Assembly (NCBI GenBank): GCA_963681505.1
Contig: OY811980.1
Span: 1,518,176-1,582,175 of the forward strand
Direction of reading: 5' to 3'
Origin: Eunapius fragilis
Taxonomy: Eukaryota; Porifera; Demospongiae; Spongillida; Spongillidae
Length of the DNA stretch: 64,000 nt
The position numbers and the translations under genes are program-made. Position 1 is the first letter of the stretch; each line of letters opens with the position of its first letter. The notes below the pieces were generated by a model that was given only the letters and a program-made list of their open reading frames with translations, did no database searches and was not told where the DNA came from. Of this stretch, positions 1 through 64,000 are shown one piece after another.

Positions 1-1062
1 TTGTCACAATGGGCACTGGCCCCATATGAAGGAGATCTGCTTTTTGTTTTATTACCGAACACAGGTTTTCTCTCAAGGATCAGACAGCAGCTGGTATTTA
101 CACCATCACTAAGTGGCAGCTCAACCACTCGTGATGTTACTTTGGTGGACTTCGCAGTGATTGGATTTTAAAGTATTGTAGATAATGTAAAGATCCTGAG
201 TTAAATAATATTAAATCGTTCTTCCAAATAATGCAATTTTGCATTCTTTAGCAAATGTTCACCAAGTAGCTTATCGTACCTCTTGTTCCTAGTAGCACCC
301 TAACTTTCGCTTCAGCATCAGCTACAGTAGGAGGTGGAATCATTGTTAAGGGAATAGGTTCATTCATATGGGATCAAGGCAGCGAATAGGGACCTAGCGC
401 ATATTTTTTCAAGTTTTCAAATTATTTCATATTCAAAGAGACACCTATGTCCTCTACAACTTCTTTCTTATGCACCTGTCCATCATGGAGTTACAGTGGC
501 CTGAATTTTAAATTACGCATACATTTTAATTGTACGCGTGAACTTTGATGCTCCTTTGTATAATAAGCGCTAGGTCCTTTTGGCTGCCTCGACCCCATAC
601 GTATTTGTATGCTTAGTGGCAACATCCATGCATTTAAATCATATCTTCCATACACCAGACTTTACTGCCTCTTCTAAGCAATCATTAAATTGCCACTATC
701 AATATTCTAACCTTCACCCCAAATGTCAGTCATATAGGGTCCAAGTGTTGTAAGCCCACCTCCATCCTACTTTATTCATGATGGCTTGAACAAAAGGTTA
801 CTACACAATGAAGTCTTAATGTCAGGATATTATCATTGGTTAGATTTAACACTAGCTGTAAGTCCACTACAGTTTCTATTCTTATCTTGATTGTTTTTTG
901 TTGCTGCATTTTTGCTATGCATAGTTTATGATTATAAGTTAATCTTGGGGTATGGAAGATCTTGATTGAATGGTATGAACAATTAATTAAGCTTAACCAA
1001 TAATTGTAAGTTACCAAATTTAATTTATTAAAAACTTGATTGCGTGATCACGTGCCGTAAAT
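1..1062. other. Intergenic / left-edge sequence, no gene recognised
   Basis: AT-rich sequence without an open frame that looks like a conserved protein and without tandem repeats. A palindromic E-box core CACGTG lies at 1049-1054, about 24 bp before the ATE1 start codon, and may belong to its promoter. I see nothing else that I can support. Confidence 0.5.
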
Positions 1063-1077
1063 GTGTTATTTACTAGT

Positions 1078-2388
1078 ATGGATGAAGCAGTAAGCATTGT
1101 AGAGTACTTCCCAGGCAAGAAAGGTCACCACTGCGGTTACTGCAAATCGGAGGATGGCAGCGTATCCAACGGGATGTGGGGTCACTCGCTCACGTGCGAA
1201 GACTACCAAGACCTCATAGACAGAGGATGGAGACGCTCAGGAAATTACTGCTACAAACCCATCATGAAGGAGACGTGTTGTCCCGCGTACACCATACGCT
1301 GCGACGCCATCAACTTTACCCTGGCGCGGTCCCAGAAGGTGGTACTAAAGCGCATGCGGCAGTACCTCGAGGAGGGTAGGCGAGACAGGGCGACAGCCGC
1401 TGAGCCAGTCGAAACGACTCACGACGCCCACCGCGAAACAGTGACTGCATCTCCGACGGCGGTCCTTCTTCCCGCGCGTGCGGTCAAGTCCACAGACGCG
1501 CTACCCCCCTCAGCTACGCAGTCGGGAGGAGCGAGTACGACCAGCGAGCCACTACCGTTCCTCAAGGCGGGCGCGGACGGCAAAAAACCTCTCGAGGCTT
1601 TCCTGCAGCCGTCCGCCAAGTCATCGGCCCCTGCTCACACCCTTGAGATCAAACTGATTCCCTCTTGTCCCGCCTCTCCTGAATTCGATGCCACTTTCGC
1701 GGCTAGCCACGCCCTGTACAAGAAATACCAGTGCGCCGTCCACAACAGCACGGAGGACGAATGCGGAGAGGCCCAGTTCCGCCGATTCCTCTGCGACTCC
1801 CCCCTCGCCCCGTCGCGCGGGGCCTCCGGTTGGCCCTGCAACTACGGGTCGTACCACCAACACTACTACATTGACGGTCGCCTCGTCATGGTGGGTGTGG
1901 TCGACATCCTCCCCCGCTGTCTCTCCTCCGTGTACCTCTTCTACGACCCCGACGTCATGTTCCTCTCTCCAGGGGTCTACTCGGCCCTGAGAGAGATCGA
2001 GCTCACTCGCAAGCTGTACTTGGCTAGCCCGGATTTCAGATACTACTACATGGGCTTCTACATCCACAGCTGCCCGAAGATGCGCTACAAGGGACACTAC
2101 GCGCCCTCCTACCTCGCGTGCCCCGTGACCTACCGTTTCCTGCCCATAGAGGCGTGCTTGCCGAAACTTGATGCGTGCAAGTATTCTATCCTGGATGGGG
2201 AGAAAGAGAGGAAGGGGGAGGAGGTGCAAAAGTCATTGAGTAACATCGAGGTATTAATCAAAGGGTGCCGCGCAAACTATGCACAGCTGAACATCAGATA
2301 CAGGAAGGCGCTGGAAGCCCTTGTTACGGAGTATGCTACCTTGGTTGGGCCTGAGGTTTCAGCGAGGATGCTGCTGGCAGTGGACTAA
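1078..2388 (+). CDS. ATE1: Arginyl-tRNA--protein transferase (ATE1), intronless
   Basis: Transfers arginine from Arg-tRNA to N-terminal Asp, Glu or oxidised Cys of proteins, the last step before recognition in the Arg/N-degron pathway; cytosol and nucleus. The 436-aa frame begins at the ATG at 1078. Translation could be read open from a GTG at 1063, but that is not a likely animal start. The N-terminal ATE domain (about residues 6-95) carries the family cysteines C19, C22 (HHCGYC) and C67, C68 (TCCPAYTIRC), a pattern known in ATE1 to bind a redox-sensitive metal or Fe-S centre. A Ser/Thr/Ala-rich linker (about 95-200) separates it from the GNAT-like C-terminal ATE domain, with motifs YHQHYYIDG, VGVVDILPRCLSSVY, FYDPD and YYMGFYIHSC. 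Animal ATE1 is usually about 500-520 aa and multi-exon; here it is one uninterrupted exon, shorter mainly in the linker, and more GC-rich than its flanks. It converges on the adaptor gene at 2611. Confidence 0.95.
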   Translation: MDEAVSIVEYFPGKKGHHCGYCKSEDGSVSNGMWGHSLTCEDYQDLIDRGWRRSGNYCYKPIMKETCCPAYTIRCDAINFTLARSQKVVLKRMRQYLEEGRRDRATAAEPVETTHDAHRETVTASPTAVLLPARAVKSTDALPPSATQSGGASTTSEPLPFLKAGADGKKPLEAFLQPSAKSSAPAHTLEIKLIPSCPASPEFDATFAASHALYKKYQCAVHNSTEDECGEAQFRRFLCDSPLAPSRGASGWPCNYGSYHQHYYIDGRLVMVGVVDILPRCLSSVYLFYDPDVMFLSPGVYSALREIELTRKLYLASPDFRYYYMGFYIHSCPKMRYKGHYAPSYLACPVTYRFLPIEACLPKLDACKYSILDGEKERKGEEVQKSLSNIEVLIKGCRANYAQLNIRYRKALEALVTEYATLVGPEVSARMLLAVD

Positions 2389-2393
2389 ATCTC

Positions 2394-2395
<2 letters not shown>

Positions 2396-2427
<32 letters not shown>
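2396..2427. repeat. (TG)n microsatellite in ATE1 3' UTR
   Basis: About 16 TG dinucleotides immediately after the ATE1 stop codon. Confidence 0.9.
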
Positions 2428-2431
<4 letters not shown>

Positions 2432-2496
2432 ATTTAGTAATAGCTTTTAATTATGGGCCTGGGGAGGAGAGAATGCACGTTTTACTAACAAGATGA

Positions 2497-2502
2497 ATTA
2501 AA
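2497..2502 (+). terminator. Possible ATE1 polyadenylation signal (ATTAAA)
   Basis: ATTAAA, the commonest variant of the AATAAA signal, lies about 110 nt after the ATE1 stop codon, inside the short convergent spacer to the adaptor gene. Only the hexamer is seen. Confidence 0.35.
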
Positions 2503-2610
2503 AAGTGTCTTTCCTTCTCTTGCTGTATACAAAATCTTCCACACATTGATTGCACACAAAGAGGAATGAAAATCTAAGAGGGCTCCTCCCACTCCCCCAG
2601 ATTGTCCCTC

Positions 2611-5600
2611 TCAACGTTGAAATAAGTCAGGAAATTCTTCTCTAGCAAGTCTCCCATATCCTAACGCAACCAAGGCATCTTTTAGTGCAGTTCTGGTTGC
2701 TGCTTCTCCTTTTTCCACCTGCCAAAGCCCAAACATCCCCATGGCCGCCTTCCTAGTGTCATGAATGTGGGCTTCACGCAAAGCCTCCAGCCTTGAGTAG
2801 CTGAGCCCCAACCTGATACCAAGGTGTTGCCAGTCCCGAGGTAGGTACTCGGCTATTTTCATCATGGTGGTCTCTTGAACTTGCGATGACCCTGCAAAAC
2901 GTGAGAAGTCGACAGTCTTCTCACCCATGTGGCCCCACACACTCCCTCACATGTACCCTCATCCCATCACCATCAAACACATATACCTTCTTGGGATCAT
3001 ACCTATAAGCACAGTCACACTTCTATGCAAACAAAGATCTAGCTACCAGTGAGATACCATTTTGAATGATATATCCCGCAAACCAAATTGATCCTCATTT
3101 GTAAACCAATGAATACAAATCACCCTGTATGAACACACCTCCACCACCTCTGTGCTGTGGCAATACCGGAACGCTGGAAGGTCTGGGCCGAGGGTTTAGC
3201 GGCATGCCGAGCAGCCTGCTAAGCAACGAGGAAAGGCCTGGGCACCTACCACTGCCGATAGCCTCACCTAGCTGCTCCGGCCCCGACACTTCTTGTGCCA
3301 ACCGAGCCAGTTGGAGCTCATACCGTGACACTGTTTTCAGATGGTCTGGTACCCAGTCCTTATTGGTAGATTGATTCAGAAATATGGGGATGAATTTCTT
3401 TGGCACCACCAAATTGACAATAGAGTAGTTGTAGTATGACCCACAGTGCATTTCCATTAGTTGGTCTTGTGCCGTTTGAACTGAACTGGACATGAGGGGG
3501 GAGCAGACCAGGAGGGTGTGGTCATTCTTGTTAATCTGGTCTGTTGTCCACATATTCCAGTTATCAGGGGGGTGTGCCTCAGAGTATAAATCACATGAGC
3601 AAAGAATGCCGCACTGAGTCAAGACGTCTGCCAGACCCAAAATGTCCTCCCTCGATGGGTAGCCTTGATCGTCCTTACAGTACAGAAGGAACACTGACTT
3701 AGGGCCTGCAGGAGGAGGGGCCTCTGTATGTGGTACAATGGGTGTGGCTTCTTCAAGAGGTACCTGGCAGCTAGAAGGCTGATAGGGTCCACACTCCTGA
3801 TGCCTTTCAGCACCATTGGAACAGACCTCGGAGGAAGAGGGAGGTACAGAACCTGTTGGTAAGTTCCTCAATAGCTTCCTCATGTCTGCAGCCTCATCCC
3901 TTTGCCGGGCTGGAGGGAAACAAATGAGTGCAGATGTACCAGTCATGGGGTTAGAGTGGAGGTGTACCGGTGATGGTGTTAGAGTGGAGGTGTACCAGTA
4001 ATGGGATTAGAGTGGAGATGAACCAGTGATGGGGTTACCAGAGTGGGGGTGTACCAGTGATGGAGTATACCAGTGATGGTGTTAGAGTGGAGATGTACCA
4101 GTGATGGTGTTAGAGTGGAGATGTACCAGTGATGGTGTTAGAGTGGAGATGTACCAGTGATGGGGTTAGTGGGGTGTACCAGAGTGGGGGTGTACCAGTG
4201 ATGGAGTATACCAGTGATGGTGTTAGAGTGGAGATGTACCAGTGATGGTGTTAGAGTGGAGATGTACCAGTGATGGGGTTAGTGGGGTGTACCAGAGTGG
4301 GGGTGTACCAGTGATGGAGTATACCAGTGATGGTGTTAGAGTGGAGATGTACTGGTGATGGAGTGAGTGGGGTGTACCAGTGATGGTGTAAAGGCCGACA
4401 TACACGGGTCGACTCCCTGCCAATTTATCACCTGCAACTTAAATTAATACGGGTGAAAATTCAGTAAACTAAAGTTTTACGGAGTTTTACGAATTGCAGG
4501 CAATAAATCGGCAGGAAGTCGACCAGTGTATGTCGGCCTTTAGAGTGGGGATGTACCAGTGATGGGGTTAGATGAACCAGTGATGGGGTTAGAGTGGGGT
4601 GTACCAGTGATGGGATGTACCAGTGATGGTGTACCAGTGATGGGGTGTACCAGTGATGGGGGTGTACCAGTGATGGGGTTAGAGTGGGGGTGTACCAGTG
4701 ATGGGATGTACCAGTGATGGTGTACCAGTGATGGTGTACCAGTGATGGGGGTGTAGCAGTGATGGGGGTGTACCAGTGATGGGGTTAGAGTGGGGGTGTA
4801 CCAGTGATGGGTTAGTGGGTGTACCAGTGATGGGGTGTACCAGTGATGGGGTGTACCAGTGATGGGGTTAGTGTATAGAGCTTGGGAGGCACTGAGATGA
4901 GGTACTGGATGTGGTATTGGAATGGGTTATTGGAAAGAGGTACTGTAATGTGGTATTGGAATGGGTTATTGGAAAGAGGTACTGTAATGTGATGTTGGAA
5001 TGGGTTATTGGAAAGAGGTACTGGAATGGGGTATTGGAATGGGGTATTGGAATGGGATACAGGAAGGGAGAATGGGCATTTAACAGAGGTGTAATAAAGA
5101 GTTGCATACGTCATGTGATCTCACATAATCACGACAAAATGGATTCTGCCATTTTTGGATATAAATGGAGTAAACTTGTGTAGTCAGGTGCATAGTATGA
5201 GCAAGACAAAGGGTGAGGGGAGGGATGGGATAAAGAGAGAGGACGTGGAAGGGAAGAGGAGGGAAGGGAAAAGGAGGGGAAGAGGAGGAGAGGAAGAGGA
5301 GGAGAGGAAGAGGAGGGGAGGGAAAAGGAGGGGAAGGGGAAGGGAGGGAAGAGGAGGAGAGGAAGAGGAGGGGAGGGAAAAGGAGGGGAAGAGGAGGGGA
5401 GGGAAGAGGAGGAGGAAGAGGAGGGGAGGGGTAGAGGAGGAGAGGGAAGAGGAGGGAAGGGAAAGAGGAAGGAAAGGGAGGGGAAGGTGAAGGGAAGAGG
5501 AGAGAAGGGGAAAGAGAGGGGAAGAGGAGGGGAGGGGAAGGAAAGGGGAAGAGGAATAAGGGGAAGGAAAGGGGAAGAGGGATGAAGAGGGGAGAGGAAG

Positions 5601-5991
5601 GAGAGGGGAAAAGGAGAGGAGGGAAGGGTATGAGAGGGGGAGGAGACAGGAGGGGAAGGATGTAGAGGGAGGAAGGAGAAGGGGGAGAATACTCACAGAG
5701 ATAAGGACATGGGGGGACTTTTGCCACGTCCACTCCAATATTTACCGCTAGTTCAGATTGTCCGGACCACACTAAACACTTGCTGAACACTTCGAAATGG
5801 TCCCTTCCTTTTCTAGGCAGAATAATTAGAAGTTTCTCCCTCTTGGCCCGCTGAGAAAGGCTTGACTGATTTAATTGCTCGTACTCGTCCGCTGTTAGCA
5901 TCCGCTCCTGCCGGAGGTATGGGAGCACCTGGTCTACATTAAGCGCGTTACACAATTCTATGAAGTTGAGCTGTATTCTTCTGTCGGACAT
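2611..5991 (-). CDS. CARD-SEFIR-Death domain adaptor protein
   Basis: Probable cytosolic innate-immune or death-signalling adaptor. Three exons on the minus strand: 5991-5697, 3909-3250 and 2891-2611. Both junctions are phase 1 and the total is 1236 nt (411 aa). Exon 1 encodes a CARD (about residues 5-92), with LPYLRQERMLTADEYEQLN and the helix EKLLIILPRKGRDHFEVFSK. Exon 2 has a Ser/Pro linker, then a SEFIR/TIR-like domain (about 170-300) with box-1-like VFLLYCKDD, the stretch NWNMWTTDQINKNDHTLLVC followed by SP, and a later FIPIFLNQS strand. Exon 3 encodes a Death domain (about 325-405) with IAEYLPRDWQHLGIRLGL. A second donor at 3267, also phase 1, would shorten exon 2 by 18 nt. MyD88 (Death-TIR) and Act1 (SEFIR) are functional analogies, but I know no named gene with exactly this order. 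Intron 1 holds minisatellites and a MITE. The 5' end faces ANKRD13C. Confidence 0.87.
3950..4885. repeat. Minisatellite, ~28-bp unit, adaptor intron 1
   Basis: Imperfect tandem copies built on GTACCAGTGATGG and GTTAGAGTGG modules. On the sense (minus) strand it is pyrimidine-rich and each unit carries CTCTAAC, which resembles a branch point. It ends about 40 bp from the exon 2 acceptor. A MITE interrupts it at 4391-4540. Confidence 0.9.
4391..4540. mobile_element. 150-bp MITE with ~39-bp terminal inverted repeats
   Basis: The two ends are near-perfect inverted repeats of about 39 bp. The left end starts AAGGCCGACATACAC and the right end finishes GTGTATGTCGGCCTT. Both continue inward through GGTCGAC and a CTGCC/GGCAG block to ATTTAT/ATAAAT. 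TA dinucleotides flank it at 4389-4390 and 4541-4542, which fits the target-site duplication of Tc1/mariner-type elements. There is no coding capacity. It interrupts a minisatellite, so it arrived after that array formed. Confidence 0.85.
4895..5065. repeat. Short minisatellite, ~38-bp unit
   Basis: Three to four copies of a GGTATTGGAATGGGTTATTG-based unit with AAAGAGGTACTG, in the same adaptor intron. Confidence 0.85.
5208..5690. repeat. GA-rich low-complexity tract (CT-rich on sense strand)
   Basis: Nearly pure purine tract of GGAGGGGAAGAGGA-like units, directly after the donor of adaptor exon 1 (5696). Its complement encodes only Ser/Pro/Leu runs, so I do not treat it as coding. Confidence 0.9.
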
Positions 5992-6098
5992 GGCCCAACG
6001 ACGTCATCCCAAAAACAATTGAAATTACGTCATTTGTTGCACGTAATGTCCGCCCAACCCCCAATTGCCTGATGATAAAAAAATAAAACTCTTCTTTA
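5992..6098. promoter_or_regulatory. Bidirectional promoter, adaptor gene / ANKRD13C
   Basis: Only 107 bp separate the two start codons, so both 5' UTRs and core promoters must lie here or overlap the neighbour. CRE/ATF-like sequences are visible: GACGTCAT at 6000-6007, TTACGTCAT at 6025-6033 and an inverted ATTACGTGC near 6039-6047. No TATA box is obvious. The promoter role is inferred from gene geometry. Confidence 0.6.
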
Positions 6099-9000
6099 AT
6101 GGCGAGCAACGGTTGTGTGCGAGGCGTGGCAGACGTAGCTTCCTACGAACTCCACAAAGCTGTATTCCACGGTGACTTGGAAGGGGTTAGACATATGTTA
6201 CGTGATGTCGGTAACCCTACCGTTCCAGATATGCACGGTAAGCAGCAGATCTGATGCAGTGGATCGCTTTATTTGGAAGGAAAACATGTAACAAAAGTCA
6301 AAGCTTTAAGATCCTCTTATCTCCTTCACAGGAAATACACCATTACATCTTGCAGTGATGTTAGGGCGCAAAGGTATAGTGATATGTGTGTTCTGATGTA
6401 TCCCCTCCTGGTACCATAACGTAACGTTACCCTCCTGGTACCATAACCTAACGTTACCCTCCTGGTACCATAACGTAACGTTACCCTCCTGGTACCATAA
6501 CGTAACGTTACCCTTCTGGTACCATAACCTAACGTTCCCTTCCTGACACCATAACCTAACGTTACCCTTCTGGTACCATAACCTAACGTTCCCCTCCTGG
6601 TATCATAACCTAACGTTCCCCTCCTGGTACCATAACCTAACGTTCCCCTCCTGGTACCATAACCTAACGTTCCCCTCCTGGTACCATAACATAACGTTAC
6701 CCTCCTGGTACCATAACCTAACGTTACCCTCCTGGTACCATAACCTAACGTTCCCCTCCTGGTACCATAACGTAACGTTTCCCTCCTGGTACCATAACAT
6801 AACGTTACCCTCCTGGTACCATAACCTAACGTTACCCTCCTGGTACCATAACCTAACGTTCCCCTCCTGGTACCATAACCTAACGTTCCCCTCCTGGTAC
6901 CATAACGTAACGTTTCCCTCCTGGTACCATAACATAACGTTACCCTCCTGGTACCATAACCTAACGTTACCCTCCTGGTACCATAACCTAACGTTCCCCT
7001 CCTGGTACCATAACGTAACGTTTCCCTCCTGGTACCATAACATAACGTTACCCTCCTGGTACCATAACCTAACGTTACCCTCCTGGTACCATAACCTAAC
7101 GTTACCCTCCTGGTACCATAACATAACGTTACCCTCCTGGTACCATAACCTAACGTTCCCCTCCTGGTACCATAACGTAACGTTTCCCTCCTGGTACCAT
7201 AACCTAACGTTACCCTCCTGGAACCATAACGTAACGTTTCCCTCCTGGTACCATAACCAAACATTACCCTCCTGGTACCTTTCTTGCTGAAAGTAAGTTT
7301 TCATTGAAGTGTTTCATTAATCATTTGGTCCTACTATTTGTATGTACCCATAAACCATGCAGTGAAGTGTGGTTGTGTGTTGCTGTGTAGGATTACCTGC
7401 CAAGCCTAAAGTTGGTAGGCCTATTCAGTTGGGCCAATGATATGTCAGGTGATGCATCCACATATATTTGCTGAGGTGATGGGTTCAAGTATTTATGTTC
7501 TAGAATGGATGTGGTATGTAGAGGGTTAATGGAAGCAGTAATTGATAAGGTCAGTGGATGTGGTATCAGTGGAGGCACTTACCATGGGAGGGAAGTTAGT
7601 TACCTCCCTCTCCCCCCAACTTTACCATGGCAATGACATACTTGAAATGAAAACCACGCAACTAGCACCCAACTAGAAAAGTCGCTGTTGGGCGTGTAGA
7701 TGGTTAACAGGTTGTGATAGGTAGAAGCCAATGGAGGTGGTTAATTGATGCAGCGTGAATTGATGCAGCATGGAGAAGGGTTAATGGTGCAGCATGAAAA
7801 GGGTTAATTGATACAGCATGGAGAAGGGTTAATTGATACAGCATGGAGAAGGGTTTAAGGGATGCAGCATGAAAAGGGTTAATTGAGAAGGGTTAATGTA
7901 TGCAGTGTGAAAAGGGTTAATTGATGCAGCATGGAGAAGGGTTGATGGAAAGAGTTAATTGATGCAGCATGAAAAGGGTTAATTGATGCAGCATGAAAAG
8001 GGTTAATTGATGCAGCATGGAGAAGGGTTGATGATGCAGCATGAGAAGGGTTAATTGGTGCAGTATGGAAAAGGTTAATGGATGCAGCATTAATATAACA
8101 AACCACATTTTCAGTTCAGCATAAAATGGATTTGTTACTAAATGTTCTGGTGGTTGGTTTATTATTGTCAGTCCTTGCCTTCATGTTTGGTTACCTTTGT
8201 TTAGTTGGCTGTGATTGGCCAATTGTGTGGTTGTCTGGTTCTTCTTTGACATTCATACCTCTCTCTGTGTTGCAGACATCATTGAGCTATTACTCCACCA
8301 TGGTGCTAAGGTGAATGAGAAGAATGGCCTTGGGTGGACCTCTTTGGATGAAGCTGTTAGCTGTGGAGACAAGCCAACTAGTGAGTAGCTTGTGGGAGTA
8401 TGAGAATGAGCAGATGGAATATGCCTCCATCTCATTACTAAGTGCTACTATACCATCCATAGATTGAGGGAGGATGAGTCATATGTAGAAAATTTAAAGG
8501 ACCAGACCGGTATATTAAAGAGCTATAGATGTTATTAAAGAGCTATAGATGTTATTAACAAGCTATAGCTGTTACTGAAGAGCTATAGATGGATCAAACA
8601 TGAACTATTATAGGACTGTGGGTTATAAAGGACCAGAGGGTTATCTAAAGGATTGTATGGATGACAGTTTAGAGCCTGAGTGATGGTGGATTAGCTAATT
8701 GAGGATTTAGGGGTGCATTTCATACCCAGTGGCCAGTGGCCATCTAAGCTGTATTTGCTTTGTTCTCTCTCAGTCACACTCCTGGTTCGAAAGATGCTTG
8801 ACCAATCGAGGGAAGGACTGATCAGCAGAAGGCAGGAGCTGATCAGATCTCTGAATTCTGTAAGCTAGTAAATACCAACACCAACACCGCTTACACTAAC
8901 ACTAACTCTGACACCAACACTAACACTAGCCCTAACACCAACACTAACTAGCCTAACACCAACACTAACACTAACACAACTCTAACGCTAGCCCTAACAC

Positions 9001-12000
9001 AACACTAACTAGCCCTAACACCAAACTAACACTATTCCTAACACTAATGCTAACCAAACACTGCAATTCCAGCAGTGCTGAATTGATGTCACATTTTCTT
9101 GTTTCGTTGTTCATTCATGTACTTCCTCCTCAAGTCTCTCTTACATCATCTTCACCTCCGTACAAATCCTTTGTCCCTTCACTAACTGCACCCATTTCCT
9201 TATATAGCTGGGCAATTTCTATGCTGAGCTCAAATGGGAGTTCCATACGTGGGGTATGTTGTTAGATAAGATGGTGTTCCATCACAGGCCAGTTTGTTCT
9301 CATTTGTGCCTTGCCAAACAGTTCCTCTTCTGTCGCGACTGCTACCTGCAGACGTCTGCAAAATTTATAAGACAGGCAGTTGTGTCAGGTACAGTGTTTA
9401 ATGAGATTCCCTAGTCCTGGCAAATGTTTAGTCCTCCCCACCCCGGTGTCCTCTGGTACCCCCACCCTCCTCTGCTACCCCACCCCAATGAGATCCCACC
9501 TCCTCTGATACCCCTCCCCAATGAGATCCCACCTCCTCTGATACCCCACCCCAATGAGATCCCACCTCCTCTGATACCCCACCCCAATGAGATCCCACTT
9601 CCTCTGATACCTCATCAGATCCCACTTTAGTGTAGTCCTCTGTTCCACTTGCTGCCCAGGTTGGACTCGACTCTTGGGGACTTCAGTGGTGTCAGATGGA
9701 CGAGGGGAGACCTCAGCTTTCTCTTCAATGGGGAGGACCGGCAGCAGACACAGAACCTGTCCATGGTGATGCTGGATAACTCTAAGAAAGAGTACATGCG
9801 CATGAAACTGGTCGGCAGTGTGAGTGTTGTGCAAATGAAGAATTATTTTGGACAAATCGGTACCTGCTACTTATTTGTTGTTAGGAAGATATTGAAAAGA
9901 ATGTTGAGGAACATGTCAACATACTGATGGGACGGTAAAGATATCCCTTTTTTCATCAAAGTTCTGTCACCTACCTCACCACACACCAATCCCCTCAGCT
10001 TATCATGCTGCTTCTGTTTACCACATCAACCTCATTTGCATGCTCCTTATCACACCACCTGCCCATCTATCTACACACCACCTTCCCAATTTACCCTATC
10101 TTCTTACTATCATACCTTCCCCCTGCCCACCTCCTTACACACCTTCCCCCTACCCACTCCTCACACACCTTCCCCCTGCCCACCTCCTTACACACCTTCC
10201 TCCTGCCCACCTCCTTACACACCTTTCCCTGCCCACCTCCTCACACACCTTCCTCCTGCCCACCTCCTCACACACCTTCCCCCTGCCCACCTCCTCACAC
10301 ACTTTCCCCTGCCCACCTCCTCACACACCTTCCCCTGCCCACCTCCTCACACACCTTCCCCTGCCCACCTCCTCACACACCTTCCCCTGCCCACCTTCCC
10401 CTGCCCACCTCCTCACACACCTTCCCCTGCCCACCTCCTCACACACCTTCCCCTGCCCACCTCCTCACACACCTTCCCCTGCCCACCTCCTCACACACCT
10501 TCCCCTGCCCACCTGCTCACACACCTTCCCCTGCCCACCTCCTCACACACCTTCCCCTGCCCACCTCCTCACACACCTTCCCCTGCCCACCTCCTCACAC
10601 ACCTTCCCCTGCCCACCTCCTCACACACCTTCCCCTGCCCACCTCCTCACACACCTTCCCCTGCCCACCTTCCCCTGCCCACCTCCTCACACACCTTCCC
10701 CTGCCCACCTCCTCACACACCTTCCCCTGCCCACCTCCTCACACACCTTCCCCTGCCCACCTCCTCACACACCTTCCCCTGCCCACCTCCTCACACACCT
10801 TCCCCTGCCCACCTCCTCACACACCTTCCCCTGCCCACCTCCTCACACACCTTCCCCTGCCCACCTCCTCACACACCTTCCCCTGCCCACCTCCTCACAC
10901 ACCTTCCCCTGCCCACCTCCTCACACACCTTCCCCTGCCCACCTCCTCACTCCCCTCTCTTAGGCCTGTGGTGTATGCCAACATGTCTACAAAACCCATC
11001 AAGGTGAGCAGAGCCCAGGCTGGGTGGTTCTATAGAGTGGACAGAGAAGAGAAGGTTGGAAACTATGACACAGCGGTATATGACATCACTGATCTGATCC
11101 TAATATCTAGGAGGAGGTGAGATTGTTTTGCATGACCCCCCCCCCCCCCCCCCCCCCCCACAATGAAACCCTAGACTCTTCACATCCAGGGCTGCTTACA
11201 AAAGCATCTACCCACATACAAATGCTAGCACACACACTCACACAAAAATACCAGCACAAACACAGATGTGGGTAGAACACACACATGTGGACGCATACAC
11301 ACACACACACACATACACACACACACCTACTGTAATCAAGCTTCCATCAGAATATTCTGCTTATGGTTACCAACGGAGCATGGTCGAAGTGATGGTGTAG
11401 TAGCCAAGTAACCTTTGTGGCCATTAGCAGCATGGAGACTCCAGTATATAGCCATCAGGACTGTAGGACTTGGGCTATAGCTAATAGCCATCAGGACTGT
11501 AGGACTTGGGCTATAGCTAATAGCCATCAGGACTGTAGGACTTGGGCTATAGCTAATAGCCATCAGGACTGTAGGACTTGGGCTATAGCTAATAGCCATC
11601 AGGACTGTAGGACTTGGGCTATAGCTAATAGCCATCAGGACTGTAGGACTTGGGCTATAGCTAATAGCCATCAGGACTGTAGGACTTGGGCTATAGCTAA
11701 TAGCCATCAGGACTGTAGGACTTGGGCTATAGCTAATAGCCATCAGGACTGTAGGACTTGGGCTATAGCTAATAGCCATCAGGACTGTAAGGACTTGGAC
11801 TATAGCTAATAACCATCAGGACTGTAGGACTTGGGCTATAGCTAATAGCCATCAGGACTGTAAGGACTTGGGCTATAGCTGTGGGTACTGTAGCCATCAG
11901 GACTGTAAGGAGCCTTGAGTCTAAATAAAATTTTAGTATGATGCTATCTTCACAGGAGAGAACACCTTTCCCCTGAACAGATCCAGCAGCAAGAGGTAGT

Positions 12001-12552
12001 TGTGGGTTTCTAGTGTGGATATGTGCATGTGTGAATAATGATGGTGGACATGTGATTGTGTGGACATGTGTGAATAGTGATGGTGTAGACATGCATGGAT
12101 TGTGATGGTGTGGCATAGTGAATAGTGATGGTGGGTGGTGATGTGTTAATAACATGTTTGGACGTTGGACAGTATGTGTTGATGACGATGGTAAGGGATG
12201 TGTGCGTGAAGGAAATGGTGGTGGATGGATGGTGTGGATCACTCTCATGAAGCTCTTTGGTTACCTTATTAGGAACTTCGCAGAAGAATAAATGCTGGAG
12301 AAATGTCTGAACAGATGTTTAAGGATGTAAGTAGTGAGTGGGGGGAAAGGGACATGGGGACAGGGGATAGAGGGAGAAGGACACACTGGGGAGGGAGGAC
12401 ATGAGAGCGGGGAGCAGGTGGACACACTGGGGGACAAATGTTTCAGCAGCTGTCAACACCTTGTTTGCTATAGCTATTAAAAACAGAAGTGCTGTACATG
12501 TAAAATTTGGGCAGCTGCTTTTGTGGTAGTGGTGCATCCATGCAGTGTGTAT

Positions 12553-12605
<53 letters not shown>

Positions 12606-12905
12606 CAGTGTGTAAGAAGCCCTTGCAGACTTACAGGACCGTATCATCGTCATATAACCTTCTGATCAATGCTATGCATGACAGAAGCAATAGTTTGTAC
12701 CTTCATCTCTTAATGGGCCTGTAGATGAGAAAAGGAGATGGAGAGAGGAAGGGTGGGGGTGGAGAGAGGAACAGGTTATTGAAGTTCCTTTGAGCTCTCA
12801 TTTCAATCTTTGCTTCACATCACGCAGTTAGTCACTGCTTGAGATAAGCTGTGCAATCTTACACCAGTGGTGCGGTTATCTGTTAAGTAATAGATCACGT
12901 GTGTG

Positions 12906-12962
<57 letters not shown>

Positions 12963-14189
12963 GCGTGTGTGGTTTGCCCATTGCTTGTTTTATAATACGT
13001 AATATGCTTGGATAAAACCCTTGCTTTCCCAGCATATTTAAACACGGGTAATTGAATCCGTAATGATGATGAAGAAGAAGCTCTTTTGTCATAGTACCTT
13101 CCGGCTATGTGAACCAGCATGGTGTGTAGCTTTGTGAAGGCAGCATAGTACCCTCTATGTACCTATATAGGTAGGTACAATAGTGTCTGCATGTGCATAT
13201 GTTTGAGTAGTGTGAGAAGTGCACTATTGCATAACTGATGTCCAGGATTATCAATACCATACCCCCCACAAATGCAATCAGTGTTGTGCAGCAGCCCCTC
13301 TGTGGTTTGTAAATGAACTTCTTATCTACTCAGTTGGACAATAACAGCTCCTGTTCCTCCCTCCCCCCTCTGCCCCCATGTGAAGTGACATGGGAACAGT
13401 ATGCTTCAGCTCCTTCAGACAAGTAAGTGCTGCATGCTTTGCATATCACACATATCCTAAAATATCATGTGATTATCACATTATTGTCATGTCAATGTCA
13501 CCTAATATGCCTTTTTTTTTTTTTTGTTTTTTGTTGTTCTACTCCAGTCCTCTCCACTTGGGTCGACCAATGGATCTCAAGGTTGAGAGAAAGCACTTCA
13601 AGGCTTCTGTGTGTGTGGTAAGGATAAGGTTATTTACGTGAATACTATGCTTTACTTTTTCTTCTAAACAGACAGAGCAGTGTCAAATCGAAATGATGCG
13701 GTTAGTTCCGTGTCCACCACTGTCGTGAGAACTAAGCCAGCTTGAGTCCCTCCCACTCTTCTCTCTCTCTCTCCTCTCTCTCTCTCCCCTCCTCTCCCCC
13801 TCCAAAGGCTACTAGATATTTTAGAAGTAATAGTTCCCTACAAGCACTTCCACAAGCTACGCCAGTTCGTTAGCTGCCAACTACCACCGGGATTTCCCGT
13901 TAAACTAGGTAGGGCATCACGTTACAATGGTGGATTATCAGATCCTACGAGAGTAGGTTCCATATAGGAATCCAACAGTGTGATGGATTGTCATTAATAT
14001 ATATAAAAGGAAGATGGTAGTGGTGTGGTGATGATGGCTATCTTTGTCTGTGCTATCCTTCTGCAGACATACCAGTGTTCCCCACGGTTACTGCAACAGT
14101 GACTCTTCAACACTACGAGCCGCGGGAGTTCGATCCTTCGAAGTTTATCATTCCTGAGGACTACACTAAGGTTAGCGCCACTGGCATTA

Positions 14190-14228
<39 letters not shown>

Positions 14229-14404
14229 TATTAGTGTATGTATGTATGTATGTTGTAGTGTTTGTGTGTACAGAAAGGCAATAAAGTAACAACAATGGTT
14301 TTTTTTCACTCGCACTTGTTAAGGCCAGGTCAAAAGGAGACACTGAAGAGCAAGGGGATGACCTCGTGGACCCCATAAGTCCAGATGACAACCATGACAG
14401 CTGA
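6099..14404 (+). CDS. ANKRD13C: Ankyrin repeat domain protein 13C (ANKRD13C)
   Basis: ER-associated protein; mammalian ANKRD13C acts as a chaperone-like regulator of GPCR biogenesis. Seventeen exons in phase: 6099-6237, 6332-6373, 8276-8380, 8774-8859, 9208-9253, 9322-9388, 9660-9819, 9885-9934, 10964-11116, 11956-11995, 12273-12326, 13334-13422, 13548-13617, 13672-13700, 13808-13908, 14067-14170 and 14324-14404 (1416 nt, 471 aa). N-terminal ankyrin repeats (about 16-110) include HGNTPLHLAVMLGRK and LGWTSLDEAVSCGD. The GPCR-chaperone domain follows, with NFYAELKWEFHTWVPLLSRL, RGDLSFLFNGED, SRAQAGWFYR, REHLSPE and LPPGFPVKLDIPVFPT. These match 13C rather than 13A/B/D, and the C terminus stops without ubiquitin-interacting motifs, as in 13C. 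It is about 70 aa shorter than human 13C, mostly at the N terminus. Exon 2 is only 42 nt. Confidence 0.95.
6408..7280. repeat. 27-bp minisatellite, ~32 copies, ANKRD13C intron 2
   Basis: Units built on CCTCCTGGTACCATAACCTA followed by ACGTTAC, starting 35 bp after the exon 2 donor. Because 27 is nine codons, every frame without a stop in the unit stays open, giving a spurious repetitive frame on the minus strand. Confidence 0.95.
7738..8095. repeat. ~25-bp minisatellite, ANKRD13C intron 2
   Basis: Degenerate GATGCAGCATGGAGAAGG plus GTTAATT units, about 14 copies; purine-rich on the sense strand, unlike most arrays here. Confidence 0.85.
8868..9056. repeat. (AACACT/AACCCT)-type simple repeat, ANKRD13C intron 4
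   Basis: Hexamer-based ACTAACACTAACCCTAAC sequence directly after the exon 4 donor. It includes telomere-like CCCTAA words but is too irregular to be an interstitial telomere. Confidence 0.8.
9430..9622. repeat. 31-bp minisatellite, ANKRD13C intron 6
   Basis: About six copies of a C-rich unit containing CCTCTGATACCCCACCCC, ending about 37 bp before the acceptor of exon 7. Confidence 0.9.
10100..10955. repeat. 26-bp minisatellite, ~32 copies, ANKRD13C intron 8
   Basis: C/T-rich units (CCTCCTCACACACCTTCCCC plus TGCCCA) that run straight into the polypyrimidine tract of exon 9 at 10964. Long His/Pro/Ser frames across it are artefacts. Confidence 0.95.
11136..11159. repeat. Poly-C tract (24 nt), ANKRD13C intron 9
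   Basis: Uninterrupted run of 24 C, 20 bp after the exon 9 donor; (CA)n stretches follow at about 11297-11328. Confidence 0.95.
11446..11905. repeat. 36-bp minisatellite, ~12 copies, ANKRD13C intron 9
   Basis: Very homogeneous units (GCCATCAGGACTGTAGGACT plus TGGGCTATAGCTAATA). The low divergence implies recent expansion. It ends about 50 bp before the exon 10 acceptor; 36 is twelve codons, so several frames stay open without coding meaning. Confidence 0.95.
12552..12602. repeat. (TG)n microsatellite, ANKRD13C intron 11
   Basis: About 25 TG units. A second (GT)n of about 60 bp lies at 12898-12960 in the same intron. Confidence 0.95.
14185..14222. repeat. (TG)n microsatellite, ANKRD13C intron 16
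   Basis: Starts 20 bp after the exon 16 donor. Confidence 0.9.
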
Positions 14405-14440
14405 AGAACCTGATACTCTGACAGTCTGCCAAACACATCA

Positions 14441-14481
<41 letters not shown>

Positions 14482-14567
14482 CACACACACACACATGTGT
14501 CCCATATGCACTTGTGTGTACGAGAGTGGGTCAGTACAGAAGCGATTATAACAAATGAATTGCTCTA
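14405..14567. other. Convergent 3' spacer ANKRD13C / FDX2 with (CA)n
   Basis: Only 163 bp separate the two stop codons. The space is mostly (CA)n at 14440-14493. No AATAAA is visible on either strand, so the two 3' UTRs probably overlap. Confidence 0.6.
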
Positions 14568-17309
14568 TCAATGTGGCTGGGGTACATGTCCATCGACATA
14601 AAAGTTTCTGGTGATTTTGGGTACAGTTAGTTTGATTCCATCCAGTTCCTTGGTCAGGATGATTTGACAGCCTGCAAGGGATGTGGTTTGTTCCAACCTT
14701 TTTCTCTTTCTCTCCCCTCCACTCACCTAGCCTTGAATTCTCTGCTAGGCATGGTGCCAGATCCAAGAGGTCTTCTTCCCTGACAAACAAAATGCAGCTG
14801 TCTCATGCATGCGTATACATACACCCGTATCCAAGGGTGCCATACATACATACTATACACCCATATCCAAGGGGTGCCATACATACATACTATACACCCA
14901 TATCCAAGGGGTGCCATACATACATACTATACACCCATATCCAAGGGGTGCCATACATACATACTATACACCCATATCCAAGGGGTGCCATACATACATA
15001 CTATACACCCATATCCAAGAGGTGCCATACATACATACATACTACACACCCATTTTATCCAAGGGATGCCATATATACATACATACTATACACCCATATC
15101 CAAGGGGTGCCATACATACATACTATACACCCATATCCAAGAGGTGCCATACATACATACTATACACCCATCTCCAAGGGGTGCCATACATACATACTAT
15201 ACACCCATATCCAAGGGGTGCCATACATACATACTATACACCCATATCCAAGGGGTGCCATACATACATACTATACACCCATATCCAAGGGGTGCCATAC
15301 ATACATACTATACACCCATCTCCAAGGGGTGCCATACATACATACTATACACCCATATCCAAGGGGTGCCATACATACATACTATACACCCATATCCAAG
15401 AGGTGCCATACATACATACTATACACCCATATCCAAGGGGTGCCATACATACATACTATACACCCATATCCAAGAGGTGCCATACATACATACTATACAC
15501 CCATATCCAAGGGGTGCCATACATACATACATACTACACACCCATTTTATCCAAGGGATGCCATATATACATACATACTATACACCCATATCCAAGGGGT
15601 GCCATACATACATACTATACACCCATATCCAAGAGGTGCCATACATACATACTATACACCCATATCCAAGGGGTGCCATACATACATACTATACACCCAT
15701 CTCCAAGGGGTGCCATACATACATACATACTACACACCCATTTTATCCAAGGGATGCCATATATACATACATACTATACACCCATATCCAAGGGGTGCCA
15801 TACATACATACTATACACCCATATCCAAGAGGTGCCATACATACATACTATACACCCATATCCAAGGGGTGCCATACATACATACTATACACCCATCTCC
15901 AAGGGGTGCCATACATACATACATACTACACACCCATTTTATCCAAGGGATGCCATATATACATACATACTATACACCCATATCCAAGGGGTGCCATACA
16001 TACATACTATACACCCATATCCAAGAGGTGCCATACATACATACTATACACCCATATCCAAGGGGTGCCATACATACATACTATACACCCATCTCCAAGG
16101 GGTGCCATACATACATACATACTACACACCCATTTTATCCAAGGGATGCCATACATACATACATACTATACACCCATATCCAAGGGGTGCCATACATACA
16201 TACTATACACCCATATCCAAGGGTGCCATACATGTATATCATGTACACACGTACACATATCCAAGGTGTACATGTATAGAATGCACACACATGCACACAC
16301 TGTCTTCGTGTGCACTGCTAAGGAGTGCATTTAGTACTGCCCTTTCTGCTGTTCCTCCTCCCCTCTGCCCCTCCATAAAACCTGTTTCATCATCAAGTTT
16401 TTGACAATGTACTAGCATGCAAGGGTGCAATGTTCCATTATGAAGATCTGCTGATCCATGCCAACCAATTAGCTAGCCGGCACACAGCTGTGTCAAAGTA
16501 GCATGGCACCTTCAGAATAGGCACACCCTATAAAAATGTAGGATCATTGCAGTGAAAAGGGACCTATAAAATTTTCCAGGAAGGAGCATCAAAATTGAAG
16601 TGTGGTACGCTTAATTATTCAGGCCACTGTAACTCTATGATGGGTACACTAATTTCCAGTGTGTAAGAAAGAAGTTGTAGAGGACATAGATATCAAATAC
16701 CTGGAAAAGATATGCATTAGGGCTCCTTTTTCGCCACAATGATCCCGTAATGCTTATGCAAGTGTAATTTAGGGAAGAGCTCTGGATATTCAGTACACTT
16801 CTATGGTAGTTGGTGTGTGTACACATTTGTGATGCGTCCATGTGTGTGTATATGTGATGTGTGGCATGCATACAAATGTGCGTGAATGTAAGTGCCTCAT
16901 GTATGGTGTGTGTGTGTGTTGTGTGTGTGTGTTGTGTGTGTTGTATGTGTGTTCCTTTAAAGTAACTTACTCTTCAGAGGCAGTTACCAGCTTGGTCAGG
17001 TGCTCACTATCCACATACACATGGCAGGTCGTGCATGCCAGAGAAGCCTCACATGCACCTTCAGAAGAGGGTAAAGGCATAACCCCAAGTAAAGTATTGG
17101 TCAATCTTGTGTGTTTGTGTGGGGGTGGGGGGGAGGGGTGGGAGGGTACTTTATTCTCTAACATACCTTCTAATTCAATGCCATACCTGTGAGCCAGGTA
17201 CAGAATGTTGTCTCCAACTTTTCCCTTGACCTCCTGAGTTGTGCCATTCTTGTCAATGAATGTCACATTAACACTGGGTGGTTGTAGATACGACAAACCC
17301 TTTTTAAAA

Positions 17310-17350
<41 letters not shown>

Positions 17351-17825
17351 ACACACACACAAACACACACCACACACATGCACACACACACACACACACC
17401 ATTTTGTGGGATAGCAGTGTGAAGCACTCAAACCACTATATATGCAACACCATACTGGAAAGCTGGTGCATGCTGCTATGTACATGCACTGGTATGGTAT
17501 GGGTGGAGTGGCGATGATTAGGCAAAAGCAAGAATGTCGCACAATGCGTGGCAAAGGGGGTTGTATATCTATGGTATGCTGATGCTTCAACCTACATCTG
17601 GTCTGGTGATTCGGGTTCCTTCCACTCATACTCACCGTGGAACAAGCCTGCAGTCGATAGTAAAGGTTTTGAAAATGTGAATAGCTATAGTTTATTTTAA
17701 TACCTACATGATTCTGAGTGAATTGGTCTGCTACTAGTCACTTTGACGCTGCAACGAAGCGCCTTGGAGGTTCTGCGAGGTAATAAGTGAAATGCTCGTG
17801 CCAGGGTACCGACGAAGGCAGCCAT
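14568..17825 (-). CDS. FDX2: Mitochondrial 2Fe-2S ferredoxin (FDX2, adrenodoxin type)
   Basis: Electron carrier that supplies ferredoxin reductase electrons to mitochondrial Fe-S cluster assembly. Exon 1 (17825-17708) gives [18 protein letters not shown], an Arg-rich presequence. The core exon runs to 17167 from 17273 or 17299 ([28 protein letters not shown]). It is followed by 17058-16971 with the cluster motif [15 protein letters not shown] (C-x5-C-x2-C), 14779-14727 ([18 protein letters not shown]), and 14671-14568, which supplies the fourth cysteine (GCQIILT) and ends [17 protein letters not shown]. The phases of the last four exons agree. The exon 1-to-core junction is unresolved: a 12-nt exon may lie near 17632-17643, and the donor may be at 17707 or a few bases later. 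Family-typical C-terminal residues favour FDX2 over steroidogenic FDX1. A 2.2-kb intron full of minisatellite splits the cluster exons. Confidence 0.93.
14825..16232. repeat. 37-bp minisatellite, ~37 copies, FDX2 intron
   Basis: Units of CCATACATACATACTATACA plus CCCATATCCAAGGGGTG. A longer variant (extra CATA and CATTTTATCC) recurs every few units, so there is a higher-order pattern. It begins about 45 bp from the acceptor of the 14779 exon. Confidence 0.95.
17310..17400. repeat. (CA)n microsatellite, FDX2 intron
   Basis: Interrupted CA repeat next to the acceptor of the core ferredoxin exon. Confidence 0.9.
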
Positions 17826-17923
17826 TTTTTATAACTTGCGCGCGCCGCGCGAAAACAGCTGCTAAATTATCGGTCGCAGTAGCTACTAAATCAGAGGAAA
17901 AAAAAAAAAACGAAGTATCGAGA
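17826..17923. promoter_or_regulatory. Bidirectional promoter, FDX2 / CACHD1-like
   Basis: Ninety-eight bp separate the FDX2 and CACHD1 start codons. The spacer includes a CpG-dense GCGCGCGCCGCGCG block at 17840-17853, in contrast to the AT-rich flanks, and an A-run at 17899-17910. No TATA box is seen. The role is inferred from geometry and CpG content. Confidence 0.6.
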
Positions 17924-19082
17924 ATGGTGCGCGCCGTAACTATGGCATTTGTGCTCCTGGCTTGCTGTGGACATCTTCGAGCAGATTTGGCCACAGTGGA
18001 TATCGACAGAGTCGTTACGACACTGCAAAACAACTTCGCAAAAATTCTCGACGAGGATCTAGGAGCGAGCAAACTGACTGTAAGTGAGGCAGAGACAGAA
18101 CGCATCTGGAATATTATAGCGATATGTTTTATTTAATTTAGTATGAATACGTTTGCAACATTTCGCTCTCACTTTCGTTTCGCCTGGTCACTCTTGCTAT
18201 CTTATTCGCTCTCTAACAAGCGATACATCGCCTTTGCGGTTCTTGGTGTTACGGATTTTCGTTTTTAAACAATGCTTTTAAGATTGCCCGCCGTTTGGAT
18301 CATTTTGTAATTGCTTAATTCATTACCTCAACCTCACACCTATCACTTCCGGAGGAGTCCTAATCTTTCCCTCAGTCCACCGCTATTGGTGAGTAACTTC
18401 AAAGCTTTAGACTCCAGCTGCTGCTACATTATGCTTAGTTTCTGTTTGATGTTGTTTCTTGTTCCACGTGTGTGTGTGTGTTTGTGTAACCTTGTAGAAT
18501 GACAACATGAAGCAGCTGTGGCTTGTGTACTATGATTTTGATTTTGCAGCTTAGCACTATGTCAGTTCTCCCTGCAGCCAAGAGGTTATTTTAAATGCAT
18601 GACTTGCTGTTTGCATGTTGTCATCTTGTGTGTTAGGTTGAGATCAAAGTGTAACATTTCTTACCATCTCCATTAATTTTGCCATTTCTCACTGTACCAC
18701 TTCCCTCTTCTCCTTCCTTNNNNNNNNNNNNNNNNNNNNNNNNNNNNNNNNNNNNNNNNNNNNNNNNNNNNNNNNNNNNNNNNNNNNNNNNNNNNNNNNN
18801 NNNNNNNNNNNNNNNNNNNNNNNNNNNNNNNNNNNNNNNNNNNNNNNNNNNNNNNNNNNNNNNNNNNNNNNNNNNNNNNNNNNNNNNNNNNNNNNNNNNN
18901 NNNNNNNNNNNNNNNNNNNCTCCTAGGGCAGCTGCTCTTAGCCACAGTGGTTTGTTCCAACACAGTACTTGGTGTTGGCTGGCTGTCTGCCTTTACCCAT
19001 GAACCCAAAGGGGATTTTAAAAATAAATAATAATAAAGACTGGATAAAGCCACATGTATAGTGAGGTATGAACACACATGCA

Positions 19083-19169
<87 letters not shown>

Positions 19170-22100
19170 TATGGATTCACTCTACAGTATTGCTGCTACA
19201 GATTTCTCTCTCATCCCATTATGGCATGATCTATGACCCTAAAGGCAAGATGCCCTTGGGCAGAATGTGGATATCTCCAGCGTGTGATCAAATGACACTT
19301 GAGATGGTCTTATCCAATCAGCATTACTCACTGTCAACAACATAAATGTTAAATTGATTTTGCCACACATGGTGTAGTCACTTTCTTCACTTCCTCAATT
19401 TCTATTTGACTCCCATGCTCCCTCACCCCTCCCTCACTTCAACTTCCATCTCCCATTCACCCTCACCTCTCCCTCTCCCACCCCTCACCCTCTCCTCCCT
19501 CCCTCACCCTCTCCTCCCTCCCTCACCCTCTCCTCCCTCCCTCACCCTCTCCTCCCTCCCTCACCCTCTCCTCCTTCCCTCACCCTCTCCCTCCCCTCAC
19601 CCTCTCCTCCCTCTCCCTCCCCTCACCCTCTCCCTCCCCTCACCCTCTCCTCCCTCTCCCTCCCCTCACCCTCTCCCTCCCCTTACCATCTCCCTCCCCT
19701 CACCCTCTCCCTCCCCTTACCCTCTCCCTCCTCTCACCCTCTCCTCCTCTCCCTCCCCTCACCCTCTCCTCCCTCTACCACTCCTCACCCTCTCCTCCCT
19801 CTCCCTCCCGTCACCCTCCTCCTCCCCTCACCTGTCCTCCCTCTCCCTCCCCTCTCCCTCTCCCTCTCCTCCCTCCCCTTACCCTCTCCTCCCTCTCCCT
19901 CCCCTCACCCTCTCCCTCCCGTCACCCTCTCCTCCCTCTCCCACCCCTCACCCTCTCCTCACCCTCTCCTCCCTCTCCCTCCCCTCATCCTCTCCTCCCT
20001 CACCTCTCCTTCCCCTCACCCTCTCCTCCCCCTCACCTCCCTCCCCTCTCCTCCTCCCCCTCGTCTCACCCTCTCCCTTTTTATTACAGCATCACGCATG
20101 TAATGAAGGACCACGAAATGAGGAGGATTTGAAATAGTGTGCTAACTATATCCCTTATGTTACAAATGGGAAGTTAGAGAGAAAGAGAGGGAGTTTGTGC
20201 ATTCAGAATCATTTCCTTTAACAGTACGCTAGCTAGTTGTGGCTTCTTTATTTTTAAGTCAATGCGGAATGTGCCCAAAAAAGGTCTGGATTAGCAGTCT
20301 TTGTAGAGAGCATTCCTTTTCGTGTAGTCAATTGAGGTTGTGTGGTCATTGAGTATGCCGTCACGTGCCTCAGCACCCAAAGGTGTTCCAGTTATGCTGC
20401 TGCCATATTGGCGTAGTTTTGTGGTTGTGGGCAAGCTGTTGTGATTGTTGGCTACCCTGTGGCTGGCTTGCATTGTTTCTCGAGGGCCAGTGTGGGTCTG
20501 GCATTGACAAAAGCAGGAACTCATTGGCACATGGTCTTGCTCTTGTGGTGATCAAGTTGCTTGTTTTATTATCTCCCATTCTTGGCAGGTAGCAATTTAC
20601 GTACAGAAGAGATAATTTTAGGCTTCCTTTCCCATATTTGACACATCACTGACCCCTTCCAAGGACTATAATTTTCCTTACAGCTCTGTGTGTGTGATCC
20701 CTCTGTTATGTTGCCCTTTACCTGAAGTGCTTTGATGTCATTTTGTGGTTGACACCTTTGGCAATGACTAATGTATTTGTCACCTTCTAATTAAGCTATG
20801 TGGTTGTGACTGCTTTTTAATTCTCCCTGACCTTCTTGGGTGTTTCAAGGCTTAGAGACAAGAAACCAGTAGTTACCCCATGTGGCATATGCTTCCTGGT
20901 CAGTGCAATGTAAGCTCCACTTGGAGTGGATATTTCGATTATTCATCCTTTGAGCACTAAAACTGTTGTAAGTTTCATCATTATAGTGTTTACATATGCA
21001 AGAAGATAGTTGGAGTAGCTAGTGTATCTAGGCTTTCCCCCTGCAATCAGCTAAGCCATCCATAAACACTCCTTTTGAAACATGTACTTGGTTCCACTTT
21101 GGGTGTTACATATGTACATTGTGCAAGCGGTTCTAATATGGCACGGTGGAGTTGGTCCTCTCACAAAGTCATGTATGTACATTTGCTTTCCTCCCTCAAT
21201 ACTATTCCGTGAGTAAACTTAGCAAGTTGCATTGGTTGTGTTTTCATATTTTTCAGGCCTCGGGGAGGGTCACACACTCGTCTGCTGTCATGTTAGTATT
21301 GGGAATGCATGCCCTGACTGGATCTTGTGCCCAGTTAGGGAGGGGAAAGTGATTTTGTTGTTAACCTATCCCAAAAATATTCCCCACTACCTCAAGGGTA
21401 TTTTAGACTGCTTTAGGCTATGAACTCACATAGTTACATGTACATACAAAAAGTGAATATGTTTAAAATGATACCCAATTCAATGCAGTACTGGCAGATC
21501 TGCGTCTGGGGAATCTTATTCATGGCCTTACATACTTCTGTCACAGCTCTGATGCAATCAAAATTTGTTTTTAGTTAATGGAAAAAACACAAACTCATAG
21601 CTCAAAGAAACACGTTTGCACACATGTTCACACCCATGCAAGTATCACCTTGTACCCCTGTTCCATGGCCATTTGGTTCATTATCCCTGTAAGCATTGAT
21701 TTTTAGCCTTCAGTTATAAATGTGTGCTTTTATTGCATTAACCCCATTGCTGAGAGAAAAAGTATTATTCCCTTGCCAGAAATAGAAAAGAATGCAACTC
21801 ACTGAGTGTACTTTTGGAATGGCATTAAGGATGCACTGTGTGTAAAATACCTGCCGTATTCAAAGCGTTAGCACAACCCACAGAAAACATGTCTAGGCGG
21901 AACCACATGCAACCATCCCTCGAGGGCATGTTTTAAAAAGAGTTTTTATGGGTGACTTAGCAGATTGCGAGAAATAGTTAGTGCCACAAACTGCTCCAAA
22001 TGAAGCACTTTTAGTCTCAGTCATATGTAAATACAACAATGATGATGCATGGTTTTAGTCTTTGAAGGATGCCTAACCAAAATATCCACTCCAAGTGAGC

Positions 22101-25100
22101 TTACATTGCATGGATCAGGAAACATATGCCACATTCCAACACCATGGGGTAACTGCGGTCCAGCCTCTAAGCAGTGAATGGACTTACACATTGTAATGTC
22201 CACGTATTCAATGGAATGAAACATCCTGTGACTTATGTGATGGGCTGTATGTGTGGATGTGTGCATTGTGATATGTGTTGTTGGATGTCTTGTGTGGATA
22301 TTCTCAGTATGTGTGGTGTGCACTTTATGTGTTGCTGTATGGATGTCACACTTGAAATGATGAATAAAATTAAGTTATAAAGCCTGGGAACTGGTAAGTA
22401 CCCTCTTGAGTAAGACCTGGGGACTTGACTAAATGTAGGACTTGACTAGCCAGCAGTCAATTATTGACAGTTTGTTTATATATATTCATAGCAAAAACTA
22501 TCAACAGGTGGTTTGCCCCCCCCCCTCCCCCCCCCCCCCCTTACCCCCATGTGCAGTCCGATGTACACAGGTACACAGGCAGCCCCAATGTACCCTAATT
22601 TGGTATACACACTGGGAATATGGAGTTCAGGACTTTTGTGTGTTGGGCAGATGTGTCGTATCCTTATTCTAACTAGGGTGTGGAATGGTTAAGTAAGCAT
22701 TTATGCCACACTTGTAAGTAACTAGATAGCACTTGGTAACAACTGAATAAAAGACCAGCTGCTCAAAATTAGTACACAGGCATATTTGGTTGTATTGAGG
22801 TTTAGCAACTCAATCCCAAGTATGATTCCAGTATCATAGCATTTTTAAATTTAAAAAGTATGCCTTGTGCCTGCATTTGCTTTGGAATGACCTGTATCCA
22901 GATATATTTGAATGAAATACAAAGGTTCTTGCCATGCCAACTTTACGATGTGCACTTCGGCATTCAAAAATATAGATGCGGTCTGCTGATAAAGAAGGGT
23001 TGAACCTCATCAATCGAGTCTTTGATAACATCACTGCTGCTGCTAACAACATTACCTTTAGCAGACCCAGCTGCTGCAATGACAGGTAAGTATCGAGTCA
23101 CACACTCAACAGGTGCCATGAGGGGGGAAGGGGGGGGGGGTGTATGATGATCTAGACATTTGACAGCTAGGATCTCTGCGGGTAAGAATTGGAAATGTCC
23201 TATACCCCTAGGCTTGGTATGGGAGAGTCTCTGTTGCATATAGGGTTGTGTACAAGGTAGCATTAGGCTTAAGGTATGTATTATACTTCAGGGCAGTTTT
23301 GACTTATCCATCTCTCTCTCCTCTTTTAACCCTCCACGCCATGCAACACAACTTTAACCCTCCACACCATGCAACACAACTTTAACCCTCCACACCATGC
23401 AACACAACTTTAACCCTCCACGCCATGCAACACAACTTTAACCCTCCACGCCATGCAACACAACTTTAACCCTCCACGCCATGCAACACAACTTTAACCC
23501 TCCACGCCATGCAACACAACTTTAACCCTCCACGCCATGCAACACAACTTTAACCCTCCACACCATGCAACACAACTTTAACCCTCCACGCCATGCAACA
23601 CAACTTTAACCCTCCACGCCATGCAACACAACTTTAACCCTCCACGCCATGCAACACAACTTTAACCCTCCACGCCATGCAACACAACTTTAACCCTCCA
23701 CGCCATGCAACACAACTTTAACCCTCCACACCATGCAACACAACTTTAACCCTCCACGCCATGCAACACAACTTTAACCCTCCATGCCTGTAGCACTCCT
23801 AACAACTGCACAGGTTGCAACACTACAGCCTCATTTCTGAACTATGTGAACTCCTCATTTACGACCACTCCTGGTTCATATGGCATTGAATTCTCCCTCG
23901 GACTAGATGATGGTACGTTGATCTCTCCATCCATCAAACTGACAAGAATCAACCAAGATGCCAGGTTGCAGTAAGTTTTTCTCAACTTGCTAGGGGTCCA
24001 GGGTACCTCAAACACATACACTGCATTACCTACTGCATCCCACATCAGTGTACTGGCATGTCCCCACATCAGTGTACTGGCATGTCCCCACATCAGTGTA
24101 CCAGCATGTTCCCACATCAGTGTACCAGCGTGTCCCCACATCAGTGTACCAGCATGTCCCCACATCAGTGTACCGGCATGTCCCCACATCAGTGTACCAG
24201 CGTGTCCCCACATCAGTGTACCAACGTGTCCCCACATCAGTGTACCAGCGTGTCCCCACATCAGTGTATCAGCATGTCCCCACATCAGTGTCACACTGTA
24301 CATGGTTGGTGTCAACTATTTTGAAGAGATATAAAGGCAATAATGACATTTTGCTTGCATCATTTGTGTAAGGGTTACATATTGTTGTCTTGTTCTCTAT
24401 CGCTGCAAACAGACCCTGGTTTGTCAGTGCCACCACTTCAAGACCGCGAGAAGTGGTGATCCTTGCCGTTCTCTCTCCTTTCCTATCACAAACTGATGTA
24501 AACACCATAAAGGGTGCGATCCAATCGGTTATCACCTCCCTGAACCCACAAGATAAGGTCAGTAATTTAAGACATGCACAATATTGAGGTGCCTATGTTG
24601 TAGATGTGTCTACATAACATGCCTACTGCCTCACCATGCCACCTGATCACTACTCTATTAAGTGCCCAATCGCACTGATACCGTACTTTCTTACCTTGCA
24701 CTCTACGTAGATGGCTGTTGGGTTCTCCCTTAGTCTGGGCGGCCTGACACAAGCCACATCCCTCCAAGGGCTTGTTGACGCCTGCTACTTGAATAAAGCC
24801 TCACTCCTGAACTTTGTCTCTGGTGTCAGCCCCCCATCATTCAATGTATATGTGAACATCTCTGATGCCGTCCCCAAGGCTGTAGCACTCTTCACAAATG
24901 TAACGGGTAAGAGGTGAGGTGCATGGGGAGGAGGTGAGGTGCATGGGGAGGAGGGGAGGTGCATGGGGAGGATGTGAGGTGCATGGGGAGGAGGTGAGGT
25001 GCAAGCAGGTGTGGGGCATTCATATATGAATGGGAGGGAACAGGTAAGTATATATGTGTGTATATGTGGGGAGAGGGTGGGGTTTAAGTGTATCTTGTTT

Positions 25101-28100
25101 TGTAAAACTTACATGTAAAGATCCACACCCATATAAACATACCCACATGTACGAACACCCACATGAACAGATAAGGATAAGCTACTACTGCTCTTTGTGG
25201 ATACCCTTTATCCAAATGTGGTATCGTCACTCCCATCTACTCCTGCCCTCGTCTCTGTGTACTACCTTGACAAACAAACTTCACTCTCGAATGAAGTGAG
25301 TTGTTTAGTTGTTTGTGCATGTGTGTGTGTGTGTGTCCTAGAGACCCAGGGTTTGTCAGGGTAGTGACTTAACTCACTTTTATTACAGACTGGTGCGTAC
25401 TTGTAAATAAATCACAAGGCCCTTGTCTAAAACAGCCATCACTGCATGGTTATTGATGCCCAGATCCCTACACACTGTCACACACACACACACACACACA
25501 CTCACATGTACACACCAGCTACACATATCAGGCACCTCATGTATATTACAATTTAAAAAATTAAGAAACTTCTTAGCCTACCCTTATCATAACGTTATCA
25601 CACCCCACATAAAGCAGCAGTGATCATAGGGTATGCACATACATATAGTTTCTTTTGGTTCCAGATGAATGTTATTATATGTGAGGTGTAATTTAGATTA
25701 TTAGTTTGAAGTCCAAATGGTGCATAAAACTATTTGTAGATAATGTGTGGTGTTATGTTTGAATGTGGTTTGTATGGAGGGAATGTTTGAATGTGGTGTG
25801 GTGTGGTGTGTGTGTACGTGCATGTGTGTGTGTGTGCAAATGAATGTGGTGTGTATGGAGGGAATGTTTAAATGTGGTGTGTGTGTGTGTGCAAATGAAT
25901 GTGGTGTGTGTGGATGAATGTGGTGTGTATATGGCTTTCTACCTTGATGACACTCTGAACTTTTTTTCTTTATCCACCAGAACATTTCGTTCTATAATTT
26001 ATTCTCGTTGCCTGGTAATTTGTCTGGTAATTACTACAGTAAACTAGTCACTCCAGCCTCTTCTGGTGCTACAGAAGCAATCCTCATGAGAGAAAGCAGC
26101 AGTTTGGGAGGTGAGAGCTTATTGTTCCTGTAGTAACCATGGTGTGGTTTGCATTCAGAGGATGTAGGGTTCAAATTGGAACCTGCCTTACTGGTCACCT
26201 TAGCATACTGGACACATAACTGAAGTCTGTTGCCCAAAGTTGACCGCTTTAGACAGATTCCACAGTAGTTATGGTGGGGTCTGGAGGGTTAATTTGAAAT
26301 AGTGAGACTGCTGTTAGTTTCAAGGATGTGTGGGGAGGGTACTGTTTTCATTGCATTCACACAAACAGTGGGCTGCCTATGAGCTTGGACCATCAATATT
26401 GCAGTACCTACATACCCGCCCACACCCCCTTTAAATGGGCTCTTATTAATATATTCACGACCACACTTTTTTTTTTTTCCCTTCCATTTTTTTCCCAGTT
26501 GATTCCGTTAGCGTCACTCAGCGTGTCTCTCTTGCGGGTCTCTCTGGTGTCTTCCATGCTAACATCCCTCTAGCGCGCATCCTTGGTGCGATACCTGATG
26601 TCCTCGCACGACGCCCTTCCTCCACCTACTTTGCTGCCGATGCCAGAAGCAGGGGTGTGGTCTTCCATCCCTTGCTCCCACTTCAGACTAGCACCTACCC
26701 CCTCGAGGTAGTGGAGACCGGTCTGAGCCCCGCCCTCAATCTGTCCAGCACAGGAGATCAGAGGTATCTGCCAGGAATGCATGAGATTGAAAGGAATGTT
26801 TCCTAGGCAACTGCTATGAATAAATAATAGAATTAGCTACATATATTGTGGGGGGGGGTTTGTAGGACATCATCGCAGTGAGAGGTCACATGTACCTCGG
26901 GGTGTAGCCACCTTCTTACATGGCTTTGTGAGGCAAAGGAATCACAATGCTATGCAACACCCTGTTACATATTGCTGCCCCGGCCAAGTATGTAGTTTGA
27001 TCTTTTCCACCACTTCCTCGCCCCTCCCCTGACAGCATCACCAGGACATTCCTCCTTCCTCTCAATTCAACTGACCTAGGCTTTGTCACTCAGACTGCTG
27101 CCTCAACTGCCAACTGCAGGCCTATGTTGTTCCTGGGCAGGACGCTGGCTGTGTGTGTGGTGGTTGCTGCAAGCGACTTGACTTTAGCCACACTGAACCC
27201 TGGCTCTGTGAGCATTACAAGTACGTGTGTATGTATGTAATGTATGTATATATGTATTATGTATGTATGTATGCATGTATGTATGTATGTATGCATGTAT
27301 GTATGTATGTATGTATGTATGCATGTATGTATGTATGCATGTATGTATGTATGTATGTATGTATGTATGTATGTATGCATGTATGTATGTATGTATGTAT
27401 GCATGTATGTATGTATGTATGCATGTATGTATGTATGTATGTATGTATGCATGTATGTATGCATGTATGTATGCATGTATGTATGTATGTATGTATGTAT
27501 GTATGTATAGAGTGCACTTTAAACAAATGGGATTGTATGTGCCTTCTCTTCCAGATGCCTATGCCACCAGTGCGTCACGTCTTCCTGTGTACAGCAATGT
27601 GGCATTGTCCACCCAAAAAGAATACCAGTGCAGCTACTACTGCACCCTGTCTACCAAGAGTAGGTGGTACCTGATTCTTTCTGGATGTGTTCTCTTTACC
27701 CCCCCCCCCCCCCCCCCCCCCCCCCCCTTCTCCTCATGTCCCTCACTATCCCTTCTTACAGGTGCTTCTGTTCAACTGACCATGGCCGCATCAGACCAAG
27801 TGGATGCAATTAGCACATTGGAGAAATTCAACTCCTTTCTCAAAGGTGGTGAGCCTTCGCTGCTGCCATTGGCAACAGAACTAGCTGTCTCTACCAGCGC
27901 CTCATATAATTGGATTGGTCGAACCACATCAGTGAGAAGGTACCTCTCTAGAAAGCACACCGTGACCAAGCTGCCACAGCTTTGGTATACCTCTTAGTGG
28001 CAGGAACGGACTCAGAAGGGGCCAATGATAGTGTGGTTATTATAAATGTTGCTGAACATTTCCCTTTCCTCCTCCCACCACCACCACCACACCACCACAC

Positions 28101-28306
28101 CCAGCCATCTGGCCACACCCTCTGGTATATACCTTACCTACCCAGCGCTCCCACTGACAGGCTCATTCAATCCTGCGTACACTCTCTGGTACACCACTGC
28201 CGTTACGCACCCCGGTCGCATAGCCCTGTCCCCAGCCACGTTCAACGTCCTCAGCGGTACCGTGTACACCATTTCAAGTGCCCTCATGGCATCAAGGTAA
28301 GGCCAC

Positions 28307-28337
<31 letters not shown>

Positions 28338-29004
28338 ACAAACCCATATCATTAAATATTCATATATGCATAATGAGCTATTCCAGTCTGTAAAGTAAAG
28401 CTCAACTCCAGAGACAGATAAAGTGAAATCAGGTTTTGTACTGTACCGAATACATGAATACATTATCACCCACAAAAAGTTTCTGTACATGGGACCTAAG
28501 TATGGTATGCCTATTGAGCTGAGATATTTGCACCACCTCCACTAAGAGGTGATATTAAACATATTTTTGTCTTTGTCATCATCATTCCTTACATGTACCT
28601 TTTAATGTCTCTCCCTTCCCGTTCAGTGGTAACCAGATCAGGGCTGTGTTGGCCTCTGACCGTAGTCTGGGATCACTTAAAGGCATGCTCTCTGTGGCTA
28701 GTGCTGGAGCCTGTGATGGCAACAATGTTTTGTAAGCGGCAGGTCTCTGCACATGTTTAGTTGCATACACTTTGCGTCCACTGATTGCAGCTGCTTCATT
28801 ATCGATGACACTGGCCGCATGGTGTACTCTCCAGACCTCCAGTCATCCCTATCTGCTGTTGAACAAGGTCCATTCTTCATGGCCAAATTTAAATTTCGAC
28901 CTTACATGGTAAGGACTGAAGTATGGTGGTGTGTACACATATGGGTTTGACTGGATGATTGTGTATGTTTATGTGAGAATGGAACTGTTGATGTAATGTG
29001 TGAC

Positions 29005-29043
<39 letters not shown>

Positions 29044-29099
29044 TCTATATAACTATTCCTTCTCCTGTGTTTGTTACAATAATGAGCTCTCCAGGCCCT

Positions 29100-29135
<36 letters not shown>

Positions 29136-29826
29136 CCAGGGAGGTCTTTATATCCCACAGTGTTGTCACTGTTACCTGCAGCTGTGTCTCCTGTCAGGTG
29201 TTTTAACTGTTGCCCCCTGCTGTGCTGTAAGCAACCTCTCTATCTTTTCAGTTTCAAGACATACTGAAGACATTGATTTCAACTCCTGGCTACCCTATTA
29301 AGCATGCATGTGCAGACTATCTGAACCCAAGTGTCAAGTTCCGAGTGTTCTACTCAGTAAGTCAAAAAGGACTTCTTTTGGTGGAAGGGGGAGGGGGGGG
29401 GGGGGGGGAAATAGGGGAAGTGGGTGTGGCAGCAGCAAACAAATGATGCATAGAGGGAAATATCATATTTCGTACTTCGTAGTTTCTATAACATAAGGTG
29501 AATGCCAAATTTATATGGGATTTAGAACTATTGTATTGTATGGATTTAATCTTATTACCAACCAGTTATTATCCTAAATCATAAAATGATTGTACTGTTT
29601 CTTCTCTTCAGTTTCCTTTATCTAACAGCAGCACAATAGCTGGCAGTACACCATGCACACAGTTCAAGGTGAGGGACACCACACACATGTTGCATACAGT
29701 CATCATTCTTTGTTCAACTCCTGTGCAACATTCAGCTGAAGTTGATCCCAGGAACTAACGCCTTCTTTGGTGTTGGCACCACAAGCTGTACATCTACGGC
29801 GTCATGTTTGTGTCCTGATGTAAGAA

Positions 29827-29879
<53 letters not shown>

Positions 29880-30288
29880 ATGCATGCATGTGTGTGTGCA
29901 TACGTGCGTGTGTGCATGTGTGTGTGTGTGCGTGTGTGCGTGCGTGGGTGTGCGTGCTGATCATGGAGCCTTGTTGTGTAGAAGAGATTTGATGTGTGTT
30001 CTGTTTTGTTCAATAGCTTTGCATCAACTGTGATGGCCTCCAAGTGGCTGCTTGTGAGTGTCCATGCAGCTGTACGAAGGACTGCTTCAATACTAAAATG
30101 TGAGATCCGTGACACCACTTTGTTGTCTGTCTGGACTTGAAATCCTAACTTCTTTGTCACTACAGAATGATGGCCTGTCCTTCCAGTGTTTCAGGAATGG
30201 CTAATTACATGTATGCTGGGCAAAGCAATGCAGCTACTGGACTTGCTTCTTGTTTTACTGCTACCTGCAATTCTATTAGCAATTTATC

Positions 30289-30365
<77 letters not shown>

Positions 30366-31324
30366 GTGTGTGTGTGGGCATACATGTACAGTGTTAACAC
30401 ACATGCTTGGTGTTACTGTAGCACCTGTGCTGGGACAGCTGGGTGCCAGTGGTGCTACACCCAACAGAAATGTTTGGCTTCCACTGAGTGCTGTGACACT
30501 CTGGACAAGAGTACATGTTGTCAGGGACTGCCCACATGTGTGTGCAACAACGGTAAGTGCAAGCACACATCAATCAGTCATTGTAAAACAATGCATGCCA
30601 AAGCTACCTCAGATGTAGTCACTAAAGTGCAGAATAATAATTACTTTGCTAGGTGTCACTACTTTATAAACATTTTGTCACCAGCTGTACTCATAAGTAA
30701 TGCACTTTTGCTCAGTGTTAAATATGTTGAACCATGGACACATTTAGTAGTTCAAATAAAAGAGGATGAATGTCTTTTTGTCACATCCTTGTCCAAATGG
30801 TATTGAAAATTGCAATGAAGTAAACGAATGCAAGCTTACACAGTCAATAGCTCAAGTGGTGTTAGTATATTTAAGTTTTTTTTTTGTGTGGCTCCATGTG
30901 TTCAATCAACCTTGAAATTCACATGTTTTTTTTTTTTTGACATCTCCTCATTGACACACGTTTGCTGTCTCCAAACCACCACTTGTGGTCCCCCCCCTCC
31001 CTCCCCCCGACAGTGCCGACTAATGCACCATATGACCAACCCAACAATAATGCTGCCATTATTGCTGGCGTTGTGGGAGGCGTTGTAGGTGCTGCCATTC
31101 TGGTCATCTTGGTAGTTTTCTTTGTTTGGTACCAGTGCATCAGAAAACCTGAGGAAGACGATGGCGTCAGGGATAATGTGTTTGACTTCAGCAAGCGTAC
31201 AGACGCCCGTAACCCTGTTAGTATGGATGTAGTAATGTCACCTGAAGCCGACATAAAAGAAGATCCATTGGCAGAAAAGACAAAGGAGGAACATGCAGAC
31301 AATAAGAAAGAAAGCACTATATGA
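17924..31324 (+). CDS. CACHD1: VWFA and Cache domain-containing protein (CACHD1-like), type I membrane protein
   Basis: Alpha2delta-related surface protein; vertebrate CACHD1 modulates voltage-gated calcium channels and has been linked to Wnt receptor complexes. Exons: 17924-18079, 22976-23085, 23794-23970, 24413-24557, 24711-24906, 25171-25295, 25981-26110, 26499-26763, 27036-27220, 27555-27659, 27762-27939, 28105-28296, 28627-28731, 28791-28908, 29252-29356, 29612-29668, 29736-29819, 30017-30099, 30166-30288, 30422-30552 and 31014-31324. All phases agree (3081 nt, 1026 aa). Order: signal peptide (MAFVLLACCGHLRA), alpha2delta N region, VWA from WFVSATTSRPREVVIL, Cache 1 (SGVFHANIPLARIL), Cache 2 (ATPSGIYLTYP, WYTTAVTHPGRIALSP), CFIIDDTGRMVYS, IPGTNAFFGVG, a Cys-rich stalk (CECPCSC), one TM helix (AIIAGVVGGVVGAAILVILV) and an acidic tail. 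The VWA lacks the MIDAS Asp. An exon could be missing in the 4.9-kb first intron, which has a gap. Confidence 0.9.
18720..18919. other. Assembly gap (200 N)
   Basis: Exactly 200 N, the length of a placeholder rather than a measured gap. It lies in CACHD1 intron 1 and could hide an exon or a longer repeat. Confidence 1.
19085..19167. repeat. (CA)n microsatellite, CACHD1 intron 1
   Basis: About 41 uninterrupted CA units. Confidence 0.95.
19410..20085. repeat. CT-rich minisatellite/low-complexity, CACHD1 intron 1
   Basis: CCCTCACCCTCTCCTCCCTC-like units, nearly pure pyrimidine on the sense strand. A potential acceptor (TTTTTATTACAG) follows at 20079-20090, and 45 nt later the frame stops without a good donor, so I do not call an exon. 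Confidence 0.9.
20850..22185. repeat. Long inverted repeat pair in CACHD1 intron 1 (candidate non-autonomous transposon)
   Basis: The left arm at about 20850-21000 and the right arm at about 22022-22170 are reverse complements with indels over about 150 bp. Shared blocks include GTGGCATATG, GCAATGTAAGCT and CACTTGGAGTGGATATTT. About 1 kb of unrelated sequence lies between them. No transposase frame is visible inside. No target-site duplication was identified, so the element class is not assigned. Confidence 0.65.
22515..22542. repeat. Interrupted poly-C tract
   Basis: C-run with single T interruptions in CACHD1 intron 1; apart from this I see no feature between 22190 and 22975. Confidence 0.85.
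23325..23790. repeat. 28-bp minisatellite, ~16 copies, CACHD1 intron
   Basis: Units TTTAACCCTCCACGCCATGC plus AACACAAC, almost identical, with the variant CACACC in a few. It runs into the acceptor of the 23794 exon: the last unit's CCCTCCATGC precedes CTGTAG. Confidence 0.95.
24035..24296. repeat. 24-bp minisatellite, ~11 copies, CACHD1 intron
   Basis: Units of CCCCACATCAGTGTACCAGC plus ATGT. Every unit carries acceptor-like CATCAG|TGTACCAG on the sense strand, about 120 bp before the true acceptor at 24412. Confidence 0.95.
24905..25010. repeat. ~20-bp donor-derived minisatellite, CACHD1 intron
   Basis: Begins at the donor of the 24711-24906 exon and repeats GAGGTGAGGTGCATGGGGAG about five times, so each unit resembles a 5' splice site (GAG|GTGAGG). 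Confidence 0.85.
25802..25930. repeat. Degenerate GTGTGGTGTG/AATGTGGTGTG repeat, CACHD1 intron
   Basis: TG-rich imperfect tandem copies ending about 50 bp before the acceptor at 25980. Confidence 0.75.
27222..27508. repeat. (GTAT)n tetranucleotide array with GCAT interruptions, CACHD1 intron
   Basis: About 70 tetramers directly after the donor at 27221. Tyr/Met/Cys or His/Thr/Tyr frames across it are not coding. Confidence 0.95.
27699..27727. repeat. Poly-C tract (29 nt) before CACHD1 acceptor
   Basis: Uninterrupted C-run about 35 bp upstream of the acceptor of the 27762 exon, acting as or extending its polypyrimidine tract. Confidence 0.95.
29104..29133. repeat. Poly-C tract (30 nt), CACHD1 intron
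   Basis: Uninterrupted C-run; a (GT)n of about 33 bp sits at 29010-29042 in the same intron. Confidence 0.95.
29830..29880. repeat. (TG)n microsatellite, CACHD1 intron
   Basis: Lies 11 bp after the donor at 29820 and decays into GCATGCATG and GTGCGTG words. Confidence 0.9.
30291..30377. repeat. (GT)n microsatellite, CACHD1 intron
   Basis: The repeat begins at the donor itself (GTATGTGTG at 30289) and runs about 85 bp. Confidence 0.95.
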
Positions 31325-32070
31325 TGAAGTCCAATCCTCTTTCAACCCCCTTGTTTAGCTTTGTGCATATCTGTAGTCAAGCTCCATTCTATTCCATATG
31401 GACTGAATCATTAGATTCAATGTAAACCGTTTTTTTTTCTTTTTTTTTTTTTAATTCTCTGCACCTAATACTCTTATAAACCATATATTGTAACGTTTAT
31501 GAAGTGACTACATGTACTCTATGCTCAATACTATGTTCATACTACACATCTTTGGTACGGCACGGTACAACACGACTATTGAGTACCGTTCATATGCGTT
31601 TATAAAAAAAGCAATTCCTGTAATTTAGCTGCGACATTAATATCACAACAATTTATTTAACAGTGCTTTTTATAAATAGTACGCTAGTGATAATGTTGAC
31701 AGCAAACTGCATTTTCACCCATAGCTTCCCCACTTCAAGGTTAGCATATTTCTCACTCCCTTATTTGCCTGCTGTTATTGCAGAAGCTGGTACAACAATC
31801 GTGAAAGTATGGAAAGTTGGAATCAGTGTATTTTTATGTGGTTCAACTTTCATCTTAATATAGTGAAAGTAAAAATTTTAAGGTACATTACAAACTAACA
31901 TTTTATTGTGGCGCCCGAAAGCTATTTTTAAAAACCATTTTTACAGTGATGGTAATAACTGAAGTTGTAGGAACAACAAGCAGACAGAAGTTAAATAATA
32001 TGATAAAATAAAATAAGAATGCTGAATCTCCACATAAAAAAAGGAAAGGGATGGGGAAGAGGGGCAAGCC
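31325..32070. other. Convergent 3' spacer CACHD1 / LRRK1-like
   Basis: AT-rich 746-bp interval between the two stop codons holding both 3' UTRs. T-rich runs at 31430-31452; no further gene seen. Confidence 0.6.
31902..31907 (-). terminator. Polyadenylation signal AATAAA of the LRRK1-like gene
   Basis: TTTATT on the plus strand reads AATAAA in the sense direction, about 165 nt after the stop codon at 32071. Confidence 0.5.
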
Positions 32071-35000
32071 TCAGTTCTCGTTTGGTTCACTGTAGATACT
32101 TTCTGTCTGCAGCTGCTGAACTGAGTCACTGTTGTCATCGTTACGAGGCAACCGAACTGGGTCAGCTGCTTCTTTTAGGGGGTGGGTGGAGCTTGAAATT
32201 GAACAGACCTCATGTGCCCACATTGGTGGGACCTTTGTTGTCAGGGACAGAGGTTTTGCTGAGACAAGATGCTCAGGTGAGACTGATGTGAATATAGGAA
32301 ATACTGGATAGTCGTAAATTGTGTCAGCGTTGGATACAGCTCTTTCTCTGCTTTCGTAGTGTAGAGATCTATTATTAACCAGTGTGCTCTCAGCAAGGGT
32401 GTCTTCCAAGAAAGACCTGCCATGCACATCAGGGTTTCCAGGTCTGCCAGACAGTGGAAGAAATGGAGACTCCATGTATTCGTACAAGCTGTCGCACATT
32501 GATTCAGCAATTGGAGTAGATTCGTCTGTATTTTGTGCTGACAAGATTCTACAAGGCACTGTCCTTCCCACAAGGTTCCCTGCGTCCCCAGATTGGGGCC
32601 AATACTCATAGGGGAACTCATACAAGTCAGGCTCCGGTCCGCCAGTGACAGCAGGCGCTTCTTCAATTTTGGTCTGGGGAGGAGGAGGCAACACCTGCAC
32701 TACTTTGCCCTCCTCTGGGGCCAGGATGCCACCCTTACCACCAAGCCTGCCCTTGTTCTCCTCAAGGTGGCCCTTCTCCAAGCTCCTGATTAGCCTGATC
32801 ACCTCGGCGGGGAAGGCCTCCCACAGTATCAGCGTACCGGCGCTGTCCACAGCCTCGCCCACAACATCCACTGGTTCATATTCCTTGCAGCTGGCGACCA
32901 GGGGGGTGTTAAGCAGCTTGCCCCCGCTGATCACCTTAGCCTGGCACGTCCGGTCGGGCCCGTTGTGAGAAGGAGGTACGCGCACCAGCAGGCGAATGTA
33001 GTCGTTGTACGGTTGAAACCATGCCAGCAGCTCCCTCTCGTGAAACTGAAGGATGTGTCCCGTTGCCATGCCAACCCAAACCGTGTCAAGGACCGGTACA
33101 ATGGCTGTGATCATGACGTCAGAGCCGGTTGCACTGCGAGCTATGTCCTGCATTGGTTCCCTCGTGTTGATGGTGTACAGGTGAACTTTGGCCTCTGCGT
33201 CCCAAGCCGACAGGGTTTCCCCGAGGAGGTGGGCACCCCAGACAGTGGCCCCATCGTCGGAGATGGAGAGATGGTTGAGCACAACGTCCTCGTGCCAAGG
33301 GACGGAGGAGAGTGTCGTGAGGGTGTTGAGGTGGAGGAAAAACAGGTGGTGCTCCACCGACACCCACAGCAGGCCCCGGCACACCACCATAGCTAGCACC
33401 GCCCTATCGAGCGAGCACCTCACGTCGGGGTCACTTGCCGGCGAGATGTAGCCTTCATTAGTGGCAAACATGAGACACTCCCCCTCCACAGTGCCGCAAT
33501 AAACCCTGTCCTCCAAGCAGGTCAGACAGGAAGGGAACTCCATGGGGGTCTTCGTAACGAGTTCCCTGTACCTGGCGTTGTAGACAACGGTGTTATCACC
33601 GGCCCTTGGACTGATCCACAGGTACCTGCCACAGGCGTTAATGTTGAGCACTTGGAAATCCTGCAGAAAGGTGTCGCACACTTTGGTCATGGTGTCGAGG
33701 TTATATACACCCACTCCCGTCCCCTGAGCACTCTCACCGCACACCCAAAGCTCGTGGGAACCGTGGGGCGACACGGGTGGAGTGACGCAGGCACACCTCA
33801 GGGACTGGGGACCCGAAATGGGCACTACCGCCATCACGGAATGCACCATGGTCTGGACGGTGAAGTCTTCAACTTGCTCTGCAGGGGGTCTAGAGTGCGG
33901 CTCTCCGCGCCAACACCACTGCAACAGTTTGGACAGGTAGAAGAACATGGCATCCGAGGATGAAAGGGCATGCAGGTCGGGTCTCTCCCCCGCCTCCACA
34001 GCCTCAGAAACACTCACATCAGGGGGCAGGTGGCAGTAAGGATGCACGCAGGACGCCACCTGATAGAAAAGCATCGCAAACGAGAAGATGTCGGCGCTAG
34101 TGTTGCATCGTCCCCCGGCGTGGCTCAAATCGCGAACGACCTCGGGTGGGCTCATACCCGGTACGGAAGAGGAGGACCTGACGCTGCTGCAGCCGATGTT
34201 TGAACACAGCGCGTGCCGCTCCAAGTTGGCCACCGAGCAGTGGTTGGTCGCTTGCGGGCTGAGCGACCAGACAAGCACGCCCTCGGCCTTGAGGTCGCGG
34301 AGGGCAATCCCCCTGCTGTGCAGGTACCGGATGGCGGACGACACTTGGAACGCCATCCTGTGGACGACCAGACGCGGAATGGGCACCTTGTCCTCGTACA
34401 ACAGGGCATGCAGCGTCCCGAGAGGCTCACCCTCTATCAACAACGTGCGCGCTGGGATGCTAATGCCGGCAAAGGCGGCAATGTTGGGATGGGAGATCCT
34501 TCGAAGAAGCGTGGCCTCTTTGCTCAGCCTCCTGAAGTTCAGAGGCTCGCTGTAACATCTGATGGTCACCGGCTTACCTCTGAAATGTCCCCAGCTGGTC
34601 TGTATACCCTCCTCCGTGCCCAGTTGTCTGCCCTGGACGAGTTCCGTTGGTGACTGGAAGGTGTTAGGAAGTTTGTGGAGCAAAAGAAGCTCCGGGACTA
34701 GATTGCCTAGGGACACAGAGTGGGGTTTAAGGAGGTTGCTGGAGCAATTGATGCTCTGCTCGCCGCTGGCAGCTGCCGCAAGGCACTGGTTCATGCCAAA
34801 CTCAAGCGGCCATCCTGGTACCTTGTTGATGCACTCGGGACAAGTGACAGTCTGAGATCCACTGTCGCAGTCCCATTGGTCCAGCAAGCCGTCCACAAGC
34901 TCTATGAGTTGAACAAAAGTACGCTTGCCAGAGTCGTTGCAGGTGCAGGCTACAGATATTCCCTCCTTTGTAAGCTTGGGCGGAGAAGAAAGTGACTCAA

Positions 35001-36889
35001 CCTGGTACGGTAGTTGCTTGATGGCTTGCACTCTAAAAGTCACGTCTCTGTCTTCATAGAACACTCCACTCTGCCACATGTACAGCTGTGCGTCTGTAGG
35101 GTTCAAAGGTGGGCCACTGTGGGAGTGTTCAAGCTGTTCTGGAAGAGGAAAAGTTGGGAACACCAGCTCTGAAGTCATATTGTGCCTTCTGGCGGATAGT
35201 TTCTCAAAAATTAGGCGCACCTGGGGAACAAACCACACAATCTGATAGAGCAGCTGATTCCAGAATCCCACTGGCTCCCTGTCTTTGAATGCAATATAGC
35301 GGATGCACCTGAAGTACTCATTTTCCTTTCTCTCCAACATTGCGTCGGGGAGGAGCCTTGGAACAAAGATCTGGTTGCTGTTGAGGGGAAAGGCGACCTT
35401 GAGGAGAGAGAGGAGTGCCACAAACTGATTATAATATTGCCGTGGAAACTGGGCACCCTGTAGAAGAGGAACAATGAACTCTGTCGAAACTAAACAAGCC
35501 TCCACAAGTTCAAGTGGTTCCAGCCCCACAATGGACCCTGCTCCATCGCGAGAAGGGCAAGACACCTTGGCCAGGATGGAGTAAAGCCAGGGAACATCCA
35601 CCCAGTACAGATCCTGAAGGTTGTAGAAGGGACTGTCATAGTGTACCAGGCACCCCATGTCCATAAGAAAGCAGAGAGCACCAGAGAGTTCCTCTTCCCC
35701 TACTCCGAAATCAGAGACTTTTAACTGCTGAACCATGGCCACAAACTCTGCCCTGGTCATAACATATCTATGCCCGGCCCCTCGCGGGTTTCCTGAGAGG
35801 TACCTGTGGAGCAGGCAGTAGGTCGTTGGAATCTCCTCCCCCAAAAGACTCCACCCACCAACGTGATGCTCCATCGCGCACCGATAGATGGCACTCCTTA
35901 CGGCTACAACGTTCTCGATACGGTTTTTGAGTCCAACAGTGACCACGTGCTTGAGTGAAACCTTGTTTGTGTACTTGGTGCTGAGACTGGTGATCTCTCT
36001 CAGCAGGTCACTGATGGTTGATCGTTCACTGTCGGCTACTAGGTCAAGGTGTGTTCCCACAACCACCACGCACACCTCAGAAGAACGACTGACTATGCTG
36101 TCAAGCCAGTACTTCACCTCTTCCACACCTTCCATCCCTTGTTTCAAATTAAAGAGCACCACACACATCGTCCGTCTCGATAAATAGCACTGGTGCATTC
36201 CGTGAAGGGCCTCATTGCCATTGAAGTCCCATATGCTGAACTGGAGTGGTTTCTTGCCAAACGGCTTTATCTCCAGCTCGCAGACGTCTAAACTTGTGGG
36301 CGGAGTCTGACTGAGGTCCCTCCCAAGCAGGTGTGCCACCAGCGAGCTCTTGCCTCTCCTGGGCTTCCCCAGGACGCACACCCGCATGTGGTGGAAAGGC
36401 CTCGCGTCCAGCTGCCTCGACGAAATCGACTGCACGCAGCACTGTGCGTCGTTGAGGGAATGCCTTGGGACGTTCCTCAGCTTCAGACCCTGGAGGTGGA
36501 GTGTGGAGAGATGCTTCAACCTTGCCATGGCGGACGGGAGGGTGATGATGGGGTTAAAGCTCAGGTCCAGGGCCCTGAGGGAGTGCATGTGGGACATGCA
36601 GGGCGGGACGTGGGAGAACCTGTTGTGGCTGAGGTCCAGCTCTGAGAGTGAGTGAGCCACAGGCTTCCCTGGGATGGAGGTGAGGACGTTGTGTGAGAGG
36701 AGGAGGGTGGTAAGGCCTGGGGACCACTTGGGCACCTCGGGTATGGTGGTCAGGTCGTTGTGAGAGAGGTTGAGCGTCATGAGGCTTGGTAGGGTTAAAG
36801 TGCCTGGTGGTACGGCAGTGAGATTGTTGTGTTGCAAGTCCAGGAATGTCACCTAAAGAGAGAAGAGAGGGGGGGGGGAGATGTGATGA

Positions 36890-36941
<52 letters not shown>

Positions 36942-39351
36942 ATTACTCGTGTGTGTACTTATAAAGAATTGCACCAACAAATGGATATAATGTAAAGTAT
37001 TCACACATCCACAAAATAGGGTTATGTGTGTGTGTGTGAGCATAGCTCCCCCCCCCCCCAAAAAAAATGCCTTTATTGGTTTCCTTGGTTACGAGGCCCC
37101 CTCTCGGTACACCCTGGTTTATGATGCGATGTTATAACCATGAAATACTATGAAGTACACGAACTGGCTCTGTCAGGGCAGTGGTTGCAGGCAGTTGTTT
37201 CCAAATATTAATGTCGTAGATACTGATTTCAAAATGTCACATGGGAGCTTTTCCCCCTTTTGCTTATCACTCAAATACAATGACAAGCCCTATCTGCCCA
37301 AACCAATGCATATATAAATCAAACAGAAGAAGTCTAGCACACAAGAGAGGGTAGTGGACACACGAGACGATATAATGACTTAAGGCACATCCTTGTAAAA
37401 CTGCTGACTTAACATGTATGAGGCAACGCTACCTGTGAGTTAACTTATGCCAAGTGATTAAGCAAAAATGCCTTTTGGAAGTAGCCCCCCATAATCATGT
37501 CTTGCTACAAGTATTCTCACAGACACAGCTGCTTGCGTTGTGGCCTTGTAGGCACCTTGGTGTTATGGCCTTTGTAAAGTGGGATTCTGTAATGAGTAGC
37601 ATACACACACCACACAAACACACACAGTAATCATAACACAAACCTTTGTGAGAATCGTGTGTATATCGTCTGGAAGGAACTTCAGTTTGTTGTGAGCAAG
37701 GTTCAACACTTGCACCCAGTGCACCATGTACAGCCACTCTTGGGAGAGACTTGTAAGACCGAGGTCAAACCAGGATACCGTCTCTTGCGTCCTGTCCACA
37801 CCCACTCTCCACAGCAGTTCACCCACAATGAAGGGATCGTTGGAACTCAATGCCACGGGTAAGGCTATATCAGCCGACACCTGCTTGCTCACAAGAGCCC
37901 TGACCACTGGCACGAGGTTTTCTTCGTCCTCTAGAGCGTCCAATGTGTGACTGGTTACGACCGAACTCGAAGCAACCAGAGACCACTCTTGGGATGAAGT
38001 GCGTGACGTGCTGCAAGATGACTCACTCTGACTGCGCGGCAGAGGTGAGGGGAACGCTGTCCTCGTCGCAGGGGCCGTGTTGGCCCGTGCCTTGGGAGGT
38101 CTGCCACGCTCCCCAAAGAGGACCTCCAGGGCCGACTTGTCCCGAAGCAGTACCGCCTTGATCAGCAGGAGTGTGGCGTGGGACTTCTCCTTGCCGAGGT
38201 TCCTGGCAAAGTGTAGGGCGTTGTCTATCTTTGGGAGGTCAGCGCAGAAGTTTGCGAGCAGCCCGACATTCAGGTGGCTGTCGTTGAGCACTGCGGCCAC
38301 GATGGCCTGGTTGGTGTAAGGGTAGTCTGCTTCTAGGCCCTCAGGACTGGTGTGGAGCAGCTCAATCAGCTTCTTGTTGCCAGTGGCTGTGAATTTTTAA
38401 AAGGTTACCTACTATAAAATGTGTTCTACTGTATCACTTCATCTTATTTCCCCCCAATAAAGCACATACACACACATACACACACACATACTCACACACA
38501 CACAATGGACTACTTAACTTTTACCTGTTTAAAAGGCAGCATATTAACAATTGGTTCTATAAATCGATCCTAAGTGGCTATGTCCCAGAAGCTTTTTGGG
38601 TAGAAACGTATTACATAATACTTTAGGGGGAAGGGGGGGGGTATCCCAACTGCCCCTGCTACACGTTTCTTTGTAAGTAATCTAATATTAGACTGCTCTG
38701 GATGAGATCATACAAGATCACACCGCAAAACTACACCCACTCATACACAATTATAATAAGCACTGCATGAGCAATCCCAATAGTTTCACCTTCACTAAAT
38801 TTACCTCGTCGGTTTTCGCTTTCCTCCGCCGCAACTAGTTCACACCCGGCTTCGGCCTCCCTCACGATCTCTGCAAGTTATTCTAAATAACATCTCACAA
38901 CGCACCGCACGCTACGTTCACCCCCCCCCTTCACTTATATACCTTCGCTGTGCAGCACACGCACGACACCGTCCTTTGAGCTAGCCTCTGCCACCTGCTT
39001 GGCCGTCTTCCCCAAGACGTCCTTCAGGCCCAGGTCCGCTTTGTAGCTGAGCAGGAGCTGGGCGGCTTCCGGATGACCGCCCTTTGCGGCGAGGTGCAAA
39101 GGCGTGTGTCCCCCCTTTGAGCGACTGTTGATGTCGGCGCCACAGGCAACAAGCAAGTCGACCAGCGAGGTGTGGCCATTCGCAGCAGCTTCGTGCAGGG
39201 GCGTGTACTGCAGCGGACCCGCGCAGTAGCTGAGCTTAGTTCTCAACGTGTCCTCATCGAGCCTGTTAATATAGTCCTGAACTTCCTTAAGCCTTCCTTC
39301 TTGGCACAACCTGTTCAAATACCCCTCTCCATAGCTTATGCCATTCGCCAT
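32071..39351 (-). CDS. LRRK1: LRRK1-like ROCO protein with a catalytically degenerate kinase domain
   Basis: Large cytosolic ROCO signalling protein. Exons 39351-38943, 38870-38805, 38386-37644 and 36852-32071 join in phase to 6000 nt, 1999 aa (human LRRK1 is about 2015). Order: ankyrin repeats (about 45-130; PLHEAAANGHTSLVDLLVAC), LRRs (about 385-530), Roc GTPase with P-loop GKPRRGKSS (about 568), DFNG (switch II) and THLD (guanine-specificity position), COR, kinase fold (about 1150-1400), beta-propeller-like region (about 1410-1760) and a disordered tail. In the kinase, the beta-3 Lys position reads VTIRCY, HRD is retained as LRDLKAEG, and the DFG position reads ANLE, so the metal-binding Asp is missing; no glycine loop is evident. 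The ankyrin N terminus favours LRRK1 over LRRK2. The last exon, 4.8 kb, is unusually long for this window. HAUS3 ends 86 bp upstream. Confidence 0.92.
36892..36941. repeat. (TG)n next to the LRRK1 exon 4 acceptor
   Basis: On the sense strand it is (CA)n, followed by a CT/poly-C tract (36855-36880) and the acceptor at 36853. The rest of this intron (36945-37640) holds nothing I recognise. Confidence 0.9.
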
Positions 39352-39437
39352 AGTACCCTTTACAACGCTTATGTCAACATGGCATTGTCATCTGGGGACG
39401 AGTACTACATACATGTTACGTCAACTGATAAATCATT

Positions 39438-50759
<11,322 letters not shown>

Positions 50760-51138
50760 TAATCAAAAGTGTTTACGTATTATTTTTCCCGCGTAAGCAA
50801 TTAAAAACTACGCATGCGCGTAATTGGGTAATGCATTTTACATGTACATACAGAAAGTGTCAGGTCGAGCTGACTAGGTTAACCGTATAAATTAATTTGG
50901 GTAGTAGAATCATGGATACTATAGCTAACTATTGCAAACTTGCAGGCATGATTATATCTCAGTTTGGATTCATTCTATCTGCTACGTACTAGGTCAACGT
51001 ATACTAATCTGTTATAGACACAAATCTACACTTTAACACACAAGCTTAATGATGTCAAAGGGAAGAATAGAGGTCTTGTGAGCAGTGTGTTCGGAACAAT
51101 ACATTGTTTTCAAAAAGGCATTATTTAGAACGCACATC
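50760..51138. promoter_or_regulatory. Divergent promoter region, HAUS3 / coiled-coil gene
   Basis: The 379-bp spacer between the two start codons contains the palindrome CGCATGCGCG at 50811-50820, the core of the NRF1 consensus found in many animal housekeeping promoters. Function is inferred from position and motif. Confidence 0.5.
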
Positions 51139-51594
51139 ATGGCGGCTGCCAAATCTACTAGTAATCAGAGGAAAAGAAGTATCTTGTACCTAAGGGTTCA
51201 GGACGACATGGACAAGAGGAAGCAGGAGCGGACCGACGAGTATAGCGAGCTAGGCAAATCAATTGACGCGCTGAACTATAAGATCGACGACCTCCACCGC
51301 TCGTTCGAAGAACTGTTCACCAAGGTTGGGGGGCTGTACGAGCAGCGGGACGAGTTATATAAAAAGCTGGACAGCCGGGAGGGCGATGAATTTCAAATTC
51401 GTGGTGAGGTAGCGGACGTCGAAGATCAGATAGGCGTACTGGAGGAACGAATGTGTTCGTGCGAAAGGGAGATACAGCATTGCATCAAGGAGATCGGGAT
51501 TGGTATCGAGACGGAGACGGTCATAGACCACTTCAAAAACGCGAGTGACGGTAGCACACCGCCAACTAAAAAGCGGAAGCTTGGCTTGGTGTAA
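51139..51594 (+). CDS. Small coiled-coil protein with basic C terminus, unrecognised
   Basis: A single-exon 151-aa frame from the ATG at 51139 (MAAAKSTSNQRKRS). An in-frame upstream stretch back to 51085 begins with GTG and is not a likely start. Residues about 25-125 have charged heptads typical of coiled coil (DDMDKRKQERTDEYSELGKS, DQIGVLEERM). The last residues PPTKKRKLGLV form a classical monopartite nuclear-localisation-like motif. Regular codon structure, GC above the flanks and a divergent promoter with HAUS3 argue that it is a real gene. I do not recognise the family. A function together with HAUS3 would be speculation from position only. Confidence 0.62.
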   Translation: MAAAKSTSNQRKRSILYLRVQDDMDKRKQERTDEYSELGKSIDALNYKIDDLHRSFEELFTKVGGLYEQRDELYKKLDSREGDEFQIRGEVADVEDQIGVLEERMCSCEREIQHCIKEIGIGIETETVIDHFKNASDGSTPPTKKRKLGLV

Positions 51595-51890
51595 AATTCA
51601 TGTACTAGTATCACCTTTTTGTGTGTTGTGAATATTGTACTGTTTCTGCGGAAAGAAATGCACTTCCGCTGAGTCAACACGTGGTTCTCCTTTTTAATAC
51701 AGATACGGTGGGACTGGGATCGAGTTCGCGAGACTTATGACCATTCCGACGTGATTTACATGTATAGCTATGTCCGACCTCTCCAGGAGAGCACCCAGGG
51801 CGTTCCTTTTCAGTGCAAACATATGATTTATCCATATTGCAGCATAGTTATTATTATTATTTTTTCAAGTTTCTCCATAAGTAATAATAC
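51595..51890. other. Spacer 3' of the coiled-coil gene
   Basis: AT-rich; no gene, repeat array or clear polyadenylation hexamer seen. Confidence 0.4.
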
Positions 51891-51894
51891 GATA

Positions 51895-52372
51895 CAAGAG
51901 ATTACCCGAATACATAGAAATAAATAAACACAAACACGAGAAGCAGTGCTGAAATTCATTCTGGCAAGTATGGCCCATCTTCAACCTCCATTTCGCTCTA
52001 CAGCCACGAATGCACAGATTTGTGGCACGTAGGACGGCAAAAAGCATCCTTGCACGCACATAACCCCGCACTTCACTGTTGGACTTATGCAAAATTGCAG
52101 TGTTTTTCAGCCAAATGACGCATAAATGTCTTTGCCTCAAGACCCAGTGCCCCATCAGCTGTCATAACAAATGGTGTAAAAAATGCATTAATCATTATTG
52201 CAGCATATTGCATATTGCAGCATAGATTAAATTGCAAACAATTGTCAGTACAATAGATCAACCGGCAATATAACAACTTCGTTCCTCTTCTACCACTAGT
52301 TCGCAACACATCTTGTATACAGCATTCCGCAAAGTCTGAAAGAGGATAGACCGGGAAGAAAAAAAAATTCAC
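51895..52372 (-). pseudogene. Decayed retroelement fragment (C-terminal part of an RT-type polyprotein)
   Basis: On the minus strand one frame reads FTPFVMTADGALGLEAKTFM then RHLAEK. After a frameshift near 52090-52110, another reads SNSEVRGYVRARMLFAVLRA then TNLCIRGCRAKWR. This pattern (a DG-containing segment, then VRARM..A..RAT.LC.RG.R) is one I recall from the end of retrotransposon-type proteins common in cnidarian, sponge and fish genomes. The exact superfamily is not certain. The frameshift and the missing remainder make it non-functional. Confidence 0.5.
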
Positions 52373-52379
52373 TAAGATT

Positions 52380-53150
52380 TTAAAAAATTGCTAAGCAGTG
52401 ATACAGAATGCACCACCATGACTACTAGTTGTCAGCCACCTGAATCCAAACAAGAGATGTAAATCAGCCACTTTTTTGGAAGCAATAGGTGTGCCATTTC
52501 CTCTACCTCAAAATATTATCCCACACTGATGTTGAGCATGACCAACAGGCAGGGGTAAGTTTTGAGGTACTCAGAAGACAAATACATGTCATCAAAATCC
52601 ACATGCATCCATCTAAAATGTGCAGAATGCCACCCATAACACTAGCAGGATTGAAAACTGATTGCATGCCACACACAGTCTATCATGCTGGCTCTGTGGC
52701 AGAAAAATAATGTTTGCTGAAAGCCACTGGAATACAGACTTAGGGTAAAATAATCTTCCTGACATACACATTGTGACTGAGAAATGCTTTGTTGGCACAT
52801 CAAGACAATTTAAATCAATGTTCTTCACATTTGTGAACATGCAGGAACCATGAAAAGCCTTCTAATACACCAAGGAATAGCAATTCAAACTATACACAAG
52901 CACAAATCTCACCTGAATTATCCAGTGATTACAATAAATAAAAAAATCCATCAGTCATTTTATCCCCCCTGGATAGAGATGAGATACAACATAAAATTTG
53001 AAGTGAGCTAAAATGTTAGCCACCAAAATCCAACAGAGGGGAAGCATTAACCTTTGCTGGAACCAATAGGTGTGCCATTTCCTCTGCCTCAAAATATTAT
53101 CCTGCACTGATGTTGAGCATGACCAACAGGCAGGGGTAAGTTTTGAGGAA
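52380..53150. repeat. Two diverged direct copies of a ~200-bp repeat
   Basis: The block at 52483-52567 recurs at 53065-53150 with few mismatches (shared CAATAGGTGTGCCATTTCCT and TGATGTTGAGCATGACCAAC). Weaker similarity extends about 100 bp on one side. The spacing is 582 bp. They probably belong to the same transposable-element family as the adjacent fragment. Confidence 0.7.
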
Positions 53151-53449
53151 AGCACGAGCAGCTAGCTCTACAGAGCATGTGTACAACCAGGCTGCTACGT
53201 TACCCGGACCCGTTACCCTGCTTACGGTAGTGCTGATAGTACACTAAAGGAACTAGAAAGATATCCAACCAACACTTGGTACCACCTTCCATTCCTCGCT
53301 CCAGCAGTCGCTAGGCTTGGCACACGCTAATAGGATCGCTCAAGGAACTGTATTAAGTCTCTAGCTTCCCGTAACAAAACAAAACAAAAAAAAAACGAAG
53401 CGGCATGCTCCTGTATTTTTCACGTAGCACTTCTTTCAATACGGTGACC
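53151..53449. other. Spacer without recognised features
   Basis: No coding frame, tandem array or RNA gene seen apart from a short A-rich run near 53377-53397. Confidence 0.4.
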
Positions 53450-53721
53450 GTACTTATAAATAGAGCGCCACCATCTTAACACAACTTACATATCGATCGA
53501 GTTACAAGGTCGTCTGAGGATCGTCCACGCAGCGCAAAACCTTCCCGTTGGATTACATGTGCACATCTTCTATACACCCATTCCCGTACTTCTAAATAGA
53601 GCGCCACCATCTCAACACAACTTACATATCGATCGAGTTACAAGGTCGTCTGAGGATCGTCCACGCAGCGCAAAACCTTCCCGTTGGATTACATGTGCAC
53701 ATCTTCTATACATCCATTCCC
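53450..53721. repeat. 136-bp tandem duplication
   Basis: Two adjacent, nearly identical copies (53450-53585 and 53586-53721). Both contain TAGAGCGCCACCATCT, CATATCGATCGAGTTACAAG and CGTCCACGCAGCGCAAAACC. Copy 1 carries TTATAAATAG (TATA-like), whereas copy 2 has TTCTAAATAG. It lies downstream of the Kelch gene's stop codon. A second CGCATGCGCG palindrome sits at 53863-53872. Confidence 0.9.
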
Positions 53722-53936
53722 GGATACAAAAGCAAAACTTTCCCGATCTGCATCCCGTCAAGAGCCTTTAGAAGCACAACTCCATTTTAATGTCTTCGTC
53801 GCAACATGCCACCACGAGCTCGAGCAAAATAATTTCCCTCGTGATCAAACTCGCTTTCGAGTGCGCATGCGCGTACTTAAATGCACTGGCGGTAAAGAAT
53901 ATAGTCAAGGGTTCAAAAAACATGAGAATTGATTTA

Positions 53937-56505
53937 TCACTGCTCAGGGGGGGTGTCTGTTTTTGGTGAGGGCGTCGCCTTGGTCACCTGCTGTTCAACT
54001 GCCACGAGACACACACCTTCCCTCGCAGTGCTCATGCTGGGAGGAGCCTGCGACCACGTGTTCAGCAAAGGGTCATACCTCTCCACCGACGAAATGCTGC
54101 TATTTCCGTCATGTCCTCCTGCGATGTAGATGTACCCGTCCAACACAGCTGTGCCCATAGCACTCCTAGCTGTGAGCAGGGGGGCAACGGATGTCCAGTG
54201 GTTCAAGCTGGGCATGTACTTCTCCACTGAATTGTGTCTTGAAGATCCATCGCTACCGCCGATCACGTAGATGGCCCCGGCAAACGTGATTGCACCAGGA
54301 AACTTTCTGCTCACATGCATGGACGCGATGGGCGACCACGTCCTTTTGTTTGGGTCATAGCACTCTGCTGTGCTCAGGTTAGCGCCATCTGACCCCCCGA
54401 TAGCATAAATCAATCCTGCAGAGAGGAAGAGTGATGAGGAAGGAGGTAAGGAGAAGTGAGGAGGTGGGGAGGAAGGAGGTAAGGAGAAGTGAGGAGGTGG
54501 GGAGGGGGGAGGTAAGGAGAAGTGAGGAGGTGGGGAGGGAGGAGGTAAGAAGAAGTGAAGAGGTGGGGAGGGAGGAGGTAAGAAGAAGTGAGGAGGTGGG
54601 GAGGGAGGAGGTAAGGAGAAGTGAAGAGGTGGGGAGGGAGGAGGTAAGGAGAAGTGAGGAGGTGGGGAGGGAGGAGGTAAGGAGAAGTGAGGAGGTGGGG
54701 AGGGAGGGAGGAGGTAAGGAGAAGTGAGGAGGTGGGGAGGGAGGGAGGGAAGGAGGAGGTAGGGAGAAGTGAGGAGGTGGGGAGGGAGGGAGGAGGTAAG
54801 GAGAAGTGAGGAGGTGGGGAGGGAGGGAGGAGGTAAGGAGAAGTGAGGAGGTGGGGAGGGAGGGAGGAGGTAAGGAGAAGTGAGGAGGTGGGGAGGGAGG
54901 AGGTAAGGAGAAGTGAGGAGGTGGGGAGGGAGGGAGGAGGTAAGGAGAAGTGAGGAGGTGGGGAGGGAGGGAGGAGGTAGGGAGAAGTGAGGAGGTGGGG
55001 AGGGAGGGAGGAGGTAAGGAGAAGGAGGTGGGGAGGGAGGGAGGAGGTAAGGAGAAGTGAGGAGGTGGGGAGGGAGGGAGGAGGTAAGGAGAAGTGAGGA
55101 GGTGGGGAGGGAGGGAGGGAGGGAGAAGGTAGGGAGAAGTGAGGAGGTGGGGAGGGAGGAGGTAAGGAGAAGTGAGGAGGTGGGGAGGAAGGAGGTAAGG
55201 AGAAGTGAGGAGGTGGGGAGGGAGGAGGTAAGGAGAAGTGAGGAGGTGGGGAGGGAGGGAGGAGGTAAGGAGAAGTGAGGAGGTGGGGAGGGAGGGAGGG
55301 AGGGAGGAGGTAGGGAGAAGTGAGGAGGTGGGGAGGGAGGAGGTAAGGAGAAGTGAGGAGGTGGGGAGGAAGGAGGTAAGGAGAAGTGAGGAGGTGAGGA
55401 GGGAGGAGGTAAGGAGAAGTGAGGTGGGGAGGGGAGGTAAGGAGAAGTGAGGAGGTGGGGAGAGGAGGTAAGGAGAAGTGAGGAGGTGGGGAGGGAGGAG
55501 GTAAGAAGAAGAAGAAGTGAGGAGGTGGGGAGGGAGGGAGGAGGTAAGGAGAAGTGAGGAGGTGGGGAGGGAGGGAGGAGGTAAGGAGAAGTGAGGAGGT
55601 GGGGAGGGAGGGAGGGAGGAGGTAAGGAGAAGTGAGGAGGTGGGGAGGGAGGGGGGAGGTAGGAGAGGTGAGGAGGTAAGAAGATGTGAGAAGGTAGAAA
55701 GGGAAGAGGACGGAGGGAGAAAAAAAAGTACTCACTACACAACACTGGGTGCAAGGAATAGGGGGTGGGGGGGGGGGGGGGGGGTAATATACCACCACAT
55801 GTGCACGCGCCAAGACCAAATCGACTGCAATTCATGTCAGAGACAGGAGTCCACTTGTTGGTCTGGGGACTGTACTGCTCCACTGTCTTGAGAGGTGACA
55901 CACCATCGAATCCACCAATGGCGTACAGCAAACCTTTTGAGCAGATTGAACAAGCTTAAAAATAAAAGACTTACTCCCACAGCCACCACACCAACACCAT
56001 TCCTGGTCAGACGTATCCCCCCATGGCCACCAACACCATTCCGGGTCAGACTTATCCCCCCCCCCCCCCCCCCCCCCATGGCCGTCAACACCATTCCTGG
56101 TCAAACTTATCCCCCCATGGCCACCAACACCATTCCTAGTCAAACTTATACCCCATGGCCACCAACATCACTCCTAGTCAGACTTATGCCCCATGGCCAC
56201 CAACACCATTCCTGGTCAGACTTACCCCCCAAGGCCACCACACCAACACCATTCCTGGCTGATGTCATTTCGGGAACATCTGTGCTCCACTTTTCATCTT
56301 TTAGATCGTAGCGGTCCACTGTGTTCAGCCTGGATATGTTACTCCCGCCAACCACGTAGATTGAATTGTCCAAGATGGCGGCTCCTGCACCCCACCTGTT
56401 GGTTACCATGGCGTTGACCACCTTCCACTGTGTAATGTTCTGGCTGTACTGCTCCACCGAATTAGTAGGTTCCCTCCTCCCCATGCCACCCATTGCTAAC
56501 AACAC
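53937..56505 (-). CDS. Kelch-like protein, C-terminal six-blade Kelch propeller (partial, continues past right edge)
   Basis: Last three exons of a probable BTB-BACK-Kelch (KLHL) substrate adaptor for Cullin-3 ubiquitin ligase: 56505-56226, 55933-55796 and 54415-53937, joined in phase 1 both times. They encode about 299 aa with six Kelch repeats: LLAMGGMGR, IYVVGGSNIS, LLYAIGGFDG, LIYAIGGSDG, IYVIGGSDGS and IYIAGGHDGN, each with its trailing Y...W pattern (VEQYSP..W, ERYDPLLNTW). Six blades complete a propeller, so BTB and BACK should lie upstream, beyond the satellite that reaches the window edge. The protein ends in a Thr/Pro/Glu-rich tail. The exact KLHL member cannot be told from the propeller alone. 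The donor at 56225 sits in an array of its own copies. Confidence 0.9.
54425..55700. repeat. ~35-bp GA-rich minisatellite, Kelch gene last intron
   Basis: About 35 units of GAGGAGGTAAGGAGAAGTGA plus GGAGGTGGGGAGGGA with GGGA expansions. On the sense strand it is TC-rich with CTTACCTCC in each unit and reaches within 10 bp of the acceptor at 54416. Long Ser/Pro/Leu frames across it are not coding. Confidence 0.95.
55768..55785. repeat. Poly-G tract, Kelch gene intron
   Basis: Run of G (poly-C on the sense strand) about 10 bp after the donor at 55795. Confidence 0.9.
55969..56263. repeat. Array of exon-end-plus-donor copies, Kelch gene
   Basis: The last ~33 bp of the 56505-56226 exon with its donor are repeated six times into the intron at 38-55 bp spacing. 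Donor-equivalent positions on the sense strand: GTAAGT 56225-56220 (functional), ATAAGT 56187-56182, 56149-56144, 56110-56105 and 56055-56050, ATACGT 56016-56011, and GTAAGT 55974-55969. The 56055 copy carries a poly-C expansion at 56057-56078. Confidence 0.92.
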
Positions 56506-56514
56506 CTGCAAAAG

Positions 56515-59500
56515 TAAGATAAGTGTACTGTAAGAGAAGTGTACTGTAAGAGAAATGTACTGTAAGTGAAGTGTACTGTAAGTGAAGTGTACTGTAAGTG
56601 AAGTGTACTGTAAGAGAAGTGTACTGTAAGTGAGGTGTACTGTAAGTGAAGTGTACTGTAAGAGAAGTGTACTGTAAGTGAAGTGTACTGTAAGTGAAGT
56701 GTACTGTAAGAGAAGTGTACTGTAAGAGAAGTGTACTGTAAGAGAAGTGTACTGTAAGTGAGGTGTACTGTAAGTGAAGTGTACTGTAAGAGAAGTGTAC
56801 TGTAAGTGAAGTGTACTGTAAGTGAAGTGTACTGTAAGAGAAGTGTACTGTAAGAGAAGTGTACTGTAAGTGAAGTGTACTGTAAGTGAAGTGTACTGTA
56901 AGAGAAGTGTACTGTAAGAGAAGTGTACTGTAAGAGAAGTGTACTGTAAGTGAGGTGTACTGTAAGTGAAGTGTACTGTAAGAGAAGTGTACTGTAAGTG
57001 AAGTGTACTGTAAGTGAAGTGTACTGTAAGAGAAGTGTACTGTAAGAGAAGTGTACTGTAAGAGAAGTGTACTGTAAGTGAGGTGTACTGTAAGAGAAGT
57101 GTACTGTAAGTGAAGTGTACTGTAAGAGAAGTGTACTGTAAGTGAAGTGTACTGTAAGTGAAGTGTACTGTAAGTGAGGTGTACTGTAAGTGAAGTGTAC
57201 TGTAAGTGAAGTGTACTGTAAGAGAAGTGTACTGTAAGTGAGGTGTACTGTAAGAGAAGTGTACTGTAAGAGAAGTGTACTGTAAGTGAGGTGTACTGTA
57301 AGTGAGGTGTACTGTAAGTGAGGTGTACTGTAAGTGAGGTGTACTGTAAGAGAAGTGTACTGTAAGAGAAGTGTACTGTAAGTGAGGTGTACTGTAAGTG
57401 AGGTGTACTGTAAGAGAAGTGTACTGTAAGAGAAGTGTACTGTAAGAGAAGTGTACTGTAAGAGAAGTGTACTGTAAGAGAAGTGTACTGTAAGTGAAGT
57501 GTACTGTAAGAGAAGTGTACTGTAAGTGAGGTGTACTGTAAGTGAAGTGTACTGTAAGAGAAGTGTACTGTAAGAGAAGTGTACTGTAAGTGAGGTGTAC
57601 TGTAAGTGAAGTGTACTGTAAGAGAAGTGTACTGTAAGTGAGGTGTACTGTAAGTGAGGTGTACTGTAAGTGAGGTGTACTGTAAGAGAAGTGTACTGTA
57701 AGAGAAGTGTACTGTAAGAGAAGTGTACTGTAAGTGAAGTGTACTGTAAGTGAGGTGTACTGTAAGTGAAGTGTACTGTAAGTGAAGTGTACTGTAAGAG
57801 AAGTGTACTGTAAGTGAAGTGTACTGTAAGTGAAGTGTACTGTAAGTGAAGTGTACTGTAAGAGAAGTGTACTGTAAGTGAAGTGTACTGTAAGTGAGGT
57901 GTACTGTAAGTGAAGTGTACTGTAAGTTAAGTGTACTGTAAGAGAAGTGTACTGTAAGTGAGGTGTACTGTAAGAGAAGTGTACTGTAAGTGAGGTGTAC
58001 TGTAAGTTAAGTGTACTGTAAGAGAAGTGTACTGTAAGTGAGGTGTACTGTAAGAGAAGTGTACTGTAAGTGAGGTGTACTGTAAGAGAAGTGTACTGTA
58101 AGAGAAGTGTACAGTAAGTGAGGTGTACGGTAAGAGAAGTGTACTGTAAGTGAAGTGTACTGTAAGTGAAGTGTACTGTAAGTGAAGTGTACTGTAAGAG
58201 AAGTGTACTGTAAGTGAGGTGTACTGTAAGTGAAGTGTACTGTAAGAGAAGTGTACTGTAAGTGAAGTGTACTGTAAGAGAAGTGTACTGTAAGAGAAGT
58301 GTACTGTAAGAGAAGTGTACTGTAAGTGAAGTGTACTGTAAGTGAAGTGTACTGTAAGAGAAGTGTACTGTAAGTGAGGTGTACTGTAAGTGAGGTGTAC
58401 TGTAAGTGAGGTGTACTGTAAGTGAGGTGTACTGTAAGTGAAGTGTACTGTAAGAGAAGTGTACTGTAAGAGAAGTGTACTGTAAGTGAAGTGTACTGTA
58501 AGTGATGTGTACTGTAAGTGATGTGTACTGTAAGTGAGGTGTACTGTAAGAGAAGTGTACTGTAAGAGAAGTGTACTGTAAGTGAAGTGTACTGTAAGTG
58601 AGGTGTACTGTAAGAGAAGTGTACTGTAAGTGAGGTGTACTGTAAGTGAAGTGTACTGTAAGTGAAGTGTACTGTAAGAGAAGTGTACTGTAAGTGAGGT
58701 GTACTGTAAGAGAAGTGTACTGTAAGTGAGGTGTACTGTAAGTGAGGTGTACTGTAAGTGAGGTGTACTGTAAGAGAAGTGTACTGTAAGAAGTGTACTG
58801 TAAGTGAAGTGTACTGTAAGAGAAGTGTACTGTAAGTGAGGTGTACTGTAAGTGAAGTGTACTGTAAGAGAAGTGTACTGTAAGTGAAGTGTACTGTAAG
58901 AGAAGTGTACTGTAAGTGAAGTGTACTGTAAGTGAGGTGTACTGTAAGTGAAGTGTACTGTAAGTGAGGTGTACTGTAAGAGAAGTGTACTGTAAGTGAA
59001 GTGTACTGTAAGTGAAGTGTACTGTAAGTGAAGTGTACTGTAAGAGAAGTGTACTGTAAGTGAAGTGTACTGTAAGTGAGGTGTACTGTAAGTGAAGTGT
59101 ACTGTAAGTGAAGTGTACTGTAAGTGAAGTGTACTGTAAGTGAAGTGTACTGTAAGTGAGGTGTACTGTAAGTGAAGTGTACTGTAAGAGAAGTGTACTG
59201 TAAGAGAAGTGTACTGGTAAGAGAAGTGTACTGTAAGAGAAGTGTACTGTAAGAGAAGTGTACTGTAAGTGAGGTGTACTGTAAGTGAAGTGTACTGTAA
59301 GAGAAGTGTACTGTAAGTGAAGTGTACTGTAAGTGAGGTGTACTGTAAGAGAAGTGTACTGTAAGTGAGGTGTACTGTAAGTGAAGTGTACTGTAAGTGA
59401 AGTGTACTGTAAGAGAAGTGTACTGTAAGTGAAGTGTACTGTAAGAGAAGTGTACTGTAAGAGAAGTGTACTGTAAGAGAAGTGTACTGTAAGTGAGGTG

Positions 59501-62500
59501 TACTGTAAGTGAAGTGTACTGTAAGAGAAGTGTACTGTAAGTGAAGTGTACTGTAAGTGAAGTGTACTGTAAGTGAAGTGTACTGTAAGTGAAGTGTACT
59601 GTAAGTGAAGTGTACTGTAAGTGAAGTGTACTGTAAGAGAAGTGTACTGTAAGTGAAGTGTACTGTAAGAGAAGTGTACTGTAAGTGAGGTGTACTGTAA
59701 GTGAAGTGTACTGTAAGTGAAGTGTACTGTAAGTGAGGTGTACTGTAAGTGAAGTGTACTGTAAGAGAAGTGTACTGTAAGTGAGGTGTACTGTAAGTGA
59801 AGTGTACTGTAAGAGAAGTGTACTGTAAGTGAAGTGTACTGTAAGTGAAGTGTACTGTAAGTGAAGTGTACTGTAAGTGAAGTGTACTGTAAGAGAAGTG
59901 TACTGTAAGTGAAGTGTACTGTAAGTGAAGTGTACTGTAAGTGAGGTGTACTGTAAGTGAAGTGTACTGTAAGTGAAGTGTACTGTAAGAGAAGTGTACT
60001 GTAAGAGAAGTGTACTGTAAGTGAAGTGTACTGTAAGTGATGTGTACTGTAAGTGAGGTGTACTGTAAGAGAAGTGTACTGTAAGAGAAGTGTACTGTAA
60101 GTGAAGTGTACTGTAAGTGAGGTGTACTGTAAGAGAAGTGTACTGTAAGTGAGGTGTACTGTAAGTGAAGTGTACTGTAAGTGAAGTGTACTGTAAGAGA
60201 AGTGTACTGTAAGTGAGGTGTACTGTAAGAGAAGTGTACTGTAAGTGAGGTGTACTGTAAGTGAGGTGTACTGTAAGTGAGGTGTACTGTAAGAGAAGTG
60301 TACTGTAAGAAGTGTACTGTAAGTGAAGTGTACTGTAAGAGAAGTGTACTGTAAGTGAGGTGTACTGTAAGTGAAGTGTACTGTAAGAGAAGTGTACTGT
60401 AAGTGAAGTGTACTGTAAGAGAAGTGTACTGTAAGTGAAGTGTACTGTAAGTGAGGTGTACTGTAAGTGAAGTGTACTGTAAGTGAGGTGTACTGTAAGA
60501 GAAGTGTACTGTAAGTGAAGTGTACTGTAAGTGAAGTGTACTGTAAGTGAAGTGTACTGTAAGAGAAGTGTACTGTAAGTGAAGTGTACTGTAAGTGAGG
60601 TGTACTGTAAGTGAAGTGTACTGTAAGTGAAGTGTACTGTAAGAGAAGTGTACTGTAAGTGAAGTGTACTGTAAGTGAGGTGTACTGTAAGTGAAGTGTA
60701 CTGTAAGAGAAGTGTACTGTAAGAGAAGTGTACTGGTAAGAGAAGTGTACTGTAAGAGAAGTGTACTGTAAGAGAAGTGTACTGTAAGTGAGGTGTACTG
60801 TAAGTGAAGTGTACTGTAAGAGAAGTGTACTGTAAGTGAAGTGTACTGTAAGTGAGGTGTACTGTAAGAGAAGTGTACTGTAAGTGAGGTGTACTGTAAG
60901 TGAAGTGTACTGTAAGTGAAGTGTACTGTAAGAGAAGTGTACTGTAAGTGAAGTGTACTGTAAGAGAAGTGTACTGTAAGAGAAGTGTACTGTAAGAGAA
61001 GTGTACTGTAAGTGAGGTGTACTGTAAGTGAAGTGTACTGTAAGAGAAGTGTACTGTAAGTGAAGTGTACTGTAAGTGAAGTGTACTGTAAGTGAAGTGT
61101 ACTGTAAGTGAAGTGTACTGTAAGTGAAGTGTACTGTAAGTGAAGTGTACTGTAAGAGAAGTGTACTGTAAGTGAAGTGTACTGTAAGTGAAGTGTACTG
61201 TAAGTGAGGTGTACTGTAAGTGAAGTGTACTGTAAGTGAAGTGTACTGTAAGAGAAGTGTACTGTAAGAGAAGTGTACTGTAAGTGAAGTGTACTGTAAG
61301 TGATGTGTACTGTAAGTGAGGTGTACTGTAAGAGAAGTGTACTGTAAGAGAAGTGTACTGTAAGTGAAGTGTACTGTAAGTGAGGTGTACTGTAAGAGAA
61401 GTGTACTGTAAGTGAGGTGTACTGTAAGTGAAGTGTACTGTAAGTGAAGTGTACTGTAAGAGAAGTGTACTGTAAGTGAGGTGTACTGTAAGAGAAGTGT
61501 ACTGTAAGTGAGGTGTACTGTAAGTGACGTGTACTGTAAGTGAGGTGTACTGTAAGAGAAGTGTACTGTAAGAAGTGTACTGTAAGTGAAGTGTACTGTA
61601 AGAGAAGTGTACTGTAAGTGAGGTGTACTGTAAGTGAAGTGTACTGTAAGAGAAGTGTACTGTAAGTGAAGTGTACTGTAAGAGAAGTGTACTGTAAGTG
61701 AAGTGTACTGTAAGTGAGGTGTACTGTAAGTGAAGTGTACTGTAAGTGAGGTGTACTGTAAGAGAAGTGTACTGTAAGTGAAGTGTACTGTAAGTGAAGT
61801 GTACTGTAAGTGAAGTGTACTGTAAGAGAAGTGTACTGTAAGTGAAGTGTACTGTAAGTGAGGTGTACTGTAAGTGAAGTGTACTGTAAGTGAAGTGTAC
61901 TGTAAGACAAGTGTACTGTAAGTGAAGTGTACTGTAAGTGAGGTGTACTGTAAGTGAAGTGTACTGTAAGAGAAGTGTACTGTAAGAGAAGTGTACTGGT
62001 AAGAGAAGTGTACTGTAAGTGAAGTGTACTGTAAGAGAAGTGTACTGTAAGTGAGGTGTACTGTAAGTGAAGTGTACTGTAAGAGAAGTGTACTGTAAGT
62101 GAAGTGTACTGTAAGTGAAGTGTACTGTAAGTGAGGTGTACTGTAAGTGAGGTGTACTGTAAGAGAAGTGTACTGTAAGTGAGGTGTACTGTAAGTGAAG
62201 TGTACTGTAAGAGAAGTGTACTGTAAGTGAAGTGTACTGTAAGTGAAGTGTACTGTAAGTGAAGTGTACTGTAAGTGAAGTGTACTGTAAGAGAAGTGTA
62301 CTGTAAGTGAAGTGTACTGTAAGTGAAGTGTACTGTAAGTGAGGTGTACTGTAAGTGAAGTGTACTGTAAGAGAAGTGTACTGTAAGTGAGGTGTACTGT
62401 AAGTGAAGTGTACTGTAAGAGAAGTGTACTGTAAGTGAAGTGTACTGTAAGTGAGGTGTACTGTAAGTGAAGTGTACTGTAAGAGAAGTGTACTGTAAGT

Positions 62501-64000
62501 GAAGTGTACTGTAAGTGAAGTGTACTGTAAGTGAGGTGTACTGTAAGTGAAGTGTACTGTAAGAGAAGTGTACTGTAAGTGAAGTGTACTGTAAGTGAGG
62601 TGTACTGTAAGAGAAGTGTACTGTAAGTGAGGTGTACTGTAAGTGAAGTGTACTGTAAGTGAAGTGTACTGTAAGAGAAGTGTACTGTAAGTGAAGTGTA
62701 CTGTAAGAGAAGTGTACTGTAAGAGAAGTGTACTGTAAGAGAAGTGTACTGTAAGTGAGGTGTACTGTAAGTGAAGTGTACTGTAAGAGAAGTGTACTGT
62801 AAGTGAAGTGTACTGTAAGTGAAGTGTACTGTAAGTGAGGTGTACTGTAAGTGAGGTGTACTGTAAGTGAGGTGTACTGTAAGTGAAGTGTACTGTAAGT
62901 GAAGTGTACTGTAAGTGAGGTGTACTGTAAGTGAAGTGTACTGTAAGTGAAGTGTACTGTAAGAGAAGTGTACTGTAAGTGAGGTGTACTGTAAGTGAAG
63001 TGTACTGTAAGTGAAGTGTACTGTAAGTGAAGTGTACTGTAAGTGAAGTGTACTGTACAAGAAGTGTACTGTAAGTGAAGTGTACTGTAAGTGAAGTGTA
63101 CTGTGAGGTGTACTGTAAGTGAAGTGTACTGTAAGTGAAGTGTACTGTAAGTGAGGTGTACTGTAAGAGAAGTGTACTGTAAGTGAAGTGTACTGTAAGT
63201 GAGGTGTACTGTAAGTGAGGTGTACTGTAAGTGAGGTGTACTGTAAGTGAAGTGTACTGTAAGTGAGGTGTACTGTAAGTGAAGTGTACTGTAAGAGAAG
63301 TGTACTGTAAGTGAAGTGTACTGTAAGTGAGGTGTACTGTAAGTGAAGTGTACTGTAAGTGAAGTGTACTGTACAAGAAGTGTACTGTAAGTGAAGTGTA
63401 CTGTAAGTGAAGTGTACTGTGAGGTGTACTGTAAGTGAAGTGTACTGTAAGTGAAGTGTACTGTAAGTGAGGTGTACTGTAAGAGAAGTGTACTGTAAGT
63501 GAAGTGTACTGTAAGTGAGGTGTACTGTAAGTGAGGTGTACTGTAAGTGAGGTGTACTGTAAGTGAAGTGTACTGTAAGTGAGGTGTACTGTAAGTGAAG
63601 TGTACTGTAAGAGAAGTGTACTGTAAGTGAAGTGTACTGTAAGTGAGGTGTACTGTAAGTGAAGTGTACTGTAAGTGAAGTGTACTGTAAGAGAAGTGTA
63701 CTGTAAGTGAGGTGTACTGTAAGAGAAGTGTACTGTAAGTGAGGTGTACTGTAAGAGAAGTGTACTGTAAGAGAAGTGTACTGTAAGTGAAGTGTACTGT
63801 AAGTGAAGTGTACTGTAAGTGAAGTGTACTGTAAGTGAAGTGTACTGTAAGAGAAGTGTACTGTAAGTGAGGTGTACTGTAAGTGAAGTGTACTGTAAGA
63901 GAAGTGTACTGTAAGTGAAGTGTACTGTAAGTGAGGTGTACTGTAAGTGAAGTGTACTGTAAGTGAAGTGTACTGTAAGAGAAGTGTACTGTAAGTGAAG
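56515..64000. repeat. 16-bp satellite array, ~465 copies, running off the right edge
   Basis: Units TGAAGTGTACTGTAAG with A/G, T/A variants (GAGGTG, AGAGAAG) for at least 7.4 kb. On the sense strand of the Kelch gene each unit reads CTTACAGTACACTTCA. It ends about 10 bp from the acceptor at 56506. Sixteen times three is 48, so a stop-free unit stays open in all three frames, giving false frames of 1300-2300 codons. Rare variants recur at fixed spacing, showing higher-order duplication. Confidence 0.97.

Follow-up and report, generated by a model that had tools for sequence, protein, structure and literature searches.

A predicted sponge adaptor joining CARD, SEFIR and Death modules, with caspase-like relatives in the same genome

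Do the CARD, SEFIR and Death modules read from one sponge locus belong to a single protein and, if so, what might such a protein do? The locus was analysed within a stretch of 64,000 nucleotides, hereafter the window. Splicing three minus-strand exons (5991-5697, 3909-3250 and 2891-2611) yields a 411-aa frame ending with a TGA at 2611, which confirms the claim of the preliminary description that both junctions are in phase 1, that the exons sum to whole codons and that the model comprises 411 aa. Exon 1 (5697-5991) provides the start codon and the CARD (Pfam CARD at 5746-5973), exon 2 (3250-3909, phase 1 at both ends) a proline-rich linker followed by the SEFIR (Pfam SEFIR at 3314-3697), and exon 3 (2611-2891) the Death domain (Pfam Death at 2644-2859) and the stop codon. 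Both adaptor introns are in phase 1 because exons 1 and 2 measure 295 and 660 nt; intron 1 (3910-5696; 1,787 nt) consists mostly of minisatellites, and intron 2 (2892-3249) is 358 nt long. Donors (GTGAGT and GTAGGT) and acceptors (TTTCCCTCCAG and GTTTTGCAG) are ordinary GT/AG signals. Since the ATG (5991) is preceded, five codons upstream, by an in-frame TGA, the N-terminus looks complete, barring an upstream exon.

The main positional argument for assigning the three exons to one gene comes from the neighbours, which lie on the opposite strand and bound the stretch. On the 3' side is a convergent ATE1 arginyltransferase gene (1078-2388, plus strand; ATE_N 89.6 bits, ATE_C 149.8 bits), the stop of which is at 2388. 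On the 5' side is a divergent ankyrin-repeat gene (6099-8388, plus strand; Ank 54.2 bits), given here by its first exons, joined by eye, with an approximate end; its ATG at 6099 is 107 nt from the adaptor ATG. From this gene model, we predict that the CARD, SEFIR and Death exons are spliced into one mature mRNA. Minisatellites pack window positions 3926-5686 (adaptor intron 1) and 6403-7279 (an intron of the ankyrin gene), and a 16-bp satellite (AAGTGTACTGTAAGTG, 468 copies) occupies 56521-64000, reaching the window end.

Profile failure for CARD or SEFIR had been named earlier as grounds for abandoning the three-module reading. In a search with a Pfam library of 24,736 models and curated cut-offs, all three domains score above cut-off: CARD at aa 7-82 (41.6 bits, E 1.3e-10, cut-off 23.9; 45.2 bits with exon 1 alone), SEFIR at aa 170-297 (35.8 bits, E 1.2e-8, cut-off 23) and Death at aa 330-401 (28.2 bits, E 2.2e-6, cut-off 22.6). 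Because they exceed curated cut-offs in a library of this size, these matches are not due to chance. The only further Pfam matches in the adaptor, CARD_2 and TIR_2, are both under cut-off (19.6 bits vs 28 for TIR_2), and none of its Pfam matches is to a catalytic domain. The mean hydropathy over 19 residues peaks at 1.51, i.e. no strongly hydrophobic segment by this one simple measure, and by it the adaptor is predicted to be soluble, without a transmembrane segment. The linker after the CARD comprises 69 residues, 11 of them prolines. The predicted structure of exon 1 (CARD) reaches a pLDDT of 79 and that of the SEFIR a pLDDT of 36, the SEFIR being assigned solely from its sequence profile. 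A whole-protein search of the 219-Mb genome detected no second copy of the adaptor.

Three Pfam SEFIR exons are found genome-wide at E 0.001 or better (218.9 Mb, 24 contigs), including that of the adaptor. The nearest SEFIR match of the adaptor in the whole-protein search (E 1.8e-4) belongs to a gene on contig C21 (L002/L034; C21:2082k-2085k, SEFIR exon 2083352-2083717), which carries a caspase-like domain (52.3 bits) together with SEFIR (29.7 bits) and Death (35.7 bits). About 70 kb away, a sibling gene (L047; C21:2013k-2015k) carries a caspase-like domain (41.3 bits), a Death domain (28.4 bits) and a sub-threshold SEFIR (17.4 bits vs the Pfam cut-off of 23). The SEFIR-Death parts of the two genes are 26% identical over 472 columns. 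When the L002 SEFIR region is used in a reverse search (E up to 1), three matches are returned: itself, L047 (6e-22) and the adaptor (2e-5). Pairwise, the SEFIRs of the adaptor and L002 share 27.5% identity across 138 columns (E 8e-11), while their Death domains give a colinear but weak match (E 0.077). L047 is absent from the whole-protein genome search with the adaptor at E up to 1; its pairwise match has an E-value of 3.7e-4. The caspase-like domain of L002 is nearest to caspase-3 (E 4e-4) and holds SGHG and DCCC stretches; we regard it as a predicted protease domain with putative catalysis. This caspase-like-SEFIR-Death arrangement is the more surprising part of the results, and possibly the more unusual architecture of the family.

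A phase-1 intron is modelled ahead of the SEFIR exon in the adaptor, L002 and L047, the junctions of the latter two being picked by eye. In L047, no donor of the form GTRAG turned up when the stretch was scanned by pattern; the model uses GTAAAT, and the frame stays open with four of the ten acceptors tried. A 48-nt intron between SEFIR and Death in L002 is doubtful (its length is divisible by three, no stop interrupts it and L047 lacks an intron there), and the intron comparison is therefore restricted to the one before the SEFIR exon; the 740-aa model of L002 may accordingly lack 16 residues. One further SEFIR-Death candidate (C11:302422, E 0.27) was rejected, as inspection by eye revealed a Death domain preceded by an LRR-like frame, with no SEFIR seen.

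Outside this genome, a profile of five of its SEFIR regions matches seven solved chains, among them 'Sefir domain protein' (3e-5), the chains of which we take to be bacterial, and TRAF3IP2 (Act1; 1.6e-4), and none of the seven listed is an IL-17 receptor. With a profile of the three adaptor-type SEFIRs only, Toll-receptor-related 2 (TIR; 0.005) comes ahead of Act1 (0.02). The SEFIR exon alone matches one unrelated chain among solved sequences (E 0.98), and no relative was confirmed in viral contigs or prokaryote genomes, from 2 and 21 pattern matches, respectively.

The best solved-sequence matches of the adaptor CARD are CARD9 and CARD11, although they are weak (E 0.003-0.011), and RAIDD, caspase-9 and CED-3 are matched within about 2.5 bits of CARD9; the preference for CARD9 over RAIDD or caspase-9 amounts to about 1.5 to 2.5 bits, a margin too narrow to separate CARD subtypes. 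CARD9 and CARD11 are reported to nucleate BCL10, and a change at CARD9 R35 to block CARD9 filaments (PMC6624267), while a change at R70 breaks the CARD9-BCL10 contact (PMC9342958). At the positions matching R35 and R70, the adaptor CARD has arginine. Of ten named CARD9 interface or disease residues, mapped by eye, five (R35, D43, R57, R70 and G72) are identical in the adaptor, three filament residues (R29, K58 and D66) are not conserved, and E15 and R18 lie outside the phmmer alignment; arginine also takes the place of the zinc residue H73. Eleven of the 32 other CARD matches in the genome were compared and retain between 0 and 3 of the five identical positions, a selective comparison since it was confined to these positions, which were chosen after the alignment was seen. 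The agreement with CARD9 may be a lead toward a BCL10-like partner, not a test of it. On C19, a 537-aa open frame (L062; C19:1926115) shows two CARD-like stretches and TPR-like repeats by eye; a matching frame lies about 49 kb away, and both hold a CARD nearest to that of the adaptor (36% identity).

Candidate partners are present in the same genome. The third Pfam SEFIR exon, on C15, is preceded by a strongly hydrophobic segment and is thus a candidate for an IL-17-receptor-like protein. A tandem copy upstream of it, with 59% identity across 148 columns, gives no match to Pfam SEFIR, and no Pfam family is matched by the four open frames interpreted as outer exons of this receptor; the label 'IL-17 receptor' therefore rests on one exon with a hydrophobic segment and a SEFIR. 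On the ligand side, there are 12 matches to the IL17 family (C2:585k-625k and C17:4.1-5.7 Mb; L028-L031), of which 11 have E-values of 2.2e-5 or lower. A 2021 survey reports no IL17 in Amphimedon and the oldest in cnidarians, with one Amphimedon Pfam entry noted (PMC8353272), and IL-17 signalling is among the enriched KEGG pathways in an RNA study of Ephydatia muelleri symbiosis, the relevant text of which is silent on the adaptor gene described here (PMC7882143). Genome-wide, we detected 33 CARD matches with E-values of 0.01 or lower (32 of which exceed the cut-off), at least 150 scored Death matches out of 380 candidates, four TIR matches and three Rel homology exons within 3.4 kb. One of the TIR exons follows a Death exon at a distance of about 4.5 kb on C2 (1825909-1830696, minus strand), and the pair is a possible MyD88. 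The best candidate CARD partner found is a putative BCL10-like protein on C13, where a CARD (L005/L036; C13:7056495-7056716) in a 224-aa open frame matches BCL10 at 6e-8 vs CARD11 at 4.5e-5.

Of the 24 caspase-domain matches (caspases and paracaspases pooled), not one occurs within 500 kb of a CARD match (33 in all). A CARD-caspase was thus not detected with searches of this sensitivity, which could miss one with long introns or a divergent CARD. MALT1 was sought by a single family search. Its MALT1_Ig match on C10 (20.1 bits; 49.4 bits with neighbours, with three stops inside) is a minisatellite and was rejected as spurious, the open frames of this stretch resembling by eye an acyl-CoA-dehydrogenase gene. 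This agrees with a report in which sponges are listed with only the simpler type 2 paracaspases and type 1 predates the cnidarian-bilaterian ancestor (PMC5978004).

The preliminary description had suggested that the protein could bridge IL-17-like, Toll-like and caspase pathways in an early animal. The link from SEFIR to a protease has become concrete through the caspase-like-SEFIR-Death relatives; the Toll side finds no backing, TIR_2 scoring under its cut-off, nor does a CARD-caspase partner, given the distances above. The early-branching host is borne out by a mitochondrial genome with atp9, a gene whose mitochondrial location points to a demosponge. Contig 24 is this mitochondrial DNA (28,504 nt), carrying cox2, atp8, atp6, cox3, cob, atp9, cox1, nad genes and tRNAs, with the genes on one strand by eye.

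We consider it reasonably probable that the protein is soluble and serves receptor-like SEFIR proteins as an Act1/CIKS-type adaptor in which death-fold modules have been swapped. Under this proposal, its SEFIR would engage the SEFIR tails of transmembrane SEFIR proteins from the same genome, and receptor clustering would let its CARD and Death domains nucleate partners in polymer-type signalling. The CARD would seed a CARD partner, for which the BCL10-like protein is the best candidate, the Death domain would recruit Death-domain proteins, and the end point would be NF-kB. The relatives on C21 suggest a second output, through a caspase-type protease held in cis. SEFIR-SEFIR docking, both death-fold outputs and the NF-kB end point are inferred. 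Several observations speak against this reading: the different position of the Death domain; the profile of three adaptor-type SEFIRs, which ranks a TIR protein above Act1; the low-confidence SEFIR model (pLDDT 36); the small margin of CARD9 over RAIDD or caspase-9; the absence of L047 from the whole-protein search; the missing Pfam matches of the tandem receptor copy and of the outer receptor frames; and the spurious MALT1_Ig match.

The same domains might be wired differently. If the adaptor CARD recruited a caspase-type protease in trans, the output would be cell death or proteolysis instead of NF-kB. By domain-fusion logic, this would agree with the C21 genes, which fuse a caspase-like domain to SEFIR-Death in cis and whose SEFIR is closest to that of the adaptor, and with the near-equal CARD matches to RAIDD, caspase-9 and CED-3. 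We nevertheless regard it as unlikely, since, at the sensitivity of these searches, no CARD match has a caspase-domain match within 500 kb and since catalysis by the relatives' caspase-like domain is putative. Alternatively, the adaptor may act as a negative regulator, capping the caspase-like-SEFIR-Death proteins or competing with them at receptor tails: it shares SEFIR and Death with these protease-bearing relatives and has death-fold domains at both ends, without a catalytic domain in its Pfam matches. However, the arginine at the CARD9 R35 position fits an active CARD slightly better (PMC6624267), and we give this possibility a slim chance.

Another alternative is that the locus makes two products: one would contain just the CARD and terminate within the intron, and the other, with SEFIR and Death, would start separately, for example at an early ATG of exon 2. 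The 1.8-kb junction is predicted from genomic sequence, exon 2 has an in-frame methionine ahead of the SEFIR, and exon 1 reads on through repeats to a stop at codon 304. Yet the splice signals are ordinary and the phases match, the stretch is bounded by the opposite-strand ATE1 stop (2388) and ankyrin ATG (6099), and L002 and L047 are modelled by eye with the same phase-1 junction before the SEFIR exon, which makes two products very improbable. The Act1-type adaptor is thus the reading we retain.

A sponge CARD-SEFIR adaptor whose relatives carry a caspase-like protease domain suggests another specific way in which IL-17 receptor signalling could have been wired in early animals, and the family is a candidate case of intron-based module swapping in immune adaptors. 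A broader hypothesis, in which we place little confidence, is that SEFIR-Death adaptors whose N-terminal module is swapped at the phase-1 intron wire IL-17-receptor-like proteins both to CARD polymers (BCL10-like) and to caspase-like proteases. If so, type 1 paracaspases and the CARD-coiled-coil scaffolds would be younger than a receptor-to-BCL10-type route, and at the base of animals caspase-type proteolysis would belong to the same system as IL-17 signalling.

How does the adaptor compare with known systems? It shares a Pfam CARD with the CARD-coiled-coil family (CARD9 and CARD11), whose CARD is its weak best solved match, but in the adaptor the CARD is followed by the proline-rich linker, and to our knowledge CARD9 and CARD11 carry no SEFIR or Death. 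Like MyD88, it combines a death-fold with a TIR-like docking domain in one protein; however, MyD88 has Death then TIR, whereas in the adaptor the order is reversed, with Death after SEFIR and TIR_2 under cut-off. Closer are Act1/CIKS (TRAF3IP2) and ACTL-1, which are also SEFIR adaptors: ACT1 orthologs of most non-amniote lineages are reported to have a DD-SEFIR architecture, joining Death to SEFIR, and C. elegans ACTL-1 complexes with IRAK and MALT-1, work from which an Act1-IRAK-MALT1 complex was proposed as the original IL-17 route (PMC7190641). Act1 has Death then SEFIR, whereas the adaptor has CARD, SEFIR and a C-terminal Death. Vertebrate Act1 also has a U-box-like region, and the adaptor is without a U-box, as no further Pfam domain passes its cut-off. 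Similarly, in another early-branching animal, a placozoan MyD88-like protein combines SEFIR and Death; it was compared by its description, which mentions no CARD, and two placozoan TIR+CARD proteins are named in the same source (PMC6321704). Among sponges, SEFIR sequences are given for Dysidea avara (one in the text, two in a table) in a source that does not provide their architecture there (PMC12909245). Among the matches listed in the literature searched, no protein with CARD and SEFIR, or with SEFIR before Death, is described (caspase-SEFIR fusions were outside that search), and a search for hyphenated architecture names gave, among the matches listed, the DD-SEFIR sentence only. The novelty first attributed to the linking of these modules was thus overstated for SEFIR and Death, already joined in non-amniote Act1 (PMC7190641) and in the placozoan protein (PMC6321704). 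As far as these sources extend, adaptors with Death and SEFIR were already known, and what appears new in the sponge protein is a CARD joined to a SEFIR, with the SEFIR ahead of Death.
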